From: an uncultured Eubacteriales bacterium
Lineage (GTDB): Bacteria; Bacillota; Clostridia; Oscillospirales; Acutalibacteraceae
Reading direction: 5' to 3'
DNA length: 64,000 bases
NCBI GenBank assembly: GCA_949292775.1
Contig: CASFBL010000004.1
Location: forward strand, 48,481-112,480
Shown here: positions 1 through 64,000 of the stretch, in pieces
How the letters are laid out: the number at the start of each line of letters is the position of its first letter
Numbering within the stretch: position 1 is the stretch's first letter
The notes under the pieces: generated by a model
Told to the model about the DNA's origin: nothing
Database searches by the model: none
The model's input: only the letters and a program-made list of their open reading frames with translations
Program-made: the position numbers and the translations under genes

Positions 1-1278
1 CACCCAGCAATAAAGGGAAACGGTGTTGTAAAGCTGGTCAATCACTTCACACAGTTCTTCTTTAAATTCTACACGCCAAGCGGGATCTTCACGGCTAAAC
101 ACTTTGTATTTATCATCTTTAATATGCAGCATACCAATATTCGGCAACACACCTGCATAAAAATCGCCAATATATTTGCCGCCGCTGACCATATCCTGCC
201 ACACTAGCATGCCGAGCCGGTCGCAGTGATAATACCAACGCGCAGGTTCCACTTTGATATGTTTCCGAAGCATATTGAAGCCAAGGCGTTTCATTTCCTG
301 AATATCAAAAATCATAGCCTCGTCGGTCGGCGGCGTGAGCCCCCCGTCCGGCCAGTAACCTTGGTCTAATAGCCCGCGTTGGAAATAGGGCCTATTATTT
401 AGAAACAGGCGTGTAATGCCTTTTTCGTCTTTAGAGATGTTGAATTTTCGCATGCCAAAATAACCCGTCACACGGTCAGTCACCTCACCGCTTTTCAAGA
501 CGGTTAAGGTTACATTATAAAGATTCGGCGTTTCCGGACTCCAAAGCTGTGCATTCGGTATGGATACTTCAGCGTTTTGCGAGACGCTGCCGTCAAAAAC
601 GACCTCTTCAGCAAAACGGATTTGAAGCTGTAAGTCAGCGTTTTCGGCATCGCTGAGAGCCGTAGTTATATGAACAAGTCCTTTGTCAATATCGGGTAAA
701 AACCGCCAGCTTTCCACATGGCAAGGGTGAACGGCTTCAAGCCAAACCGTCTGCCAAATGCCGGAGGTTGCTGTGTACCAAAAACCATGGGTATTGTTCA
801 CCTGTTTGCCGCGCTGCTGATGCCCTTCTTCCGTCGGGTCAAACACTTGAACAACAAGCTCGTTTTCGCCGTCTTTGAGCAAATTCGTAATGTCAAACGA
901 AAAAGCGCAATAACCGCCGGTATGCTGACCTGCAAGCTGGTGGTTAATATACACCTGGCATTTCCAGTCCACAGCACCAAAGTGCAGAAGGATGCGCTTG
1001 CCCTGCATATCCTGCGGCAAGGAGAAAGTTTTACGATACCAAAGGCGGCTTTCGGGTGAAAGCGGTTTTTCCACGCCGGAAAGCAGCGATTCAACCGCAA
1101 AGGGCACCAAAATTTCACCGTCAAACTGCGTAACCCATTCCATTTCTTTCGGTACAATCGCATATTCAAAGATACCGTTGAGATTCAGAAAAGAATCCCG
1201 AACCATCTGCGGGCGCGGGTATTCTGGCAAGGGACAATTTTTATCCACTTTGTCCGTCCAAACAGAACGCATCGACAT
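1..1278 (-). CDS. Glycoside hydrolase family 2 protein, C-terminus beyond the window
   Basis: This open frame starts at ATG 1278 behind a GGAGGG ribosome site and runs off the left edge without a stop, giving 426 codons. It has the GH2 order: an N-terminal jelly-roll sugar-binding domain (LWYRKTF, then VDWKCQVYIN), an immunoglobulin-like domain (LWSPETPNLY) and the start of the TIM barrel (YFQRGLLDQGYWPDGG, then LGFNMLRKHIKVEP). The last residues, LYCWV, fall just where the family continues into the stretch with the acid/base glutamate, so the catalytic residues are not visible. It is probably a cytoplasmic beta-glycosidase; the substrate cannot be told from this half. Confidence 0.9.
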   Translation of the reverse strand, partial: MSMRSVWTDKVDKNCPLPEYPRPQMVRDSFLNLNGIFEYAIVPKEMEWVTQFDGEILVPFAVESLLSGVEKPLSPESRLWYRKTFSLPQDMQGKRILLHFGAVDWKCQVYINHQLAGQHTGGYCAFSFDITNLLKDGENELVVQVFDPTEEGHQQRGKQVNNTHGFWYTATSGIWQTVWLEAVHPCHVESWRFLPDIDKGLVHITTALSDAENADLQLQIRFAEEVVFDGSVSQNAEVSIPNAQLWSPETPNLYNVTLTVLKSGEVTDRVTGYFGMRKFNISKDEKGITRLFLNNRPYFQRGLLDQGYWPDGGLTPPTDEAMIFDIQEMKRLGFNMLRKHIKVEPARWYYHCDRLGMLVWQDMVSGGKYIGDFYAGVLPNIGMLHIKDDKYKVFSREDPAWRVEFKEELCEVIDQLYNTVSLYCWV

Positions 1279-1379
1279 GAACATCCCTCCGTGTTAAAAG
1301 TATAGTTTTATTTTATACTAAGAAGCTTTTTTTGTCTATTGAAATCCTAAAATTATTTTGCTATAATACCAGTGCATTT

Positions 1380-1462
1380 GCGGGTATGGTGGAATTGGCA
1401 GACACGCAAGATTTAGGATCTTGTGGGCAACCGTGCAGGTTCAAGTCCTGTTACCCGCACCA
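1380..1462 (+). tRNA. tRNA-Leu (anticodon UAG)
   Basis: The acceptor stem pairs GCGGGTA with TACCCGC. The anticodon stem CAAGA/TCTTG encloses the loop TTTAGGA, which gives anticodon UAG (codon CUA). A long class II variable arm and the TTCAAGTCC T-loop support leucine, and CCA is encoded at 1460-1462. Confidence 0.96.
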
Positions 1463-1500
1463 AAAACAGTTCACACTTATGTGTGGGCTGTTTTTGTTTT
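1463..1500 (+). terminator. Rho-independent terminator after tRNA-Leu
   Basis: AAAACAG at 1463-1469 pairs with CTGTTTT at 1488-1494 around an inner CACAC/GTGTG stem, and a T-rich run follows. Confidence 0.8.
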
Positions 1501-1536
1501 GGCTGAAAAAGTCTTTTTTCCCCGTTAGGCTTAATC

Positions 1537-1565
1537 TTGACAATATTACTTTGCTATGTTATTCT
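1537..1565 (+). promoter_or_regulatory. Promoter of the padR operon
   Basis: A consensus -35 TTGACA (1537-1542) is separated by 17 nt from -10 TATTCT (1560-1565). Just downstream, ATGCAT and ATGTAT motifs at about 1565-1586 could be an autoregulatory PadR site; that part is inference. Confidence 0.65.
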
Positions 1566-1604
1566 ATGCATAGGAGCTCTATGTATAATTCAGGAGGTGC
1601 AAAT

Positions 1605-1952
1605 ATGGACATTAAAAAAGAACTTTCCAAAGGCAGCAGCGCATTGTTGGTTTTGTCTGTGTTGGCAGACACCGACCGCTACGGCTACCAAATCATCAAA
1701 GAAATTGAGCTGCGCAGTGAGCATGTGTTTTCTTTTAAAGAAGGCACGCTCTATCCCCTGCTTCACAATTTCGAGCGCGATGGCTATGTAAAATCCTATT
1801 GGGTGCAAAACGCCGGTGAACGCAAACGAAAATACTATTCCATAACCAAAAAAGGCTTGAAAGTGCTTTCAAAATCCAAAGAGGAATGGAAAAGTTATTC
1901 CACAGCCGTCAACAAGGTGGTTACAGGTTCCATAGCAAAATCCCTGGTTTAA
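1605..1952 (+). CDS. PadR-family transcriptional regulator
   Basis: This 115-residue protein is nearly all a PadR winged helix-turn-helix domain: YGYQIIKEIE (recognition region), then the wing segment EGTLYPLLHNFERDGYVKSYW and YYSITKKG. The ATG at 1605 follows AGGAGG with 7 nt spacing; the same frame stays open back to 1332 through the tRNA, so the longer reading is rejected. PadR proteins of this short class bind DNA as dimers and often repress an adjacent membrane-protein operon. The next gene starts 29 nt downstream and is the expected co-transcribed partner. The inducer is unknown. Confidence 0.9.
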   Translation: MDIKKELSKGSSALLVLSVLADTDRYGYQIIKEIELRSEHVFSFKEGTLYPLLHNFERDGYVKSYWVQNAGERKRKYYSITKKGLKVLSKSKEEWKSYSTAVNKVVTGSIAKSLV

Positions 1953-1981
1953 GTCGAGCGAGATTTTAAGGAGGGATTGTA

Positions 1982-3472
1982 ATGAACGACAGAATCAAAA
2001 GCTATATTCAGTCTGTTTTGCCGGTCAACTTGTCAGACGCAAAGCGCCAAGCGTTGTATGATGAGCTTTCCTGCCATATTTTAGACCGTTATGAATTTTA
2101 CAAAGAAATCGGTTTTAATGACGAAGAAAGCACGCAAAAAGCAATTCACGACATGGGTGAAGATGAAGATACCACGGACTATATCCGAAACGAGTTTGAC
2201 GAACTTTACTTTGAGAAAACATGGTGGGCGGTTTTAGCGTTTTTCGGTGTTCTTGTTTTAAACGCGATTGCCGGTGCTTTCGGCATTTGGGTGGTTGCCG
2301 GCGACTCACTCGGTCCGCCGAGTATTCTTAGAACTATTGTCAGCTTTCTAATGGTCACGGCTGTACTTTTGGGCACATGGGCAGCATATCATTTTGGCTG
2401 CCGCAAAACTTTGATTGCCTTGGGGACTGCTGAAGTTATGGTTGCCGGGAGCTTTCTATTTTGCTTTTTCCCGCAGGCTGCATTTTACAGTTTTTTCAAC
2501 GCAATATTTTATCTTTTAGACCGATTCACTCCACTGATTTTAGTTGACGCTTCCAAAATTTTTCTTGAATCATTTTGTGCCTTTGCCGGCATGGTTTTTC
2601 TTCTCTTGTTAGGCCTTATCTCGTTCATTCTCTCGGCACACATCAAACGGCATGGCATGCAAACTAAGGAAGTCCGATTATCCACCCAAATCGGCGCAGT
2701 GGCATTTCTCTTTATTGCTGTACTGTCCGTTTGCCTTTTGCGCCCATCGTTAGAGTATTTTCAAGATTATCCGGTTTGGTTTGATGAAACTTCAGATTCT
2801 ATTGACGAAAATGCTGCCGTGCTTTACGACAAACTTTGTAATATCCGTAATTATGACGAAGCAAAAGCATATTTAAAAACATACGGTTACATAAGCACCG
2901 AAGATTATATAGAAACCTTAAACCCAAACGATGTAAAAAAATTTGAAAAAAACTTCAATCAAATTGATTTCTTTTTCGGCGATGATTATGAGGTGTTTTT
3001 CTACCCGCAAAAAACGAAGATGGGCGATGACTACAATTACAGAAGCAATGCATTTTTATATTTGCAGGCATCCGATGACGGTACACTGACAGGCATCGGT
3101 GTCGGGAACGGTATGACGCTTTACGGGAAGTATGGCGCAACGGTATTTGCCAAAGAAACGAATGATACAAAATCCTGTTTAGAAGCGTTCCAAGCACTTC
3201 GCGCAGGTGACAGCAAGCAAAAAGTTTTAGAGAATAACGGCGAAAAATTCGGTGAGTTGTATACGGAGTTTCGCACCTATACAAATCAAAGCACAAACGA
3301 ATATTACCGTTTTGTCTGTGACCCGCAGTCCAGCAATATGTTCGACGAAAAACAAGTCCCTTTGTATTTAGAGTTCTATTTTGAAAACGGTGTTTTGACT
3401 GACGGAAAAATCAGTTACAGAACATTCAATGAAACGGGGTCTGAAAAACATACGATAGAGCTAAGAAAATAA
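1982..3472 (+). CDS. HAAS/DUF1700-type membrane protein, PadR partner
   Basis: The 496-residue protein begins with a roughly 75-residue helical domain (KRQALYDELSCHILDRYEFY, then EESTQKAIHDMGED) of the kind found at the N-terminus of permeases and DUF1700/HAAS proteins next to PadR genes. Six or so hydrophobic segments follow to about residue 260, then a soluble C-terminal half of about 230 residues, probably extracytoplasmic, with acidic and aromatic residues and no motif I recognise. It starts at ATG behind GGAGGG. Co-transcription with padR is inferred from spacing. Function is unknown; a role in envelope or drug response is only suggested by family context. Confidence 0.75.
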   Translation: MNDRIKSYIQSVLPVNLSDAKRQALYDELSCHILDRYEFYKEIGFNDEESTQKAIHDMGEDEDTTDYIRNEFDELYFEKTWWAVLAFFGVLVLNAIAGAFGIWVVAGDSLGPPSILRTIVSFLMVTAVLLGTWAAYHFGCRKTLIALGTAEVMVAGSFLFCFFPQAAFYSFFNAIFYLLDRFTPLILVDASKIFLESFCAFAGMVFLLLLGLISFILSAHIKRHGMQTKEVRLSTQIGAVAFLFIAVLSVCLLRPSLEYFQDYPVWFDETSDSIDENAAVLYDKLCNIRNYDEAKAYLKTYGYISTEDYIETLNPNDVKKFEKNFNQIDFFFGDDYEVFFYPQKTKMGDDYNYRSNAFLYLQASDDGTLTGIGVGNGMTLYGKYGATVFAKETNDTKSCLEAFQALRAGDSKQKVLENNGEKFGELYTEFRTYTNQSTNEYYRFVCDPQSSNMFDEKQVPLYLEFYFENGVLTDGKISYRTFNETGSEKHTIELRK

Positions 3473-3486
3473 GGAAAAAATTTACA

Positions 3487-3527
3487 AACCCCCTGTCCTT
3501 ATGGGACAGGGGGTTCATTTTTTAGGA
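3487..3527. terminator. Bidirectional terminator between convergent genes
   Basis: AACCCCCTGTCC (3487-3498) pairs with GGACAGGGGGTT (3504-3515) around a short loop. T-runs flank it on the plus side and A-runs on the other, so it can serve both the HAAS gene and the TM2 gene. Confidence 0.9.
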
Positions 3528-3532
3528 ACTGA

Positions 3533-3946
3533 CTATTTCAATGGATTACCGTTGGCATCCGGCAGTGTGCCCTGGAAAATCTTGACGGCTTCAATAATTG
3601 CCCAAACCCAAACAACCGTAGGCGCAATAAAAGTCCAACTCAAAAGGATTGAAATAAGCAGCTGGATAACACCTCTTTGGTTATAACCGAGATAAAAGTT
3701 GTGAATCCCAAGCGTGCCAAGGAAAATCGCCAACAGACCGGCGACCAGTTTTTCCTTTTGAGCGCCGGTAGCAGCAGCCGCCTGCGGATTTAACGCAACG
3801 CCACAGGAAAGGCAAAACGCCGCACCGGGTGCAGTCTGCGCGCCACAATTCGGGCAAAAACTATTCCCCGCCATTTTTGGTGCCCCGCAGTTTACACAAA
3901 CAGCAGCTACATCGTCCATGGGTTTGCCACAGTTTTTACAATACAT
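3533..3946 (-). CDS. TM2-domain membrane protein with zinc ribbons
   Basis: The 137-residue protein has four CxxC pairs in its N-terminal 50 residues (C3/C6, C17/C20, C31/C34, C45/C48), which form two zinc-ribbon units. A TM2 domain follows from about residue 65 (LVAGLLAIFLGTLGIHNFYL, then the second membrane segment ending WVWAIIEAVK). The G-x-HxFYLG core of the TM2 family is present. The start follows GGGAGGAG. TM2 proteins with zinc ribbons are common in Clostridia and their molecular role is unknown. It is a single-gene unit with its own consensus promoter and terminator. Confidence 0.88.
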   Translation of the reverse strand: MYCKNCGKPMDDVAAVCVNCGAPKMAGNSFCPNCGAQTAPGAAFCLSCGVALNPQAAAATGAQKEKLVAGLLAIFLGTLGIHNFYLGYNQRGVIQLLISILLSWTFIAPTVVWVWAIIEAVKIFQGTLPDANGNPLK

Positions 3947-4018
3947 ATTTTACTCCTCCCAACTAAATAACAAAAACTCACAGTTTTCATTCTGTTTACG
4001 GCCTGTGAATTTATGTAA

Positions 4019-4047
4019 ATTATACAATTAAAATTACTTTGTGTCAA
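4019..4047 (-). promoter_or_regulatory. Consensus promoter of the TM2 gene
   Basis: On the minus strand TTGACA (4042-4047) is followed after exactly 17 nt by TATAAT (4019-4024). Both hexamers match the vegetative sigma consensus perfectly. This leaves about 65 nt of leader before the TM2 start. Confidence 0.85.
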
Positions 4048-4148
4048 TATTTTAAGGATGTTTTATTCAAAATTTCTATATAACAGTTCTGTAAATCATC
4101 ACTACTCATAAAATATATAGAAAAATATATACGGATCGAGGCGCTATT

Positions 4149-5159
4149 ATGTCAGAAAAACTACATTATTTAACTTCAACACTTGTCCCCCAATACACTG
4201 AGTATCGCATTGACGACCAATGCATGCCCGAAAAATGCATTCGTTTCAATGCTTTCCCTCCGCTTTGCTTGTGCGATATCTTTGCAGCGGTTGCAGAAAA
4301 AGCAGAAAAGGAAAATCTGCCTATACATTTTCTGCATCATCCGCTGGACGATTCGATTCACGGCATTTATTTGCCGACACTGCAAGCGGCACTGACGCAG
4401 TCAGACATTTTCATCCCCGGCGAAACCAGTTTTACAGATTTGTATGCAGCAAGTCATGCTGAAAAATTAAAAAAGACTTTCTTTGACGCAGTCACAGTTT
4501 TCAACTCCGCAAGGACCTTTCATAATTTAGAAGAGGAAATTTATATACAACACATGGATTTTTCCCGTGCAGACCTGCTGTGTGACGAATTTTTGAGCCG
4601 TTTGCTTGCCGGACGAATTAAAAAAGAAAACGCTGGAAAAGCTTACCACCGCTTTTTCGGTGCAGCCAGTATTAACGGAAATCTCTGCTATATCCCACAA
4701 CTGACAGAAACGGTTGAAAAGCGCTATTTTATTAAAGGGCGACCGGGCACAGGGAAATCCACTTTCTTAAAAAAGATTGCAAACACCTTGCTCGAATACG
4801 GCATTGTCACGGAAATCTATCATTGTTCGCTCGACCCAAACAGTTTAGACATGGTCATTGCCCGGGAAATCGGTGTCTGCTTGTTTGACAGTACTGCACC
4901 GCATGAATTTTTCCCCGTTCGTACATCGGATGAAATCATAGACTTATACAAAGAATGTGTAACGCCGGGAACGGACGAAAAGTATGCAAGTCGCATTTCA
5001 GAACTGGAAACAACATATAAAGAAAAAATTACAGAAGGGTTAACACTTCTGAACGAGCTATATCAAACGCAGGATTCTTTCTTTGGCGCGCTGCCGCCAG
5101 TGGATACAAAAGCTTTTCAACTGCTCAAACAGCATGCACTGCAAACTATTTTCGGATAA
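4149..5159 (+). CDS. P-loop ATPase of the PRK06851 type with a degenerate first half
   Basis: The 336-residue protein carries one Walker A motif, GRPGTGKS at residues 197-204, followed by HCSLDPNSLDMV and CLFDSTAPHEF. That pattern is characteristic of the PRK06851 family of uncharacterised P-loop proteins in Firmicutes. Members I recall are built from two such halves; here the N-terminal half keeps an echo of the second segment (HHPLDDSIHGI) but has no P-loop. Binding of ATP or GTP is expected, the biological role is unknown. The gene stands alone, starting after GAGGCG and ending in a strong terminator. Confidence 0.7.
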   Translation: MSEKLHYLTSTLVPQYTEYRIDDQCMPEKCIRFNAFPPLCLCDIFAAVAEKAEKENLPIHFLHHPLDDSIHGIYLPTLQAALTQSDIFIPGETSFTDLYAASHAEKLKKTFFDAVTVFNSARTFHNLEEEIYIQHMDFSRADLLCDEFLSRLLAGRIKKENAGKAYHRFFGAASINGNLCYIPQLTETVEKRYFIKGRPGTGKSTFLKKIANTLLEYGIVTEIYHCSLDPNSLDMVIAREIGVCLFDSTAPHEFFPVRTSDEIIDLYKECVTPGTDEKYASRISELETTYKEKITEGLTLLNELYQTQDSFFGALPPVDTKAFQLLKQHALQTIFG

Positions 5160-5162
5160 AAC

Positions 5163-5203
5163 AAAAAATAATCGGAATGTAAAAAACATTCCGATTATTT
5201 TTT
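5163..5203 (+). terminator. Rho-independent terminator
   Basis: A 17-bp stem, AAAAAATAATCGGAATG against its exact complement, flanks a 7-nt loop and ends in a T-run. Confidence 0.92.
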
Positions 5204-5262
5204 GTCACCTTTTAATACTTTTAGGCATCTATAATTTTGAGTACACACAAAGGAGCAACAAA

Positions 5263-6675
5263 ATGGTTTTCAGTAGCTTACAATTTATTTTTCTTTTTCT
5301 CCCCTGCTTCCTTTGTGTATACTATGCGGTTCCATTCCAATGGAAAAACACCGTATTGCTGTTTGGAAGTCTTATATTTTATGCGCTTGGCACCCTGGAC
5401 AAGCCGGAATACATTGTTTTGCTGATTCTTTCCGTACTTGAAAATTTTGTGTTAGCCAGCAGAATGTCTAAAACAGAAAAGAATAGAAAAACACTGCTTA
5501 TCATCGGTTTGGTCTACAATTTCGCCTGGCTCTTTCTGTTTAAATACGCTGCCTTTTTTCTCTCCGGCGTTAATCAACTGATTGCTCTGATTCCAAAAAC
5601 AAATTTTCAATTTCGAGCACCGGAACTTTTGCTGCCAACCGGCATCAGCTTTTACACCTTTCAAGCTGTTTCTTATTTGATAGATGTCTACCGGAAGACT
5701 TGTGCTGCGGAAACCTCCCCGATTCGGCTCGGCACTTACATCTGCATGTTTCCGCAGCTGATTGCAGGCCCGATTGTTACATATGGCCAGGTGGCAAAAA
5801 AACTGCAAAACAGGACGCATTCAGTACAGCTGTTTCTGAGCGGATTGAAGCTGTTTATTTTAGGACTCGGCAGCAAGGTTTTACTGGCGAATCAACTTGG
5901 CGGGCTATGGAGCGATATCAACGCGATAGGTTACGACAGCATTTCTACGCAACTTGCCTGGATGGGAATTGCCGCTTATTCCTTTCAAATCTATTTTGAT
6001 TTTTGGGGCTATTCGCTTATGGCAATCGGTCTTGGCAAAATGCTCGGCTTTCAGCTTCCCAAAAACTTCTGTTTTCCATATTTGTCCGTCAGCATGACCG
6101 AATTTTGGCGTCGCTGGCACATTACACTTGGCAGCTGGTTTCGCGAATATGTATATATTCCTTTGGGCGGCAGTCGAAACGGCAAATGGAAAACCTATCG
6201 AAATTTGTTTGTAGTTTGGCTGCTGACCGGGCTTTGGCACGGTGCACACGTCAATTTCCTGCTGTGGGGACTTTTCCTGTTTGCTGTAATTGCAGTCGAA
6301 AAGGCCGGATTAAAGAAATTTTTGGATAACCATAAAGCACTGGGCCATATTTATATGCTTTTCCTGATTCCGTTGACCTGGGCGCTGTTTGCAATCACAG
6401 ATCTTTCACAGCTCACTTTGTTTTTTGGGCGGCTTTTCCCCTTTTTCAGCTCAGCCGCGGCGCCGGTCTTTCGCTATGACTTCTTAAAATACATGAAAGA
6501 ATACGGCGTTTTGCTGCTTTGCGGGTTTCTTTTTTCAACAAAGTTCCCGGCAAAGCTCTATAAAAAAATAAGCAATGACTGGGTTGGCGCCCTGTTGCTT
6601 CTAATCCTTTTTTGGGCATCAGTCTATTGCTTATATATTGGGCTAAATGACCCGTTTTTATATTTTCGATTCTAA
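5263..6675 (+). CDS. MBOAT-family membrane O-acyltransferase
   Basis: A multi-pass membrane protein of 470 residues. The MBOAT signature is clear: FWRRWHITLGSWFREYVYIP with LGGSR, then GLWHGAHVNFLLWG, which holds the conserved catalytic histidine. AlgI, DltB and PatA belong to this family and pass acyl groups across the membrane to extracellular polymers. ATG 5263 follows AAAGGAG; the frame stays open upstream through the previous terminator, so the longer start is rejected. An SGNH protein follows 11 nt later, the usual two-protein arrangement in PatA/PatB or AlgI/AlgJ-type O-acetylation. The acceptor polymer is not identified; peptidoglycan is suggested by the sigma/anti-sigma pair downstream. 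Confidence 0.9.
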   Translation: MVFSSLQFIFLFLPCFLCVYYAVPFQWKNTVLLFGSLIFYALGTLDKPEYIVLLILSVLENFVLASRMSKTEKNRKTLLIIGLVYNFAWLFLFKYAAFFLSGVNQLIALIPKTNFQFRAPELLLPTGISFYTFQAVSYLIDVYRKTCAAETSPIRLGTYICMFPQLIAGPIVTYGQVAKKLQNRTHSVQLFLSGLKLFILGLGSKVLLANQLGGLWSDINAIGYDSISTQLAWMGIAAYSFQIYFDFWGYSLMAIGLGKMLGFQLPKNFCFPYLSVSMTEFWRRWHITLGSWFREYVYIPLGGSRNGKWKTYRNLFVVWLLTGLWHGAHVNFLLWGLFLFAVIAVEKAGLKKFLDNHKALGHIYMLFLIPLTWALFAITDLSQLTLFFGRLFPFFSSAAAPVFRYDFLKYMKEYGVLLLCGFLFSTKFPAKLYKKISNDWVGALLLLILFWASVYCLYIGLNDPFLYFRF

Positions 6676-6686
6676 GGAGGTTCCCC

Positions 6687-7481
6687 ATGAAAAAGCAACT
6701 CAAAACAAACCTGTTTATAATCCTTTTCATTGCAAGCTTTCTAGTCGCTTTTCCCTTCGTTATTAAAGCTGTCGGGCAGAAAGACACCGCCGAGCTGTCA
6801 GTGTCTTCTCAAGTCACAGCCACACAGTCCCAGTCTGAAACTGTTTCCCAGCCTAAAACCACGGAAACGACCGCTGTGATAACAGAATCCAGTGTCTACA
6901 CCACAGTAGACCCCTCCTATTTTGACGACGCGCTGTTTATCGGCGACTCCAGAACAGTAGGGCTGTCTGAATACAGCGGGCTTACCAATGCAGATTATTT
7001 TGCGAGTGTCGGCATGAGTCTTTATAAAATCGAAAAAGAAACGGTTTCCGTACGCTCGGTAGGCAAAATGAAGTTGCCGGATTTGCTCGAAGCTAAGAAA
7101 TATGGTAAGATTTATGTCATGCTCGGCATCAACGATTTAGGATATGACCTGCAAAAAACGATTGGCCGCTATCAGACGCTTTTGCAGGAAATCAAAACAC
7201 TTCAGCCGGATGCGATTCTATATGTCTGTGCCAACCTGCATGTAACGAAAATGCGCTCCGAAAGCGATGATGTTTTCACCAACGCAAATATCGACAAGTT
7301 TAACGATGCTCTAAAAACGCTTGCGCAGCAGCAGAACGCCTATTATATTGATATTAATCCAGTATTTGATGACGGAAACGGGAACTTAAAAGATGCTTAC
7401 ACCAGCGATAACACGCATGTGCTTGGCAGATATTACAAAGAATGGGGCAACTGGCTGTGCACACAAGCCGTCGTAAAATAG
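6687..7481 (+). CDS. Membrane-anchored SGNH/GDSL hydrolase-fold protein
   Basis: The 264-residue protein has an N-terminal membrane anchor (about residues 8-28), a Ser/Thr/Gln-rich linker to about 72, and an SGNH domain. The catalytic serine is S88 in FIGDSRTVG, the glycine/asparagine block is VMLGINDLG, and the C-terminal D241-x-x-H244 in SDNTH supplies the rest of the triad. All residues expected for activity are there. Coming 11 nt after an MBOAT gene, it probably completes acyl transfer on the outer face, or removes acyl groups. RBS is AAGGAGG. The GDSR variant of block I is common in clostridial proteins of this kind. Confidence 0.85.
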   Translation: MKKQLKTNLFIILFIASFLVAFPFVIKAVGQKDTAELSVSSQVTATQSQSETVSQPKTTETTAVITESSVYTTVDPSYFDDALFIGDSRTVGLSEYSGLTNADYFASVGMSLYKIEKETVSVRSVGKMKLPDLLEAKKYGKIYVMLGINDLGYDLQKTIGRYQTLLQEIKTLQPDAILYVCANLHVTKMRSESDDVFTNANIDKFNDALKTLAQQQNAYYIDINPVFDDGNGNLKDAYTSDNTHVLGRYYKEWGNWLCTQAVVK

Positions 7482-7496
7482 CAATAGGAAAGAGAG

Positions 7497-8000
7497 ATGA
7501 CTGGAATGCAAGATGAAAAAGCCTGGTTTACGCAAGCTGCTTTGCAACAGCAAAATAGCTTGTATCTTCTTGCATTCAGCATTTTAAAAAACGACGAGGA
7601 TGCTAAAGACGCCGTGCAGGACGCTTTGATTCAAGCTTATCGCAATTTAGATTCTTTACGCGACAAAAGCAAGTTCCGGCCATGGATAATGAAGATACTG
7701 ACAAACTGCGCTTATGCTGCTCTGCGCAAAAAAGCACCGGCCGAGCAGATAGAAACGCAATGGGACCTTGCCGCGCCGGAGGAAAGAATAGATATTTCTA
7801 CGAAGCTCTCTCTATGGGAAGCTGTGCAGCTATTGCCTCTCCCCTATCGAACAGTCGTTACACTTTATTATTATGAAAACCTCTCTGTTAAAGAAATCGG
7901 AAAAATTACAGATTCTCGGCCGGACGCGGTAAAAAAACGACTTTCACGAGCGCGTGAACAGCTCAAACAGATATTGCCAAAGGAGGTGCTGGAATCATGA
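7497..8000 (+). CDS. sigV: ECF sigma factor, SigV-like (ECF30 type)
   Basis: A 167-residue sigma-70 family protein with region 2 (ILKNDEDAKDAVQDALIQAY, then FRPWIMKILTN) and region 4 (LPYRTVVTLYYYENLSVKEI and AVKKRLSRAREQLK), and no regions 1 or 3. The linked gene overlaps by four bases (ATGA) and encodes an RsiV-type anti-sigma, which points to the SigV group. In Bacillus subtilis, Enterococcus and Clostridioides difficile this group responds to lysozyme. It lies 15 nt after the SGNH gene, so all four genes may be one transcription unit. I found no convincing ECF-type promoter upstream. Start ATG 7497 follows AGGAAAGAG. Confidence 0.85.
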   Translation: MTGMQDEKAWFTQAALQQQNSLYLLAFSILKNDEDAKDAVQDALIQAYRNLDSLRDKSKFRPWIMKILTNCAYAALRKKAPAEQIETQWDLAAPEERIDISTKLSLWEAVQLLPLPYRTVVTLYYYENLSVKEIGKITDSRPDAVKKRLSRAREQLKQILPKEVLES

Positions 8001-8914
8001 TGAACAGAACCGATAGAAAATTGCGCCGTCTTGCAAAGCAGGACCGACCCAATCCTTCACAAGAATTCTCAGACGAATTTTTACAGACGCTTGAGGGACT
8101 GCCGGAAAAACAGCCCCAAAAACAGGGTCGGCGCGCCTTTTTGGTTTGGCGCACGGTATTGGTGTCCTGCGCTGCACTTGCTGTAACGGTACTTGTTATT
8201 CTTCCGAATATCAGCACAAACATTGCATCGGCAATGGAACAAATTCCAGTCCTGCGCGAGATTGTTCGGGTAACAACAATTCGGAATTATTTCTATGATG
8301 ACGGTTATCATAATCTTGAAGCTGACATACCTTCTGTGGATATTGACGGTGACTCCCCCCCAACCGCATCAGACGCAGAAAACTACATCAATTCGAGCGT
8401 GCAGGAACTGACGGATGCACTGATTGACCGTTTCTATGCCGATGTGGACAGCATCGGAAATGAAGGCCACACGCAAATGAAAATCGATTATACCGTTGTT
8501 ACCAACACCGATAATTGGTTTACCCTTAAGCTTCAGATTTTTGAAGGTTCAGGCAGCAGCAACACTTATTACAAGTTTTATCACATCGATAAAAAAAGCG
8601 GTAAAATCGTTTATCTTTCCGACCTGTTTTTAGAAAATTCAAATTACAAAACAGCAATCAGTGAGGAGATAAAAAGGCAGATGGAGGCGGAAATGGAAAA
8701 AGACAGCTCCGTCTATTACTGGCTGCATTCTGAAGTGGAAGCTCGGAATTTTACAAACATCCGCGACCATCAAAATTTCTATTTCTCTGAAAACGGCAAT
8801 ATTGTTATTGCGTTCGATAAATATGAGGTCGCCCCCGGTGCAATGGGCTGTCCGGAGTTTGAAATTCCGAAAGAAATTTATCAAGACAGCTTAAAGCCGG
8901 AATATAAATCATAA
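7997..8914 (+). CDS. rsiV: RsiV-type transmembrane anti-sigma factor (DUF3298)
   Basis: The 305-residue protein has a short cytoplasmic N-terminus of about 48 residues that would bind the sigma factor, one membrane helix (about 49-70), and a large outer domain. The C-terminal part carries the DUF3298 pattern seen in RsiV: HIDKKSGKIVYLSDLF, FYFSENGNIVIAFDKYEVAP, then CPEFEIPKEIY. In known RsiV proteins the outer domain binds lysozyme directly, which exposes it to signal peptidase and releases the sigma factor. ATG overlaps the sigma stop as ATGA and follows AAAGGAGG, indicating translational coupling. Lysozyme sensing here is inferred from family, not shown. Confidence 0.83.
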   Translation: MMNRTDRKLRRLAKQDRPNPSQEFSDEFLQTLEGLPEKQPQKQGRRAFLVWRTVLVSCAALAVTVLVILPNISTNIASAMEQIPVLREIVRVTTIRNYFYDDGYHNLEADIPSVDIDGDSPPTASDAENYINSSVQELTDALIDRFYADVDSIGNEGHTQMKIDYTVVTNTDNWFTLKLQIFEGSGSSNTYYKFYHIDKKSGKIVYLSDLFLENSNYKTAISEEIKRQMEAEMEKDSSVYYWLHSEVEARNFTNIRDHQNFYFSENGNIVIAFDKYEVAPGAMGCPEFEIPKEIYQDSLKPEYKS

Positions 8915-8921
8915 CCATGCA

Positions 8922-8963
8922 AAGAAACCCTGTCTGAATAAGACGGGGTTTCTGAACATTTTT
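8922..8963 (+). terminator. Terminator of the MBOAT-sigV-rsiV cluster
   Basis: AGAAACCC and GGGTTTCT arms with inner GTCT/AGAC pairing (8923-8953) precede a TTTTT run. Confidence 0.82.
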
Positions 8964-9000
8964 GGCTTTTATGCTCATTTATAAAATTATTGTAAATTCG

Positions 9001-9051
9001 ACTGCATTTTACCGAATTGCAGTTGCCCACACCTAAAAATAGTAGTAAAAT
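9001..9051 (+). promoter_or_regulatory. MATE gene promoter with adjoining inverted repeat
   Basis: A -35-like TTGCCC (9023-9028) and -10 TAAAAT (9046-9051) are 17 nt apart. Directly upstream and touching the -35, ACTGCA (9001-9006) and TGCAGT (9018-9023) form an inverted repeat that could be a regulator site. Confidence 0.5.
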
Positions 9052-9085
9052 CAGTTTTTAGAATATCAGCTCGGAGGCGTTAACA

Positions 9086-10477
9086 TTGCAAAGCGAATCG
9101 AAACAGCAGGACAAAAACCTGCTCGGCACGGCACCGATTGGAAAACTGCTTTTTAAGCTTGCCGTTCCGTCGGTCATTGCACAAATTGTAAATCTTCTTT
9201 ACAATATGGTTGACCGAATCTACATTGGACACTACGACCCTTCGGGTCTTGCATTAACAGGTGTGGGCATTTGTATGCCGGTGATTATGGCCGTTTCTGC
9301 TTTTGCCGCACTGGTTGGCATGGGCGGCGCACCGAATGCTTCCATTGCGATGGGGCAAAAAGATAATGCACGCGCCGAAAAAATCATGGGAAACTGCCTA
9401 AGTTTTTTAGTGTTGCTGAGTGTTGTTCTGACCGTGGTCGTGTCGATTTGGTGCCGCCCGCTTCTGCTTGCGTTTGGCGCCAGCGAGAACACCATTGACT
9501 ATGCAGTCCAGTATATGCAGATTTATACTGTCGGAACGCTTTTTGTGCAGTTTGCGCTTGGTATGAATGCCTTTATCATCGCGCAGGGCTACACAACCAT
9601 CAGCATGCTTTCTGTACTCATAGGCGCAGTATTGAACATCGTTTTGGACCCTGTGTTTATTTTTGCTTTTCACATGGGTGTCCGCGGCGCAGCATTGGCA
9701 ACCATCATTTCACAGGCCGTGTCTGCAATTTGGGTCGTTGTATTCCTGTGCAGCAAGCGCAGTACGCTTCGGTTAAAAGCCCACAACTTGCGCATTGTAC
9801 CCAAAATATTGCTCCCATGCCTGTTTTTAGGTGTTTCTCCGTTCATTATGCAAATTACCGAAAGCGTTCTGAATGTCTGCTTTAACACTTCTCTGTTAAA
9901 ATACGGCGGTGATATTGCAGTTGGCTCTATGACAATTTTAAGCACGCTTATGCAGTTCTGCATGCTGCCGTTGAACGGATTGACACAAGGTGCGCAGCCA
10001 ATCACAAGTTACAATTTCGGTGCACAGAAGTATGCCCGCGTTCGCAAATCCTTCAAGCTGCTCCTGATTAGCTGTGTAACCTACTCTACCCTGCTTTGGG
10101 CGCTCGTTATGCTGTTCCCCTCGATGTTTGTGCGTATGTTTAACAGCAACCCGGATTTGATTGCTTACGCATCAAGCGCGATGCGCGTCTATTTTGCAGT
10201 TTGTGCCTTGTTTGGCATTCAAATCGCCTGCCAGCAAACACTTATTGCAATCGGGAATGCAAAAACTTCTGTGTTCCTTGCCATTTTCAGAAAGCTGATT
10301 TTGTTGATTCCCTTTATCTACATCTTACCGTTATTGTTCGAAAACAAAGCTTTTGCCGTTTTTCTTGCAGAACCGGTTTCCGACTTTATTGCCGTGGTCA
10401 CAACGGCAACACTGTTCACCATTTATTTCAAAAAAGCTGTTCCGAAAACTGAAAATTCTGACCTCGAAAATGCGTAA
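9086..10477 (+). CDS. MATE-family multidrug/Na+ antiporter
   Basis: A 463-residue protein with twelve predicted membrane segments in two MatE repeats. Typical family stretches are LAVPSVIAQIVNLLYNMVDR near the N-terminus, GMGGAPNASIAMGQKD in the first half and GLTQGAQPITSYNFGAQKYA in the second. MATE pumps export cationic drugs or metabolites in exchange for Na+ or H+. The start is TTG at 9086, chosen because GGAGGC lies 8 nt upstream. It is flanked by terminators on both sides and is monocistronic. The substrate is unknown. Confidence 0.93.
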   Translation: MQSESKQQDKNLLGTAPIGKLLFKLAVPSVIAQIVNLLYNMVDRIYIGHYDPSGLALTGVGICMPVIMAVSAFAALVGMGGAPNASIAMGQKDNARAEKIMGNCLSFLVLLSVVLTVVVSIWCRPLLLAFGASENTIDYAVQYMQIYTVGTLFVQFALGMNAFIIAQGYTTISMLSVLIGAVLNIVLDPVFIFAFHMGVRGAALATIISQAVSAIWVVVFLCSKRSTLRLKAHNLRIVPKILLPCLFLGVSPFIMQITESVLNVCFNTSLLKYGGDIAVGSMTILSTLMQFCMLPLNGLTQGAQPITSYNFGAQKYARVRKSFKLLLISCVTYSTLLWALVMLFPSMFVRMFNSNPDLIAYASSAMRVYFAVCALFGIQIACQQTLIAIGNAKTSVFLAIFRKLILLIPFIYILPLLFENKAFAVFLAEPVSDFIAVVTTATLFTIYFKKAVPKTENSDLENA

Positions 10478-10482
10478 CAAAC

Positions 10483-10521
10483 AAAGCCCGCTTTTATGCA
10501 AAACATAAAAGCGGGCTTTAT
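10483..10521. terminator. Bidirectional terminator
   Basis: A perfect 16-bp stem, AAAGCCCGCTTTTATG and its complement, encloses CAAAA. A/T-rich flanks on both sides serve the convergent MATE and metal-ATPase genes. Confidence 0.93.
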
Positions 10522-10525
10522 TATA

Positions 10526-12601
10526 TTATTTTTGAGAATACAGCGCACGCATTGCGTTTAGAATTGCCAAAATCATGACGCCGACATCAGCAAACACGGC
10601 AAACCACATATTTGCGAATCCCAAAGCACCAAGTACTAAGACCACTGCTTTGATAAGCAGCGATAAGACAATATTCTGCCTTACAATACGCATGGTTTTC
10701 CGAGAAATTTGCATTGCTTTCGAAAGCCCGGTCAACCGATCATCCATCAGAACGATGTCAGCAGCTTCAATCGCGGCATCACTGCCAAGCGCACCCATGG
10801 CAATACCGACATCCGCGCGCGCAAGTACCGGCGCGTCGTTAATGCCATCACCGACAAAGGCAAGGGTCTTATTTTTGGGCTTGTCAAGCAGCAAAGCTTC
10901 TACCGCGGATACTTTTTCATCCGGCAAAAGCTGTGTTTTTGCTTCGTCAAGCCCCAGTTCTTTTGCGACAGCCTCTCCGTTCTTCTTGTTATCGCCGGTG
11001 AGCATGATTGTTTTTTGCACGCCATTGCGCTTCAAAGCAAGAATTGCTTCTTTTGCATCCGGCTTAATTGTGTCGGAAATAACAATATGCCCCATATACT
11101 CCCCATCGGCGGCAATGTGCACCGTTGTGCCAGGCAAATGACAGTCTTTCCAATGCACACCGGCGCGATGCATGAGCTTGTCGTTCCCTACAAATACTTT
11201 TTTACCGTCAATTACGGCTGTCACACCGAAACCGGAAATTTCTTCAATAGACGAAACTCGGCTTTTATCCAAATGCCCGCCATGAGCTTTAATAATGGAC
11301 AACGCAATCGGATGGTTTGAATAGCTCTCAGCGAGCGCAGCAATATCCAAAAGCTCCGCCTCCGGCATTTCCTGCGCGTGCACAGCGGTAACTTCAAAAC
11401 GCCCCAGCGTCAGCGTGCCTGTTTTGTCAAATACAACTGTATCTACTTTGGAAAGCGCCTCTAAATCGTTTGCGCCTTTGATTAGAATACCAGACTTTGA
11501 TGCACCGCCGATACCGCCAAAAAAGGAAAGCGGAACAGAAATAACCAACGCACACGGGCAGGATACAACAAGAAAGGTCAGCGCGCGTGTTACCCATTCT
11601 CCAAAGCTCTGCTTTAAAATTAAAGGCGGAAGCACAGCAAGCAAAACAGCAGAAATTACGACGCATGGTGTGTAATATTTGGCAAATCTTGTGATAAAGG
11701 CTTCCGTCCGTGCTTTCTTTGCAGAGGAATTCTCTACTAAATCTAAAACCCGCGAAACTGTGCTTTCTGCAAATGAGCTTTTGACTTTCGCTTCAATCAT
11801 ACCGCTCAAATTGATGGAACCGCTAATGATATTGTCACCAACGCGCTTGTCACACGGAAGAGATTCACCGGTCAAAGCGGAGGTGTCAACGGCAGTTTCG
11901 CCTTTGGTAATTACCGCGTCCAACGGTATGCGTTCGCCGGGCTTTACAATAAGGGTTTCCCCGACTTCTACCATTTGCGGGTCAATGGTCAGCTCATTGC
12001 CTGCGCGCAACACACGCGCGAAATCGGGTCGAATATCCATAAGCGCCGCAATCGACCTTCGGCTTTTTCCGACGGCCAAACTCTGGAACAGCTCGCCAAT
12101 CTGATAAAACAGCAAAACAGCCACTGCCTCCGGATATTGCGCTACACAAAAAGCACCAACACTTGCAACCGCCATAAGAAAATTTTCGTCAAACACCTGA
12201 CCGTGCAGAATGTTGCGAATCGCTGACCAAAGCACATCATAGCCAATCAGCAAGTATGGCACTAAAAACGCTATTAATTTATAGTAACCTTCAAGTGGTA
12301 ACAACCAAGCAATAATCCATAACACAGCTGCTATGAGAATGCGAACTAAATCCTTTTTCTGTTCTTTATTCATCGTGCCACCTCGCTGCGTGACTTTACA
12401 GTCCGCGTCAATCCGCCGACAGGCTTTTTGAATCTGTGCAAATAATTCCGGCGTTGGCGTATTTTCAGTTTCAATAACCATTTTCTGTGTAATAAACTGC
12501 ACCTGCGCGCTTTGAATCTCCGGCAGTTTGGAAACTGCCCGCTCCATTTTTGCCGCACAGTTTGCACAATCCAAATTTACCATTTTATAAATCGTTTTCA
12601 T
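10526..12601 (-). CDS. cadA: Zn2+/Cd2+-exporting P1B-type ATPase
   Basis: The 691-residue P-type ATPase has an N-terminal heavy-metal-associated domain with DCANC (Cys12 and Cys15), eight membrane segments, the intramembrane SCPCALV motif, the phosphorylation site DKTGTLTLG, the TGES actuator motif, the HP dipeptide in SNHPIAL and the hinge GDGINDAPVLA. CPC plus a single CxxC domain is typical of ZntA/CadA pumps that expel zinc, cadmium and lead. ATG 12601 overlaps the upstream repressor gene by 17 nt and follows GGAGGA; an in-frame upstream ATG lies inside that gene and is not favoured. Expression is expected to be metal-induced through the repressor. Confidence 0.93.
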   Translation of the reverse strand: MKTIYKMVNLDCANCAAKMERAVSKLPEIQSAQVQFITQKMVIETENTPTPELFAQIQKACRRIDADCKVTQRGGTMNKEQKKDLVRILIAAVLWIIAWLLPLEGYYKLIAFLVPYLLIGYDVLWSAIRNILHGQVFDENFLMAVASVGAFCVAQYPEAVAVLLFYQIGELFQSLAVGKSRRSIAALMDIRPDFARVLRAGNELTIDPQMVEVGETLIVKPGERIPLDAVITKGETAVDTSALTGESLPCDKRVGDNIISGSINLSGMIEAKVKSSFAESTVSRVLDLVENSSAKKARTEAFITRFAKYYTPCVVISAVLLAVLPPLILKQSFGEWVTRALTFLVVSCPCALVISVPLSFFGGIGGASKSGILIKGANDLEALSKVDTVVFDKTGTLTLGRFEVTAVHAQEMPEAELLDIAALAESYSNHPIALSIIKAHGGHLDKSRVSSIEEISGFGVTAVIDGKKVFVGNDKLMHRAGVHWKDCHLPGTTVHIAADGEYMGHIVISDTIKPDAKEAILALKRNGVQKTIMLTGDNKKNGEAVAKELGLDEAKTQLLPDEKVSAVEALLLDKPKNKTLAFVGDGINDAPVLARADVGIAMGALGSDAAIEAADIVLMDDRLTGLSKAMQISRKTMRIVRQNIVLSLLIKAVVLVLGALGFANMWFAVFADVGVMILAILNAMRALYSQK

Positions 12602-12938
12602 CAGCTTTATCCTCCAAAATGTGTTCAAAGCCTTGGCCGATAATAGACCGGACATGGTTATCTGCCAAAAAGTAAATGATTGTTTTCCCCTCTCGGCGGT
12701 TGCCGATGAGTTTTGAATCTTTCAATACTTTTAACTGATGAGAGACTGCCGATTGCGTCATGCCAAGCAGTTCTGTGATTTCTCTGACACAAAGTTCCTC
12801 TTCAAACAGAGAAAACAGGATTTTCACACGCGTGGTATCGCCGAAAATCTTAAACAAATCCGCTAAAGTAAAGAGCAGTTCGTCTTTCGGTAAGCGGCTC
12901 TTTGCTAAATCTAATGCATGAATATGATCATGTTCCAT
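12585..12938 (-). CDS. ArsR/SmtB-family metal-sensing repressor, CzrA-like
   Basis: A 117-residue winged-helix repressor. The DNA-reading helix is in MTQSAVSHQLKVLKDSKLIG and the wing is NRREGKTIIYFLA. The C-terminal helix matches the alpha-5 metal site DxHx10HxxE exactly: D and H in DNH, ten residues, then HILE. This is the zinc/cobalt/nickel site of SmtB and CzrA, and fits a zinc-responsive pump operon. The N-terminus EHDHIHAL is also histidine-rich. ATG 12938 follows GGAGG with 10 nt spacing; the ATG 21 nt earlier lies upstream of that ribosome site. It precedes and overlaps the ATPase gene. Confidence 0.92.
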   Translation of the reverse strand: MEHDHIHALDLAKSRLPKDELLFTLADLFKIFGDTTRVKILFSLFEEELCVREITELLGMTQSAVSHQLKVLKDSKLIGNRREGKTIIYFLADNHVRSIIGQGFEHILEDKADENDL

Positions 12939-12957
12939 TTTATATGAGCCTCCGTTC

Positions 12958-13004
12958 ATATGAATTTATATTCATATATTATTCCTGATTTTATAATTTG
13001 TCAA
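12958..13004 (-). promoter_or_regulatory. Metal-repressed promoter with ArsR-family operator
   Basis: On the minus strand TTGACA (12999-13004) is 17 nt from TAATAT (12976-12981). A perfect 8-bp inverted repeat, ATATGAAT and ATTCATAT with a 4-nt centre (12958-12977), overlaps the edge of the -10. Its sequence resembles CzrA/SmtB-type operators. Confidence 0.82.
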
Positions 13005-13012
13005 TAGAAAAA

Positions 13013-13043
13013 TAAAAAACCGCAGAAAAATCTGCGGTTTTTT
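13013..13043 (-). terminator. Terminator of the mannosidase gene
   Basis: AAAACCGCAGA pairs with TCTGCGGTTTT around a short A-loop, with a T-run on the minus strand. Confidence 0.9.
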
Positions 13044-13063
13044 GTAAATCATCCGTATTTGAA

Positions 13064-15634
13064 TTATTTCAAAGGATAATCACCGGGAATCTTACGGTTA
13101 TAAATATAGCTGCCAAAATTGATAGGCTGTAAAAACACCTTGGCCTGTACAAGGAAGTCGGAGAATTTACCGGCAGCCGGCTCCACATCGCCAAGACTAA
13201 ACAACGAAATGTCCTTTTGAACGGACTCTGCGGTCGCGTCTTTTGACACTTCCTGTGTGATTTCTACGGTCTCGCCCGGCAAAAGGTCAAAGTAGTTGTC
13301 TGAAAACGGCTTCGTGTTTGTCGCAGAATACACCTGCAAAAAACGGGTAAACTGCTTTGCTGTCAGTTGGATATGCGCGACACCGTTTTGGACGGTTACA
13401 TTGACTTCCACCTGCGTTTTCGGCAGTTTCAAATTCTTTTCCATGTCAAACAAAACCGTGCGGCGCGAGACAACCTTGTCATTTACAAGCAGTTCTGTGA
13501 CGAACACGCTATTTTTAAGGTCTGCTGTTTTACGAAGTTCGGCAACCGGCAAAGCAAACACAACTTGGTTTTGCAAAGCCTCTAACGAAACAGATTTGCT
13601 TTCCTGCGCAGCGGTTTCACCGTTAAAGCTCAACAACCGATAACGCACTTCACATGTGACCGGCTCGTTTTTATCGTTCAGTGCGAATACGCGGATCTCT
13701 TCTTTGGAATCTTCCACGGAAACGGTGACAGGCGCATTAAAGTGGCGCGCGCAATATTGCAGTGCTTTATAATTGCCATAATAGTCCATACTTGCCCAGC
13801 TGCAAACCGGCCAGCAATCATTAAGCTGCCAATACATAGAACCGTTGCAACGCCCTTTGTTGCGCCGCCAATGCTCTGTCGCGTCACGAACGCACTCTTC
13901 CTGACAGATTTGGGAAAGATAGATATAATCTTCAAAATGCGCAGGCAGACGGAACCGAGAGGCAATATAAAACGCCATTTTCATGTTGCCGCTGCTGCAT
14001 TTTTGGTGTGCGGTAAAGACTTCACTGTCTAATGCATAGTCCTTAGGCTCTGCAAATATCTCGATAGTCTTTTTATCAGGCAGACTTTCAAAGCCAAACT
14101 CACTGCAAAACCGCGTCATGCGCTTGCGGTAATAGGTCAGCGGCTGTAAGCCGTGCCAAACGGCCCACAGGTGCGTATCTCCTACATTGTCACGGTCAAA
14201 GCCTTTCATGTGCGCCACGCCGCAGGGACTTCCGGGAATGTAAGGTGTTTGCGTATCCAGCGACTGCATCCATTCAGGAAGAATGTGGTAAAAGAACTTT
14301 TCAGTCCATTCCACATATTTCAGCCGGTTGCGCCATGCAATTGACATGGTTTCGATTTCATTGTTGCCGTTCCAGATGGCAAGACTTGCATGATGGCGCA
14401 GGCACTTAACATTGTATTCCACTTCTTTTTGCACATTCGCAAGCAGCTCAGGGTCAAAAAACGGATAAGGTTGGCAGGCAAAGCAAAAATCCTGCCAAAG
14501 TAAAATACCATAGCGGTCGCATGCGGAATACAGCGCGTCGCTTTCATAATACCCACCGCCCCAAATGCGCAGCATGTTCATATTGCTGAACTTAACAGCT
14601 TGCAAATCATATTCCAAACGCTCTTGCGTATATCTTGTGGCAAAGCTGTCCGGCGGAATCCAGTTGGCACCTTTGATAAACAGCGGCACACCGTTAATGA
14701 AAAACTGGAAATTCTCGCCGTATTGGTCGCGTTCACGATTGAGCGTAATGGTGCGCAAGCCGATTTTTTGCGTAAGGGAATCGCAAACACTGTCCCCGGA
14801 GAGCAGCGTAACCGTCACCGTGTAAAGCGGCTGCTCATCGCGGTCTGATAAATCTCTTGTCCACCAAAGCTCCGGATTCTCAACCAGAACCGTTTCTTCG
14901 ATTTTGCCGTTATCCGGCAGTTTGCGGGCAATGCCGCAAATCTCAACACCATCCGGCGTATGTACGCTGACTTCATAGACAACGGCCGTTTCGCCGAAAA
15001 TTTCGGCTTCGGCAGTAATTTTTAGCGTAACCTTTTTGTCCTTATGTGTTTGCAAAACCAAGACATCCTGCAGCTGAGTGGCATTGTAGCCAACAATCGC
15101 AATGTCACCGGAAATACCGCTCGGCGGTAAAACGGGACCCCAGTCCCAGCCAAAGTGGCACTGCGGCTTGCGGATATGCGGAATTCCATCCTGCCCGTTT
15201 GCATTGCGCGGACATCTTTCTTTCGCCTGTTTTTCTTTCACGAAATTTACCGGCGAAGCAAAAACAATGCGCAGCTCGTTCTCACCTTCGCGCAAATTCT
15301 CTTTGATATCAAAGCTATATGCAAGATGCGCATTTTCGCCGCTGCCAATGCAAGTCTCATTTAAATACAGCGTACAAATGGTGTCGAGCGTTTTGCAGTC
15401 CAAATATACGCGGTCACACGCTAAAAGCGCTTTATCGGCAGAAAAGCGCTTTCTGTATTCCCAGTCGGTTTGTGCAACCCAGTACACATCTTTTTCGTTG
15501 GTGCCGATAAATGGATCCGGGATTTCTTTTAGCGCGAGCAAATCGAGATAATTACACCCCGGCACTGTTGCCGGCTTCCACTCGCCTTTTTCGGCTTCTC
15601 TGAATTCCCAGGCTCCGTTTAAATCCATACGCAT
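13064..15634 (-). CDS. GH2 beta-mannosidase-like glycosidase
   Basis: The 856-residue protein has the beta-mannosidase form of GH2: jelly-roll domain (LNGAWEFREA, TVPGCNYLDLLA), immunoglobulin domain, TIM barrel with LRIWGGGYYESDALYSACDR, acid/base glutamate in WNGNNEIE (about residue 426), and nucleophile in RFCSEFGFESLP (about residue 512). The N-terminal phrase DPFIGTNEKDVYWVAQTDWEY is a strong marker of mannosidases. There is no signal peptide, so it acts on imported manno-oligosaccharides or glycan fragments. ATG 15634 follows GGGGGA; a frame extension to 15697 overlaps the upstream gene and is less likely. It lies 37 nt after a GT2 gene. Confidence 0.9.
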   Translation of the reverse strand: MRMDLNGAWEFREAEKGEWKPATVPGCNYLDLLALKEIPDPFIGTNEKDVYWVAQTDWEYRKRFSADKALLACDRVYLDCKTLDTICTLYLNETCIGSGENAHLAYSFDIKENLREGENELRIVFASPVNFVKEKQAKERCPRNANGQDGIPHIRKPQCHFGWDWGPVLPPSGISGDIAIVGYNATQLQDVLVLQTHKDKKVTLKITAEAEIFGETAVVYEVSVHTPDGVEICGIARKLPDNGKIEETVLVENPELWWTRDLSDRDEQPLYTVTVTLLSGDSVCDSLTQKIGLRTITLNRERDQYGENFQFFINGVPLFIKGANWIPPDSFATRYTQERLEYDLQAVKFSNMNMLRIWGGGYYESDALYSACDRYGILLWQDFCFACQPYPFFDPELLANVQKEVEYNVKCLRHHASLAIWNGNNEIETMSIAWRNRLKYVEWTEKFFYHILPEWMQSLDTQTPYIPGSPCGVAHMKGFDRDNVGDTHLWAVWHGLQPLTYYRKRMTRFCSEFGFESLPDKKTIEIFAEPKDYALDSEVFTAHQKCSSGNMKMAFYIASRFRLPAHFEDYIYLSQICQEECVRDATEHWRRNKGRCNGSMYWQLNDCWPVCSWASMDYYGNYKALQYCARHFNAPVTVSVEDSKEEIRVFALNDKNEPVTCEVRYRLLSFNGETAAQESKSVSLEALQNQVVFALPVAELRKTADLKNSVFVTELLVNDKVVSRRTVLFDMEKNLKLPKTQVEVNVTVQNGVAHIQLTAKQFTRFLQVYSATNTKPFSDNYFDLLPGETVEITQEVSKDATAESVQKDISLFSLGDVEPAAGKFSDFLVQAKVFLQPINFGSYIYNRKIPGDYPLK

Positions 15635-15671
15635 ATGGCTTGTCCCCCAGTGAAAGTGAAATGGTTCAGTT

Positions 15672-16730
15672 TTATCTTTTCGCTTTAAGAGAAGCAAACA
15701 GCTTCACATTGCCGGATTTTACTTTAGAAATAAAAGCGCCCTCGCAGTGTGTCAAAAACGCACTCTGCATTTTTATCGGAATCAGCATCAATTTCATATA
15801 GGTGGATTTTGCCTGCATCACCGGCAAAAGCTGTTTTACTTTTTCATCAGAAATGATTCGTTTGATTTCTTTCTCTTTTTCAGAGAACGACAGTGTGCAG
15901 CTCTTGTTCGTCACATTTTCAACGCAGCCGATAACACGCTCAATATAGCGCCGCGCCAAAAACTCGCGGCTGTTTTCATCGTCAACGCCCCAGTGCTTAT
16001 AGAGGTCCACCATCCAGCCGTGTTCTTCTTCGCGCTTTTCATACATATTGCTTCTGTATTTTGTGGTTTCAGACTCCGCGCGCTTGCGAATAAAATGATA
16101 GTATTTTCCCGGAATGACAACGACGCGCTCCACATCGCGCAGGACGCTCAAATTAAACGGGAAATCATCCCAAAAAGTATTGGGAAAGTACAGTTTGTTT
16201 TCCCGGATGTAATCCCCCGAATACAGCTTGTTCCAAGGCGTATACAAAAGATTTTGGTCAAACAAACGGTAAGCATCCTCGCGGAATTCACGCTGCGAAG
16301 CATAAACCTTACCTTCAACGCCCTGCTCTTGCGTATATTTCTCTGTGTCGGAATAATAAGTATCAATATAATACCCGGATACAACCAACTGTGCATTATG
16401 CTTCTCTGCGGCCTCCACCATATCAGCAAGCATAGTCGGTTCCGCAAAATCATCGGAATCCATAAAATAGAAATATTTGCCTTTGGCCATGTCTATGGCG
16501 ACATTGCGCGCACTCGGCGCACCGCCGTTTTCCTTGTGGATTACATGAATTCGGCTGTCCTTTGCCGCATAAGCATCGCAAATTTCGCCGCTTCTATCTT
16601 TCGTGCCGTCATCCACTGCAAACATTTCCCAATCTGTAAAGGTTTGGTTTTGGATGCTTTCAATCGCGCCGCCGACATATTCCTCGACGCCGTACACCGG
16701 CATAATGACACTGACTTTTACTTCAGACAC
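15672..16730 (-). CDS. GT2-family glycosyltransferase
   Basis: A 352-residue protein with a GT-A fold at its N-terminus: VSVIMPVYGVEEYVGGAIES, the nucleotide-binding VDDGTKDRSGEICD, and the metal-binding DSDD in FYFMDSDDFAEP. The rest (residues 120-350) is the variable acceptor domain. Enzymes of this group build capsular or cell-wall polysaccharides at the membrane face from nucleotide sugars. The donor and acceptor cannot be read from sequence. It lies between UDP-galactopyranose mutase and a mannosidase, and has its own promoter, so its link to either is uncertain. Confidence 0.87.
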   Translation of the reverse strand: MSEVKVSVIMPVYGVEEYVGGAIESIQNQTFTDWEMFAVDDGTKDRSGEICDAYAAKDSRIHVIHKENGGAPSARNVAIDMAKGKYFYFMDSDDFAEPTMLADMVEAAEKHNAQLVVSGYYIDTYYSDTEKYTQEQGVEGKVYASQREFREDAYRLFDQNLLYTPWNKLYSGDYIRENKLYFPNTFWDDFPFNLSVLRDVERVVVIPGKYYHFIRKRAESETTKYRSNMYEKREEEHGWMVDLYKHWGVDDENSREFLARRYIERVIGCVENVTNKSCTLSFSEKEKEIKRIISDEKVKQLLPVMQAKSTYMKLMLIPIKMQSAFLTHCEGAFISKVKSGNVKLFASLKAKR

Positions 16731-16766
16731 AACTGCAACTCCTTTACTTTATATCTGATTTTGCTC

Positions 16767-16795
16767 ATTATAGCATTTCAAGGAAAGCTATGCAA
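16767..16795 (-). promoter_or_regulatory. Promoter of the GT2 gene
   Basis: On the minus strand TTGCAT (16790-16795) and TATAAT (16767-16772) are 17 nt apart, 37 nt upstream of the GT2 start, in the gap after glf. Confidence 0.7.
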
Positions 16796-16801
16796 GATGC
16801 T

Positions 16802-17899
16802 TTAAAGTTCCTTTTCGCAAAGCGCAAGCGCTGCTTCAATGCACTTGTCCATATCATAATACTTATACATACCGAGGCGGCCGCCGAAAATCACATTCGG
16901 CTCTTTTGAGGCACGCTCAACATAGCGGGCATACAAAGCATTATTTTCTTCGTCGTTGATCGGGTAATAAGGCTCCATACCCTCTTCCCAATCCACAGGA
17001 TACTCTTTGGTAATGACTGTCTTCGGCTGCGTGCCGAAAGCAAAATGCTTGTGCTCAATGATTCGGGTATAGGGAATTTCACGCTCTGTATAATTTACAA
17101 CGGCGACGCCTTGATAATTCGGCTCATCAAGCAATTCATTTTCAAACCGAAGGCTTCTGTAACCGAGTTTTCCGTAAATATAATCAAAGTACCCGTCAAT
17201 CGTACCGGTATAAAGACACTTATCCGCTAAAGAAAGGAACATTTCACGGTCGGCAAAGAAGTCTGTATTCAGGCGCACATCGCACCCTTCAATCAAACGC
17301 TCTATCAGCACGGTATATCCTTCAACCGGAATGCCTTGGTAACGGTCGTTAAAATAATTGTTGTTGTAAGTGTAACGAACAGGCAAACGCTTGATAATAA
17401 ATGCGGGCAAATCCTTGCAGTCGCGCCCCCACTGTTTTTCTGTGTAGCCTTTAATGAGTTTTGTATAGATTTCTCTGCCAACAAGGCTGATTGCCTGTTC
17501 TTCCAAATTTTTCGGCTCGCCCTGAACTTCGGCACGCTGTTCTTCAATGACACGCTCTGCCTCTTTCGGCGTTGCAACGCCGAACATTTTAGAAAAAGTG
17601 TTCATGTTAAAAGGCATGTTGTAAATCTCGCCTTTGTAATTTGCGATTGGTGAATTCACAAAATTGTTGAACTCGACAAACTGATTTACATAATCCCAAA
17701 CCGCTTTGTTGCTGGTATGAAAAATATGTGCACCGTATTTGTGAACAAGAATGCCCTCTTGCTCTTCACAATAAATATTACCACCAATGTGATCGCGTTT
17801 TTCAACAATTAAAACAGATTTACCTTTTTTCTTTGCTTCGTGTGCAAAAACCGCACCGAACAAACCGCAGCCAACAATTAAATAATCGTATTTTTTCAT
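16802..17899 (-). CDS. glf: UDP-galactopyranose mutase
   Basis: The 365-residue flavoprotein matches the usual bacterial length. It has the FAD-binding motif VGCGLFGAVFAHEAKKKGKS followed by VEKRDHIGGN, the substrate-side stretches YGAHIFHTSN and TEKQWGRDCKDLP, and the C-terminal FGGRLGMYKYYDMD. It converts UDP-galactopyranose to UDP-galactofuranose with reduced FAD in the cytoplasm, for galactofuranose-containing surface glycans. RBS is AAGGAG. No recognisable galactofuranosyltransferase is adjacent, although the GT2 protein downstream might be one. Confidence 0.96.
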   Translation of the reverse strand: MKKYDYLIVGCGLFGAVFAHEAKKKGKSVLIVEKRDHIGGNIYCEEQEGILVHKYGAHIFHTSNKAVWDYVNQFVEFNNFVNSPIANYKGEIYNMPFNMNTFSKMFGVATPKEAERVIEEQRAEVQGEPKNLEEQAISLVGREIYTKLIKGYTEKQWGRDCKDLPAFIIKRLPVRYTYNNNYFNDRYQGIPVEGYTVLIERLIEGCDVRLNTDFFADREMFLSLADKCLYTGTIDGYFDYIYGKLGYRSLRFENELLDEPNYQGVAVVNYTEREIPYTRIIEHKHFAFGTQPKTVITKEYPVDWEEGMEPYYPINDEENNALYARYVERASKEPNVIFGGRLGMYKYYDMDKCIEAALALCEKEL

Positions 17900-17998
17900 A
17901 GAATATCTCCTTATAAAAGTATCACCGTTAAAATTTTGAATTCAAAAAGGCGACAGAATTTTTTGCGTTGTATTTAAAGACGCAACGAAGACAAAGTC

Positions 17999-18027
17999 AT
18001 TATAACATCCTTTTCCAAAAAAGCCAA
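17999..18027 (-). promoter_or_regulatory. Promoter of glf
   Basis: On the minus strand TTGGCT (18022-18027) and TATAAT (17999-18004) are 17 nt apart, giving about 90 nt of leader before glf. Confidence 0.65.
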
Positions 18028-18130
18028 GCACAGTTATATTTTTAAAAACAGCTGGCTTGAATAATTTTATAAAATATATTGGATTATTGCTAAACTTTGT
18101 GCTACTATTATGGGCGGAGGTAGAAGTTTT

Positions 18131-18892
18131 ATGGATACTGCAAAACTGCTTCGTGTCGCTTTGGACATTGGAGAAAAAATGCTGATAAGCGGCGCGGAAA
18201 TCGGGCGCGTAGAAGATTCTGTTCGCCGTATTTTAATGACTTACGATATGCAGCGCGCCGATGTTTTTACCATTACTTCCAGCATCGTCGCCACAGTTAC
18301 TGACAAGGAAGAGAACACCATCACGCAAACACGGCGCATCAGTAAATATTCCACAGATCTTGACAAACTTCACAGCTTAAATGCGCTTTCGCGAAAAATC
18401 TGTGCCGAAAAGCCGGAACTTGCGCAAATCAAACAGGAACTTGCAGAAATCGACAGCAAAAAAGTTTATCCCTTTTATGTGCAGTGTGCGGCATACGCAC
18501 TGATTGCCGGTGCATTTGCCCTGTTTTTTGGCGGGAACTTTTTAGACGCAGCGGCCGCAGCCGTGATTGGCGTCATTTTAAAAGGCGTTGTTTTCGCAGC
18601 GGACAAAGCCGCGGTGAACATGGTTTTTGCAAATGTCGTTTCTTCGTTTATACTTTGCTCTCTTGCTTTTCTGTGTGTATTTATCGGATTCGGCGAGCAC
18701 GCTGACATGATTATCATCGGCAATATTATGCTGCTTATTCCGGGAATCGGACTTACGAACTCTATTCGGGACATCATCAGCGGCGATATCATGGCAGGTA
18801 TGTTGCGATTTTGTGAATCTGTGATTATCGCCATTGCAATTGCAGCTGGTTACATTTTATCCGCGCTGCTTTTAGGAGGGCTTATTAAATGA
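18131..18892 (+). CDS. Threonine/serine exporter ThrE-type, N-terminal subunit (DUF1212)
   Basis: The 253-residue protein matches the N-terminal half of ThrE (DUF1212, YjjP-like). A conserved cytoplasmic section comes first (LLRVALDIGEKMLISGAEIG, VEDSVRRIL, DVFTITSSI), then five membrane segments from about residue 115, including IMLLIPGIGLTNSIRDIISG, the family hallmark. ATG 18131 is 10 nt after GGAGG; the ATG at 18110 precedes that site and is rejected. The second half of the exporter is encoded by the next gene, which overlaps by four bases. Proposed role: efflux of small amino or dicarboxylic acids. Confidence 0.88.
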   Translation: MDTAKLLRVALDIGEKMLISGAEIGRVEDSVRRILMTYDMQRADVFTITSSIVATVTDKEENTITQTRRISKYSTDLDKLHSLNALSRKICAEKPELAQIKQELAEIDSKKVYPFYVQCAAYALIAGAFALFFGGNFLDAAAAAVIGVILKGVVFAADKAAVNMVFANVVSSFILCSLAFLCVFIGFGEHADMIIIGNIMLLIPGIGLTNSIRDIISGDIMAGMLRFCESVIIAIAIAAGYILSALLLGGLIK

Positions 18893-19341
18893 ACTACGCG
18901 TTGCAAATCATCACAGCCTTCCTCGGTTCTTTAGGTTTTTCCGTATTGTTTAATATCCGGCGCACAAAACTTTTAATCGCGGGCCTCGGCGGGATGCTTT
19001 CGTGGTCGGTGTATTTATTGCTTGGTCTTGTGTTTGACAGCGACCCGATTCGCTATTTCTTTGCCGCGATTTTTGTAACGGTTTACGCGGAAATTTTTGC
19101 AAGAATTAAAAAGACGCCGACTACCTCCTATCTCGTCCCGGCGTTTATTCCCCTGATTCCCGGCGGCGCGCTTTATAACACCATGAAATTTGCTTTACAC
19201 AACGACTGGCAGAGCTTCGGCGATACGGCGGTTTACACCATTCAACTGGCTTTAGCGCTTTCTGCCGGCATCATCGTAGTTTCCTCCGTTATGCGAATGG
19301 CACACGCACTATACCGCTTTTTATTTCCTAAAAAGCAATAA
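18889..19341 (+). CDS. Threonine/serine exporter ThrE-type, C-terminal subunit (DUF3815)
   Basis: A 150-residue membrane protein with four or five segments. It corresponds to the C-terminal half of ThrE (YjjB-like), with the conserved stretch TTSYLVPAFIPLIPGGALYN and a start overlapping the previous stop (ATGA). Together the pair makes a two-gene ThrE exporter. Confidence 0.88.
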   Translation: MNYALQIITAFLGSLGFSVLFNIRRTKLLIAGLGGMLSWSVYLLLGLVFDSDPIRYFFAAIFVTVYAEIFARIKKTPTTSYLVPAFIPLIPGGALYNTMKFALHNDWQSFGDTAVYTIQLALALSAGIIVVSSVMRMAHALYRFLFPKKQ

Positions 19342-19436
19342 CCGAAAAAAAGATAAACAACCCCCTTGTCTTTTTAAAAAAGTTGTAATATAATACACCT
19401 GCTGAAAAAAAGTAACATTTGGAAAGGTCCTTTTGA

Positions 19437-20807
19437 ATGGAACGAACAACGGCAAAAATGCCCGCCCGGGTAAAAAAGCACAGACTGTCTCCGGTGAAAA
19501 CAATTGTTCTCGGCTACGCTGTGATTATACTCACAGGAGCGCTTCTTCTCACACTTCCGATTTCCACGCGTGACTGGGTTTGGACTTCCTTCGGCAACGC
19601 GCTGTTCACGGCGACCTCGGCCACCTGCGTGACCGGTCTTGTTGTTTTTGACACGTATACCTATTGGTCCGTTTTCGGTCAAATTGTTATTTTATTGCTG
19701 ATTCAAATCGGCGGCATCGGCTTTATGACGCTGGCCATTTCCGCATTAACGCTAACCAAGCGAAAAATCGGGCTTCGCGACCGCTTTACTTTGCAGGAAT
19801 CCGTAAACGCGCCGCAAGTCGGCGGCATTGTCAAAATGACGCGTTTCATTTTATTGGGCACGGCTATTTTTGAAATTTCCGGAGCTGCGCTGTTAGCCTT
19901 TCGGTTCTGCCCGGAATACGGTCTGTTAAAAGGTATTTATTTTGCAATTTTTCATTCAGTTTCTGCATTTTGCAACGCCGGTTTTGATTTAATGGGCGGC
20001 GGCGGTAAATTTTCTTCTTTGGTCGCCTATGAACACGACCCGCTTGTCAACCTTGTAATTATCGCTTTGATTGTGATAGGCGGTCTCGGCTTTTTCGTTT
20101 GGCGCGATATTGTTCTTAACAAGGGACATTTCCGCAAATTCCGCTTGCACTCCAAAATTGTATTGGTTACCACAGCGGCTTTAATCCTTGTTCCGTTTTT
20201 AATGATGACGCTTTTTGAAAGCAACAACCCCAAATTTGCTCAGTTGTCCCCCGGAGAATACGCGCTCGGCATGTTGTTCCAAACAGTAACACCGCGAACC
20301 GCTGGGTTTAACACGTTGGATTTAACTGCGCTTTCAGACGCAAGCGTTTTGCTGGTTATATTTTTAATGCTAATCGGCGGTTCGCCGAGTTCAACCGCGG
20401 GCGGTATGAAAACCACCACCCTTGCAATGATGATTTCCGGCGTCTTCACAGCGTTCCGGCAAAGAAAAATCATTGAAAGCTTCCACCGGCGTGTGAGCGA
20501 TGATGCACACGTGCAGGTCATCAGCGTAATAGCCATGTATATTCTTTTGTTTTTCCTGTCCGGCACGTTAATTTGCGCGTTTGACGGCGTTACCATAAAA
20601 GAAGCTTTGTTTGAAACAGCTTCCGCAATCGGCACGGTCGGTTTAACCCTCGGCATTACGCCGACACTTTCAGACCCGTCCAAACTTGTGCTCATTGCGC
20701 TTATGTTCTTCGGCCGGGTCGGCGGATTGACCCTGCTGCTTGCGTTCCGCGATCAGCAAGGCGCCGTACCTTCCAAATATCCTGTTGAAAAAATCACAAT
20801 CGGTTAA
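19437..20807 (+). CDS. ktrB: Potassium-translocating subunit KtrB (TrkH/KtrB family)
   Basis: The 456-residue protein has four M1-P-M2 channel repeats. Selectivity-loop regions can be seen at TATSATCVTGLVVFDT, HSVSAFCNAGFDLMG, FQTVTPRTAGFNTLD and TASAIGTVGLTLGI, each with the conserved glycine. It forms the membrane pore of a Na+-coupled or gated K+ uptake system and is controlled by the cytoplasmic ring of KtrA, encoded 11 nt downstream. ATG 19437 follows GGAAAGG. Confidence 0.95.
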   Translation: MERTTAKMPARVKKHRLSPVKTIVLGYAVIILTGALLLTLPISTRDWVWTSFGNALFTATSATCVTGLVVFDTYTYWSVFGQIVILLLIQIGGIGFMTLAISALTLTKRKIGLRDRFTLQESVNAPQVGGIVKMTRFILLGTAIFEISGAALLAFRFCPEYGLLKGIYFAIFHSVSAFCNAGFDLMGGGGKFSSLVAYEHDPLVNLVIIALIVIGGLGFFVWRDIVLNKGHFRKFRLHSKIVLVTTAALILVPFLMMTLFESNNPKFAQLSPGEYALGMLFQTVTPRTAGFNTLDLTALSDASVLLVIFLMLIGGSPSSTAGGMKTTTLAMMISGVFTAFRQRKIIESFHRRVSDDAHVQVISVIAMYILLFFLSGTLICAFDGVTIKEALFETASAIGTVGLTLGITPTLSDPSKLVLIALMFFGRVGGLTLLLAFRDQQGAVPSKYPVEKITIG

Positions 20808-20818
20808 GGGGTAAAAAA

Positions 20819-21469
20819 ATGAAATCTATTTTAATCATCGGTCTTGGACGTTTCGGCAAACACATGGCGCAAAAGTTCAGCGAACAGGGCAACGATATTT
20901 TGGCGGTTGATACCGACGAAGACCGCGTCAATGCTGTTTTGCCGTTCGTAACGGACGCGCAAATCGGCGACGCAACCAACGAAATGTTTGTGGAATCTTT
21001 GGGTGTTGCAAACTTTGACCTTTGTGTGGTTGCAATCGGCGACAACTTTCAAAGTTCTTTGGAAACAACATCGCTTTTGAAAGATATGGGCGCTCAGTTT
21101 GTGCTTTCGCGCGCAAGCCGCGATGTGCACGCCAAATTCCTGCTGCGCAACGGCGCGGACGAAGTGGTTTACACTGAAAAGGAAACTGCAGAGCGTTTGG
21201 CTGTCAAATACGGCAATGACTCTGTGTTTGATTATATTGAGATAAACGAAGATTATTCGATTTACGAGATCGGCGTTCCTGCCACATGGGTCGGCAAGAG
21301 TATTTTAGATAAAAAAGTTCGTTCCAAATTCAACATCAGTATTTTGGCCATCAAACGCGGCAAAGAAATCTATCCACTGCCTCATCCCGATCACATCTTT
21401 TCCGAAACGGAATCTTTAATGATTCTCGGCAGAAACGAAGATGTTGAGCGACTTATTAAACAACACTAA
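20819..21469 (+). CDS. ktrA: Potassium uptake regulatory subunit KtrA
   Basis: A 216-residue RCK protein. The N-terminal RCK_N Rossmann fold has IIGLGRFGKHMAQKFSEQG and the acidic end of the second strand in AVDTDEDRV. A C-terminal RCK_C domain (residues 135-214) ends in SLMILGRNEDVERL. It binds ATP/ADP or NAD(H), and RCK_C proteins of this type often bind cyclic di-AMP, which would close KtrB. RBS AAGGGG is just before ATG. A terminator follows. Confidence 0.95.
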   Translation: MKSILIIGLGRFGKHMAQKFSEQGNDILAVDTDEDRVNAVLPFVTDAQIGDATNEMFVESLGVANFDLCVVAIGDNFQSSLETTSLLKDMGAQFVLSRASRDVHAKFLLRNGADEVVYTEKETAERLAVKYGNDSVFDYIEINEDYSIYEIGVPATWVGKSILDKKVRSKFNISILAIKRGKEIYPLPHPDHIFSETESLMILGRNEDVERLIKQH

Positions 21470-21476
21470 AAACTTT

Positions 21477-21507
21477 CGGGGCAAGCATCACGCCTGCCCC
21501 GGTTTTT
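21477..21507 (+). terminator. Terminator of ktrBA
   Basis: CGGGGCA (21477-21483) pairs with TGCCCCG (21495-21501), followed by a TTTTT run. Confidence 0.85.
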
Positions 21508-21523
21508 CTTACCTGGTGATTTT

Positions 21524-23434
21524 ATGCTTGTATCTTTAAATCATGTAAGCAAAGGATTCGCCGGAGAATCCGTTTTAAAAAAAATTTCTTTAAGCATTCA
21601 AGAAACAGACCGCATTGGTCTTTTAGGCGTAAACGGCGTTGGAAAAACGACGCTTTTAAACATCATTACCGGCGCTTTAATATGTGATACAGGCGAAGTT
21701 TCCGTAAAAAACGGCGTTCGAATCGGCTATTTGCGGCAAAATGAATCTCTTACACTCAGCAATACATTACAAGAAGAGATACAGGATGCGATAAAAGAAG
21801 TGTATACGCTTCGCACGCAGATGCAGAAAACGGAACAGGAAATTGCCGCCTGCGATGCAAGTAGTGCGCAATACCAAAAACTCACAGAGCAATATGAAAA
21901 TCTTTCTAACGCCTATACCGCTGTTGACGGATACCATGCCGAAGTTCGGATTCAGACCGTCCTGAATGGGTTAGGCTTTGGCAGTTTTGATTTACAAAGC
22001 CGCGTGCAAACACTTTCCGGCGGCGAGAAAATTCGTTTTTCCATGGCAAAGGTTCTTTTGCAAAATCCTGAACTTTTGATTTTGGACGAGCCGACCAACC
22101 ATTTGGACTTTTCCATGCTCTCATGGCTGGAAGACTATCTTGTCAGTTATCACGGCGCAGTTGTAGTTGTTTCGCACGACCGTTATTTTTTGGACAAGGT
22201 CTCTAAAGATATTTGTGAAATCGAGCACGGAGAGCTGGTACGCTATAAAGGTGGATATACTTCTTTTTTACAGCAAAAAGAAGAACGCATACGCACACTT
22301 GAAAAAGAATATCGAAAACAGCAAACAGAGCTTGAGCAGATGCGTGAATATGTGCGGCGGAATCTCGCAAAATCCAGCAGTACAAACAGTGTCGGCTCCC
22401 GCGTCAAGGCGCTCGAAAAAATGGAACTGGCGCAAAAACCAAACCCGCGCCAAAAACAGGTTTATTTTCGATTCGATTATGACCCGGAGCCCCACAAAAC
22501 TGTACTTGAACTTCGGGATGTCGGCATTTTTGTCGGCAACTCAGCATCGGGAAAGCAATTGTTCTCCGGTGTAAATTTAGAAATCCTGCGCGGAGAAAAG
22601 GTAGCATTAGTCGGGCAAAACGGGATTGGAAAATCCTCTCTGCTAAAAGCTATTCTGCGAAAACAACCGTATTCCGGAACTATTCGGATTGGCGGTAATA
22701 TACGCGTTGCTTATTTTGACCAGGAACTTTCTAACCTGAACCTGAACGATACGGTTCTGGAAGCCGTTCATAAACGATTCCCCACAAAAACAGAATTTGA
22801 AATTCGCAGTGCACTGGGCAAATTATTGATTGAGGACGAACAGGTTTTCAAAAGAATACGAGACCTTTCGGGCGCCAACCGGGCAAAAGTTGCATTTTGC
22901 ATTATACAGTTTGAACGCGGTAATTTTTTGATTTTGGACGAACCGACCAACCATCTCGATTATATTGCAAAGGAAGCGCTGGATAAGGCTTTGCGCGAAT
23001 ATACAGGCACTTTACTTGTTGTGTCCCATGACCGCTATTTCCTGAACAGCGTGCCGCAAAAAATCATTGAATTGGTTTCTGACGGTGTGCACTCCTATCA
23101 GGGCGGTTATGACGATTATCTTGCTGCGCATGAAAACTCTGGTGTTAGACCCTCAGCACCCAAAGAAGAAAAAGCGGATTCCATACAAAAGGTCATGTAT
23201 GAAGCCGGTCGTAAAAACAAGGCGGAAGAGCGAAAACGCCGTGCCAGACTCAGCCTCTTACAGAAAGAAATTGAAGAGGGATACCGGCAAGTAAGCGCTT
23301 GGAAAGCAGCCTGTGAAGAACCTGACACCGTCAGTAATTTTGCAAAGCTTTCTGAACTTTTAGAAAAAATAGAAGCAGCAGAAACTGAGATTGAAGTAAA
23401 AGAAAACGAATGGCTTTTGCTTTCTGAAGCATGA
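21524..23434 (+). CDS. ABC-F family ATPase (Uup/Msr-like architecture)
   Basis: The 636-residue soluble protein has two ABC domains and no membrane part. Domain 1: Walker A GVNGVGKTT, signature LSGGEKIRF, Walker B LLILDEPTNHLD. Domain 2: Walker A GQNGIGKSS, a divergent signature LSGANRAKV, Walker B FLILDEPTNHLD. A helical P-site linker follows domain 1 (REYVRRNLAKSSSTNSV), and a charged coiled-coil tail covers about residues 545-636. ABC-F proteins bind the ribosomal E site and relieve stalling or protect against antibiotics. The C-terminal coiled coil resembles Uup, but the subfamily is uncertain. The RBS is weak. Confidence 0.88.
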   Translation: MLVSLNHVSKGFAGESVLKKISLSIQETDRIGLLGVNGVGKTTLLNIITGALICDTGEVSVKNGVRIGYLRQNESLTLSNTLQEEIQDAIKEVYTLRTQMQKTEQEIAACDASSAQYQKLTEQYENLSNAYTAVDGYHAEVRIQTVLNGLGFGSFDLQSRVQTLSGGEKIRFSMAKVLLQNPELLILDEPTNHLDFSMLSWLEDYLVSYHGAVVVVSHDRYFLDKVSKDICEIEHGELVRYKGGYTSFLQQKEERIRTLEKEYRKQQTELEQMREYVRRNLAKSSSTNSVGSRVKALEKMELAQKPNPRQKQVYFRFDYDPEPHKTVLELRDVGIFVGNSASGKQLFSGVNLEILRGEKVALVGQNGIGKSSLLKAILRKQPYSGTIRIGGNIRVAYFDQELSNLNLNDTVLEAVHKRFPTKTEFEIRSALGKLLIEDEQVFKRIRDLSGANRAKVAFCIIQFERGNFLILDEPTNHLDYIAKEALDKALREYTGTLLVVSHDRYFLNSVPQKIIELVSDGVHSYQGGYDDYLAAHENSGVRPSAPKEEKADSIQKVMYEAGRKNKAEERKRRARLSLLQKEIEEGYRQVSAWKAACEEPDTVSNFAKLSELLEKIEAAETEIEVKENEWLLLSEA

Positions 23435-23586
23435 AAGGGAACTTTTAACATTTTGTAAATTTCAGTTTCTTTTCCCTGAATTGCAAAAATTATGCTTGTA
23501 ACTTTATAAAAAATAGTATAAAATGTTTATGTTTAATCGGTTTTTGACCAAAACCAAAAATTCACAGATGAAGGATGATATCTGAC

Positions 23587-25266
23587 ATGGAAAACAATCA
23601 TGCTGAAAAAAGCCAGGCAGAGCTTTACCGCGAAGAACGCAAAAAGCGCATGGCTGCTGCGGCAAAGAAAAATGCAAAGAAAAGTCCCCAAGTGCAAAAA
23701 GCAAAACACATTGCCGGTAAAGTCATCGGTATTGTTGTTGCCGTTGCATTAGTGTTGGGTGCAGTATATGCTGTTTTAAATTTCTTCGGTGTACCGCAAA
23801 AAGTGTTGACTGCCGCTAAAGTCGGCGATGAACGCGTATCCATTGCAAAGTATAATCTGTACTATATGGATATTTACATGGGTATTGCGCAGCAGTCCCA
23901 GCAGTATGATTCTACATACGGTGAGGGCTACGGTGCTATGTACACTGGCTATGATGCCACCAAGACGCCGATGGAACAGGCCTATACGCTCGGAACTTTG
24001 GAAGGCTTTGACGGTGAAAATCCGACATGGGCGGACTATATGCGTATCAATGCTCTTAATTATCTGCAGTCCTATGTTGCTTATGCAGATCTCGCCCGCG
24101 AAGCCGGCGTCACACTGACAGAAGAGCAGCAGCAAAGCATTGACGAACAGATTGAAGAATTGCGCTCGACTGCGGAATCGAATGACTACTCTTTAAACCG
24201 TTATCTTGTAATGATGTATGGTAAAGGTGTCAATGAGAAGCTTTTGCGTGAAGTTATGGAAGAGCGTCAGCTTGCTGCCAATTATGCAGAACAGAAACAG
24301 GAAGAACTGACGAACGCGATTACAGATGAACAAATCGAAACGGAATACAACGAAAATGTAGCAGACTACGCTTTGGTTTCTGTATCTGCATTTACCGTGT
24401 CTGCTGACACTTCCTCTATTGCCGATGATGCAACGGATGAAGAAAAAGAAGCCGCCCAGAAAGAAGCAATGGCAAAAGCCAAAGAGCTCGCTGACGCTTA
24501 TGCAGCGAAAGTGAACAGCCCTGCTACCCTTCTTGAACAGGCAAAAGCCAACAACTCCAGCGCCACAGAGGACAGCGTCACTTATGCGGATGTCACCCCC
24601 TCCTCTCTGACCACCTATTTCGGTCAGGCGGCTTGTGATTGGGTCGTTTCTGCTGGCCGTGCAGTCGGCGATGTTACTGTTGTGGAATCTGAAAGCGGTT
24701 ATTCTGTATTGTATCTTTCCGTATTTCCCCACAAAGACACGGTTAAACCGGTAGATGTTCGCCACATTTTGATTGCGTTCCCCACAGATGATGACGGCAA
24801 TGTAGTTGAAATGACAGATGAGGAAAAGCAGGAATACTACACAAAGGCAAAATCAATATATGACCAGTATCTCCAGAATCCGACGGAAGATAACTTTGCC
24901 ACTTTGGCAACCGCAAACACAGAAGATCCCGGTTCCAAAGAAAACGGCGGCCTTTACGAAGAAGTCAATGTCGGCGAAATGGTAGATGCTTTCAATGATT
25001 GGTGCTTTGACGCAGCCAGAAAGCCCGGCGACACCGGTATTGTTGAAACCGAATATGGTTATCACATTATGTACTATGTCGGCAACGACTATGATGAAAC
25101 TTGGAAGACCACGGTGAAAAACGCACTTTCAAACGAAGCGTTCACCTCATTTGACACAGGTATTATTGACGGCGATACTTACAAAATCACTGAATCAAAC
25201 ACCATGGTCAAGTGGGCTGCTTCACAGCTTGAATCCCTCATCACAAAGCAATACATCTCTTACTAA
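23587..25266 (+). CDS. Membrane-anchored PrsA/SurA-like peptidyl-prolyl isomerase
   Basis: The 559-residue protein has a basic cytoplasmic N-terminus (about 1-45), one membrane helix near 46-66 and a long outer region. This holds a SurA-N-like helical chaperone part (about 85-240) and a parvulin domain near residues 390-500 (VRHILIAFP, FATLATANTEDPGSKENGG, then ETEYGYHIMYYV). There is no lipobox, so it is anchored by the helix rather than by lipid, unlike classical PrsA. It probably assists folding of exported proteins. ATG 23587 lies 10 nt after AAGGA; the ATG at 23575 abuts that site and is rejected. Confidence 0.86.
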   Translation: MENNHAEKSQAELYREERKKRMAAAAKKNAKKSPQVQKAKHIAGKVIGIVVAVALVLGAVYAVLNFFGVPQKVLTAAKVGDERVSIAKYNLYYMDIYMGIAQQSQQYDSTYGEGYGAMYTGYDATKTPMEQAYTLGTLEGFDGENPTWADYMRINALNYLQSYVAYADLAREAGVTLTEEQQQSIDEQIEELRSTAESNDYSLNRYLVMMYGKGVNEKLLREVMEERQLAANYAEQKQEELTNAITDEQIETEYNENVADYALVSVSAFTVSADTSSIADDATDEEKEAAQKEAMAKAKELADAYAAKVNSPATLLEQAKANNSSATEDSVTYADVTPSSLTTYFGQAACDWVVSAGRAVGDVTVVESESGYSVLYLSVFPHKDTVKPVDVRHILIAFPTDDDGNVVEMTDEEKQEYYTKAKSIYDQYLQNPTEDNFATLATANTEDPGSKENGGLYEEVNVGEMVDAFNDWCFDAARKPGDTGIVETEYGYHIMYYVGNDYDETWKTTVKNALSNEAFTSFDTGIIDGDTYKITESNTMVKWAASQLESLITKQYISY

Positions 25267-25273
25267 GCCAAAT

Positions 25274-25312
25274 AAAAAATACGCTGCGGATTATTCCGCG
25301 GCGTATTTTTTT
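25274..25312. terminator. Bidirectional terminator
   Basis: AAATACGCTGCGG (25277-25289) pairs with CCGCGGCGTATTT (25296-25308), with one wobble pair and A/T runs on both sides. It lies between the convergent foldase gene and folK and overlaps the last codons of folK. Confidence 0.9.
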
Positions 25313-25770
25313 ATGTCCTGTTTTGGATGATTTTGATAAGCACTTTGAAATTGGAATCCAAACGCTTCCCCAGTATCATAGAGTTCAAAAAGCGGCACCA
25401 ATACAAAGGAGCGATTATATATCTCCGGATGCGGCACTGTTAATTCGGAAGAAGCTTCTGAATAATCTTCAAAAAGAAGCAAATCCAAATCGATAATGCG
25501 GGGACCGTTTTTAAACTCGCGTATACGCCCCATCCCTGCTTCAATACCTAAACATCCGCCAAGAAGCGCATGCGGAGAAAGCGTTGTTTCAATTTCAGCA
25601 ACCATATTCAAAAAATTAGGTTGTTCGGAAAACCCATACGGCTCTGTTTCATATACAGACGAAGTTCGTAAAACGCGCGTGCCGGGCAGCAGTGCAAGCG
25701 CATTGAGCGCTTCTTTTAGATTGAGCAGGCGGTCTCCGATGTTAGTCCCAAGCCCTATAACCGACTTCAA
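25291..25770 (-). CDS. folK: HPPK, 2-amino-4-hydroxy-6-hydroxymethyldihydropteridine pyrophosphokinase
   Basis: A 159-residue protein of normal HPPK length. It has IGLGTNIGDRLLNL, the substrate segment ETEPYGFSEQPNFLNMV, MGRIREFKNGPRIIDLDLLL with the two Mg2+-binding aspartates, and PHPEIYNRSFVLVPL. It transfers pyrophosphate from ATP to the pterin made by FolB. The start is TTG 25770, overlapping the folB stop and preceded by GAGGGGAG. It is the last gene of the folate set. Confidence 0.95.
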   Translation of the reverse strand: MKSVIGLGTNIGDRLLNLKEALNALALLPGTRVLRTSSVYETEPYGFSEQPNFLNMVAEIETTLSPHALLGGCLGIEAGMGRIREFKNGPRIIDLDLLLFEDYSEASSELTVPHPEIYNRSFVLVPLFELYDTGEAFGFQFQSAYQNHPKQDIKKYAAE

Positions 25771-26153
25771 TCTGAAACACTCCCCTCATAATCATTTCTC
25801 GTCCGGGTAAGTTCAACCCCGACCCAGTTAAAATCTGCGCGAATTGGCGCCTGCGGTTTTTTTAACAAAAGTGTCACCTGCGTAACGGGCTGAAAATCTG
25901 CAAAAATTGCCTGAATTACAGCGTCTGCTGCACGCTCTAACAAATCATATTTTTCGGCTAAAAAGGCCCTGCGCGCTGTTTTCAGTATTTTAGCATAGCT
26001 GACTGTATCATCAACACAATCAGTCGCACAGGGTCTGACAAGCGGCAAATAACAGGTAATATCTAAAACAAACATCTGCCCGTCTGTTTTTTCCTCCGGA
26101 TTTACACCGTGGTAAGCGAACAGCTCTAACCCATTGATAAATATTTTATCCAT
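25767..26153 (-). CDS. folB: Dihydroneopterin aldolase
   Basis: A 128-residue FolB: IFINGLELFAYHGVNPEEK carries the conserved YHGV, and a later KKPQAPIRADFNWVGVEL block fits the family. It cleaves dihydroneopterin to 6-hydroxymethyl-dihydropterin and glycolaldehyde. ATG 26153 follows AGGTGAG; a GTG at 26162 overlapping the folP stop has no ribosome site and is the less likely start. Confidence 0.93.
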   Translation of the reverse strand: MDKIFINGLELFAYHGVNPEEKTDGQMFVLDITCYLPLVRPCATDCVDDTVSYAKILKTARRAFLAEKYDLLERAADAVIQAIFADFQPVTQVTLLLKKPQAPIRADFNWVGVELTRTRNDYEGSVSD

Positions 26154-26158
26154 AACTC

Positions 26159-26989
26159 TCACCTAACCAAAGCATCCGTCATTCTGGCAGCAAGCTTTGC
26201 CTCTTTCACATGATGTACGCGAATAAAATCTGAACCGCCCGCTATCGCCAGCGTATCAGCGGCAATCGTGCCGAAAAGTAAATCTTCGCCCGTTGCACCG
26301 GTTGCATTCGCAACAACACGCTTACAGGAAAGCGCAGTCATAAGAGCACAGTCAGGTTCTTTTAAACCGGCTATACCTCTCAGAAGCGCCAAATTATCCT
26401 CGTTGCTCTTTCCAAAACCGATCCCAATATCGAAACACAGGCGTTCAGGCAAAATCCCGGCACTCACGCACGCTTTTTTCATATCCCGAAAAAAATCATG
26501 AACATCCGCACACACCCCTCGGGGATAAACCTGCACACCGTCCGCATCACTTTTGCCGCTGTGCATAACAATCCAGCCGGCATCGAATTGTCGAACCACC
26601 TGAGCCATTTCCGGATTAAAAACACCGCTGACATCATTGACGATTGCAACCCCTCTTGAGAGCGCATAGTCAGCAACCAGCGGGTAAAAAGTATCAACCG
26701 AAACCGGTACACGCACCGTTTCTAAAACATCGTCCAAACAAGTCTGTAAAACAAGAAGCTCCTCTTTATCAGAAAGCGGCTTGTGGCCCGGGCGGGTGGA
26801 TTGCGCGCCAATATCAATAATGTCCGCGCCCGCCTTTTCCATATCAAGCGCATGGCGAGCCGCGTTCTCAGGGTCGTTCCATTTGCCACCGTCAAAAAAT
26901 GAATCCGGCGTAATGTTCAGAATGCCCATGATATAAGTTCTGGTTTGCAGAGGAAAAGAGAATCCTCGTCCTTCAAAATTGCCCATCAT
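26159..26989 (-). CDS. folP: Dihydropteroate synthase
   Basis: The 276-residue TIM-barrel enzyme has the signature [15 protein letters not shown], then [31 protein letters not shown] and the late RVHHVKEA. It joins p-aminobenzoate to the pterin pyrophosphate made by FolK, and is the sulfonamide target. The start overlaps the folE stop as ATGA. Interestingly, the asparagine-rich loop around residues 138-150 is short, within normal variation. Confidence 0.96.
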
Positions 26990-27549
26990 TCATTCCCTCG
27001 CAAAAGCGACATGGCTTCTGCCCGTGTTTTTGCATCCTTGCGCATTGAACCACGCAGCGCCGAAGTCTGAGTTTTGGCCCCTGCTGCTCGGGCGCCGCGC
27101 ATAGTCATGCACAAATGCTCGGCTTCAATTACAACCGCAACCCCTTGTGGGGACAGCTCTTTGTCAAGAAAATCGGCAATCTGTGAAGTCAGGCGCTCCT
27201 GCAACTGCGGTTTCTTTGAAAAGCTGTCCACAATACGCGCAAGTTTAGAAAGCCCTATAACGCGGCCGTCAGACGGTATATAAGCAATATGTGCTTTGCC
27301 GATAAACGGCAATAAATGGTGTTCACACATAGAATACATCGGAATATCTCGGACAACGACCATCTCATCGTTATTTCCCTCGTCAAACAGCTTTAGATGC
27401 CGCTTTGGGTCATCGTGGAGGCCGGCAAAAATCTCTTCATACATGTTGGCAACGCGTTTCGGCGTTTCCACAAGTCCTGCACGGTCGGGGTCCTCCCCGA
27501 TTGCAAGCAAAATTTCGCGAACAGCGCGCTCAATCCGTTCTTTATCCAT
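26986..27549 (-). CDS. folE: GTP cyclohydrolase I
   Basis: The 187-residue enzyme has the zinc-binding motif [19 protein letters not shown] and the catalytic region [20 protein letters not shown], with [15 protein letters not shown] between. It opens the folate pathway by converting GTP to dihydroneopterin triphosphate. RBS is AGGAGA. It sits 15 nt after the transglutaminase-like gene, so the folate genes may be read from that upstream promoter. Confidence 0.96.
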
Positions 27550-27564
27550 TATAAATTATCTCCT

Positions 27565-28704
27565 TTATTGAAAAGCGAACTGAATGGTTCGCATACTGTC
27601 ATCTTGCACATAAAGCGCCTCGTTGCAAACGCGCGATGCCTTTTGACCGGCGCGTTCAACCAACGCATAAATCTCGCCGTCCTGTGTCAACGCATCTAAA
27701 GCGGCAAAATAAGCTTCATCGTTAGAAAAGCGAATTTCGAAAGCATTTGTTCCAGCTGCAACAGCATCTGAAATTTCCTGCGTAATCTTGCTTTTGGCGG
27801 CATTGTCATAAGTCTCAAACATCAGGCCACTGACCACAAAGTAATTCGCATCATCCGAAACACAGTTGTTTCCCTGCGGCAGAATACCAAGATGATTTTC
27901 GGCTATATCTGTTTCAGACACATTGAAAAAAGCGTGACAATATTGGCCGATTTCGGCCGCATCCAAATCATCCCAGGTTACATCTAAATAGTAGTTTTTG
28001 CCATCCAGCGTAACCACATTCCACATGTGTCCCTCAGACTTGCCCTCGATGTCTACACCCGTGCCGGTGGCGAGATAATTCGGTATACCGGACCGATTCA
28101 GCAGTAATTGCATACAGCGCGAATAAGCTTCGCAGACTGCTCGGCCGAGCACAAATCCGTCATAAGTCGTATAACCGATTGTTAAGTCTTCCGTCTCATA
28201 TGTAAAATGGCTGCAAATCCAGTCATGAAAATACAATTCTTTTTCGTAGTCCGTTAAGTTTTCCGGAACATCTGCCAGCAATTTTTCTACACAAGCTTCC
28301 ATTTCCGTGCGATGCTGTTCGCACTCCTCAGCTGAGCAATAGTACTGGGGCAGGAAATAGGCTTTTGCCCCTTGCTTTTGAATTTTACTTTCATTTTTCA
28401 TGCACAATAGCTCCGGATTATCATAAGAAAGCGCACAAAACATTTCATCAAATTCTGTGTCCGTCAAATCAGGAATTTCAATTTTTTCCGGATGTGACCG
28501 AATTTTCGACAGAACCTTGGTATAAGCAATCTTGGCGTCTTCGGACAATGCCCCATAATAATAACGGGTGCTTCCGTCATTTTCAAAAACCATTTCTGTT
28601 TCTGAAAAATCAGTTGGAAACCATTTAGACAAGCGGTCGTAATTCACAAAAATAGCCAAAGCGATAACAATTAAAACCGCCAGCGCAGGGAACAATTTTT
28701 TCAT
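27565..28704 (-). CDS. Membrane-anchored transglutaminase-like protein
   Basis: A 379-residue protein with an N-terminal membrane anchor (ALAVLIVIALAIFVN). Its papain-like transglutaminase core runs from about residue 165: WICSHFTYE, then GRAVCEAYSRCMQLLLN with the catalytic cysteine, GHMWNVV with the histidine, and YYLDVTWDD with the aspartate. Bacterial members are extracytoplasmic proteases or amidases rather than true transglutaminases. It overlaps the upstream LCP-like gene by four bases, so both products probably act at the cell wall. Confidence 0.85.
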   Translation of the reverse strand: MKKLFPALAVLIVIALAIFVNYDRLSKWFPTDFSETEMVFENDGSTRYYYGALSEDAKIAYTKVLSKIRSHPEKIEIPDLTDTEFDEMFCALSYDNPELLCMKNESKIQKQGAKAYFLPQYYCSAEECEQHRTEMEACVEKLLADVPENLTDYEKELYFHDWICSHFTYETEDLTIGYTTYDGFVLGRAVCEAYSRCMQLLLNRSGIPNYLATGTGVDIEGKSEGHMWNVVTLDGKNYYLDVTWDDLDAAEIGQYCHAFFNVSETDIAENHLGILPQGNNCVSDDANYFVVSGLMFETYDNAAKSKITQEISDAVAAGTNAFEIRFSNDEAYFAALDALTQDGEIYALVERAGQKASRVCNEALYVQDDSMRTIQFAFQ

Positions 28705-29567
28705 GCGTCACCTCTGTTTAAAATGTCTTCAACGGTAGCAGCGGCAATGTTCCCGCGCATAGACAGATACACCCGTACTAACCCGTTTGCATCTGCATAA
28801 TCCATAACCGAAAAGTTGCTTTCTGACAAATTAAAAATATAGTTGAACATCGTGGCAAGATTTTCTTCCGTAAAGGTTTGGAGGGTTTGCCGAACCAAAG
28901 CGCAAACTGCATTGGCTTGTTCGGCTGTCCCGGCATATTGCAAATATTTAATGAATAAATCCCCTGTCAGCTTTTGCTGCCCGCTTTCCAAAAACAAGCT
29001 AAAATCTGTACCGCGGTAAGAGATAGGCTGCGGAATATCAACGGTGATGTCCCCGACTTTGGTAATCACTTTTTTCAAATTGCTTTCTGACTGCTTAATG
29101 AATCGGTCAATATGAACTTGTGTGTTGGTTTCCACAGCTTTTACCAAACCGTTGATGCCTGTCTTTTGAAACCATCCTTGTAAGGTGTCCGTGCTGCCAT
29201 CCACAGAAACTGTTGCAGACGGATCCAACGCTGCCACCATGATTTCGTTATCCTCCACGCTTGTGCACACAAGGCTTAACTGCAAAAGTTCATCATCACT
29301 CCCATAGCAGACAAATAGGGTTACTGCATTGACAGGTGTAGCGGCAATAGTCGGTGCTTGCGTGGAATCTGTTGACTGTTCTGTGCTGTTCTCCGGGCTT
29401 CGAATCAAATTATCTAAATTGAAATCCAACGATTTCATAAAAACCAAAATCGAAACCGAGCCAAGCACCAAAATAAATGCAGCAAAAGAGATGATAAATG
29501 CCCGCAGCCGCTTAGCGCGTGTCTGGCGTTCACTGGCAAAATTCAATTTACTTTTGCGGCGGCGCAT
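28701..29567 (-). CDS. LCP-like (LytR-CpsA-Psr) membrane protein lacking the terminal arginines
   Basis: This 288-residue protein has a basic N-terminus, one membrane helix (AFIISFAAFILVLGSVSILV) and a Ser/Thr-rich linker. The outer domain follows the LCP pattern: GLVKAVETNTQVHIDRFIKQ, then VGDITVDIPQPISYRG and LTGDLFIKYLQYAGT. In active LCP ligases the last block normally ends in conserved arginines (Y-x-R-x-R type); here it reads YLQYAGT. The protein may thus bind the polyprenyl-linked polymer without the usual chemistry. ATG 29567 follows GGGAGATG; the longer frame start is not favoured. Confidence 0.68.
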   Translation of the reverse strand: MRRRKSKLNFASERQTRAKRLRAFIISFAAFILVLGSVSILVFMKSLDFNLDNLIRSPENSTEQSTDSTQAPTIAATPVNAVTLFVCYGSDDELLQLSLVCTSVEDNEIMVAALDPSATVSVDGSTDTLQGWFQKTGINGLVKAVETNTQVHIDRFIKQSESNLKKVITKVGDITVDIPQPISYRGTDFSLFLESGQQKLTGDLFIKYLQYAGTAEQANAVCALVRQTLQTFTEENLATMFNYIFNLSESNFSVMDYADANGLVRVYLSMRGNIAAATVEDILNRGDA

Positions 29568-29669
29568 ATGATCATCTCCCGAAATAATGTATGCAATATA
29601 GTATAGCATATTCTATGATTATTTAAAAGCCGAATTGCTACAGAAAAAGAAAAAAACTGTTACAAATCC

Positions 29670-29708
29670 ACGAAAAAAGCCGGCTCGTCCAAAAGGCGTC
29701 CGGCTTTC
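29670..29708 (-). terminator. Terminator of the MFS gene
   Basis: AAAGCCGG (29676-29683) and CCGGCTTT (29700-29707) form the stem, with a T-run on the minus strand. Confidence 0.75.
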
Positions 29709-29717
29709 ACTTGAAAA

Positions 29718-31097
29718 TTATTCTGTTTTCACTGAAACTTTGAATCCCTTTCTAATTAAGAGCAAGACAGGTATAAGAATAAACACCGTCACCACTGCTG
29801 CAGCGAAAAACATAACAGCACCGGGGGCAGATGTCACTACCCCATAGTCATTTGTATAAGTAATGGAAGAAACCCGACAGACCAAGTTGCCGATAATCGG
29901 ACCCACCACCATAGGAATCAAGACAGAGAAGATCATTCGGATGCCCTGGAAAGCCCCAACCTTATCCTGCGGCATAAAATCGCGTACGGCGGCATTCATA
30001 GCAACAGAAAACAAACACCAGCCAAGCAGCGCCGGAATCATACTGATAAGAAAAGTCAAAACATTTTTTGCAAATCCTGTTGCAACAAGCCCAGCAAAAT
30101 ACAAAATAACAGATAAAACAAGGAATTTTTCTTTGCCGAAACGGTCAATCAGCTTTCCCATACAGACTATAAGCGCTACAGCGACAATTAAGACCAATGC
30201 GGCTGCTACGATTGTGGCGGGCGTCAAAGAAGCCAGCACGCTGTCTAAGCTGAAATTCAAAACATTGCCGAGGTAAATGAACAGATACGGAAAAAATACC
30301 TGAAACGCCGTGGAAGAAATACAGACAGCAGCGAGCGCTAAATACAAACGCTTGTTCTCTTGCACCACTGACGGACGAAAACCATATACCAAATTTTTAA
30401 AATAAGCTGTTTTTCTGTCCGGTTTTACGCCGGTGTCTTTTAGGGTAAAACAGCCGAGCACACCGCAAAGCGTAACTATGGCACCTAAGACGATGAAAAA
30501 TGTGGAATAGCCGATACCGGTAACAGCACCGGCAAGACCCATTACAACCGCAGTTGCAAACAAGGGCAAAAGCGCCAGCACGCTTTCTACCGTAGCACGA
30601 TTTTTGGTGTTGGTCACATCCGTGACCCAGGCATTGAAAGCGGCATCGTTGCCGGTGGAACCCATAAATGTCATAACACAATCCATAATAATGACAATGC
30701 TGACTGTTGCAGTCAAAATTTTCACTTCATCACTTAGCCCAAAAAGCGACGCCGTATTGTCGCGGGAAATCAAGCCGAAAGACGCCGTGATAATTCCCCA
30801 CAAAATATAACCGCAAACAATAAACCATTTGCGCTTGCCAAGTTTATCACTGAGCGTGCCGGCTAAAAAGGTTGTAATAACCGCAGTAGCCGCGCTGAAG
30901 GCGACCATGGCGCTGATGGCGCTCATAACATCCAACGAACCATTAACAGCAGCTTGGGTCGCTCCATCGTAAACAGAGTTGTAGAGAAATGTATTAAAAT
31001 ACATATTCTCAACACTCCAGGCAATTTGCCCCATAAAGCCAAACAAAATGATATTGAGCCAAATGCGAACACCGAGTTTATTGGATTTTTCTTTCAT
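29718..31097 (-). CDS. MFS transporter, GPH/sugar-porter-like
   Basis: A 459-residue protein with twelve membrane segments. Its start (IWLNIILFGFMGQIAWSVEN with MYFNTFLYN) is typical of a clostridial MFS group related to SLC45/GPH carriers. The MFS loop motif appears as GTLSDKLGKRKW and again as GKLIDRFGKEKF. Uptake of sugars or related solutes is likely but not proven. ATG 31097 is chosen because GGGAGGG lies directly upstream; the frame continues open to 31304 through the clpX terminator, and that extension is rejected. Confidence 0.88.
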   Translation of the reverse strand: MKEKSNKLGVRIWLNIILFGFMGQIAWSVENMYFNTFLYNSVYDGATQAAVNGSLDVMSAISAMVAFSAATAVITTFLAGTLSDKLGKRKWFIVCGYILWGIITASFGLISRDNTASLFGLSDEVKILTATVSIVIIMDCVMTFMGSTGNDAAFNAWVTDVTNTKNRATVESVLALLPLFATAVVMGLAGAVTGIGYSTFFIVLGAIVTLCGVLGCFTLKDTGVKPDRKTAYFKNLVYGFRPSVVQENKRLYLALAAVCISSTAFQVFFPYLFIYLGNVLNFSLDSVLASLTPATIVAAALVLIVAVALIVCMGKLIDRFGKEKFLVLSVILYFAGLVATGFAKNVLTFLISMIPALLGWCLFSVAMNAAVRDFMPQDKVGAFQGIRMIFSVLIPMVVGPIIGNLVCRVSSITYTNDYGVVTSAPGAVMFFAAAVVTVFILIPVLLLIRKGFKVSVKTE

Positions 31098-31162
31098 AAA
31101 ATCCCTCCCGAAATTTTGTTCAGCTTCATAGTAGCACAAATATGAAAAGTAAACAAGGCAAT

Positions 31163-31197
31163 AAAAAGAAAAAGCTTCGGTCGCCCGAAGCTTTTTT
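31163..31197 (-). terminator. Terminator after clpX
   Basis: AAAGCTTCGG (31171-31180) pairs with CCGAAGCTTT (31185-31194), with A/T runs outside. Confidence 0.92.
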
Positions 31198-31198
31198 A

Positions 31199-32506
31199 TT
31201 AAACTGCATCTTTCGGTGTGCGTTTTGCACCGGGTTTTAAAACTGCCGGCTGTTTCGGCTGAACAGAAGTTTCTGTCAATGGTTTTTCCCCGTTTTCCAC
31301 ACATCCTTTTGTTATAATCACCTTTGTAATGTGTTCGTCTGAAGGAATTTCATACATAATCGGCAACAGCGTTTTTTCCATAATCGCGCGAAGACCGCGT
31401 GCGCCGGTATTCTTTTCAAGCGTCAAATCGGCAATTGCCGCCAAAGCGTCATCTTGGAATTCCAAAGTAACACCGTCCATACGGAACAGCTCGGCATATT
31501 GCTTCATAAGCGCATTTTTCGGCTCAGACAAAATTTTAATCAATGCAGCACGGTCCAAATTATTCAGTGTCGTAATGACCGGAAGCCGGCCTACAAGCTC
31601 CGGAATCAGACCATATTTGACAAAATCCTGCGGAATCACCTTCGAATAGACTTTAGAAGCGTCTGTTTTTTCTACAGCGACCAGTTCGCTGCCAAAGCCG
31701 AGCACTTTATTGCCTGTTCGTTTTTCAACAATCTTTTCGATGCCGTCAAACGCACCGCCGCAAATAAAGAGAATGTTGGTCGTATCAATCTGAATGAATT
31801 CCTGCTGGGGGTGCTTTCTGCCGCCCTGCGGCGGAACATTGGAAACTGTACCTTCCAAAATCTTCAAAAGCGCCTGCTGAACGCCCTCGCCGCTTACATC
31901 TCTGGTAATTGACGGGTTTTCAGACTTTCTGGCAATCTTGTCGATTTCGTCCACATATATAATGCCTTTTTCTGCGCGCTCCACATCAAAATCAGCCGCT
32001 TGAATCAGCCGCAGCAAAATGTTTTCAACATCTTCACCAACATAGCCGGCTTCTGTAAGCGTTGTTGCGTCTGCAATGGCAAACGGAACATCCAACACTT
32101 CAGCAAGCGTTTGCGCAAGCATTGTTTTGCCGACACCAGTAGGTCCCAACAAAATCACATTGCTTTTTTGAATATCTACATCGGCAGAAGCGCCGAAATA
32201 AATACGCTTATAGTGGTTGTATACTGCAACGCTCAAGGCGACCTTGGCTTCATCCTGCCCAATGACATATTCATCCAAGTGCGCTTTGATTTCCTGCGGC
32301 TTTGGCAGAGGCTTATTGGGACGCGCAGGCTTCTTTTTGGTGTGCCCGCCCGGCGCACCCTCCTCCACGATCTCCATGCAAAGCTCAATGCACTCATCAC
32401 AGATGCAAACACCGGGTCCGGCAATCAACTTTTCCACTTCATCCTGCGTCTTGCCGCAGAAAGAACAGCGAACGGTCTTTTCTCTGCCGTCGTTATCTCT
32501 CGCCAT
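31199..32506 (-). CDS. clpX: ClpX, ATPase subunit of ClpXP protease
   Basis: The 435-residue AAA+ unfoldase starts with the four-cysteine zinc domain (CSFCGK and CICDEC). It has Walker A GPTGVGKT, the GYVGEDVE pore region, Walker [12 protein letters not shown], the RGLRAIME sensor segment, and a ClpP-docking loop within LGFGSEL. It unfolds substrates and feeds them to ClpP. It lies 21 nt downstream of clpP, an arrangement found in many Firmicutes. Confidence 0.98.
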
Positions 32507-32527
32507 GATGATTTAACCCCTTCTTGT

Positions 32528-33109
32528 TTATCGTTTATAGAAAATCTTATCGACAAGACCGTAATCAAGCGCTTCCTGTGCAGAAAGGAAGTTGTCGCGC
32601 TCTGTGTCGCGCGCAATCTGCTCAATCGGTTTGCCTGTATTCTCAGCAAGAATACGGTTAAGCTTTTCACGAGTTCTCAAAATATGCTTGGCAACGATAT
32701 CAATTTCTGTCGCCTGACCCTGTGCGCCGCCGCTGGGCTGATGAATCATAATTTCACTGTTCGGAAGCGCAAAGCGTTTACCTTTTGCGCCGGAGGAAAG
32801 CAAAAATGCGCCCATGCTCGCCGCCATACCCATGCAAATGGTAGAAACATCACATTTGATATACTGCATGGTGTCATATATGGCAAAACCTGCCGTTACA
32901 GAGCCGCCCGGGCTATTGATGTAAAGGCTGATGTCTTTTTCATTGTCCTGCCCCTCAAGGTAAAGAAGCTGCGCAACAACAAGGCTAGCCGTTGCATCGT
33001 TGACTTCGTCGGACAACACAATGATTCTGTCGTTGAGCAAACGCGAGAAAATATCATAAGACCGTTCACCGCGGTTGGTTTGTTCAATAACATACGGTAC
33101 CAATGCCAT
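32528..33109 (-). CDS. clpP: ClpP, proteolytic subunit of ClpXP
   Basis: The 193-residue serine protease has [14 protein letters not shown], the catalytic serine in [11 protein letters not shown], histidine in [13 protein letters not shown], and aspartate in [10 protein letters not shown]. It forms a fourteen-subunit barrel with ClpX. ATG follows AGGAGG. A long inverted repeat sits in its leader. Confidence 0.98.
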
Positions 33110-33131
33110 AAAAAATACCTCCTAAAATCCA

Positions 33132-33184
33132 ACGGTGAAGCGTCCGCGATGTATAGAACACCTCAATTGCGGACGCGCCACCGT
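33132..33184 (-). repeat. Long inverted repeat in the clpP leader
   Basis: ACGGTG (33132-33137) and GCGTCCGC (33140-33147) pair with GCGGACGC (33069 offset: 33169-33176) and CACCGT (33179-33184) through a 2-by-2 internal loop, closing a 21-nt loop. No T-run follows on either strand. A -10-like TATACT (33204-33209, minus) would put the hairpin at the very 5' end of clpPX mRNA, so it may stabilise or regulate that message. Confidence 0.7.
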
Positions 33185-33234
33185 AATTATAAATTCCTAT
33201 TTCAGTATAGTCGGCAACGAAAAAGGCTATTCAA

Positions 33235-34671
33235 TTATTTTTCTTCTTCAGCGGTTTCCTTTTTGGTTGTCTTTTTTGCAGCCGGTTTTTTCGCAGGCGC
33301 TTTCTTTGCAGCAGGCTTTTTAGCTGTTTCTTTTTTCTCGTCGTCAGCTTTTTCCGACTTCTTTGCCGCCGATTTCTTTGCGGCAGCTTTTTCTTCGGTG
33401 ACGACAGCATTTTCAACAATCAGGTCAACAGCTTTTCTGGAAGCGATTTCCGGCTTGAGATTCTCGGCAGGAATTGCCTTTTTGATTGCTTCAACATCCA
33501 TATTATATGTTTCAGCAAACTTCTTATATTCTTCCTCGAGTTCCTCTTCCAAAACTTCGATTTTTTCATCCTTGATGATTTTTTCAAGTGCCAAATCCAG
33601 TTTGACCTGTTTTTCAGCTCTCTCTTTGAAGCCCTCGCGGAACTTTTCGTTATCCATACCGGTATATTTCAGATAAGTCTGAAGATCCAAGCCCTGTGCC
33701 TGCAAGCGATAACCAAACTCATCGATAGCGCTGTCAATCTTTCTTTCAATCATGGCCTGCGGAATTTCAGCCTTGATGCCCTCAGCAACCATATCCAAAA
33801 GCGCGTTATGCATTTCGTCGTCTGCTGCGGCTTTCTTAGCTTTTTCCAAATCAGCCTTAATGCTCTTCTTCAGCTCATCAACGGTATCTTTATCGCTGAC
33901 ATCCTTGACAAATTCATCATCCAGCGCCGGAATTTCCTTCACTTTGATTTCGTGCAAAGTTACTTTAAACACAGCATCCTTGGAAGCCAGCTCTTCATGA
34001 TAATCTTCAGGGAACTTCACATTGACATCGAAAGACTCGCCGGTCTTGTGACCGATAATCTGATCTTCAAAGCCGGGAATGAACTGGTTGGAGCCAAGGG
34101 TCAGCTCATAGCCTTCTGCTTTACCGCCTTCAAAAGCTTTGCCGTCAACGAAGCCTTCAAAATCGATCACAGTGATGTCGTCTTTTTTGGCTGCTCTGTC
34201 TTCAACCGTAACGATTCTTGCATTCTGCTCAAGCATACGATTGAGCTCAGCCTTTACTTCGTCAGCGGAAACCTTTGTAGACTGTTTGGTCACTTTAAGG
34301 CCTTTGTATTCACCGAGTTCTACTTCCGGCTTAACGGTCACTTTCAGTTTCAGTGTAACACCGTCTTTGCCCATTTCCGGAACTTCTAAATCAAAGGGCG
34401 TGTCCACAACTTCAAGCCCTGCTTCTTTAATTGCATCTTCTACGGCGTCGGGATACAGAATTTCGAGCGCATCCTCATAGAACACACCTTCACCGTATAT
34501 TTTTTCAATAAAGCTGCGAGGCGCTTTGCCTTTTCTGAAGCCGTGAATGGTGATGTTTTTTCTCTGCTTGAGATACGCCTGATTTACAGCATTCTCAAAC
34601 TTTTCACCATCGATGGAAATCTCTAATTCCCATACATTGGTTTCAACTTTGTTGGATGATTTTAAACTCAT
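33235..34671 (-). CDS. tig: Trigger factor with a lysine/alanine-rich C-terminal tail
   Basis: A 478-residue ribosome-associated chaperone and prolyl isomerase. The ribosome-binding loop is HGFRKGKAPRSFIEKIYG; the FKBP-like domain has GFVDGKAFEGGKAEGYEL and FIPGFEDQIIGH; a helical C-terminal chaperone domain follows. After about residue 430 comes an appendix of about 47 residues made mostly of K, A, P, T and E with repeated AKK/PAAKK units, not part of normal trigger factor. ATG 34671 sits 9 nt after AGGAGG; the ATG two codons earlier is too close. It heads the tig-clpP-clpX run. Confidence 0.95.
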   Translation of the reverse strand: MSLKSSNKVETNVWELEISIDGEKFENAVNQAYLKQRKNITIHGFRKGKAPRSFIEKIYGEGVFYEDALEILYPDAVEDAIKEAGLEVVDTPFDLEVPEMGKDGVTLKLKVTVKPEVELGEYKGLKVTKQSTKVSADEVKAELNRMLEQNARIVTVEDRAAKKDDITVIDFEGFVDGKAFEGGKAEGYELTLGSNQFIPGFEDQIIGHKTGESFDVNVKFPEDYHEELASKDAVFKVTLHEIKVKEIPALDDEFVKDVSDKDTVDELKKSIKADLEKAKKAAADDEMHNALLDMVAEGIKAEIPQAMIERKIDSAIDEFGYRLQAQGLDLQTYLKYTGMDNEKFREGFKERAEKQVKLDLALEKIIKDEKIEVLEEELEEEYKKFAETYNMDVEAIKKAIPAENLKPEIASRKAVDLIVENAVVTEEKAAAKKSAAKKSEKADDEKKETAKKPAAKKAPAKKPAAKKTTKKETAEEEK

Positions 34672-34746
34672 TTTCATGTTCCTCCTGAAAAGTTAAACAT
34701 TAACTTTGATATTATAGCAGAAACTGCAAGAAATTACCATACTTTT

Positions 34747-35445
34747 TTACGATTTTGTCAATTCTATCAATTTTGGACAAAATTTAAGGTAATCCCCCGA
34801 CAAAAGTTCAAAATGTGTTCCTTGAAACATCCCTCGATAAGACGCAAAAGCCGATCCGCCATGTAAATGTGCATAAAAACACTTTTTGATTTTTTCCTGT
34901 TCCAGCAAATCCAAAATCGGCGTGCAGCGTTGCTGGAGCGTAATCGGCGGATAATGTAAGAATACAATCGGTTCGCCGCCGAGCGCGCGACCGGCGTCAA
35001 TAGAAGTTTTCAAACGCTGTACTTCGCGCAGCAAAACCTTTTCCGGTTCACTTTGTGTATCATCATAAAACCAGCCACGCGTGCCGCAGATGGAAAAATC
35101 ATCGACACGAAAAGCGTTATTATGCAATATGTGCAGCGTTGAAAAACCGTTTTGTGTAAAATACTCTTCCATTTTTCGGCGAGTATTCCACCAGTAATCG
35201 TGATTACCTTTCAAAATAATCTTCTGCCCGGGTAATGCATTTAGAAATGCAAAATCTTTTTGTGCTTCCGAAAGGGACATCGCCCAGGAAATATCGCCCA
35301 TAACAACAACCGTGTCTTTCGGCGTAACAACAGCCTGCCAATTTGCCGTCAGACGCTCCACATAATCGTCCCAGCCTTTAAAAATATTCATCGGTTTATC
35401 AGAATTTAAAGACAGGTGCGTATCACCGATAGCAAAAATTGACAT
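34747..35445 (-). CDS. Calcineurin-like metallophosphoesterase
   Basis: The 232-residue protein carries the five metallophosphoesterase blocks: GDTHL, VMGDISW, LKGNHDYWW, FLHYPP and AHLHGGS. It belongs to the YkuE-like/uncharacterised cytoplasmic group, without signal peptide. The substrate is unknown; family members hydrolyse phosphomonoesters or diesters with two metal ions. ATG 35445 is 9 nt after GGAG; the in-frame ATG five codons earlier lies before that site. Confidence 0.87.
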   Translation of the reverse strand: MSIFAIGDTHLSLNSDKPMNIFKGWDDYVERLTANWQAVVTPKDTVVVMGDISWAMSLSEAQKDFAFLNALPGQKIILKGNHDYWWNTRRKMEEYFTQNGFSTLHILHNNAFRVDDFSICGTRGWFYDDTQSEPEKVLLREVQRLKTSIDAGRALGGEPIVFLHYPPITLQQRCTPILDLLEQEKIKKCFYAHLHGGSAFASYRGMFQGTHFELLSGDYLKFCPKLIELTKS

Positions 35446-35515
35446 TTTTATAAACTCCATTCATGTATAGAACGCGAAATAAAACAAAAAATAGAAACGA
35501 AAGGAGGAATTCAAA

Positions 35516-35668
35516 ATGAACGAAATCAAATGCAATGTAACCAACTGTATGTACCACAGCGGCACCACAAACTGCACAGCAAAAGAAGTTCAGGTCGCAA
35601 GCCAGTGCAAAAAAGAGCCGTGCAAATGCAGCGAGACCGAATGCGGTACTTTTGCGCCGAAAAACTAA
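35516..35668 (+). CDS. Small cysteine-rich DUF1540 protein
   Basis: A 50-residue protein, MNEIKCNVTNCMYHSG followed by CTAKEVQVA, CKKEPCKC and ETECGTFAP. The eight cysteines and the C-x(4)-C...C-x-A-x-x-I/V-x-V...S-x-x-T-x-C-x-x-F pattern are those of DUF1540, often present in sporulating Clostridia and presumed to bind metal. ATG follows AAAGGAGG with ideal spacing. It is transcribed away from the phosphoesterase gene and ends at a terminator. Confidence 0.88.
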   Translation: MNEIKCNVTNCMYHSGTTNCTAKEVQVASQCKKEPCKCSETECGTFAPKN

Positions 35669-35688
35669 AAGCGTTTTCTTATAAAGTT

Positions 35689-35725
35689 CGAGAGTGGATT
35701 TTATTGAAAAGTCCACTCTCGTTCT
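35689..35725. terminator. Terminator between DUF1540 and thrC
   Basis: A perfect 10-bp stem, CGAGAGTGGA (35689-35698) with TCCACTCTCG (35712-35721), separates the two convergent genes. Confidence 0.75.
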
Positions 35726-35728
35726 CTG

Positions 35729-37222
35729 TTATATGCCAAGCATTTCAAAAACGACGCTTGCCATGTCTTCCTTCTTAGCCACCTTGGTAAAACGCGGTGT
35801 TTTTCCTTTCAATGCGGCAAGCTGCGGCGGAACAGGCGCGCCGGAAAGCTCGTGCAGTTCTTCAACCATAGAAAACTCATCTTTAGAGCGGATATTATCC
35901 TCAAGCGCCTTTAAAACACTTGCCGAGAATTTATAGGGATTGGCGGTGGAAGCAATAACCGTCGGTGTTTCATCGCCGGTTTTTGTTTTATAGGCAGCGT
36001 ATACATTCAGCGCAACCGCCGTGTGCGTATCGCAAAGATAATGATATTCATCGAAAATCTTGCGAATCGTGCGCTTGGTGTTTTCATCGTCGCAATAGCC
36101 TGCGGCAAACAGCTGTCTCAATTCTTTCTGCATCTTTTCGCCGACAGTATATTTGCCGGTTTCAGAAAGCTCCGTCATCCATTTCTTGGTCTGTTCTGCA
36201 TCCTGACCGGAAAGCAGGAACAAAAGTCGCTCCAGATTGCTGGAAATCAAAATATCCATGGACGGAGAAGTGGTGCAGTAGAACGGACGGTTCTTATCGT
36301 AAGTCCCGTTTGTTAAGAAGTCTGTCAAAACATTGTTTGCATTGGAAGCGCAAATCAGCTTGCCAATCGGCACACCCATCTGCTTTGCATAATATGCAGC
36401 AAGAATATTGCCGAAATTGCCGGTCGGCACAACAACATTCATCGGGTCGCCAAGCTTTAACGCCTCAGATTTTACCATATCGCAATAAGCTGATACATAG
36501 TATACGATTTGCGGCACCAAACGGCCCCAGTTTATAGAGTTCGCAGAGGAAAAAGCAAGATGATGCTCTTTAAACTTTTCCTCGATCTCACGATTGGTAA
36601 AGATTGCTTTAACGCCGCTTTGTGTGTCGTCAAAGTTGCCCTCAATCGCACAGACGCTGACATTTGCGCCCTCCTGCGTGGTCATTTGCAGTTTCTGCAT
36701 GGGGCTGACGCCGTCCACAGGGTAAAAGACAAGAATTTCTGTGTTGGGCACATCGCGGAAGCCTTCAAGCGCCGCTTTGCCGGTGTCACCGGAAGTGGCA
36801 ACCAAAATGACAATTTTTGTATCTTTGCGTGTTTTTCCGGCAGAAACCGTCAGCAGATACGGCAGCAGCTGCAGCGCCATATCTTTGAAAGCGCAGGTCG
36901 GACCGCGCCAAAGCTCTAAGATGCTCGCAGAATCGTTCAGCTTGTAAAGCGGCGCAATGGCAGGCGAGCTGAATTTTTCAGCTTTATAGGCGCCCTCTAC
37001 GCACATGGAGAGCTCGTCCTCTGTAAAATCGGTCAGATAAAGACGCAAAATTTCTTTTGCGCGGCCGATATAGTCCAAACGCGCAAGGCGTTCAATATCC
37101 ACAAGATTTATGGTCGGAATGGTCATAGGGACAAACAGACCGCCGTCGGCGGAAATCCCTTTTGCAATTGCTTCTGACGCGGAAACACGAACAGAGCTGT
37201 CTCTTGTACTCGTATAAACCAT
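35729..37222 (-). CDS. thrC: Threonine synthase
   Basis: The 497-residue fold-type II PLP enzyme has the N-terminal YTSTRDSSVRVSASEAIAKG, the PLP lysine in GPTCAFKDMALQLLPYLL, the phosphate-binding ATSGDTGKAALEGF and VVPTGNFGNILAAYYAKQMG. It converts O-phosphohomoserine to threonine. ATG 37222 follows GGGAAG with 7 nt spacing; the frame extends nine codons further without a ribosome site. Confidence 0.96.
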   Translation of the reverse strand: MVYTSTRDSSVRVSASEAIAKGISADGGLFVPMTIPTINLVDIERLARLDYIGRAKEILRLYLTDFTEDELSMCVEGAYKAEKFSSPAIAPLYKLNDSASILELWRGPTCAFKDMALQLLPYLLTVSAGKTRKDTKIVILVATSGDTGKAALEGFRDVPNTEILVFYPVDGVSPMQKLQMTTQEGANVSVCAIEGNFDDTQSGVKAIFTNREIEEKFKEHHLAFSSANSINWGRLVPQIVYYVSAYCDMVKSEALKLGDPMNVVVPTGNFGNILAAYYAKQMGVPIGKLICASNANNVLTDFLTNGTYDKNRPFYCTTSPSMDILISSNLERLLFLLSGQDAEQTKKWMTELSETGKYTVGEKMQKELRQLFAAGYCDDENTKRTIRKIFDEYHYLCDTHTAVALNVYAAYKTKTGDETPTVIASTANPYKFSASVLKALEDNIRSKDEFSMVEELHELSGAPVPPQLAALKGKTPRFTKVAKKEDMASVVFEMLGI

Positions 37223-37267
37223 ACTCACACTTCCCAACTTGAAATTCAACCTATTGTATCATAGTAT

Positions 37268-38206
37268 TTAAAGATTTGCAATGAGAAATCTGTACCCGTT
37301 TAAAAAGCAGATTCTTTCGAGCTGCTCCTCAGAAATCCCGTGCTGCACAAGGTAAGAAAACAAATCCGGCAGGCGGTCAATGCCGTTGAGCGACTCGTGC
37401 ACTGTACAGCCGTCAAAATCGCAGCCAAACGCCAAAATCGACTCCGCCCCACGCGAAAGGAAATGCGAAATATGCCGCAGAACCGCATCTGCTCCGGTGT
37501 TGCCGTTATTGCCGAGAAAATCTGCACAGAGATTCAAACCAATCAAGCCTCTGCGCGCGACAAGCACATCGATTTGGTCGTCGGTCAGGTTGCGCGCTTT
37601 GGCGTAGGGGTTATCCACGATTTTCGCGTTGGAATGGCTTGCCACAAACGGCATGTCGGTCACATCGGCAACATCGTAAAAACCGCGTTCATTCAAATGA
37701 GATACATCAACAAGCATGTGCATTTTTTGCATTTCGCGCACAACTTTTTTACCAAAATCAGTAAGCCCGCCTTTGTTTTCAGCAAAGCAGCCGTTACCGA
37801 TTTCGTTCGTATCATTCCAAGTCAGTGTCATCAGCCGCACGCCGTCGTCATAAAGCGCTTGCAATTTCGAAAAAACGCCGCCTAAGACCGCACCGCCTTC
37901 CACTGAAAGCACAGCGGCAATTTTATTGTCAGAAAATGCGGCCTTTAAATCCTCCGGTGTTTTCACCTGCACCATGCGACCTTGGTTTTTCTGCAATTCG
38001 TTTTGAAAGCAGCTTAATACCTGCTTATAATAGGCAAAAGCCGCCGCCTTGCGATATTCGTCAGGAATCCAAATGGCAAACACCTGCCCATAGTTTTCAA
38101 AACAGATAGATTTTTGTAGGCTGATGTGCAAGTCATTTTGGGCAAGCGCTTTTTTCTGATTGGCGCACTCCCCGATTGTGTCGCAATGAAAATCCAAAAA
38201 CTTCAT
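37268..38206 (-). CDS. Peptidase M19, renal/membrane-type dipeptidase
   Basis: The 312-residue zinc dipeptidase has the HxD metal site in LDFHCDTIGE, the bridging glutamate in VLSVEGGAVLGG, histidines in VDVSHLNERGFYDV and FVASHSNA, and a late FGCDFDG. It cleaves dipeptides, including those with D-residues. It overlaps yraN by four bases, which is an unusual partner and suggests only shared transcription. Confidence 0.92.
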   Translation of the reverse strand: MKFLDFHCDTIGECANQKKALAQNDLHISLQKSICFENYGQVFAIWIPDEYRKAAAFAYYKQVLSCFQNELQKNQGRMVQVKTPEDLKAAFSDNKIAAVLSVEGGAVLGGVFSKLQALYDDGVRLMTLTWNDTNEIGNGCFAENKGGLTDFGKKVVREMQKMHMLVDVSHLNERGFYDVADVTDMPFVASHSNAKIVDNPYAKARNLTDDQIDVLVARRGLIGLNLCADFLGNNGNTGADAVLRHISHFLSRGAESILAFGCDFDGCTVHESLNGIDRLPDLFSYLVQHGISEEQLERICFLNGYRFLIANL

Positions 38207-38568
38207 TTTCCCTCACCGTCATATGCATTTCGAATATAGTGGATTTTGACGACTTCTTCGTTTTTTGTAAACACCTCGGCAACATCGAGCCGCGGCTGTT
38301 TTGGGGACGGATTTTGCGCCAAATACAATTCAGCTGTAGCCAGAATCCGCTGTCGCTTGCGGGCATCCACCGCGTCGGCAGGCGCATAGCGCATACCCTC
38401 TCCTCTGGTTTTCACCTCAACAAAGCATATATACGCCGTGTCCTCGGCAATGATGTCTATTTCACCGAAACGGCAGCGATAATTTGCCGTTAAAACAGTA
38501 TAACCGTGTTCCCGAAGATACCGTGCCACCGCCAATTCTCCGAGTTTACCGTTTTTTGCTTTGTTCAT
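38203..38568 (-). CDS. yraN: YraN family (UPF0102) nuclease-fold protein
   Basis: A 121-residue protein with GKLGELAVARYLREHGYTVL, the FGEIDIIAED and FVEVKTR elements of the PD-(D/E)xK-like fold. Its place beside rnhB is conserved in bacteria. Function is not established; DNA processing is inferred from the fold. ATG 38568 is chosen over an in-frame GTG four codons earlier. Confidence 0.93.
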   Translation of the reverse strand: MNKAKNGKLGELAVARYLREHGYTVLTANYRCRFGEIDIIAEDTAYICFVEVKTRGEGMRYAPADAVDARKRQRILATAELYLAQNPSPKQPRLDVAEVFTKNEEVVKIHYIRNAYDGEGK

Positions 38569-38569
38569 A

Positions 38570-39178
38570 TCAACCCTCACCGATGATTTTCTTTAAAAAA
38601 GAGCGTCTGTGCACCGGAGAAATACCGTATTGTGCAATTCTTTCATAGTGCAGTTTTGTTCCGTAGCCTTTATGTTTTTCAAACGCATATTGCGGGTACT
38701 GCTCTGCGAGGTCGAGCATATAGCGGTCCCGGCTGACTTTCGCGAGCACCGACGCCGCCGCAATCGACATCGATTTCGCATCACCTTTTATGACGGTTAT
38801 TTCTTCGCACAAACCGGTATGCGGTTTTTGATTTCCGTCAATCAGCAGCAAATCCGGCGTGACAGAAAGATTTGCCACAGCGCGGCGCATTGCCAAAAAT
38901 GTCGCCTGTAAAATGTTAATTTCGTCAATTTCTTCAGCCGTTGCAAAACCGATTCCATAAGAAAGTGCCTGTTCCGTAATCACGGGAAACAGAGCCTCGC
39001 GCTTTTTTTCCGTCAGTTTTTTGGAATCGTCAAGGCCTAAGATTTTTGTTTCCGGGCGTAAAACAACAGCAGCGGCATAAACGGGACCGGCAAGCGGACC
39101 TCTCCCCGCTTCATCCACCCCGCAAACGACGCTGCATCCATTATGAATATATTCCGATTCAATACTGAAGTCTACCAT
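38570..39178 (-). CDS. rnhB: Ribonuclease HII
   Basis: The 202-residue enzyme has the catalytic signature VDEAGRGPLAGPVYAAAVVL, LLIDGNQKP, and IAAASVLAKVSRDRYM. It removes ribonucleotides embedded in DNA using two metal ions. It overlaps the end of rbgA by seven bases, a classical ylqF-rnhB pairing in Firmicutes. Confidence 0.97.
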   Translation of the reverse strand: MVDFSIESEYIHNGCSVVCGVDEAGRGPLAGPVYAAAVVLRPETKILGLDDSKKLTEKKREALFPVITEQALSYGIGFATAEEIDEINILQATFLAMRRAVANLSVTPDLLLIDGNQKPHTGLCEEITVIKGDAKSMSIAAASVLAKVSRDRYMLDLAEQYPQYAFEKHKGYGTKLHYERIAQYGISPVHRRSFLKKIIGEG

Positions 39179-40047
39179 GCTTCCTCCAACCGGTCCAAAG
39201 TAATTTTGCCGAGCTTTCCGGCGCGGTATTCGTCTAAAAGCATTACAGACACGCGCGTTTCATCAATCTCGCCGCCGCGGATAATCATACCGCGCTTGCG
39301 CGCAATCAGCTCTAAAACTTCCCAGGGCTGCATATCTTCAAAACCCGTAATTTTATAGCGTTCTTCAAGACGCTCCGGATATTCTGCCTGCAGGACCTCC
39401 AACAGACGCACAGCAAGGGTTTCGAAATCCACAACCGTATCTTTCACAGAACCGATAAAAGCAAGCTTATCACCCACTTTTGGGTCGTCAAATTTTGGCC
39501 ACAGCACACCCGGTGTGTCTAAAAGCTCAATTCCGTTGCCGATTACAAACCAACGGTTCTGACGCGTAACACCGGCAATATCCGCGACCTGTGCTCGATT
39601 TCTGCCTGCCATGCGGTTGATAAAGGAAGATTTTCCGGTATTCGGTATGCCCACAACCATAATACGCAGCGGCTTACCCGCCATACCGCGTTCTTCATTT
39701 TTTTGGATTTTATCGCGCAGCACTTCTCGAAGGAGCGGTACAAACCGATTTAAACCTTTACCGGAACGACAGTCCACCGGCAGCACCGCAGCGCTCTGTT
39801 TCTGATAATAGCTAATCCAGCGTTTTGTTGCATTTTCATCTGCAACATCACATTTGTTTAAAAGCACGATTCGCGGCTTGTCGCCAATCAAAGAAGAAAG
39901 CTCCGGATTTCTGCTGCTTAACGGCACACGCGCATCTAACACTTCCGTAACCGCATCAACCTGTCGCAAACACTCTTTGATAAGCCGCCGGGTCTTCGCC
40001 ATATGCCCAGGAAACCACTGCACATTTTGTTTAATGGAATCTGCCAT
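39172..40047 (-). CDS. rbgA: Ribosome biogenesis GTPase RbgA (YlqF)
   Basis: The 291-residue circularly permuted GTPase shows the motif order G4 (NKCDV), G5, then G1 (GIPNTGKSSFINR) and G3 (DTPGVL), with WFPGHMAKTRR at the N-terminus. It helps late 50S subunit assembly. ATG 40047 follows GGAG; the GTG five codons earlier is not supported. Confidence 0.96.
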   Translation of the reverse strand: MADSIKQNVQWFPGHMAKTRRLIKECLRQVDAVTEVLDARVPLSSRNPELSSLIGDKPRIVLLNKCDVADENATKRWISYYQKQSAAVLPVDCRSGKGLNRFVPLLREVLRDKIQKNEERGMAGKPLRIMVVGIPNTGKSSFINRMAGRNRAQVADIAGVTRQNRWFVIGNGIELLDTPGVLWPKFDDPKVGDKLAFIGSVKDTVVDFETLAVRLLEVLQAEYPERLEERYKITGFEDMQPWEVLELIARKRGMIIRGGEIDETRVSVMLLDEYRAGKLGKITLDRLEEAW

Positions 40048-40048
40048 A

Positions 40049-40585
40049 TTATTTCTCCACACTGTCTGTCAGCAAATGATCATCACCAACGCAATAAATC
40101 GCTTCACCGACAATATACCGGCAATCAATAAGTCCTATGCTTGAGTCGCGGCTGTCGGAGGAATGATTGCGGTTGTCCCCCATGACAAACACATAACCTT
40201 CCGGCACAGTCAGTGGATAAATCATATTCCCCTGCACCTGTACAGTCTCGGCAATATATGGCTCATCCAGCACTTTCTCGTCCACAATCACCTGCCGCCG
40301 GGAAGCATCAATGGTAACTGTCTGTCCTTCGGTCGCTATGACACGCTTAATCAAAACCTTGTCATAAGCATTGGGCTGTGAAATAACAACAATATCGCCG
40401 TATTCCACATTCCAGTCACGGGCAGTTATAATGACCTTATCCCCGTCTGACAGCGTATGTTCCATAGAACTACCGTCCACAGCGGAAATTTTAAACAAAA
40501 AGGTGAAGATGACGGCAACTGATAAAATAGCCGTCATCAAAATCGAAGCAAAATCATAAAAGTTCGAAAGTGTTTTATTTTGCAT
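40049..40585 (-). CDS. lepB: Signal peptidase I (second of a tandem pair)
   Basis: A 178-residue type I signal peptidase: one N-terminal membrane helix, catalytic serine in DGSSMEHTL, catalytic lysine in VLIKRVIA, and the family box VFVMGDNRNHSSDSR. It removes signal peptides at the outer membrane face. Its start overlaps the stop of the first lepB by 11 bases, so the two are co-translated. Confidence 0.96.
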   Translation of the reverse strand: MQNKTLSNFYDFASILMTAILSVAVIFTFLFKISAVDGSSMEHTLSDGDKVIITARDWNVEYGDIVVISQPNAYDKVLIKRVIATEGQTVTIDASRRQVIVDEKVLDEPYIAETVQVQGNMIYPLTVPEGYVFVMGDNRNHSSDSRDSSIGLIDCRYIVGEAIYCVGDDHLLTDSVEK

Positions 40586-41171
40586 TATTATCTAACTTCC
40601 AATCGCCAAAAGGATAAAATCTGAATTCCGCAACACCAAGAATATAGCGCGTATCAATAAAACCGACAGTTGTAGAACGGCTGTCAAGCGACTCATTACG
40701 GTTGTCGCCCATAACAAATACATGCCCTTCCGGCACTGTAATAGGAAACGCAACATCAGACATGCGGTGTGTAGCTTCATTGATGTAGGGCTCAGAAAGA
40801 ACCTCTCCGTTTACCGTTACCGTTCCTTCAACAAAATCAATATCAACCGTATCGCCGCCCACAGCAATTACACGCTTTATCAGCGGTTCATGCAAAGAGT
40901 TCGGTTGCGTAATCACTACAATATCGCCGCGGTCAATGCTCGGATTGATTGCGCGAACAGCAAGCCAGTCTCCGTTTTGAAGCGTTGGAACCATAGATTC
41001 TCCACTGACCCCTACAATTCGAAAACAAAATGTAAAAACAATCAGAATCGTAATAAAAGCAAAAATCAGAGAGTCCAGCCACTCATACACAAACTTCCAT
41101 GTTTTAGATGGCTTGCTTGCAGCGATTTCAAAATCAATATAAGGAATTTCAAACTGTTCGGTTTTTCTCAA
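40575..41171 (-). CDS. lepB: Signal peptidase I (first of a tandem pair)
   Basis: The protein of about 198 residues has a longer cytoplasmic N-terminus (about 35 residues) than its neighbour, one membrane helix, serine in SGESMVPTL, lysine in PLIKRVIAVGG, and VFVMGDNRNESLDSR. I favour TTG 41171 after AGGTG; a GTG three codons upstream is the alternative. The two copies differ clearly, so this is an old duplication, and they may divide substrates. Confidence 0.94.
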   Translation of the reverse strand: MRKTEQFEIPYIDFEIAASKPSKTWKFVYEWLDSLIFAFITILIVFTFCFRIVGVSGESMVPTLQNGDWLAVRAINPSIDRGDIVVITQPNSLHEPLIKRVIAVGGDTVDIDFVEGTVTVNGEVLSEPYINEATHRMSDVAFPITVPEGHVFVMGDNRNESLDSRSTTVGFIDTRYILGVAEFRFYPFGDWKLDNNAK

Positions 41172-41269
41172 ACTACACACCTACCCTATTATGGCTATTT
41201 TACAACAAATATAACAAGATTGCAATATAAACCGAACAGTAAAAAATCTTTTCCGCGTCGCAATTCTAA

Positions 41270-41310
41270 AAACACCAACAGCAGAAGGTGCAAATGCATC
41301 TTCTGCTGTT
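41270..41310 (-). terminator. Terminator of the dlt-like operon
   Basis: AACAGCAGAAG (41277-41287) pairs with CTTCTGCTGTT (41300-41310); T-rich sequence follows on the minus strand. Confidence 0.9.
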
Positions 41311-41317
41311 TAATGTA

Positions 41318-42268
41318 TCAGCCCTTTACGGACTGATGATAGCGTTTTAGCGCCTCATTCCAAGAGGCATACTGCGCATCGCTGCGGTGGTCTTCAAAAG
41401 AGAATCGTTCTTGCAAATATCCACTGTAATAATCAGTTACTTTGACAGCGCCCTGGTAACTAAGATGATCACCGGCATCTCTTGTATCCAGATTCCAATC
41501 CATTTTTAAATCGTCAAGCAAGTTCATATCCATGTACGGAATGTTGTATTCCTTCGCAAACGCCTGCACACCATTATGGCGTTTATAGTTCCAATTCTTT
41601 GTGCTTGGCGTGCTGACGAAAAAAAGCTCTGCGTCATTTTTTTTACAAAGCTCTATAATTTCCAACAGGCAAAGCTCATTCATCTTTGGAATTTCTTCTG
41701 GTTCATCCGTATATTTCATATAGTCGAGATTGGTGGCAGGCACGACCTTGTTGCTGTATCTATACCCTTTATTATCGTCTGTCCAAGTATATGAAATAGC
41801 GCTTCCAAAATCATTGATTGATAAATTCTTCCATCGGTCATGATATTGCAAAACAGAAAAGTAGCTTTGCCCTTTGGAAAACAGATAACTTCCTAATCCG
41901 TATTTTCGGAAAATTACATCCGTCTCTAAAACAACGACTTTGGGTTTTTGTGTTTTAAACGCCTGTTGTATATAGCGGCTGGAATCATACAACGGCTGTA
42001 AAGGTGTTCCGCAGACATAAGAGGTATATCCGTGTTTTTCCCAAATCAGCATAGGTGAAAAAGAACAATAGCTTTCACTGTCTCCCACAAAAAGAACATC
42101 GATTGTATTTTCTTTTTCGCCCAAAATGCCATTTGCAGACACCATATCCATGCCGAATGCTTTTTGATTGTTTTTAGGCGTGACAACATAGGAACATCCC
42201 AGCAGCAAAAGGATCAGAATCAGGAAAAATGAGATACAGCGAAAAACGGCTTTCCATTTTCCTTTCAT
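41318..42268 (-). CDS. DltD-like SGNH protein, membrane-anchored or lipoprotein
   Basis: A 316-residue protein with a hydrophobic N-terminus (about residues 8-24) ending LLGC at 22-25, which could be a lipobox or simply a membrane anchor. An SGNH-type domain follows: the serine block FVGDSESYCSF (S64) and a late D-x-x-H in DAGDHLSYQGA. It is the last gene of the dlt-like operon, 18 nt after the MBOAT gene, so it probably finishes transfer of the acyl group outside the cell, as DltD does for D-alanine. Identity to DltD itself is weak, and the name is by position and fold. Confidence 0.78.
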   Translation of the reverse strand: MKGKWKAVFRCISFFLILILLLLGCSYVVTPKNNQKAFGMDMVSANGILGEKENTIDVLFVGDSESYCSFSPMLIWEKHGYTSYVCGTPLQPLYDSSRYIQQAFKTQKPKVVVLETDVIFRKYGLGSYLFSKGQSYFSVLQYHDRWKNLSINDFGSAISYTWTDDNKGYRYSNKVVPATNLDYMKYTDEPEEIPKMNELCLLEIIELCKKNDAELFFVSTPSTKNWNYKRHNGVQAFAKEYNIPYMDMNLLDDLKMDWNLDTRDAGDHLSYQGAVKVTDYYSGYLQERFSFEDHRSDAQYASWNEALKRYHQSVKG

Positions 42269-42286
42269 GCTTCAAAGCCCCCTTTC

Positions 42287-43879
42287 TTAAAAATTCGCAT
42301 AAATCGGTTCAACCGGAATGTAGCCGGCACCATACGCACCGAAAATGATAATAAAAAGAATCAGTGCGTAACTGACTGCCCAGCGGACCGCTGTGTTTTT
42401 TTCTGAGAGTTTCCCGCGCACATTTATACCTCTTTCGCGAAGAACTCCTATGGTGAAAACAATTAAAACAGCAACAAAAACAATCAAAAAATCATGTTTA
42501 TCCATACCAAGGGTAAATATGCTGCCGTCTTTAATCGTTTTTAAAGAAAAACCGGTAAAAATATTTCGGAACATATAAAGCCCAGCCCGAAGCCCGTGCG
42601 CTCGGAAAAACAGCTCGCCGAAGCAAACCAATATGGTTGTTTTAACAACCTGTATGCAGTGATAAGCTGTGCTTTGCCGATTGATATGCAGCTTTTCAGC
42701 ACAAGTCTTTACAAAAGGCTCCGTAATATTTGCAGTCAGAATCAGTGCAAAATGATACATGCCAAAGAAAATATATTTCCAGCCTGCACCATGCCAAAGT
42801 CCGTTGCAAATCCAAACACAAAACAGCGCAACCGCACCGGCTAAAAGCGGTCCAAAATGATTGCCCAGTCGCTTTCTGGCAGAGACAGTAAGTCGTTTTA
42901 GCGGCTTGGACATGGAAACGGGATAAAAAATGTAGTCCCGGAACCATGTACCAAGCGTAATATGCCATCTTGTCCAAAAGTCAGAGATGGATTTTGAAAA
43001 AAACGGCTGTTTAAAATTCTCCGGTAACTGCACACCGAAAATTTCCGCTGTGCCGATTACGCAATCCATTGTTCCAGAAAAGTCCATATACAGCTGGCAA
43101 GTATATAATACCATTGCTATCGCAGTCACACCGCCGTCATGCTCGTTGAAATCTGTAAAAACATTCTGAATAAAAATGTTCAGTCGGTCGGCAACGACCA
43201 CTTTTTTCATCAAGCCATATAGAATTCGCTGACAGCCCGAAGTAAGATTTGCAAATTGGATTTTTTCGCCTTCCCAAAGCTGCGCGCAGGTTTGACTGTA
43301 GCGACAGATTGGGCCTTCCATAATTTGCGGAAAGAAACTTAAGAATAATGCCAACCGAAAAATATTTCTGTCCGCGTGAACTGTGCCGCGATATACATCA
43401 AACAAATAAGAAGCCGCTTGCAGTGTGTAAAACGAAATGCCAATGGGTAAAATGAATTGTGGAATCGGCAATGCAAAAGGAACTTTTAATACAGCAAGCA
43501 AGCTGTTGATATTGGTGCCAAAGAAGTCTGCATATTTCAGCACAAGCAGCACACCGATTTGCAAAAGAATTGCTGCCGTTACAATTTGCCGAAGCTTTCT
43601 TTGATAATTTGCCTTGACAGCCTTTTTGTTTTGTTTTTCTGTTTCAAGCAGCAAGCGATCGCGTTCGCTTTGTATGGCATTCATCCAAATTCCGAAATAA
43701 TGTATGGAGCAGGTAGAATACACAAGATAAAGCAGCAGCTTGCCGCTTATGGACCAAAAAAACAAGTAGCTTGCACCAAGAAGTACTTTCCAGCGGTGTT
43801 TTTGCGGTAAAATGCTATAAAGCAAAATAACAGCCGGCAAAAACAGCCCGAGATAAGCAAGCGAAAAATAAGAAGTCAT
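42287..43879 (-). CDS. DltB-like MBOAT transferase
   Basis: The 530-residue multi-pass protein has the MBOAT core FWTRWHITLGTWFRDYIFYP and CNGLWHGAGWKYIFFG with the catalytic histidine. It is longer than typical DltB (about 400 residues) and closer to AlgI size. Because a carrier protein gene ends one base before its start codon, it is expected to take its acyl group from that carrier, as DltB does from DltC, and pass it across the membrane. The polymer that receives it is unknown. Confidence 0.88.
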   Translation of the reverse strand: MTSYFSLAYLGLFLPAVILLYSILPQKHRWKVLLGASYLFFWSISGKLLLYLVYSTCSIHYFGIWMNAIQSERDRLLLETEKQNKKAVKANYQRKLRQIVTAAILLQIGVLLVLKYADFFGTNINSLLAVLKVPFALPIPQFILPIGISFYTLQAASYLFDVYRGTVHADRNIFRLALFLSFFPQIMEGPICRYSQTCAQLWEGEKIQFANLTSGCQRILYGLMKKVVVADRLNIFIQNVFTDFNEHDGGVTAIAMVLYTCQLYMDFSGTMDCVIGTAEIFGVQLPENFKQPFFSKSISDFWTRWHITLGTWFRDYIFYPVSMSKPLKRLTVSARKRLGNHFGPLLAGAVALFCVWICNGLWHGAGWKYIFFGMYHFALILTANITEPFVKTCAEKLHINRQSTAYHCIQVVKTTILVCFGELFFRAHGLRAGLYMFRNIFTGFSLKTIKDGSIFTLGMDKHDFLIVFVAVLIVFTIGVLRERGINVRGKLSEKNTAVRWAVSYALILFIIIFGAYGAGYIPVEPIYANF

Positions 43880-43880
43880 G

Positions 43881-44111
43881 TCACGCTTCCTCCTGCAGAC
43901 GGATGATCATTGCCCAGATGTCCTCTGCAGAATTAAAGTTCGCCGGTATGATTTCCACAGTCGGAATAACAATATCAAATGTGTCTTCCAGTTCTGCAAC
44001 CAGCGAAAGGATGGACAAAGAATCCAAATAATGACCGTCTACCAAATTACGGCAGGTCGTAAAGTCTACTTCAGGTTGAATTTCTTCTAAAATCTCATAC
44101 AGTTTTTCCAT
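43881..44111 (-). CDS. DltC-like acyl/aminoacyl carrier protein
   Basis: A 76-residue acidic four-helix carrier. The phosphopantetheine serine is S31 in GHYLDSLSILSLV, followed by ELEDTFDIVIP, as in DltC. ATG 44111 is chosen for GAGGAA 7 nt upstream; an in-frame upstream start lies inside the decarboxylase gene. It sits between the decarboxylase and MBOAT genes with single-base gaps, which suggests tight coupling of loading, modification and transfer. Confidence 0.9.
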   Translation of the reverse strand: MEKLYEILEEIQPEVDFTTCRNLVDGHYLDSLSILSLVAELEDTFDIVIPTVEIIPANFNSAEDIWAMIIRLQEEA

Positions 44112-44112
44112 T

Positions 44113-45303
44113 TTAAAGTTCCTCACTTTCATAATTTGGTGTGTTTATGGGGTAAGTCTCTTTGGACTCGCGGACAAGGATAGGTTTGTCATCCTTAAGC
44201 AGAACGACTGTGGGAAGTGCGCGGCTCAAAAACAAGGAGATGCCCTCTGTCATGCAATAGGCTCCTGCGGTTTCAAAAGCAAAGAGGTCGCCGGGGTGCA
44301 ATGCGCGCACAGGAAGCTGTTTGACAAGAATGTCGTTAATGGTGCAAAGCGAACCGCACAAGTTCCAGTTTTGTAGTTCTTCGTCAGGTTTTTGGGGCAG
44401 CAACTGAAACTTTGGGATTTTCATAGCCATTGTTTGTCCGTAATAAACAAGGTGGTGAATCCCGCCGTCTAAAATTGCATAGTTTTCCCGGCGGTTTTTC
44501 TTTACATCTACAACGCGGGTCAGATATGTACCACAGGAAGCTGCAATACTTCTGCCAAGCTCCAGTGTTATTTTGGTTTGAAAACGCATATTGTCCAAAA
44601 GCTCTGAAAAGCCTTTGAGATACTCTGCTTCGTCATAGGACTCTGCCAAAAAATATGCAACAGGAAGTCCTGGTCCAAATTCCAATTCTTCTGCAGTAAA
44701 GCCATATTCACTCTGCAGTTTCAAAAGGAAATCATCCAAATAGTCAAGCTCCCGCTTTAAGCGCTTTAAAGACTGTTTTTGCGTACCGGAAAAATACTGT
44801 ATCCCTTTAAACTTCAAACACGGTGAATTGCAATACTGTTGCAAAATATCAACAATCTCGTCTTCATTAAGCCCAAACTGATTACCGCTTGTAAGCCTTA
44901 ACAGCACCGGAAGCTTTATGCGGTACTTTTCCGCCAAATCATATAACAACCGGAATTGCGTCATGGATTCCACTGTATATACGCCGACTTCGTGTTTTGT
45001 TTGAATCAAATTCTCAATAAACGCCGGTGTTTTGTTTACACCGGAGATCACCATTTTGCTTTCCGGGACAGAGAGGGATTCGCAAATATTCACTTCTCCG
45101 GGCGAACACAATTCAAAGCGCTCAATACAGTCAACCAGCTCACGGATAATAAAAGTGTTTGCCTTGACAGCGAAGCAAAGGTTCACATGAGCGGGCAGTG
45201 CACTTTTCAACTCGGCAACGCGTTTTTGCAGTGTAGATATATCAAAAACATACAGTGGGGTTGGAAAAGTATTTGCAATTTTTTCTATTTGCTGCTTATT
45301 CAT
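44113..45303 (-). CDS. Fold-type III PLP decarboxylase (LysA/BtrK-like) in a dlt-like operon
   Basis: The 396-residue enzyme has PLP lysine K47 in CFAVKAN, the phosphate-binding ELGR at 248-251, C320 in GSLCTIND (the GxxCxxxD decarboxylase box) and Y349 in GAYC. These active-site residues are those of diaminopimelate and ornithine decarboxylases. At the motif where those enzymes usually have a histidine stacking on PLP (HxGS), this protein reads IQYFSGTQ, with F171. Its place between an adenylation enzyme and a carrier protein argues against housekeeping lysA and recalls BtrK, which decarboxylates glutamyl bound to a carrier protein. The true substrate is unknown. Confidence 0.85.
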   Translation of the reverse strand: MNKQQIEKIANTFPTPLYVFDISTLQKRVAELKSALPAHVNLCFAVKANTFIIRELVDCIERFELCSPGEVNICESLSVPESKMVISGVNKTPAFIENLIQTKHEVGVYTVESMTQFRLLYDLAEKYRIKLPVLLRLTSGNQFGLNEDEIVDILQQYCNSPCLKFKGIQYFSGTQKQSLKRLKRELDYLDDFLLKLQSEYGFTAEELEFGPGLPVAYFLAESYDEAEYLKGFSELLDNMRFQTKITLELGRSIAASCGTYLTRVVDVKKNRRENYAILDGGIHHLVYYGQTMAMKIPKFQLLPQKPDEELQNWNLCGSLCTINDILVKQLPVRALHPGDLFAFETAGAYCMTEGISLFLSRALPTVVLLKDDKPILVRESKETYPINTPNYESEEL

Positions 45304-46814
45304 TTTGATTTACCTCCTAACTCCGCTTTCAATGCTTTTCTATCGATTTTTCCGTTTTTGTTCAGCGGGAACATTTCCTTTTGCACAAGCTTGCCGGGCA
45401 CCATAAACACCGGCAGACGCGCCGACAATTCCCGGTGCAGGTCTTTTCGCTGTGCTGTGCCAATATAAAAGCCATACAAATTGCCTTTTTCCTCATCGAA
45501 CACACAGCAGGCGCGCTCCACGCCATCCGCTTCGGTCATCGCCTTTTCAATTTCTTCCAATTCAATTCGGTGACCTTTATATTTGATTTGAAAGTCTTTT
45601 CTACCGGCAAAATAAAGATTTCCCTGCGCATCATACTTACCCAAATCTCCGGTACGATAAATACGGTCATAATACTTTTTGTGCAGTGGGTTTTGTGTAA
45701 ATTTTTCACATGACTGCTGCCAAGCATTGTAATATCCAAGCCCGACCGCTGTACCGCCGACACAAATTTCGCCTGTTTTATCCTTTTCACAAATCAGACC
45801 ATCCGCCTCGTCGAGCAAAAATACATTTTCGTTTTGAAATGCTTTCCCGATTGGAAGTCCGTCAGCGTATTCCCGTTCCCGTGTTACCCGGTGAAAAGTA
45901 CAGTTGCAAGTGATTTCTGTCGGCCCATACAGGTTAACAAATTCCGCCTGCGGCAAATGCGACATCCAGCTTTTTAAGTGCTTCATCGGCATGACTTCGC
46001 CGCTGAACAGAACCTTATTCACCGTCTGCGGCGTTCGATAGTCTAAACCGTGGAAAGTGCTAATTAAGCAAAGCGCAGACACCGCCCAAATCATAGTCGT
46101 GACTTTATGCTCACAAATGAAGTCCAACAGCTTTGCCGGGGACGAAAATAAGTGCTTCGGCACCAGCACGAGGTCCGCACCGGTTTTGATTGCAGCGTAA
46201 ATATCTTTCACCGAAACATCAAAATCGAAAGGCGCCTGATTGGCAATGACATCTTCTTCGGTAATGGAGAATTCCGCCGTAAAAACATCCATAAAATCCA
46301 GAACGCTTCTGTGACTGATGACTACACCTTTCGGCGTGCCTGTGGAGCCGGAAGTAAAATTTATATACAGCGGCAGGTTGTCGGTATGTAGATTTCGAAT
46401 TTCCTGCAAACGCATTTTGTCTGGGGCAACGGTTTGCAACTCGTTTATCAGCAACACTTTTTCCTGCGAAAAAATTTCTAAAGCAAGGGTTTTATGTGCT
46501 TGGTCTGTAATCACATATGGCGCTTGCAAAACCGACTGCATTTGAGAAAGCCTTTCTTGCGGCAGCTCCGGATTAAACAATGTGTAAAAACCACCTGCAA
46601 ATAAGACACCAAAAAAAGCGGATAATGCATCGACACTCTTTTCAAGCAGTACAGCAACCGGTTCTCCTGCTATATCCAGTCCGGCAAGCGCAGTACCAAC
46701 CCTTTGGCTCATCAGCAGCAACTGCGGGTAAGTTACCTCCGTATTTTCATCCTGCACTTTTCCTGACGGAACAAGTTTTGCTGTTTTTTCCAAATACTCT
46801 AACACATTGGTCAC
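45300..46814 (-). CDS. DltA-like amino acid adenylation enzyme
   Basis: The 504-residue protein of the acyl-adenylate superfamily has the P-loop-like TSGSTGTPKG (154-163), the aspartate that would bind the amino group in FDFDVSV (D199), NLYGPTEITCNCT, TGDLGKYDAQGNLYFAGRKD and the catalytic lysine near the end in PLNKNGKIDRKAL. Length and pattern are those of DltA, which activates D-alanine and loads DltC. The DltA cysteine that precedes GE in the FCGE block is a serine here (FSGE, S271), so the substrate may differ. It is the first gene of the operon; the start at 46814 is GTG or nearby and its ribosome site is AAGGAAG. Confidence 0.85.
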   Translation of the reverse strand: MTNVLEYLEKTAKLVPSGKVQDENTEVTYPQLLLMSQRVGTALAGLDIAGEPVAVLLEKSVDALSAFFGVLFAGGFYTLFNPELPQERLSQMQSVLQAPYVITDQAHKTLALEIFSQEKVLLINELQTVAPDKMRLQEIRNLHTDNLPLYINFTSGSTGTPKGVVISHRSVLDFMDVFTAEFSITEEDVIANQAPFDFDVSVKDIYAAIKTGADLVLVPKHLFSSPAKLLDFICEHKVTTMIWAVSALCLISTFHGLDYRTPQTVNKVLFSGEVMPMKHLKSWMSHLPQAEFVNLYGPTEITCNCTFHRVTREREYADGLPIGKAFQNENVFLLDEADGLICEKDKTGEICVGGTAVGLGYYNAWQQSCEKFTQNPLHKKYYDRIYRTGDLGKYDAQGNLYFAGRKDFQIKYKGHRIELEEIEKAMTEADGVERACCVFDEEKGNLYGFYIGTAQRKDLHRELSARLPVFMVPGKLVQKEMFPLNKNGKIDRKALKAELGGKSK

Positions 46815-46859
46815 GGCAATTACTTCCTTTACTTTTGATTACAGGTATTTTTTAACATG

Positions 46860-46903
46860 TCTATATTCATGCTTACTTTATGCAATCTTAAGTTTTCTAA
46901 AGA
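46860..46903 (-). promoter_or_regulatory. Promoter and response-regulator boxes of the dlt-like operon
   Basis: A -10-like TATAGA (46860-46865, minus strand) is preceded by tandem boxes read on the plus strand as TTTATG (46877), TTAAG (46888) and TAAAG (46898) with 5-nt gaps, a period of 10-11 bp. This is the style of OmpR/PhoB-family sites. The same series occurs upstream of the response regulator gene. Confidence 0.65.
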
Positions 46904-46904
46904 A

Positions 46905-46936
46905 AAAAGAGATGCACCTAAAGCAGCATCTCTTTT
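46905..46936 (-). terminator. Terminator after the histidine kinase gene
   Basis: AAAAGAGATGC (46905-46915) pairs with GCATCTCTTTT (46926-46936), leaving the kinase and the dlt-like operon as separate transcripts. Confidence 0.85.
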
Positions 46937-46950
46937 GTCGTTTTATTTTG

Positions 46951-48522
46951 TTATGTAAGTGGCAGCCTGATTTCAAATTCCGTACTCCAGCCTTTTCGCG
47001 GCGGGTCGACAAGGCAAATGGAACCCTTGTGCAGTTCTATGATTTTTTTAGTGATACCCATGCCAAGACCTGTGCCGCTGCCGGAGGTTCTTGCGCTGTT
47101 TCCGGTCACAAAAGGCTCAAACACGGTCTCGCGAATCTCCCGAGAAATACCGGTGCCGTTGTCTGCCACCCAAAGAGACAACGCCTTTTTTTCACGCCGC
47201 AGCACAAAATAAATGGTGGTTCCCCGTTCGTTATGTTTCATTGTGTTTTCCGTTAGATTATCCAACACGCGGCGCATCAGTTTTGAATCAATTTCAGCGC
47301 AAATCGGGGTTTCCGGTATATCCGGTTCCAAAGCAAATCCACGCATGTGAATTTCTTCATATTTTTCACTCAAATACGCCCTACAAAATTCCGAAAAATC
47401 CAAACTTTCCGTATTCAGCTCATATTCAGGATGTTCCAGCTTCGTATAAGTAAACAGCGTATCCATCATCTGGGCGCTTTCTTCAGACTTATGATAAATC
47501 GCCTGTAAATAAGTCTTTTCCTTTTCAGGCGGAACCATTCCGTCCAAAAAAGCTTTCGCATATCCCTGAATAACGGTAAGCGGTGTTTTTAAATCGTGTG
47601 AAACATTCGCAATCATTCGGTATTTCTCCTCAACTTCATGCTCTTTCTCTGACTGTGTTTGCTCCAAACGATCTAAAAGGCTGTCAAAGCTTTGAATTAC
47701 CGGCTGAAATTCCACCGGAATGGCATTGGGCGGAATGTTCATACGCTCGCCTTTGGAATAAGAGGATATGGCTTTTTCAAAAGGCGCTGCGGACCGGCGG
47801 ACTTTCCGGCTGAACAGAACAGACTGGATAACGACCACCAAAAGCAAAAGCGGAATGAAAATCAGCCACAGGCGGTCGGTTTCATTCAAAAGCTTTTCAT
47901 ATGCCATTGCGGTTACGCGCGGCGACACAAAAACCAAAAGCCGCTCTTCTCCCGTTTCAGTAAAATAGATGTATTTTTCAATATTCTTTTTACCCTGATA
48001 TCCCCCGCGAATCAACTCGATTTCCTGTTCCGACAGAGACTCTTTTTCCGGGAAAAGACCGCCGGCAATAATTTTATAGCTCGAATCCATCGTGCAATAA
48101 TTCGCAACATACCACGCATCGTTTTCAGTGTTATATACATTCAGCAATATGTTATAGCGAATTTCCCCTGAATCCGTTACACTTTGAAAAAATTGGTAGT
48201 ATTTGTTATTGTCATAATCCGGAATCAGTAAGATGTCTCTGTCTTTTAAATAATCCTTCAGTTCAACGCTGGTGGAATACAGGGGCTCGTTTGCTGCATT
48301 AAAAACAATGTAATCACAGTTTTTAAATTTCCAATACGGGATAGCAGCAAAATCATCACATTGCAAAGCATCATCATATTCTAAAAGGTTATCTAAAGCC
48401 GGAAAGGAATTGTTCAGTTTCGCATTCACTGCAAAACTGAACAACAAATATAAACCAAGAACAACGGCGGAATAAACGACAAAATATATAATGCAGGTTT
48501 TTACAAAGCTTTTTGAGCGCAT
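46951..48522 (-). CDS. Sensor histidine kinase
   Basis: The 523-residue membrane kinase has a first helix near residues 10-32, an outer sensor domain of about 160 residues, a second helix (LIFIPLLLLVVVIQSVLF), a HAMP-like linker, the H box MIANVSHDLKTPLTVIQGYA, the N box LDNLTENTMKHNE and G boxes DNGTGIS and GSGTGLGMGI. The sensor domain has no motif I recognise. It is paired with the response regulator just upstream. The start may be ATG 48522 or TTG 48537, which overlaps the regulator stop. Its position suggests it senses envelope stress or cationic peptides; that is inference. Confidence 0.9.
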   Translation of the reverse strand: MRSKSFVKTCIIYFVVYSAVVLGLYLLFSFAVNAKLNNSFPALDNLLEYDDALQCDDFAAIPYWKFKNCDYIVFNAANEPLYSTSVELKDYLKDRDILLIPDYDNNKYYQFFQSVTDSGEIRYNILLNVYNTENDAWYVANYCTMDSSYKIIAGGLFPEKESLSEQEIELIRGGYQGKKNIEKYIYFTETGEERLLVFVSPRVTAMAYEKLLNETDRLWLIFIPLLLLVVVIQSVLFSRKVRRSAAPFEKAISSYSKGERMNIPPNAIPVEFQPVIQSFDSLLDRLEQTQSEKEHEVEEKYRMIANVSHDLKTPLTVIQGYAKAFLDGMVPPEKEKTYLQAIYHKSEESAQMMDTLFTYTKLEHPEYELNTESLDFSEFCRAYLSEKYEEIHMRGFALEPDIPETPICAEIDSKLMRRVLDNLTENTMKHNERGTTIYFVLRREKKALSLWVADNGTGISREIRETVFEPFVTGNSARTSGSGTGLGMGITKKIIELHKGSICLVDPPRKGWSTEFEIRLPLT

Positions 48523-48523
48523 T

Positions 48524-49222
48524 TTAAACTTTTTCAATTTTATAACCCAACCCCCTAACGGTTTTTATGTATTTCGGTTCCGACGGATTATCTTCGATTT
48601 TTGCGCGCAGGTTAGAAATGTGCACCATCATGGTATTGTCATCGCTTTCGTAAAAATCGCCGTTAATGCAGGAATACAACTGCGCTTTTGTAAAAATTCG
48701 CTCCGGACTTTGCATCAATTTGGCAATAATCTTAAGCTCTGTGGAGGTCAATGGCACAATAACCCCTCTTTTTCGTAGCAGAAGTTTTTGTAAATCCAGC
48801 TCCAATTCACCGACAGTCAGTCTTTCCGGTTCTTTTTCTGCTGACTGTGCCCCCAGCTGATAATAGCGGCGCAGCGTTGCTTTGATATATGCCACAATTT
48901 CCAGCGGATTAAACGGTTTGGTTATGTAAGCATCCGCCCCGATATTCAGCCCAAGTATTTTATCATTGTCCATGTTTTTGGCTGAAACAATGATAATGGG
49001 CATATTGCTGAATGTGCGAATGCTTTTTATCAAATCATATCCATTCATTTTGGGCATCATAATATCGACCAAAGCAATAGACACATTCTTTTCTTTTGCA
49101 ATCTCTAAAGCATCTTCACCGTTATCTGCGGAAAAAACCGTAAATCCGTCGCTGTTTAAATATAAAGTTAAAAGCTCTACGATGTCGCGGTCATCTTCTG
49201 CAATCAAAACTTGATAATCCAT
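48524..49222 (-). CDS. OmpR/PhoB-family response regulator
   Basis: A 232-residue regulator. The receiver domain has the acidic pair ED10-D11, phospho-acceptor D53 in ALVDIMMPKMNG, T/S and K in IIVSAKN. The C-terminal winged helix has LTSTELKIIAKLMQSPERIF and MVHISNLRAKIEDNPSEPKY, KTVRGLGYKIE. Such regulators bind tandem direct repeats spaced about 11 bp, which is exactly what is found upstream of this gene and of the dlt-like operon. Confidence 0.95.
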   Translation of the reverse strand: MDYQVLIAEDDRDIVELLTLYLNSDGFTVFSADNGEDALEIAKEKNVSIALVDIMMPKMNGYDLIKSIRTFSNMPIIIVSAKNMDNDKILGLNIGADAYITKPFNPLEIVAYIKATLRRYYQLGAQSAEKEPERLTVGELELDLQKLLLRKRGVIVPLTSTELKIIAKLMQSPERIFTKAQLYSCINGDFYESDDNTMMVHISNLRAKIEDNPSEPKYIKTVRGLGYKIEKV

Positions 49223-49254
49223 TGTTCACCCACCAAACACTTTTTGATTTTTAT

Positions 49255-49310
49255 AGTATAAAAGAACAATATTAAAGTTTTCTTAATGCAGTCTTAAAGA
49301 ATTCTAAAGA
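49255..49310 (-). promoter_or_regulatory. Autoregulated promoter of the two-component system
   Basis: A -10-like TATACT (49255-49260, minus strand) lies next to four plus-strand boxes TTAAAG (49272), TTAATG (49283), TTAAAG (49294) and TAAAGA (49305), each starting exactly 11 bp after the last. No good -35 hexamer is present, as expected for an activator-dependent promoter. Confidence 0.72.
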
Positions 49311-49323
49311 TTTAGAGGAAACA

Positions 49324-49361
49324 TAAAAAAATCCCAACCGCAAACTGCGATTGGGATTTTT
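49324..49361 (-). terminator. Terminator after tRNA-Arg
   Basis: AAATCCCAA (49329-49337) and TTGGGATTT (49351-49359) with inner CGCA/TGCG pairing form the hairpin, with a T-run on the minus strand. Confidence 0.88.
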
Positions 49362-49438
49362 TGGCGCGCTCGACTGGATTCGAACCAGCGGCCTTTGGAG
49401 TCGGAGTCCAACGCTCTATCCAGCTGAGCTACGAGCGC
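49362..49438 (-). tRNA. tRNA-Arg (anticodon CCG)
   Basis: On the minus strand the acceptor stem GCGCTCG pairs with CGAGCGC. The D-arm is GCTC/GAGC, the anticodon stem TTGGA/TCCAA encloses CTCCGAC (anticodon CCG, codon CGG), and the T-arm has GGTTCGAATCC. CCA is encoded. Confidence 0.96.
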
Positions 49439-49479
49439 ATAGGATTGCAAAGCCCGTGCAAAACAAGCCTTGCAAATTG

Positions 49480-50574
49480 TCATACATTAAAGCGGAACAA
49501 AACGATATCGCCGTCTTGCATCACATATTCTTTGCCTTCCGAGCGAATCTTACCCTTTTCCTTTGCGACCTGCATATTTCCGCAAGCCATCAACTCATCA
49601 AAGGAAATCACTTCAGCTCGAATGAACCCGCGTTCAAAATCACTGTGAATCTTTCCGGCAGCCTGCGGCGCTTTTGTACCTTTGGTGATGGTCCACGCAC
49701 GAACCTCGGGTTCACCGGCAGTTAAATAAGAAATCAGCCCTAATAAGTGGTAAGAGCGTTGAATCAGCAAGTCTAAGCCACCCTGCTCAATACCAAGGTC
49801 TGAAAGGAACAGTTCTTTTTCTTCTTTAGAAAGAGAAGAAATTTCTGCTTCTAACTCTGCGCAAATCGGTAAAACTTCTGCACCTTCGGCAGTTGCGATT
49901 TCACAAACAGTTTTATATCTTACATTTTGCTTAATCGAGTTTGCAAAATCTTCCTCACTCATATTGCAGGCATAAATCACAGGTTTTGAAGAAAGCAACG
50001 CAACAGAGTGCATAATTTCGCGTTCTTCATCGTCCATTTCCACCGCGCGGGCATTAACACCGTTTTGCAGTTCCCCTCGCAGGCGCTCTAAGAAATCCAC
50101 TTCTTTTTGCAGCGTTTTGTCGCCTTTCATTGCCTTTTTACTGCGGTCAATGCGGCGATCCAACAGCTCTACATCAGACAAAATCAATTCTAAGTTGATT
50201 GTCTCAATATCACGCTGCGGGTCAACACTGCCTTCCACATGAATGATATCATCATTATCAAAGCAACGCACCACATGGATAATCGCATCCACTTCGCGGA
50301 TATGCGAAAGGAACTTATTTCCAAGCCCCTCGCCTTTTGACGCACCTTTCACAAGGCCGGCAATATCCACAAACTCAATCGTTGCCGGGGTAATTTTCTG
50401 CGGATGATACATCTCTGCAAGCTTATCCAAACGGAAATCCGGAACAGCAACGACACCTACATTGGGCTCAATGGTACAGAACGCGTAGTTTGCAGACTGT
50501 GCGCCTGCGTTGGTGATTGCGTTAAACAATGTACTTTTGCCTACATTCGGTAAACCGACGATACCTAATTTCAT
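49480..50574 (-). CDS. ychF: Redox-regulated ATPase YchF
   Basis: The 364-residue Obg-family protein has G1 [51 protein letters not shown], and a noncanonical NMSE in place of NKxD, the change that makes YchF/OLA1 prefer ATP. A coiled-coil insertion and C-terminal TGS domain ([20 protein letters not shown]) complete it. ATG 50574 follows AAGGA with better spacing than the ATG three codons earlier. Confidence 0.96.
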
Positions 50575-50639
50575 TTCCTTCATTCCTTCGTTTTGGTCAG
50601 CGCAAAGTATTATACACTATTAGAGCAGGTTTTTCAACC

Positions 50640-51212
50640 TTAATTTTTAATGCTTTCTGTATTTAGGCTCGCATTATTTTCTTCCGCAAAATTTTGAAAT
50701 ACGGCGCTGACCTTTTCATAGGGCGTTCCGAAAATCAAAACTACAAAATCACCTCTTGTTTCCAAATAGTAAGGCTTATCACTATTTTGAACATCGGCAT
50801 TTAAAGAATTCTGTGCCGAAAGATAGGCTTTGACCCTGTCATCAACCGCTTGCGAAATGATTTCCCGGTCTTTGTCATTCCCAATACGGAAGACCGCTAC
50901 TTCCTGCAAAGCAGATGCTGTTTTACCGGTATAGACTGCGGCGTCCTGCAAAATTGACATGGGCAACGCATAATAATTTCCGCTTTGCTGGGCGGTCAGT
51001 TTGGTCATTTCCGTATAACCGAGCCTGTCCATCACGGAATTTGCCAAATCCTCTGCCGACTGCACCACATAGACATCTCCGACATAGACCTTTGTACCCG
51101 TTTTCTCTCGAATATATTTAACACCGAAAAAAGCGGCAAAAACAAGCAACACAAGAAACAGCAAGACAAATATCACTGTCTTATGATTGTGATATAATCG
51201 TCTGCGCTTCAT
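50640..51212 (-). CDS. DUF4358 membrane-anchored protein
   Basis: A 190-residue protein with one N-terminal membrane helix (VIFVLLFLVLLVFAAFFGV) and an outer domain matching DUF4358: SILQDAAVYTG, LQEVAVFRIGNDKDREIISQ and a late YLETRGDFVVLIFG. Proteins of this family are small exported clostridial proteins of unknown function. It is 65 nt upstream of ychF in the same direction. Confidence 0.75.
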   Translation of the reverse strand: MKRRRLYHNHKTVIFVLLFLVLLVFAAFFGVKYIREKTGTKVYVGDVYVVQSAEDLANSVMDRLGYTEMTKLTAQQSGNYYALPMSILQDAAVYTGKTASALQEVAVFRIGNDKDREIISQAVDDRVKAYLSAQNSLNADVQNSDKPYYLETRGDFVVLIFGTPYEKVSAVFQNFAEENNASLNTESIKN

Positions 51213-51247
51213 AAGTGCCTCCCAAAAATCTGTTACTTTATTACGCG

Positions 51248-52708
51248 TTATTTTTCGTCGGGTGTCTCGTCCTCTTCCAAAGCGTACCCCGCAGGCAGTT
51301 TGCCGCGTTCAGCTTTAAAAGTTTTCCAAAGCGACTGTGCAGTCTTTCGGAATTCAATGACCATGTCCCCGTCAGACTCTACATATGTACCACGCTTCTT
51401 TTGGCCTCGGCAGGCAAGTTCCTTGAAGACCAACATAGCCGCACCGCCGATAAGTGCACCGGCAAGGATGATGAAAAACAACGGAATCCGGCAGGAAAGC
51501 CATTCGCCGGAGCGCAGCGGAAGCGTAAAGGAAATATAAATCTCATTTCGGTTAAACATTTCGGTAAAAGTCTCACCGTTGCCATATTTCGGAAGCTCGG
51601 TAAGATACGCGGTGTTTACGATGCCGCAAAGCGCTGTAATTAAACCGGTTGCTGCGGAGCCGACCATCAATCCCGGAATTACCGTCAGCGGGCTGCGGTA
51701 CGCATAAGGCATGGAAAAAGCGACCGTCAATTTAATATTTTCAAAAAATGCGTTGATGGGACCGCTAACGGCAAGATTGAAATCATCTGTATCCGGCTTG
51801 CCGCCTTTTTTTGTGATTTTGCTGAGCAAAACAGTCATCAAGGGCACCCAGCCAACCGTTACGAAACACGCACCGTAGATGGTCATCAGCTGTGCATTTC
51901 CTGCAGCCAGCGCCGTTACTGCAACACCATATGCAGCCATGGAAATCGGCCCGATAATATCAAAGCCGACAAACAGCCCCATAACGACGCCGCAAAGCAC
52001 CAAGCTCGTTCCGGAAAGTTGTGTCAGCGGCACAATCAATGCTTCACCGAGTGCGTTAAACGGAATTTCAATACCATATTTGATTAAAAGGAAGGTCAGA
52101 GCAGCTGACACAACCGGCATAATCAATACAAGCACAATCAAGTCGACCTGCTCGAGAATACCAACGCCGGTCAGCGTATCCGGTATTTTTTTACCTGCTG
52201 CCCGGCTTTTTGCAAATTTCTTATCAAGCTTTCCGCCAAGATACTCTTTCGCATTGTTCCAGGCAATAAACAAATATTTGATGCAAAACGCCAAAAAGAT
52301 TGCCAGAATAAAATACCCCATGTAACCTATATTGACACCGCCGCCATTTTCTAAAGGCGTTGCAAAATAAGTCTTATACATATCGACGCCGGAAACCGGT
52401 GTGCCGGAAAAATGTGCAAAATAAATGCTGAGCGCAAATGCCGGTGCAATAGCCGGAAGCCCCGCAATCAAATAAGAAAGCACAACGGCCATGACAACAA
52501 AAAAGAAATCCGTCGCCCAAAACAGGATAAACCACAAAATATTCTCATTTTGCGGCTCCGTGGCACCGAGAATATGTTGTACCCCTAAAATATTCTGCAC
52601 CACAAAAAAGAACCCTGCACCAAGTGCGCCAAATAACTGAACAATAAACATTATGGAAGTTGCTCGGTTGACATTTTTTCGAAGTCCGATTATCTCCTTT
52701 TTGAACAT
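51248..52708 (-). CDS. PTS EIIC-like membrane protein, fructose type, orphan
   Basis: The 486-residue multi-pass protein resembles the EIIC component of fructose-family phosphotransferase systems: AGLPAIAPAFALSIYFA, GYMGYFILAIFLAFCIKYLF, SGTSLVLCGVVMGLFVGFDI and GPINAFFENIKLTVAF. No EIIA or EIIB domain is fused or encoded nearby, so either these are supplied from elsewhere or the protein is a non-PTS transporter or sensor of this fold. A hydrophilic tail of about 60 residues ends the protein. RBS GGGGGAAAG. Confidence 0.72.
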   Translation of the reverse strand: MFKKEIIGLRKNVNRATSIMFIVQLFGALGAGFFFVVQNILGVQHILGATEPQNENILWFILFWATDFFFVVMAVVLSYLIAGLPAIAPAFALSIYFAHFSGTPVSGVDMYKTYFATPLENGGGVNIGYMGYFILAIFLAFCIKYLFIAWNNAKEYLGGKLDKKFAKSRAAGKKIPDTLTGVGILEQVDLIVLVLIMPVVSAALTFLLIKYGIEIPFNALGEALIVPLTQLSGTSLVLCGVVMGLFVGFDIIGPISMAAYGVAVTALAAGNAQLMTIYGACFVTVGWVPLMTVLLSKITKKGGKPDTDDFNLAVSGPINAFFENIKLTVAFSMPYAYRSPLTVIPGLMVGSAATGLITALCGIVNTAYLTELPKYGNGETFTEMFNRNEIYISFTLPLRSGEWLSCRIPLFFIILAGALIGGAAMLVFKELACRGQKKRGTYVESDGDMVIEFRKTAQSLWKTFKAERGKLPAGYALEEDETPDEK

Positions 52709-52863
52709 ATCTTTCCCCCATATATTTTATTTTTAGATATTAGCACATTTTACCTGTTCATGCAACTTTTTGTTCAAAAATTGAAAAAATATTCAGCACT
52801 TTTGTTGTTTTTCTCTATTTTGTATGCTAAAATGAATACAGTTTAAATTTGGAGGCGTTTTGT

Positions 52864-53958
52864 TTGAAAAAGAAAACGAAAAGAGTTCTTGCTGCGGCTT
52901 GCGCTGTTGTGTGTCTTTCCGTTGCAAGTGCGGCGCTGCTTCCCGAAGCTGTTGCAAGCTATCGCTTAGAGCAAAAAACAAACGCATATATAAAATCACA
53001 GATTGATGCGGCTACCCCATTGTCCGGCGAGGTGCAGGACAGAATCGTACTCGGCGACGCGAATGTGAGCGGTTCTTTAGAGCTTGTCGATGTGCGCACG
53101 GCACTGCGCGGGTGCAGCGGTATTGATGATTTCAGCGAGCGCCAGTTGATGAACACCGACTTTGACCGTGATGGAACCGTTTCGTTAAAAGAGGTACGCA
53201 TGATTTTAAAAGGTGCCGCCGGAATAGAAGATTTAAAAGAAACTGTATTCGGTATTTCCGACAGTTCGCTCACTTCTGATAAAGCGCAGATCGTCGCTTA
53301 CTGCAACCTTGCTGCTACCAATGTAAAGCTTGGCAAAACAGGGCTTAACATTGACCGGGCTTATTACACAAAGTTTGCAGGCGGTTTGGAAAACCCATAT
53401 GGAATTTTTGAGCGTAGCAAGCGCAACGCCTTTAACAACAATCAAGACCTAAACGGCCTGAAAAGTAACACAAACGAATATACAGACACCGTTTCCCGCG
53501 TGACCATTGCACCCGGCGAAAATCTTGATGACAGCTTCCCGACTTACGGCAGCGTTTACAGCAGAATACCAGCCGATTTGGTAACCGACGCAAATATCAC
53601 AAATAACGGTGACGGCACTTACACGGCAACGCTTACTTTTTCCGGTGAAAGCTACACGCTGCCCACCACATTAAGCGAAACAACGCTTGGTAATGTTTTT
53701 CCCATGCTTATGACCAAATCGCAATACCGTGAACAGCTTGAAAAAACAGATAGTGCGCAATATATGGATTACATCACAGGCGTTTCGTGTGCATACAGCG
53801 ACTGCACAATCACTTTCAAAGTTGACGCGGCGACCGATACTGTATTCTCAGCGGTTTACGCAATGCCCTGCAGGCTGACGAACACAATGGAGATTGACGG
53901 CAAAACGGTTACACTGGACACAGATGTCCGAGACATTGTAACCTATTCTGTCGGCTGA
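52864..53958 (+). CDS. Secreted protein with an N-terminal dockerin-like module
   Basis: The 364-residue protein starts with a signal peptide (KKKTKRVLAAACAVVCLSVA). Residues about 60-120 contain two calcium-loop repeats typical of type I dockerins: LGDANVSGSLELVDVRTALR and NTDFDRDGTVSLKEVRMILK. The remaining 240 residues are a beta-rich domain I do not recognise. Dockerins are more often C-terminal. The start is TTG 52864, 9 nt after GGAGG. No cohesin gene is in the window, so the module may be a calcium-dependent fold for other binding. Confidence 0.75.
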   Translation: MKKKTKRVLAAACAVVCLSVASAALLPEAVASYRLEQKTNAYIKSQIDAATPLSGEVQDRIVLGDANVSGSLELVDVRTALRGCSGIDDFSERQLMNTDFDRDGTVSLKEVRMILKGAAGIEDLKETVFGISDSSLTSDKAQIVAYCNLAATNVKLGKTGLNIDRAYYTKFAGGLENPYGIFERSKRNAFNNNQDLNGLKSNTNEYTDTVSRVTIAPGENLDDSFPTYGSVYSRIPADLVTDANITNNGDGTYTATLTFSGESYTLPTTLSETTLGNVFPMLMTKSQYREQLEKTDSAQYMDYITGVSCAYSDCTITFKVDAATDTVFSAVYAMPCRLTNTMEIDGKTVTLDTDVRDIVTYSVG

Positions 53959-53998
53959 ACTATACAAAGCAAAAGCACCCCAAATTATTTTATCTTTA

Positions 53999-55591
53999 TT
54001 ATTCCCCGCGCTGTTCCTGCAGATATTCGTCAAAGCGAATCTGCTTATCGTAAAACCTGCCTGGGGTCACATCAATCAATCGGTCAGCGATTGTATCCAC
54101 AAACTGGTGGTCATGTGAAGTGAACAAAATCGTTTCCGGGTATCGAATCAGCGCATCATTCAAAGAAGCGATAGATTCCAAATCCAAGTGGTTGGTCGGC
54201 TCGTCCAACAAAAGAACATTGGCGCCCGACAGCATCATCTTGCAAAGCATGCAGCGCACACGCTCGCCGCCGGAAAGAACCTTTGCTTTTTTCGTGGCTT
54301 CTTCGCCGGAAAACAGCATTCTGCCAAGCCAGCTGCGGATATCGGACTCATAAATCAAATCGGAATAAGCACGGATCCAATCCAGCAAATCATAATCACA
54401 GTTGTCAAAATACGGACCGTTGTCTGTCGGAAGATACGAAACGGAAGTGGTCACACCCCATTTAAAAGTGCCCTCGTCCGGCTCCAGCTCACCGGCAAGA
54501 ATTTTAAACAGAGTGGTCTTTGCCAAAGCATCCGTGCCAATTAAAGCCACTTTTTCACGCGGGCGAATGGTAAAGGAAACATTGTCCAACACCTTTTTGT
54601 CGCCAATTGTTTTGCTGATGCCGCTGACGGTCAAAACCTCGTTGCCCACTTTGCGATTCGGTTTGAAATCCACATAGGGGAAACGGCGGGAAGAAACCGG
54701 CATTTCCTCAACTTTAATGCTTTCCAACAGTTTTTTGCGGCTTGTTGCCTGACGGGATTTTGAGGCGTTTGCGCTAAACCGGCGAATGAATTCCTGCAAT
54801 TCTTTAATTTTTGCCTCCGCCTTTTTATTTTGGTCACGCATTTGGCGCTGCGCCATTTGCGTATATTCATACCAAAAATCATAGTTCCCGACAAACATTG
54901 TAATTTTGCCATAGTCGATGTCAACGGTATGTGTACATACTTTATTTAAAAAATGGCGGTCATGGGAAATCACAATAACTGTGCTGTCCAAATCAATCAA
55001 AAAATCTTCAAGCCACGCAATGGCATCCAAATCCAGGTGGTTGGTCGGCTCATCCATCAGCAAAATATCCGGATTTCCAAACAACGCTTGTGCCAAAAGC
55101 ACCTTAACCTTGTTTTCGCCGGTCAACTCCGACATAGGCGCATAGTGTAAATCATTGGGTACGCCAAGACCATTTAATAAAATCTCGGCATCGCTTTCAG
55201 CGCTCCAGCCATCCATTTCGCTGAACTCTTCCTCCAGCTCGCAAAGGCGTATCCCCTCTTCTTCGGTCATTTCTTCCTTCGCGTAAAGGATTTCTTTTTC
55301 ATCCATAATCTCGCAAAGACGCGGGTTGCCGAGCAGAACCGTTCGCATAACATCGTAAGCGTCAAAAGCGAAATGGTCCTGCCGCAAAACGGACATACGC
55401 GCTTTCGGGTCTTTACGCACTTCACCTTTATTGGGTTCAATCTCACCGGCTAAAATCTTCATAAAGGTGGATTTTCCTGCCCCGTTTGCCCCGATAAGGC
55501 CGTAACAGTTACCGCTGGTAAATTTCAAGTCTACATTTTCAAAAAGAACGCGGCCGCCATATTGCAGACCGACATGAACTGCTTCTAACAT
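53999..55591 (-). CDS. ABC-F family ATPase, YbiT/YkpA-like
   Basis: The 530-residue protein has two ABC domains. Domain 1: Walker A GANGAGKST, a divergent signature LTGENKVKV, Walker B ILLMDEPTNHLD. Domain 2: a degenerate Walker A GTDALAKTT in which the last glycine is alanine, a good signature LSGGERVRC, and Walker B VLLLDEPTNHLD. The linker is FIRRFSANASKSRQATSRKK. This pattern fits YbiT/YkpA-type ABC-F factors acting on ribosomes. It is separate from the Uup-like copy at 21.5 kb. Confidence 0.9.
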   Translation of the reverse strand: MLEAVHVGLQYGGRVLFENVDLKFTSGNCYGLIGANGAGKSTFMKILAGEIEPNKGEVRKDPKARMSVLRQDHFAFDAYDVMRTVLLGNPRLCEIMDEKEILYAKEEMTEEEGIRLCELEEEFSEMDGWSAESDAEILLNGLGVPNDLHYAPMSELTGENKVKVLLAQALFGNPDILLMDEPTNHLDLDAIAWLEDFLIDLDSTVIVISHDRHFLNKVCTHTVDIDYGKITMFVGNYDFWYEYTQMAQRQMRDQNKKAEAKIKELQEFIRRFSANASKSRQATSRKKLLESIKVEEMPVSSRRFPYVDFKPNRKVGNEVLTVSGISKTIGDKKVLDNVSFTIRPREKVALIGTDALAKTTLFKILAGELEPDEGTFKWGVTTSVSYLPTDNGPYFDNCDYDLLDWIRAYSDLIYESDIRSWLGRMLFSGEEATKKAKVLSGGERVRCMLCKMMLSGANVLLLDEPTNHLDLESIASLNDALIRYPETILFTSHDHQFVDTIADRLIDVTPGRFYDKQIRFDEYLQEQRGE

Positions 55592-55603
55592 ATTTTCTCC
55601 TTT

Positions 55604-55635
55604 AAAAAAGCCACCGAACCGGTGGCTTTTTTTAT
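55604..55635 (-). terminator. Terminator of the sugar transferase gene
   Basis: AAAAAGCCACCG pairs with CGGTGGCTTTTT around AAC, with T-run on the minus strand. Confidence 0.93.
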
Positions 55636-55636
55636 A

Positions 55637-57115
55637 TTATTCTTGTGTTTCTGTCTTGTTTGCAGCTTTTTCGTCTGTGTCAGACTCGCCCACATCTGAT
55701 TCATCAGCTGAATCATTATACAAGTACTGCGCAACATCATCGTTCTTATCCGATGTGAAGAAGTCGAATTCATCGCCATTCTTAAACGCTTCGGTACTGT
55801 CGGATGCTTTTAAGAAAACCGTAAGCGTTTGGAAAATCAATTTGATATCCCGCCAAATGCTGTAGTTCTCAATATACATCAAGTCCATAACCAGCTTGTC
55901 TTTGGGCGAGGTATTGTATTTACCGGCAATTTGCGCAAACCCAGTTAAACCGGCTTTGACGCGCAAACGATAGCTGAATTCCGGCAAGGCCTTGGTGTAC
56001 TGGTCCACATTTTCAATCATTTCCGGTCGCGGACCGACAACACTCATTTCACCCTTGAAAATATTGATAATCTGCGGCAGCTCATCGATGCGGAACTTAC
56101 GCAGATATTTGCCGACCTTGGTAATACGGTCATCATCAGAGGTAACGGAGCGATTGACAGAACCGGCCTCTTTCATGGTGCGGAATTTATAAACTTCAAA
56201 TATCTCTCCGCCTTTGGTCGCACGCTTTTGCTTAAAAAAGACCTTACCGCCGTCTTCCGCTTTAATGGCAATTGCACATACCAGCATAATGGGACTTGTC
56301 ACAATCAGCCCGACGGTAGAAATCACCAAATCCATAGCGCGCTTGGCAATAGTCTGCTCAAAGGTTAAATCCTGCACATGAGAATCGACCAGCGGCTTAT
56401 CATCTAAAATCGAAGTGCGCCCACGCAGCGAAACAACATCGCACATTTCAAAGTTATAATAAATATTTTTGTTTTTTGCGTAACAATACTCGACAAGCAT
56501 CGTGCGGGTTGACATCGGCACATCATAGAGGAAAACCGTATCACAGCGGTTAATAATGTCAAACAGTCTGTCATCGGTATATAAAATCATATCGGTGATT
56601 TTATACTGCTTTTTATACTTGCGGATTTTCGGAACAATGTTGTTTAAAGAATATTTCGAAGAAGTGATCACACAGCATTTTTCCGGAGAATTGATTGCAA
56701 AATACACATAATTTCCGAAATAGGCAAAAAATACAATGACCACGAACTGCAAAAGCATGACCAAAAGCAGAAGCTCGGGATTTTCATATTTAAAGGTTTG
56801 GTTATTTGCAGCGTTGGTATTCATAATGCAAAGCTGCAAATGGGTAATGAAATCCGTAATCAGCGTAGAAAGCGTCATAGAGTGGATGATCGGCTTACTC
56901 TTGGAGCCGCCAATATTATACCCGCCATAAACAGACATCATGGCTACACCGAGCACAACAAAGGTAAGCATCGTGATTGCGGCAGTTCTCGAAGGTCTTA
57001 AAAGCCAGGCGTTCTGATTACCAAAAATCAGAAAGAAGATGCCGAACAGCAAAACAAACAAGGTCAGCTTTAAAAGCATGACAATGGTTTTCTGAAACTT
57101 TTTTAAAATCCTCAT
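55637..57115 (-). CDS. Undecaprenyl-phosphate sugar phosphotransferase (WcaJ/WbaP family)
   Basis: The 492-residue protein has four or five N-terminal membrane segments, a central CoA-binding-like domain (about 140-250), and a C-terminal bacterial sugar transferase domain: KRAMDLVISTVGLIVTSPIM, YKFRTM, RKFRIDELPQIINIFKGEMS, VVGPRPE and VKAGLTGFAQIAGKYN. It starts exopolysaccharide or glycan assembly by moving a sugar-1-phosphate to undecaprenyl phosphate. A tail of about 45 acidic residues is extra. ATG 57115 follows GAGGAA. Confidence 0.93.
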   Translation of the reverse strand: MRILKKFQKTIVMLLKLTLFVLLFGIFFLIFGNQNAWLLRPSRTAAITMLTFVVLGVAMMSVYGGYNIGGSKSKPIIHSMTLSTLITDFITHLQLCIMNTNAANNQTFKYENPELLLLVMLLQFVVIVFFAYFGNYVYFAINSPEKCCVITSSKYSLNNIVPKIRKYKKQYKITDMILYTDDRLFDIINRCDTVFLYDVPMSTRTMLVEYCYAKNKNIYYNFEMCDVVSLRGRTSILDDKPLVDSHVQDLTFEQTIAKRAMDLVISTVGLIVTSPIMLVCAIAIKAEDGGKVFFKQKRATKGGEIFEVYKFRTMKEAGSVNRSVTSDDDRITKVGKYLRKFRIDELPQIINIFKGEMSVVGPRPEMIENVDQYTKALPEFSYRLRVKAGLTGFAQIAGKYNTSPKDKLVMDLMYIENYSIWRDIKLIFQTLTVFLKASDSTEAFKNGDEFDFFTSDKNDDVAQYLYNDSADESDVGESDTDEKAANKTETQE

Positions 57116-57230
57116 AAAATTCCTCAAATTATGGTTTTAAGCAACCAAATAATTCTGTTTTCAGCTTGCAACTGCAAAACATGTTGGAGTTATTTTACGC
57201 TTTTTTTCGTTTTTTGTCAATATAGCCGCC

Positions 57231-57473
57231 TTACACACCGGCAAGCTGGGCAAGCCAATCCACACAAGCCATAAGTCCCTCCGGTGTTGCCGGAAAGGTT
57301 TCTTCGTGGGCAGGCTGCGCAAGTTCAAAGCAAACATCCTCTGTCCACACACAACTGCAAAGCTTGTCGTCTGTGTATGCAATCCGATAGCGAAAATTCT
57401 TTCGGCAGCTGCCGACAAATGGATTGCCGGACAAAAAATAAGATAAGGCCGGTATATCGAGTTTCTTTTCCAT
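57231..57473 (-). CDS. Small conserved-looking hypothetical protein
   Basis: An 80-residue protein that begins MEKKLDIPALSYFLSGN, followed by a basic patch, and ends TPEGLMACVDWLAQLAGV. ATG follows AGGGA with a short spacing. I do not recognise the family. It is upstream of, and in the same direction as, the sugar transferase gene, 115 nt away. Three cysteines and no membrane segment are visible. It is accepted as a gene because of its ribosome site and balanced composition. Confidence 0.6.
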   Translation of the reverse strand: MEKKLDIPALSYFLSGNPFVGSCRKNFRYRIAYTDDKLCSCVWTEDVCFELAQPAHEETFPATPEGLMACVDWLAQLAGV

Positions 57474-57635
57474 ATCATTCCCTCTGTTTCAATCATTGTG
57501 CAAAAAGCATAGCAATCATATATCGAAATGCTTGGAAAATCAAGTCTTTTATAGATGATATCTCCACACAGTGACTCTCATATGTTTATTATATATATTT
57601 AATTTAAATATTTTCTTTATTTTTTATGAAAAAGG

Positions 57636-57663
57636 TTGAAAAAAATTCTTTTACATGTATACT
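57636..57663 (+). promoter_or_regulatory. Promoter of the EEP-family gene
   Basis: TTGAAA (57636-57641) and TATACT (57658-57663) are 16 nt apart in an AT-rich gap, about 60 nt before the start codon. Confidence 0.6.
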
Positions 57664-57725
57664 TAAAGCTATATCGGTTCTGACACCGGCAAGAAATATG
57701 TTTTGAAAGGAAGCGTGCACAACCC

Positions 57726-58787
57726 ATGAAAAAAGCACTCAAAGCGATTGGCATCATCCTGCTTGTAGTTGTACTTTTGTTCGGAGGGCTTTTGGCTTTT
57801 CTGAGCATTGAAGAATACAAGCCTGCGAAAAAAGAAACCGTTACGGTTCAAAATGCTGTGCAAAACAAATCTTTTTCCGGGGATTCTGTTACAGTATTAA
57901 GCTTTAACACCGGTTACGCAGGTCTTGGCGACAACGCCGATTTCTTTATGGACGGCGGAAAAGAAGTAAAATCCACCGACGAAACGCGCATGCATGAAAA
58001 CATGGACGACATTGCAGCAGTTCTTCAAAAGTATGACGCAGATTTCCAGATTCTGCAAGAAGTGGATGAAAACTCTTCCCGTACTTATAGTTGTAACCAA
58101 GTAGAAACCTATATGCAAAAAACCGGCATGTCCGGTGCTTATGCACTCAACTATTCCTGCCCATTTGTACCTTATCCCCTGCCGCCGATTGGTAAAGTCA
58201 ATTCCGGTATTTTGACCCTCACCGACTACACCGTTTCTTCCGCAGAGCGCATCAGCCTTCCCTGTCCGTTTTCCTGGCCGATTTCTACAGCCAATTTGAA
58301 GCGCTGTATGCTGGTTACCCGTGTACCGATTGAAGGCAGCGATAAAGAACTGGTCATTGTAAACCTGCACTTGGAAGCTTATGACGACGGTGAAGGCAAA
58401 GCAGCGCAAACAGAAGAGTTGTTTACCGTTTTATTAGAAGAATACAACAAAGGCAACTATGTCATCGCAGGCGGAGATTTTAACCAAACATTCCCGGGCG
58501 GTTTAGAAGCTTATCCCACACTCGACACCACAACTTGGGTGCCCGGCACACTTGGGGATGAGTTCTTGCCAGACGGCGGCTGGCGTTTTTCCTATGATAC
58601 TTCGTCACCTACCTGCCGTCTTTTGAATCAGCCTTATGACCCAGACAGCAGCCTTACACAATATTATGTGATTGACGGGTTCATTCTCTCGCCTAATGTG
58701 GAAGAAGTCAGCGTTAAAACATTGGATCTCGAATTCCATGCTGCTGACCACAACCCGGTTCTTTTGGAAGCCAAGCTGAAGAAATAA
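57726..58787 (+). CDS. Exported endonuclease/exonuclease/phosphatase-family protein
   Basis: A 353-residue protein with an N-terminal membrane anchor (GIILLVVVLLFGGLLAFL) and an EEP domain: VLSFNTGYAG, FQILQEVDENSSR with the metal-binding glutamate, VIVNLHLEAYDDGEGK, IAGGDFNQTF and the catalytic HAADHNPV. It is likely a phosphodiesterase acting outside the membrane, on nucleic acid, lipid or sugar phosphate. It is the last chromosomal-type gene before the mobile element. Confidence 0.88.
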   Translation: MKKALKAIGIILLVVVLLFGGLLAFLSIEEYKPAKKETVTVQNAVQNKSFSGDSVTVLSFNTGYAGLGDNADFFMDGGKEVKSTDETRMHENMDDIAAVLQKYDADFQILQEVDENSSRTYSCNQVETYMQKTGMSGAYALNYSCPFVPYPLPPIGKVNSGILTLTDYTVSSAERISLPCPFSWPISTANLKRCMLVTRVPIEGSDKELVIVNLHLEAYDDGEGKAAQTEELFTVLLEEYNKGNYVIAGGDFNQTFPGGLEAYPTLDTTTWVPGTLGDEFLPDGGWRFSYDTSSPTCRLLNQPYDPDSSLTQYYVIDGFILSPNVEEVSVKTLDLEFHAADHNPVLLEAKLKK

Positions 58788-58918
58788 CCACTATAAAAAA
58801 GAAAAAGCGGTCCGGCGAATGATGAGGTGCCGTAACGAATGTTTTGAAAACAAGTGGTAAAGACAATCGGTACGGCATATTGCAGAAAAATCTAAAACTG
58901 AATTTGGAGGAAACTGCA

Positions 58919-59290
58919 ATGAAATCATTGTTTGAACAAATGGGCGGCACTTACACGCTGCATGGTGACTATTATTTGCCCAATCTCACTTTACCTGCCG
59001 AAGAAAATAAGACCATAGGCATATGGGGGCAACGGCACTTGCGGTATATCCGGCAGCACAGGAAAGTGTTTTACACCAATCTGCTCACAAGCGGCAGACT
59101 GAACAGCTATCTTGCGGATATTGACCGGCAGTCAGCAGAATTGTTTTTTCGGCTGGTGGAGCAGATGGCAGAGCGTGAAGGTATAACAGAAAAGCTCAAA
59201 GCCGAGCAGCCGATGGAATGGGTAGGTAAGATGAATATGCTGCGTGAAAAGGCAACGGAAATCGTGAATGCAGAAGTGATTTTTGCATAA
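58919..59290 (+). CDS. tnpV: TnpV family protein
   Basis: The 123-residue protein has the features of TnpV known from Tn4451/Tn4453-type transposons of clostridia: LFEQMGGTYTLHGDYYLPNL, GIWGQRHLRYIRQHRK and RQSAELFFRLVEQMAEREGI, PMEWVGKMN. TnpV is not required for transposition in the known elements and its role is unknown. ATG 58919 follows GGAGG. It marks the left edge of the element. Confidence 0.85.
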   Translation: MKSLFEQMGGTYTLHGDYYLPNLTLPAEENKTIGIWGQRHLRYIRQHRKVFYTNLLTSGRLNSYLADIDRQSAELFFRLVEQMAEREGITEKLKAEQPMEWVGKMNMLREKATEIVNAEVIFA

Positions 59291-59348
59291 ATCAAAGGCA
59301 CTATAAAAGCCGCACAATAAAGCGTGTAACGCTTTCAAACGCAAAATC

Positions 59349-59378
59349 GAGGGGCAAGGTACAAACACCTTGCCCCTC
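59349..59378 (+). repeat. Perfect 12-bp inverted repeat
   Basis: GAGGGGCAAGGT (59349-59360) and its exact complement (59367-59378) flank ACAAAC. No T-run follows, so it is not a standard terminator. It lies in the 283-nt gap between tnpV and the GNAT gene. Confidence 0.75.
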
Positions 59379-59573
59379 AAAGTTTAGACTTAAAAGACGG
59401 CTTAAAATCAAGCTTTTTCAGTCTCTAATTTTCGACATATACAAACGGCAAATTCAAGAAAAAAAGCATTCAAGTATTTTTGATTATAAAGGAGTTCAAA
59501 TTCTGCTTGTTGATTTTAGCCGTGCAGCTATGATAAAATTGTGTCAATAGATTTTCAATATATAGGAGCAAAT

Positions 59574-60038
59574 ATGCGGATAGTAGAAATAACAAACAGG
59601 ACACCGGACTTGATAGAACGGCTGCTGGCGGTGTGGGAAAGCTCCGTAAGGGCTACCCACCTATTCCTGTCAGACGATGAAATCAAGAGTATCAAAGAAT
59701 ATGTCCCGCAGGCATTGAATGGGATCGCCCATCTCATGATTGCAGAAGATGAGACAGGCCACCCCGTGGCATTTATGGGAATTGAGGACGGTATGCTGGA
59801 AATGCTGTTCATATCCCCGGAAGAACGGGGAAAAAGACTGGGAAAGCGCCTGATCCAATATGGGATTGAAAATTATGGTGTAAAACGGCTGGCAGTCAAT
59901 GAGCAGAACCCGCAGGCCAAAGGGTTTTATGAACACATGGGCTTTCAGGTTTACAAAAGGACAGACCTGGACGAACAGGGAAACCCCTACCCCTTGCTGT
60001 ATATGCGCCTTGGAAAAAAAGCAGAGGAAGATCGATGA
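59574..60038 (+). CDS. GNAT-family N-acetyltransferase
   Basis: The 154-residue protein shows the GNAT core: HPVAFMGIEDGMLEMLFISP, the acetyl-CoA loop EERGKRLGKRLIQYGI, and VNEQNPQAKGFYEHMGFQVY. Its opening (DLIERLLAVWESSVRATHLF) resembles YjaB-like acetyltransferases. The substrate is unknown. ATG 59574 follows TAGGAG. It is the first of four cargo genes. Confidence 0.9.
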   Translation: MRIVEITNRTPDLIERLLAVWESSVRATHLFLSDDEIKSIKEYVPQALNGIAHLMIAEDETGHPVAFMGIEDGMLEMLFISPEERGKRLGKRLIQYGIENYGVKRLAVNEQNPQAKGFYEHMGFQVYKRTDLDEQGNPYPLLYMRLGKKAEEDR

Positions 60039-60069
60039 ATATGTCAGTTTCAAGCAGGAGAATCCGGAA

Positions 60070-60993
60070 ATGAAGAATATGAAAAGCATTGAACTTCTTC
60101 CAAACAAAGAAGAGCGATTACCCGGGTTTTCACTGGATTTCCCCTATATTTCCACCCGTGCCCAAATTGACGAATACGACGGGCGGCTTGTACCCTGGCA
60201 CTGGCACAGGCCGATCGAGCTTTTCTATATGGAAAGCGGGGCGTTAGAGTATTGCACAACGAAAGAACGCTTCCTGTTTTCAGCGGGTATGGGCGGATTT
60301 GTAAACTCAAATGTCCTGCACATGACAAAACCGATGTCTGCTCATGGAGATAAAACCATCCAGCTTCTTCATATTTTTGATCCGGATTTCATTTCCGGCC
60401 ATCACGGCAGCCGGATAGAAACAAAATATGTTATGCCGATTATTACGGCGCCGCAAATTGAAATCGCTGCGTTTTCCCCCGAGCAGGATCGGCACGCCCA
60501 AATCCTGCGTTTGATTCGCAATGCTTTTGAAATATCGGATAGGGAGATTGGCTGCGAAATAAAAATACGGGAAGCCTTGTCACAAATATGGCTATTACTT
60601 TTTGATTTGCTTTCCGAACAAATACAGAAAGCCGGCTCGCAGGACAAAAACGATGAGCGGCTTAAAATGATGATGATTTATATTCATGAACATTACGCAG
60701 AAAAAATCTCGATTTCCGATCTTGCGGGCGCAGCATATTTAAGCGAACGGGGATGCTTTCGGCTTTTTCGGAACTATCTGCACACTACACCGACGGACTA
60801 TATTCGCAGCTGCCGATTGCAGGAAGCGTGCAGGCTGCTTGCGAACAGTCAGAAATCGATTGCCGATATCGGATATGCCTGCGGTTTGGGCGACAGCAGC
60901 TATTTTTGCAGGATTTTTAAGGACTGCATGAACTGTACACCTGTGCAGTACCGCAAAAAATGGCAGGATAATCCTATAAATTGTCCGAAATAA
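60070..60993 (+). CDS. AraC-family transcriptional regulator
   Basis: The 307-residue protein has an N-terminal cupin-like sensor domain with PWHWHRPIELFYMESG (histidines that often mark the ligand pocket) and a C-terminal double HTH domain: MIYIHEHYAEKISISDLAG, RGCFRLFRNYLHTTPTDYI, and IADIGYACGLGDSSYFCRIF. ATG 60070 follows AGGAG; the frame is open back into the GNAT gene. It may control the neighbouring cargo genes; the ligand is unknown. Confidence 0.92.
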   Translation: MKNMKSIELLPNKEERLPGFSLDFPYISTRAQIDEYDGRLVPWHWHRPIELFYMESGALEYCTTKERFLFSAGMGGFVNSNVLHMTKPMSAHGDKTIQLLHIFDPDFISGHHGSRIETKYVMPIITAPQIEIAAFSPEQDRHAQILRLIRNAFEISDREIGCEIKIREALSQIWLLLFDLLSEQIQKAGSQDKNDERLKMMMIYIHEHYAEKISISDLAGAAYLSERGCFRLFRNYLHTTPTDYIRSCRLQEACRLLANSQKSIADIGYACGLGDSSYFCRIFKDCMNCTPVQYRKKWQDNPINCPK

Positions 60994-61056
60994 TACAGAA
61001 AAAAAGCGGCGCTGTCTTTATTATGATAGATAAAGAAAAGTGCCGGAGGATGGAAT

Positions 61057-61659
61057 ATGTATTATACATCGGAAGATTTTTTAGAAACAGACGCCCCTGA
61101 AACGCTGTCCGTCATTGCCCGGGCAAGAGAGCTGACAAGAGCGTATTATTTAACCGACTACCATGACAGGCAGAAAAGGAATCGGATTTTAAGCGAGTTG
61201 TTCGGCGGCATTGGAAAAAATGTCGTGATCGATACGCCGTTTCACTGCGATTACGGGAAGAACATCTTTTTGGGCGATGATGTTATCATCAACATGAATT
61301 GCACATTTGTGGATAATAAACCGATTCGGATCGGCAGCCGTGTATTGATTGCGTCCAATGTCCAAATTTACACTTCAGCGCATCCCGTCTTGCCGCAGGA
61401 AAGGTTGATTGCAAATCGGGAAGATTCGGAAACGGTCTTTTTTCGGACATATGCCCGCCCTGTTGAAATCAAAGATAATGTTTGGATTGGCGGAGGTTGC
61501 ATTCTGCTGGCCGGTGTAACGATAGGCGAAAACAGCGTGATTGGTGCGGGTAGTGTTGTGACACGTTCTATACCCGCAAATTGCGTTGCAGTCGGAAATC
61601 CGTGCAAAGTCATCCGGTCTTTTGACTGCGAGGTCACGCAGGAGTATCAGGTGAGGTAA
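61057..61659 (+). CDS. Hexapeptide-repeat sugar O-acetyltransferase (Maa/NodL-like)
   Basis: A 200-residue left-handed beta-helix acetyltransferase. The N-terminal Mac domain segment is RARELTRAYYLTDYHDRQKR; the repeats include GKNIFLGDDVIINMNCTFVD, TSAHPV with the catalytic histidine, VWIGGGCILLAGVTIGENSV and GAGSVVTRSIPANCVAVGNP. It acetylates sugars such as maltose or galactosides, or related acceptors. RBS is GGAGG. Nudix gene follows in 5 nt. Confidence 0.92.
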   Translation: MYYTSEDFLETDAPETLSVIARARELTRAYYLTDYHDRQKRNRILSELFGGIGKNVVIDTPFHCDYGKNIFLGDDVIINMNCTFVDNKPIRIGSRVLIASNVQIYTSAHPVLPQERLIANREDSETVFFRTYARPVEIKDNVWIGGGCILLAGVTIGENSVIGAGSVVTRSIPANCVAVGNPCKVIRSFDCEVTQEYQVR

Positions 61660-61664
61660 ATCTT

Positions 61665-62285
61665 ATGGAGAATAACAAGTGGCTTCAATGGGCAATCGAA
61701 CTGCAAAGCCTTGCCCAAGCGGGATTAACATACGGAAAGGACAAATTTGACCGGGAACGCTACACCCGTATCCGGGAAATTTCCGCAGAAATGATGAGCC
61801 GGCTTTCCGACACGCCCATGGATACGGTAAAAGACCTGTTTTGTAATGAAAGCGGCTATCAAACGCCGAAAATCGACACAAGGGCGGCGGTTTTTCAGGA
61901 CGGAAAAATTCTGCTCGTGCATGAAAACAACGGCACATGGTCGCTCCCCGGCGGCTGGTGCGATGTGGATCAGTCGGTAGCTTCCAATGTGATAAAGGAA
62001 GTTAAAGAAGAAACCGGCCTGGATGTGACAGCCGATAAGCTGATTGCCGTTCAGGACTGGCGACTGCACAATGTGCGAAATTACGCTTACGGCGTTATCA
62101 AGATATTTGTTTCGTGTCGGAAAACCGGCGGCTCTTTCGCTGAAAATATCGAAACAACGGAAACCGGATATTTTGACCGGGACAAACTGCCGGACAATCT
62201 TGCAACGGAAAAGACTACAGCAGAACAAATCCAACTGTGCTTTGACGCATATTACAATGAAAACTGGAAAGCACAGTTTGATTAA
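61665..62285 (+). CDS. Nudix hydrolase with N-terminal helical domain
   Basis: The 206-residue protein has a helical N-terminal domain of about 65 residues (WAIELQSLAQAGLTYGKDKF), known in front of ADP-sugar Nudix enzymes, then a Nudix box SLPGGWCDVDQSVASNVIKE continuing VKEETGL. The glutamate after Gx5 is replaced by glutamine, while the metal-binding EVKEE is intact. It likely hydrolyses a nucleoside diphosphate derivative. It is coupled to the acetyltransferase gene. Confidence 0.9.
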   Translation: MENNKWLQWAIELQSLAQAGLTYGKDKFDRERYTRIREISAEMMSRLSDTPMDTVKDLFCNESGYQTPKIDTRAAVFQDGKILLVHENNGTWSLPGGWCDVDQSVASNVIKEVKEETGLDVTADKLIAVQDWRLHNVRNYAYGVIKIFVSCRKTGGSFAENIETTETGYFDRDKLPDNLATEKTTAEQIQLCFDAYYNENWKAQFD

Positions 62286-62359
62286 AGTGAGGAACTTATA
62301 AGCAAATAGAGGATTTACAACCGCTTGAGATACACATTAAAATCTCACTTGCAAACAAC

Positions 62360-62388
62360 TTGCTTTCCGTCGGAGTTTCTGATATAAT
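62360..62388 (+). promoter_or_regulatory. Strong promoter before the structured RNA region
   Basis: TTGCTT (62360-62365) and a perfect TATAAT (62383-62388) are 17 nt apart. No start codon with ribosome site follows for over 600 nt. Confidence 0.75.
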
Positions 62389-62394
62389 ACAAAT

Positions 62395-62658
62395 GTTCTC
62401 ATTTGAGAGCGACAACTGAATAACATTCTTCACATTAGAGTGAGAAGACGGCTTTCAGCCGGACAACGCCTGTGGTACGCTAAGAGAAAGTACCGCCGCT
62501 TCTGAACTGCCCTGAACTGTCGGCAGTCGGAAAAGTGTAAAGGACAGTTTCGACTTTGAATTTCAAAGCCGGTTACATGAATGTGAAGCCACCACCGCAA
62601 GGGATAGGTCTACCCTTTTGCGGAAAGTCGGTACGCATTTGTGTGCCGGCTTTTTTGT
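62395..62658 (+). ncRNA. Structured RNA candidate upstream of the mobilization genes
   Basis: Between the promoter and a terminator-like hairpin the region holds successive stems and no coding sequence: CGGCT/AGCCG (62449-62461), GGTAC/GTACC (62474-62494), ACTGCC/GGCAGT (near 62506-62527), CTTTGAA/TTCAAAG (near 62553-62567), and CCGCAA..TTGCGG (near 62594-62622). It ends with AAGTCGGTACGC/GTGTGCCGGCTT (near 62626-62653) and a TTTTTT run. The RNA would be about 260 nt. It may be a free RNA or a leader. No known family was recognised. Confidence 0.5.
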
Positions 62659-62843
62659 TGCCCGAAAGCCGGTTACAACGGAATGACCGGCTGGATGGGA
62701 TATGATTTTGCCAAGACCCTTTGCGTGAGCAGAGAGAGCGAAACGACGCTGCGGTGAGACTCCGGGGCAGGGATAGAAAAACGACATTCAGGCAGACCGG
62801 CAAAAATAGGAGAGACAGTGTGTCCACAGGGATAACGAGCATC

Positions 62844-62942
62844 GGATTGTGGCCCCACAATCCCAATCCACAGCCTGAAGGCGTGTGGACTAACTCAAGG
62901 GTGCGGGTCTCCGGTGGAGACCTCTGAACACTTGTGTTCAGA
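62844..62942 (+). other. Candidate origin of transfer (oriT)
   Basis: Four inverted repeats lie side by side: GGATTGTGG/CCACAATCC (62844-62863), TCCACAGCC/GGC-TGTGGA with one bulge (62867-62889), GGTCTCC/GGAGACC (62906-62922) and TCTGAACAC/GTGTTCAGA (62923-62942). They stand just upstream of mobC and the relaxase gene, the usual place of oriT. The 350 nt from 62659 to 63008 have no convincing gene. The nick site was not located. Confidence 0.6.
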
Positions 62943-63023
62943 AGCACCGACCGAGCCGGCAGGCGAGACGCCGCCCTATGACCCTGCTCAAGAAGCTAAA
63001 ACCCAAGAATGGAGATGATATTT

Positions 63024-63410
63024 TTGAATAAGGGAAACGATAAAAAAGTGCGTATCAAGGTACGCTTATCCGAAGAAGAAAGCGAAAAACTGAAGCGCTG
63101 TGCAGCAGCGTGCGGGCTGTCTCAATCGGCATTGATCCGCCAGCTTTGCAAAGGCAAAACGCCCAAGCCACAACCCAAAAAAGAATTTTGGGGAGTGCTT
63201 GAAGCACTCTACGCAGTCCACAACAATTTCAAAAGCTGTGCAAAATTTGAGCCGTCCGCTTTGGAAATCTGCAAAGAAATCGAGTGCTTAATACTCGATT
63301 TACAGGAGGCAAAAACGGGAACCCCGCAAAGCAGGCTTTGCGGGGAAAAGGAGCATCCACGGAATGGTGAGCTTTCGGCGCTTGCGGCGGAAGCGATGAA
63401 TGGAGTGTGA
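63024..63410 (+). CDS. mobC: MobC-like relaxosome accessory protein
   Basis: A 128-residue basic protein whose N-terminal part is a ribbon-helix-helix: VRIKVRLSEEESEKLKRCA, then CGLSQSALIRQLCKGK. A helical C-terminal part follows. Proteins of this kind bind oriT and assist the relaxase. I favour TTG 63024, 9 nt after GGAG; the ATG at 63009 overlaps that site. It is followed by the relaxase gene after 6 nt. Confidence 0.82.
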   Translation: MNKGNDKKVRIKVRLSEEESEKLKRCAAACGLSQSALIRQLCKGKTPKPQPKKEFWGVLEALYAVHNNFKSCAKFEPSALEICKEIECLILDLQEAKTGTPQSRLCGEKEHPRNGELSALAAEAMNGV

Positions 63411-63416
63411 TGCGAC

Positions 63417-64000
63417 GTGGCTACTACAAGTTTATGGCATATCGAGGGCAGGCTGAAAGACCTGATTGCCTATGTGGAAAATCCAGAAAAAACAAGATCA
63501 GAGAATTCCAATTTACAGCCATTATGGAATGTGTTTTCCTATGTCAGCCGCCCTGAAGCGACTGAACAGGGCGAGTATGTTTCCGCCGTCAACTGCCTCA
63601 AAGAGATCGCCTTACAGCAGATGATTTTAACGAAAAGGCAGTACGGCAAAGAAAACGGATATATCGCCTGGCACGGTTACCAAAGTTTTAAACCCGGCGA
63701 AGTTACACCCGAACAGGCGCATGAAATCGGCTTGCAGACCGCAAAGGAAATGTGGGGTGATCGATTTCAGATCATCGTCACTACCCACCTTGATAAAGAC
63801 CATCTGCACAATCATTTCTGCTTCAATTCGGTTTCCTTTTTAGACGGCAGGAAATACAACTATTCCAAATCAGAGCAGCGAAGACTCCGTGAGGTGTCCG
63901 ACCGGATCTGCCGGGAACACGGCTTGTCGGTCATCGAAAAACCGCATAAAGCGCCGTCAAGGCAGGTGTGGCTGGATGAGAAAAGCGGCAAGCCGACAAG
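63417..64000 (+). CDS. Relaxase/mobilization nuclease, MOBP type, C-terminus beyond window
   Basis: The frame starts at GTG 63417, 11 nt after GGAG, and stays open to the edge (194 codons). The relaxase fold is shown by the catalytic-tyrosine region VFSYVSRPEAT, ENGYIAWHGYQSFKPGEVTP, AHEIGLQTAKEMWGDRFQ and the metal-binding HLDKDHLHNHF, an HxDxxHxHNH motif typical of MOBP relaxases. It nicks oriT and leads the strand into a recipient, with the transfer channel supplied by another element. Confidence 0.9.
   Translation, partial: MATTSLWHIEGRLKDLIAYVENPEKTRSENSNLQPLWNVFSYVSRPEATEQGEYVSAVNCLKEIALQQMILTKRQYGKENGYIAWHGYQSFKPGEVTPEQAHEIGLQTAKEMWGDRFQIIVTTHLDKDHLHNHFCFNSVSFLDGRKYNYSKSEQRRLREVSDRICREHGLSVIEKPHKAPSRQVWLDEKSGKPT

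Follow-up and report, generated by a model that had tools for sequence, protein, structure and literature searches.

We describe a five-gene operon in an uncultured Clostridia genome whose products would carry out a Dlt-like surface aminoacylation with an inserted decarboxylation step. An acidic amino acid would be loaded onto a carrier protein, decarboxylated there, and exported as an omega-aminoacyl ester; we give this reading a probability of roughly 55%. Read from sequence, the operon combines a conserved gene set with a non-DltA substrate pocket, a non-LysA active site, a tyrosine motif fused to the membrane protein, and a predicted SGNH fold. A broader claim, to which we give slightly less than even odds, is that beta-alanylation (or another omega-aminoacylation) of an envelope polymer, by way of a decarboxylated carrier-bound acidic amino acid, replaces D-alanylation in gut Clostridia, Erysipelotrichaceae, and Coriobacteriia.

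In Gram-positive bacteria, D-alanylation of teichoic acids determines the charge of the surface, defence against cationic peptides, and recognition by the immune system. If the proposed reading is right, a chemically distinct parallel system would point to what carriers of the operon use instead of Dlt. It would join natural-product chemistry (on-carrier decarboxylation) to envelope modification, and the system would be readable from genomes through a near-invariant pocket code. Its amino group would not sit alpha to the ester bond, and this could give the decoration greater stability than D-alanyl esters have. With five proteins, the pathway is small enough to be reconstituted. No description of such an operon or surface chemistry was found in the open-licence literature, among the titles and abstract beginnings of the matches listed.

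Operon layout

The original prediction placed five packed genes in the order adenylation enzyme (A), PLP decarboxylase, carrier, MBOAT, and SGNH protein. This layout proved exact to the base, with all reading frames on the minus strand at 41318-46814 of the window (the whole 64,000-nucleotide stretch analysed). The features of the region are:

49222-48524, minus strand: VanR/OmpR-type regulator, upstream, possible regulator of the operon
48537-46951, minus strand: two-component histidine kinase, upstream neighbour of the operon
46895-46950, minus strand: hairpin after the upstream histidine-kinase gene (-16.5 kcal/mol, z -3.9)
46815-46950, minus strand: intergenic stretch, presumed operon promoter region between hairpin and A gene
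46814-45300, minus strand: adenylation enzyme (A), GTG start, 504 aa
45303-44113, minus strand: fold-type III PLP decarboxylase, 396 aa
44132-43881, minus strand: carrier protein, 83 aa
43879-42287, minus strand: MBOAT, 530 aa
42268-41318, minus strand: SGNH protein, 316 aa
41262-41318, minus strand: terminator-like hairpin after the SGNH gene (-23.9 kcal/mol, z -5.6)

From the A gene to the SGNH gene, the junctions are a 4-nt overlap, a 20-nt overlap, a 1-nt gap, and an 18-nt gap. The two hairpins flank the five genes, which fits one transcription unit. No promoter-like site is listed on the minus strand in 46815-46950. The hairpin at 41262-41318 is absent from a separate terminator prediction list.

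Conservation of the gene set

With the PLP protein as the only bait, all five genes were found in 74 of 80 loci. The original prediction depended on the gene order being conserved more widely, and 71 of the 80 loci share the order of the window, which excludes a lack of such conservation. To find these loci, short peptides taken from the window's protein were used, and of 116 confirmed relatives the best 80 were kept, so the sample leans to close kin. Five of the six remaining loci end at a contig end; in the sixth, L090, which is truncated at the 5' end, the carrier is followed by an unrelated 559-aa frame, and no MBOAT is seen in the 1.8 kb downstream of the carrier. Among the 74 complete loci, an end gene is cut by the contig in five (L036, L038, L063, L069, L074) and gaps of 275-525 nt separate operon genes in four. 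An A, carrier, or MBOAT partner was present in none of the 21 LysA-like control loci (2.8-4.2 kb viewed in each; 16 of the 21 checked by motif), and the two counts together rule out a chance neighbourhood.

The set extends to more distant loci. All five genes are present in nine of 13 divergent or additional loci, in permuted orders in four of the nine, and the remaining four loci are without MBOAT and SGNH genes in view. In a class-wide sample, the PLP family occurs in 21 of 393 genomes at E values up to 1e-40, and loci were examined in 12 of these 21. The residue counts given below leave out rows on length or score, namely 5 A, 2 carrier, 6 MBOAT, and 8 SGNH rows of 81 loci.

Adenylation enzyme

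The first gene had been called DltA-like. Its product does belong with the amino-acid adenylation enzymes of DltA/NRPS type, passing the cut-off for amino-acid adenylation domains (TIGR01733; 330.5 vs 317.4 bits), but it is not DltA by the curated model (TIGR01734; 285.5 vs 559.85 bits), a strict cut-off that, in the class sample, admits only 3 of the 22 DltA-like proteins scoring above 400 bits. It also scores under the TIGR03098 cut-off (202.5 vs 592 bits). The fold was predicted with a pLDDT of 90.2, and the closest PDB structures among the matches listed are ApnA A1 and PheA, with DltA 3e7w at rank 6.

At pocket positions assigned by correspondence to PheA, the specificity code is D199 V200 K203 W243 L269 S271 L295 C303 N304 K489. 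Code positions are identical in 75-76 of 76 family members (76 each for V200, K203, and S271), except for L269 (69 of 76; Met in seven). The resulting family code, DVKW(L/M)SLCNK, is near-invariant, and 9 of 12 further A enzymes from divergent or additional loci carry DVKW(L/M/I)S(L/V)CNK. By a constant offset, V200, K203, and S271 correspond to Leu197, Met200, and Cys268 of DltA, which excerpts of PMC8972799 describe as cupping the D-alanine methyl; the A enzyme thus has a lysine in place of this methionine. Classical DltA is rejected on model score and pocket residues, and the residues support the conclusion that this is not a D-alanine pocket.

A near-invariant basic residue is what an additional carboxylate on the substrate would call for. 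Three points count against the preferred pathway. D199 and K489 make the contacts usual for alpha-amino acids. A lysine where K203 stands also occurs in domains that activate glutamate at its alpha-carboxyl, and glutamate activated in this way could not be alpha-decarboxylated. The code also resembles that of serine.

PLP decarboxylase

The PLP enzyme matches the Orn/DAP/Arg decarboxylase domains PF02784/PF00278 and scores under the cut-offs of lysA (TIGR01048; 174 vs 298 bits) and TIGR03099 (162 vs 478 bits). Homology assigns K47 as the PLP lysine and also points to Cys320 and Asp324; all three, with E353, are kept in 81 of 81 proteins. Of the positions with which LysA binds diaminopimelate, the His, Arg-Tyr loop, CE glutamate, and YN tyrosine are missing from the 18 family rows of the motif table. 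Model scores and residues both support the view that the enzyme is not a diaminopimelate decarboxylase. A separate LysA-like gene lies elsewhere in the genome (277.9 bits, just under the 297.9 cut-off), and this gene and the active-site residues together rule out a housekeeping LysA in the operon.

These results bear on two readings that would keep the operon closer to known enzymes. The best curated matches include the DltA, lysA, DltC, and DltB models, which speaks for ordinary D-alanylation with a neighbouring LysA that entered the operon by chance. This reading is very improbable and already contradicted: the five genes stay together across loci and in permuted orders, a LysA-like gene is found separately, scores are far under the DltA and LysA cut-offs, and the pocket is non-DltA. 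Alternatively, diaminopimelate might be loaded through one of its carboxyl groups and lose CO2 at the opposite centre, so that the products would be a lysyl thioester and lysyl esters. Such a route would agree with the overall similarity to LysA and with K203, which could hold the distal carboxylate, but it seems improbable given that the Arg-Tyr loop and CE glutamate, presumably the LysA residues for the distal half of diaminopimelate, are missing in the 18 rows and that W243 would make a long pocket unlikely.

A racemase or epimerase supplying or making a D-aminoacyl group, in an operon for D-aminoacylation close to Dlt, has little to commend it either. PF01168 (alanine racemase N-terminal domain) is a further match that narrowly passes its cut-off; Dlt uses a D-amino acid; and the genome's alanine-racemase match is split over two adjoining frames and may be broken. 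Against this, the C-terminal domain is Orn_DAP_Arg_deC, the decarboxylase-type cysteine is present in 81 of 81, an alanine-racemase match over cut-off exists elsewhere in the genome, and the A pocket is without the D-Ala cysteine.

The enzyme has the features of a carrier-dependent fold-III decarboxylase of the BtrK/VinO type, namely the fold-III lysine and cysteine and an adjoining carrier gene, which follows the PLP gene in loci whose sequence reaches that far. Its PDB matches to BtrK (2j66) and DAPDC (3n2b) are about equal (E 1.1e-30 and 8.8e-31), and it has the LC(T/S)xxD form common to BtrK and a TIGR03099 member. In a tree of 44 rows, from which VinO is absent, the family is not joined to BtrK; its neighbours, across a short branch with unsettled bootstrap (96/81), are two decarboxylases of siderophore clusters and an unannotated relative. 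Both siderophore enzymes share LCTxxD, so this form is no proof of a carrier-bound substrate.

Siderophore-cluster decarboxylases act on free small molecules. With such tree neighbours, the PLP enzyme might instead convert a free amino acid (for example to beta-alanine, 4-aminobutyrate, or lysine), with the A enzyme loading the finished product. We regard this as unlikely: the pocket lysine is near-invariant though the loaded product would be without an extra carboxylate, and the precedent enzyme VinN rejects the decarboxylated amino acid, according to excerpts of PMC11284099.

Carrier, MBOAT, and SGNH protein

The carrier matches PF00550 just over threshold (21.2 vs 20.8 bits) and reaches 26.8 vs 68 bits on the DltC model; its presumed phosphopantetheine serine, S38 (LDSL), is kept in 79 of 79. 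The MBOAT matches PF03062 and scores 177 vs 375 bits on TIGR04091, with the match limited to residues 128-425. H306, H363, and Y527 are kept in 75 of 75; with H363 as the putative catalytic histidine and an invariant tyrosine, the protein fits the MBOAT-SGNH acyltransferases that have a shuttle tyrosine. Y527 lies in a fused C-terminal motif, PIYANF, which takes the form PxYAx(F/Y) in 75 of 75, with P replacing the first F of FXYXXF in all; the MBOAT of locus L130 has the canonical FVYMQF. In excerpts of PMC12148441, FXYXXF is the acyl-shuttle tyrosine motif, Neisseria PatA has the version FIYANF, and the acyl-tyrosine shuttle is shown for PatA. The end of the MBOAT resembles this fused motif of PatA. 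A separate DltX in the operon region was rejected, since the tyrosine motif is fused to the MBOAT instead and F.Y..F occurs in 41001-47200 only within one plus-strand frame, away from its C-terminus.

The last protein has no match in the two model libraries (TIGR, PF) at E 0.01. Its AlphaFold model (pLDDT 95.9) has Foldseek matches that include TesA, PAF-AH, DltD 6pfx, and PatB 7tlv. S64 (GDSE) and H268 are present in 73 of 73 and D264 in 70 of 73, and there is one N-terminal TM-like stretch. The putative SGNH identity rests on the confidently predicted fold and the conserved Ser, Asp, and His.

Proposed pathway

In the proposed pathway, the A enzyme would activate an acidic amino acid, most likely L-aspartate via its beta-carboxyl, with D199 holding the free amino group and K203 the alpha-carboxylate, and load it onto the S38-phosphopantetheine of the carrier. 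The PLP decarboxylase would then remove the free alpha-carboxylate on the carrier, leaving an omega-aminoacyl thioester: probably beta-alanyl, or 4-aminobutyryl if the substrate is glutamate. Because no lactam-protecting enzyme was seen, we favour beta-alanyl. The MBOAT would pass the aminoacyl group across the membrane onto its own C-terminal motif tyrosine, from which the SGNH protein may take it on S64 and esterify an anionic surface polymer, adding positive charge. The original prediction that a dicarboxylic amino acid is loaded and decarboxylated on the carrier stands in part: the conserved set, the non-D-Ala basic pocket, the non-LysA enzyme, a BtrK match equal to the best structure, and the VinN/VinL/VinO precedent (excerpts of PMC11284099) argue for it, and the placement of the PLP tree apart from BtrK argues against.

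Comparison with known systems

The operon shares with Dlt (DltXABCD, teichoic acid D-alanylation) the adenylation enzyme, carrier, MBOAT, and SGNH protein, the logic of a charge-changing aminoacyl ester, and, in many loci, an adjacent two-component system, for which DltRS is the analogue at dlt. Unlike Dlt, it has an extra PLP decarboxylase, a non-D-Ala pocket in an A enzyme under the DltA cut-off, and a DltX-type tyrosine motif on the MBOAT in place of a separate DltX in the operon region. In butirosin synthesis (BtrJ/BtrI/BtrK), the ligase, BtrJ, is of the ATP-grasp type rather than an A enzyme. This system is similar in that decarboxylation takes place on the carrier (PDB name of 7ru7) and that BtrK and LysA are about equally good matches of the PLP enzyme, and differs in the tree position of BtrK.

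As described in excerpts of PMC11284099, the vicenistatin and fluvirucin systems (VinN/VinL/VinO, FlvN) process an acidic amino acid with a standalone A enzyme, next a carrier, and last a PLP decarboxylase. VinN loads VinL with 3-methylaspartate, not with its decarboxylated product, and VinO carries out the decarboxylation afterwards; Asp is the substrate listed for FlvN, and the starter of fluvirucin B2 is beta-alanine. Their products enter polyketides rather than the surface, mostly in Actinomycetes. In a polysaccharide cluster on pSymB of S. meliloti (Sinorhizobium), the exosortase-A-associated TIGR03098/TIGR03099 pair likewise stands in the order ligase-decarboxylase-carrier, but the operon scores far under both cut-offs and the pocket codes differ; no MBOAT or SGNH protein is among the 13 annotated features of the pSymB locus. 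PatA/PatB peptidoglycan O-acetylation also pairs an SGNH partner with an MBOAT bearing a fused C-terminal shuttle tyrosine (excerpts of PMC12148441), and differs in using an acetyl-CoA donor, no carrier, and no amino acid.

Genome context and regulation

Named carriers of the operon include Ruminococcus bromii, Agathobaculum, Pseudoflavonifractor, and Enorma. None of the 26 carrier genomes searched has a DltA over the curated cut-off (two of these, G101 and G152, give the same coordinates and probably represent a single assembly). In the class sample, 22 of the 393 genomes have a DltA-like protein scoring above 400 bits, three over the cut-off, and the genomes listed do not overlap with those of the operon family; about one overlap would be expected by chance on a hand estimate, and the non-overlap is therefore not significant. 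The glycerol-phosphate polymerase domain PF04464, present in 15 of 31 genomes (25 carriers and 6 non-carriers), was not found in the genome of the window. This genome has two PF00884 matches; one of them, a 640-aa protein, falls in the phosphoglycerol-transferase/LtaS superfamily without passing any cut-off.

Recurring flank clusters are the kinase (32 of 81 loci), the regulator (28 of 81), and ABC-type ATPases (17). No other flanking cluster occurs in more than 9 of 81 loci; hence no gene dedicated to amino-acid supply consistently accompanies the operon, and the flanks give no reading of the acceptor polymer. It is possible that the adjacent two-component system regulates the operon. Among 62 loci with at least three upstream genes in view, the window included, a kinase of the same cluster lies within three genes upstream in 29, and kinase and regulator both do so in 24. 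Nine of 33 clustered kinases are on the strand opposite to the operon.

Operon organization and conservation

As originally predicted, the window encodes five packed genes, namely an adenylation enzyme, a fold-type III PLP decarboxylase, a carrier protein, an MBOAT protein and an SGNH protein.

41318-46814, minus strand: five-gene operon; successive genes first overlap by 4 nt and 20 nt, then are spaced by 1 nt and 18 nt

The genes are probably expressed as one transcript, given that hairpins bound them on both sides, 3' of the last gene and 3' of the upstream kinase gene. No promoter-like site is listed on the minus strand in the stretch preceding the operon. Directly downstream, past the terminator-like hairpin, two tandem genes on the same strand (40049-41180) resemble signal peptidase I by eye.

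Wider conservation of the set, which the original prediction called for, was assessed using the PLP protein as sole query against one genome per species (84,980 species). Of the 116 relatives found, the best 80 loci were kept. All five genes are present in 74 of these. Of the 74, 71 share the gene order of the window, one of them with an extra MBOAT gene upstream, and three have the SGNH gene between the PLP and carrier genes; the contig truncates one of the end genes in five of the complete loci, and internal gaps of 275-525 nt occur in four. In five further loci the contig stops short of the missing genes. In the last, L090, which is cut at its 5' end, an unrelated 559-aa frame takes the place of MBOAT after the carrier. 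This frame (L090:1569-3245) is membrane-protein-like, and the contig is cut ahead of the A gene. No A, carrier or MBOAT partner was found at 21 LysA-like control loci, with 2.8-4.2 kb viewed around each.

The operon occurs in Oscillospiraceae (including Ruminococcus bromii), Lachnospiraceae, Butyricicoccaceae and Erysipelotrichaceae, as well as the actinobacterial Enorma and Eggerthellaceae. In a class-wide sample, the PLP family was detected in 21 of 393 genomes (E up to 1e-40), some members being just 32-46% identical. We read 12 of these 21 regions together with L130, a variant from a congeneric genome. The five genes are complete in nine of the 13, five in the window's order and four in three other orders. 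Among the remainder, L136 and L139 have A, PLP and carrier genes with MBOAT not in view, L134 has PLP and carrier genes without A, and L140 has a different A enzyme. Conservation is thus strong and exceeds chance; as the parts keep together while gene order changes, they appear to form a functional unit. Two tandem SGNH genes follow MBOAT in L093 and L100, which might reflect two acceptors or a pair of subunits.

Adenylation enzyme and decarboxylase

Among curated models, the A enzyme exceeds the cut-off of the amino-acid adenylation domain, whereas the operon's proteins all score well under the cut-offs for DltA, LysA, DltC and DltB. The models therefore name the parts, yet reject close membership in those families.

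The specificity code of the A enzyme, D-V-K-W-L-S-L-C-N-K, is near-invariant: at nine of ten positions, at least 75 of the 76 members share the same residue, and at the remaining one 69 members have Leu and seven have Met. With conservative changes, the code recurs in nine of 12 further A enzymes. In the DltA pocket as described in PMC8972799, which mixes numbering schemes, Leu197, Met200 and Cys268 enclose the methyl group of D-alanine and Asp197 contacts its amino group. At a constant offset, these three residues and the amino-contact aspartate correspond to V200, K203, S271 and D199 here. Relative to DltA, the amino contact would be retained and the methyl pocket turned basic. A second subtype (L130, at G035:C28:17000-29000, and L136) has the code I-A-R-W-C-S-Q-A-S-K, in which the aspartate is lost and arginine replaces the lysine. 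That both subtypes carry a basic residue here agrees with a free carboxylate on the substrate, and loss of the aspartate would fit a different distance between the amine and the activated carboxyl. Lysine at this position also occurs in domains activating glutamate through its alpha-carboxyl, and the rest of the code is similar to a serine code. Gene order in the second subtype is A-carrier-PLP, followed in L130 by MBOAT and SGNH; HAD- and aldolase-like genes, identified by eye, adjoin L136.

All 81 PLP members retain the fold-III lysine and the decarboxylase-type cysteine. Residues with roles in LysA are missing from the PLP enzyme when it is compared with LysA sequences: a histidine, an Arg-Tyr loop, a glutamate that follows the cysteine, and the tyrosine of YN. 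The enzyme carries the motif LC(T/S)xxD, as do BtrK and an exosortase-associated enzyme. In a tree of 44 sequences, for which bootstrapping had not settled, the family forms one clade. A short branch (96/81) links this clade not with BtrK but with a pair of enzymes from siderophore clusters and a relative that lacks annotation. Both siderophore-cluster enzymes also have LCTxxD, and carrier dependence is consequently not readable from either phylogeny or motif. A LysA-like gene also lies elsewhere in the window's genome (277.9 bits, below the cut-off of 297.9). The alanine-racemase match of this genome is above cut-off and is split over two adjoining frames (G000:C13:54668-55704, partly in L143), as if broken by a frameshift or an error in assembly.

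Acyl transfer

The DltB model match is confined to residues 128-425 of the MBOAT protein. Beyond this match, the protein ends with P-x-Y-A-x-(F/Y) in all 75 members and with FVYMQF in L130. According to PMC12148441, the acyl group in DltX and PatA reaches the SGNH partner on the tyrosine of an FXYXXF motif; the C-terminal sequence of Neisseria PatA is FIYANF. The system here pairs a carrier of Dlt type with a fused motif of PatA type. The SGNH protein had no family match in NCBIfam and Pfam scans; its confidently predicted structure (pLDDT 95.9) matches SGNH hydrolases including DltD and PatB. S64 and H268 are present in all 73 members, and D264 in 70 of them.

Proposed pathway

Natural-product pathways provide precedent for the chemistry proposed here. 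As covered in PMC11284099, VinN loads 3-methylaspartate, rather than the decarboxylated product, on the carrier VinL, where VinO then decarboxylates it; FlvN is listed there as aspartate-selective and the fluvirucin B2 starter is beta-alanine. The order ligase-decarboxylase-carrier also occurs in a Sinorhizobium polysaccharide cluster, which suggests a reusable module. That trio (L118, S. meliloti pSymB) lies among glycosyltransferase and deacetylase genes, with no annotated MBOAT or SGNH. By analogy, aspartate would be loaded on the carrier through its beta-carboxyl and decarboxylated there to beta-alanyl, which the MBOAT tyrosine and then the SGNH serine would carry onto an anionic surface polymer. 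The main alternative within this model is that glutamate yields 4-aminobutyryl, but the tryptophan in the A pocket and the lack of an enzyme protecting against lactam formation may favor the shorter chain.

The earlier proposal of loading a dicarboxylic amino acid, decarboxylating it on the carrier and exporting an omega-aminoacyl group is plausible and partly supported. The conserved set and the basic, non-DltA pocket speak for it; the separation of the family from BtrK in the tree speaks against. We class the system as a variant of MBOAT/SGNH aminoacylation systems. With moderate probability, its product is a surface ester of which we found no description in the literature searched. An unusual-looking locus on a Streptomyces plasmid (L119) combines a PLP enzyme, holo-ACP synthase, hotdog protein, AMP-binding enzyme and carrier, adjoined by ectoine synthase and diaminobutyrate acetyltransferase genes.

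Genomic and regulatory context

No DltA exceeded its cut-off in the 26 operon-bearing genomes searched, two of which are probably one assembly (best score 306 bits). The class sample contains 22 DltA-like proteins scoring 408-575 bits, three of which passed the strict cut-off. Genomes with the PLP family and those with DltA-like proteins do not overlap among those listed, in numbers too small for significance. In the window's genome, the PF04464 polymerase was not found and one examined protein is phosphoglycerol-transferase/LtaS-like.

Three or more upstream genes are in view at 62 loci. In 29 of these, one of the three genes nearest the operon on that side encodes a kinase from a single cluster, accompanied by a regulator at 24; of the 33 kinases in the cluster, nine lie on the opposite strand. 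At most, these two-component neighbors suggest control by envelope stress. The window's own kinase and regulator matched many regulator models, all under cut-off. In L133, ordered MBOAT-SGNH-A-PLP-carrier, the carrier is directly followed by what appear by eye to be a response regulator-like gene and a kinase-size membrane protein; rearrangement may thus leave the link to regulatory genes intact.
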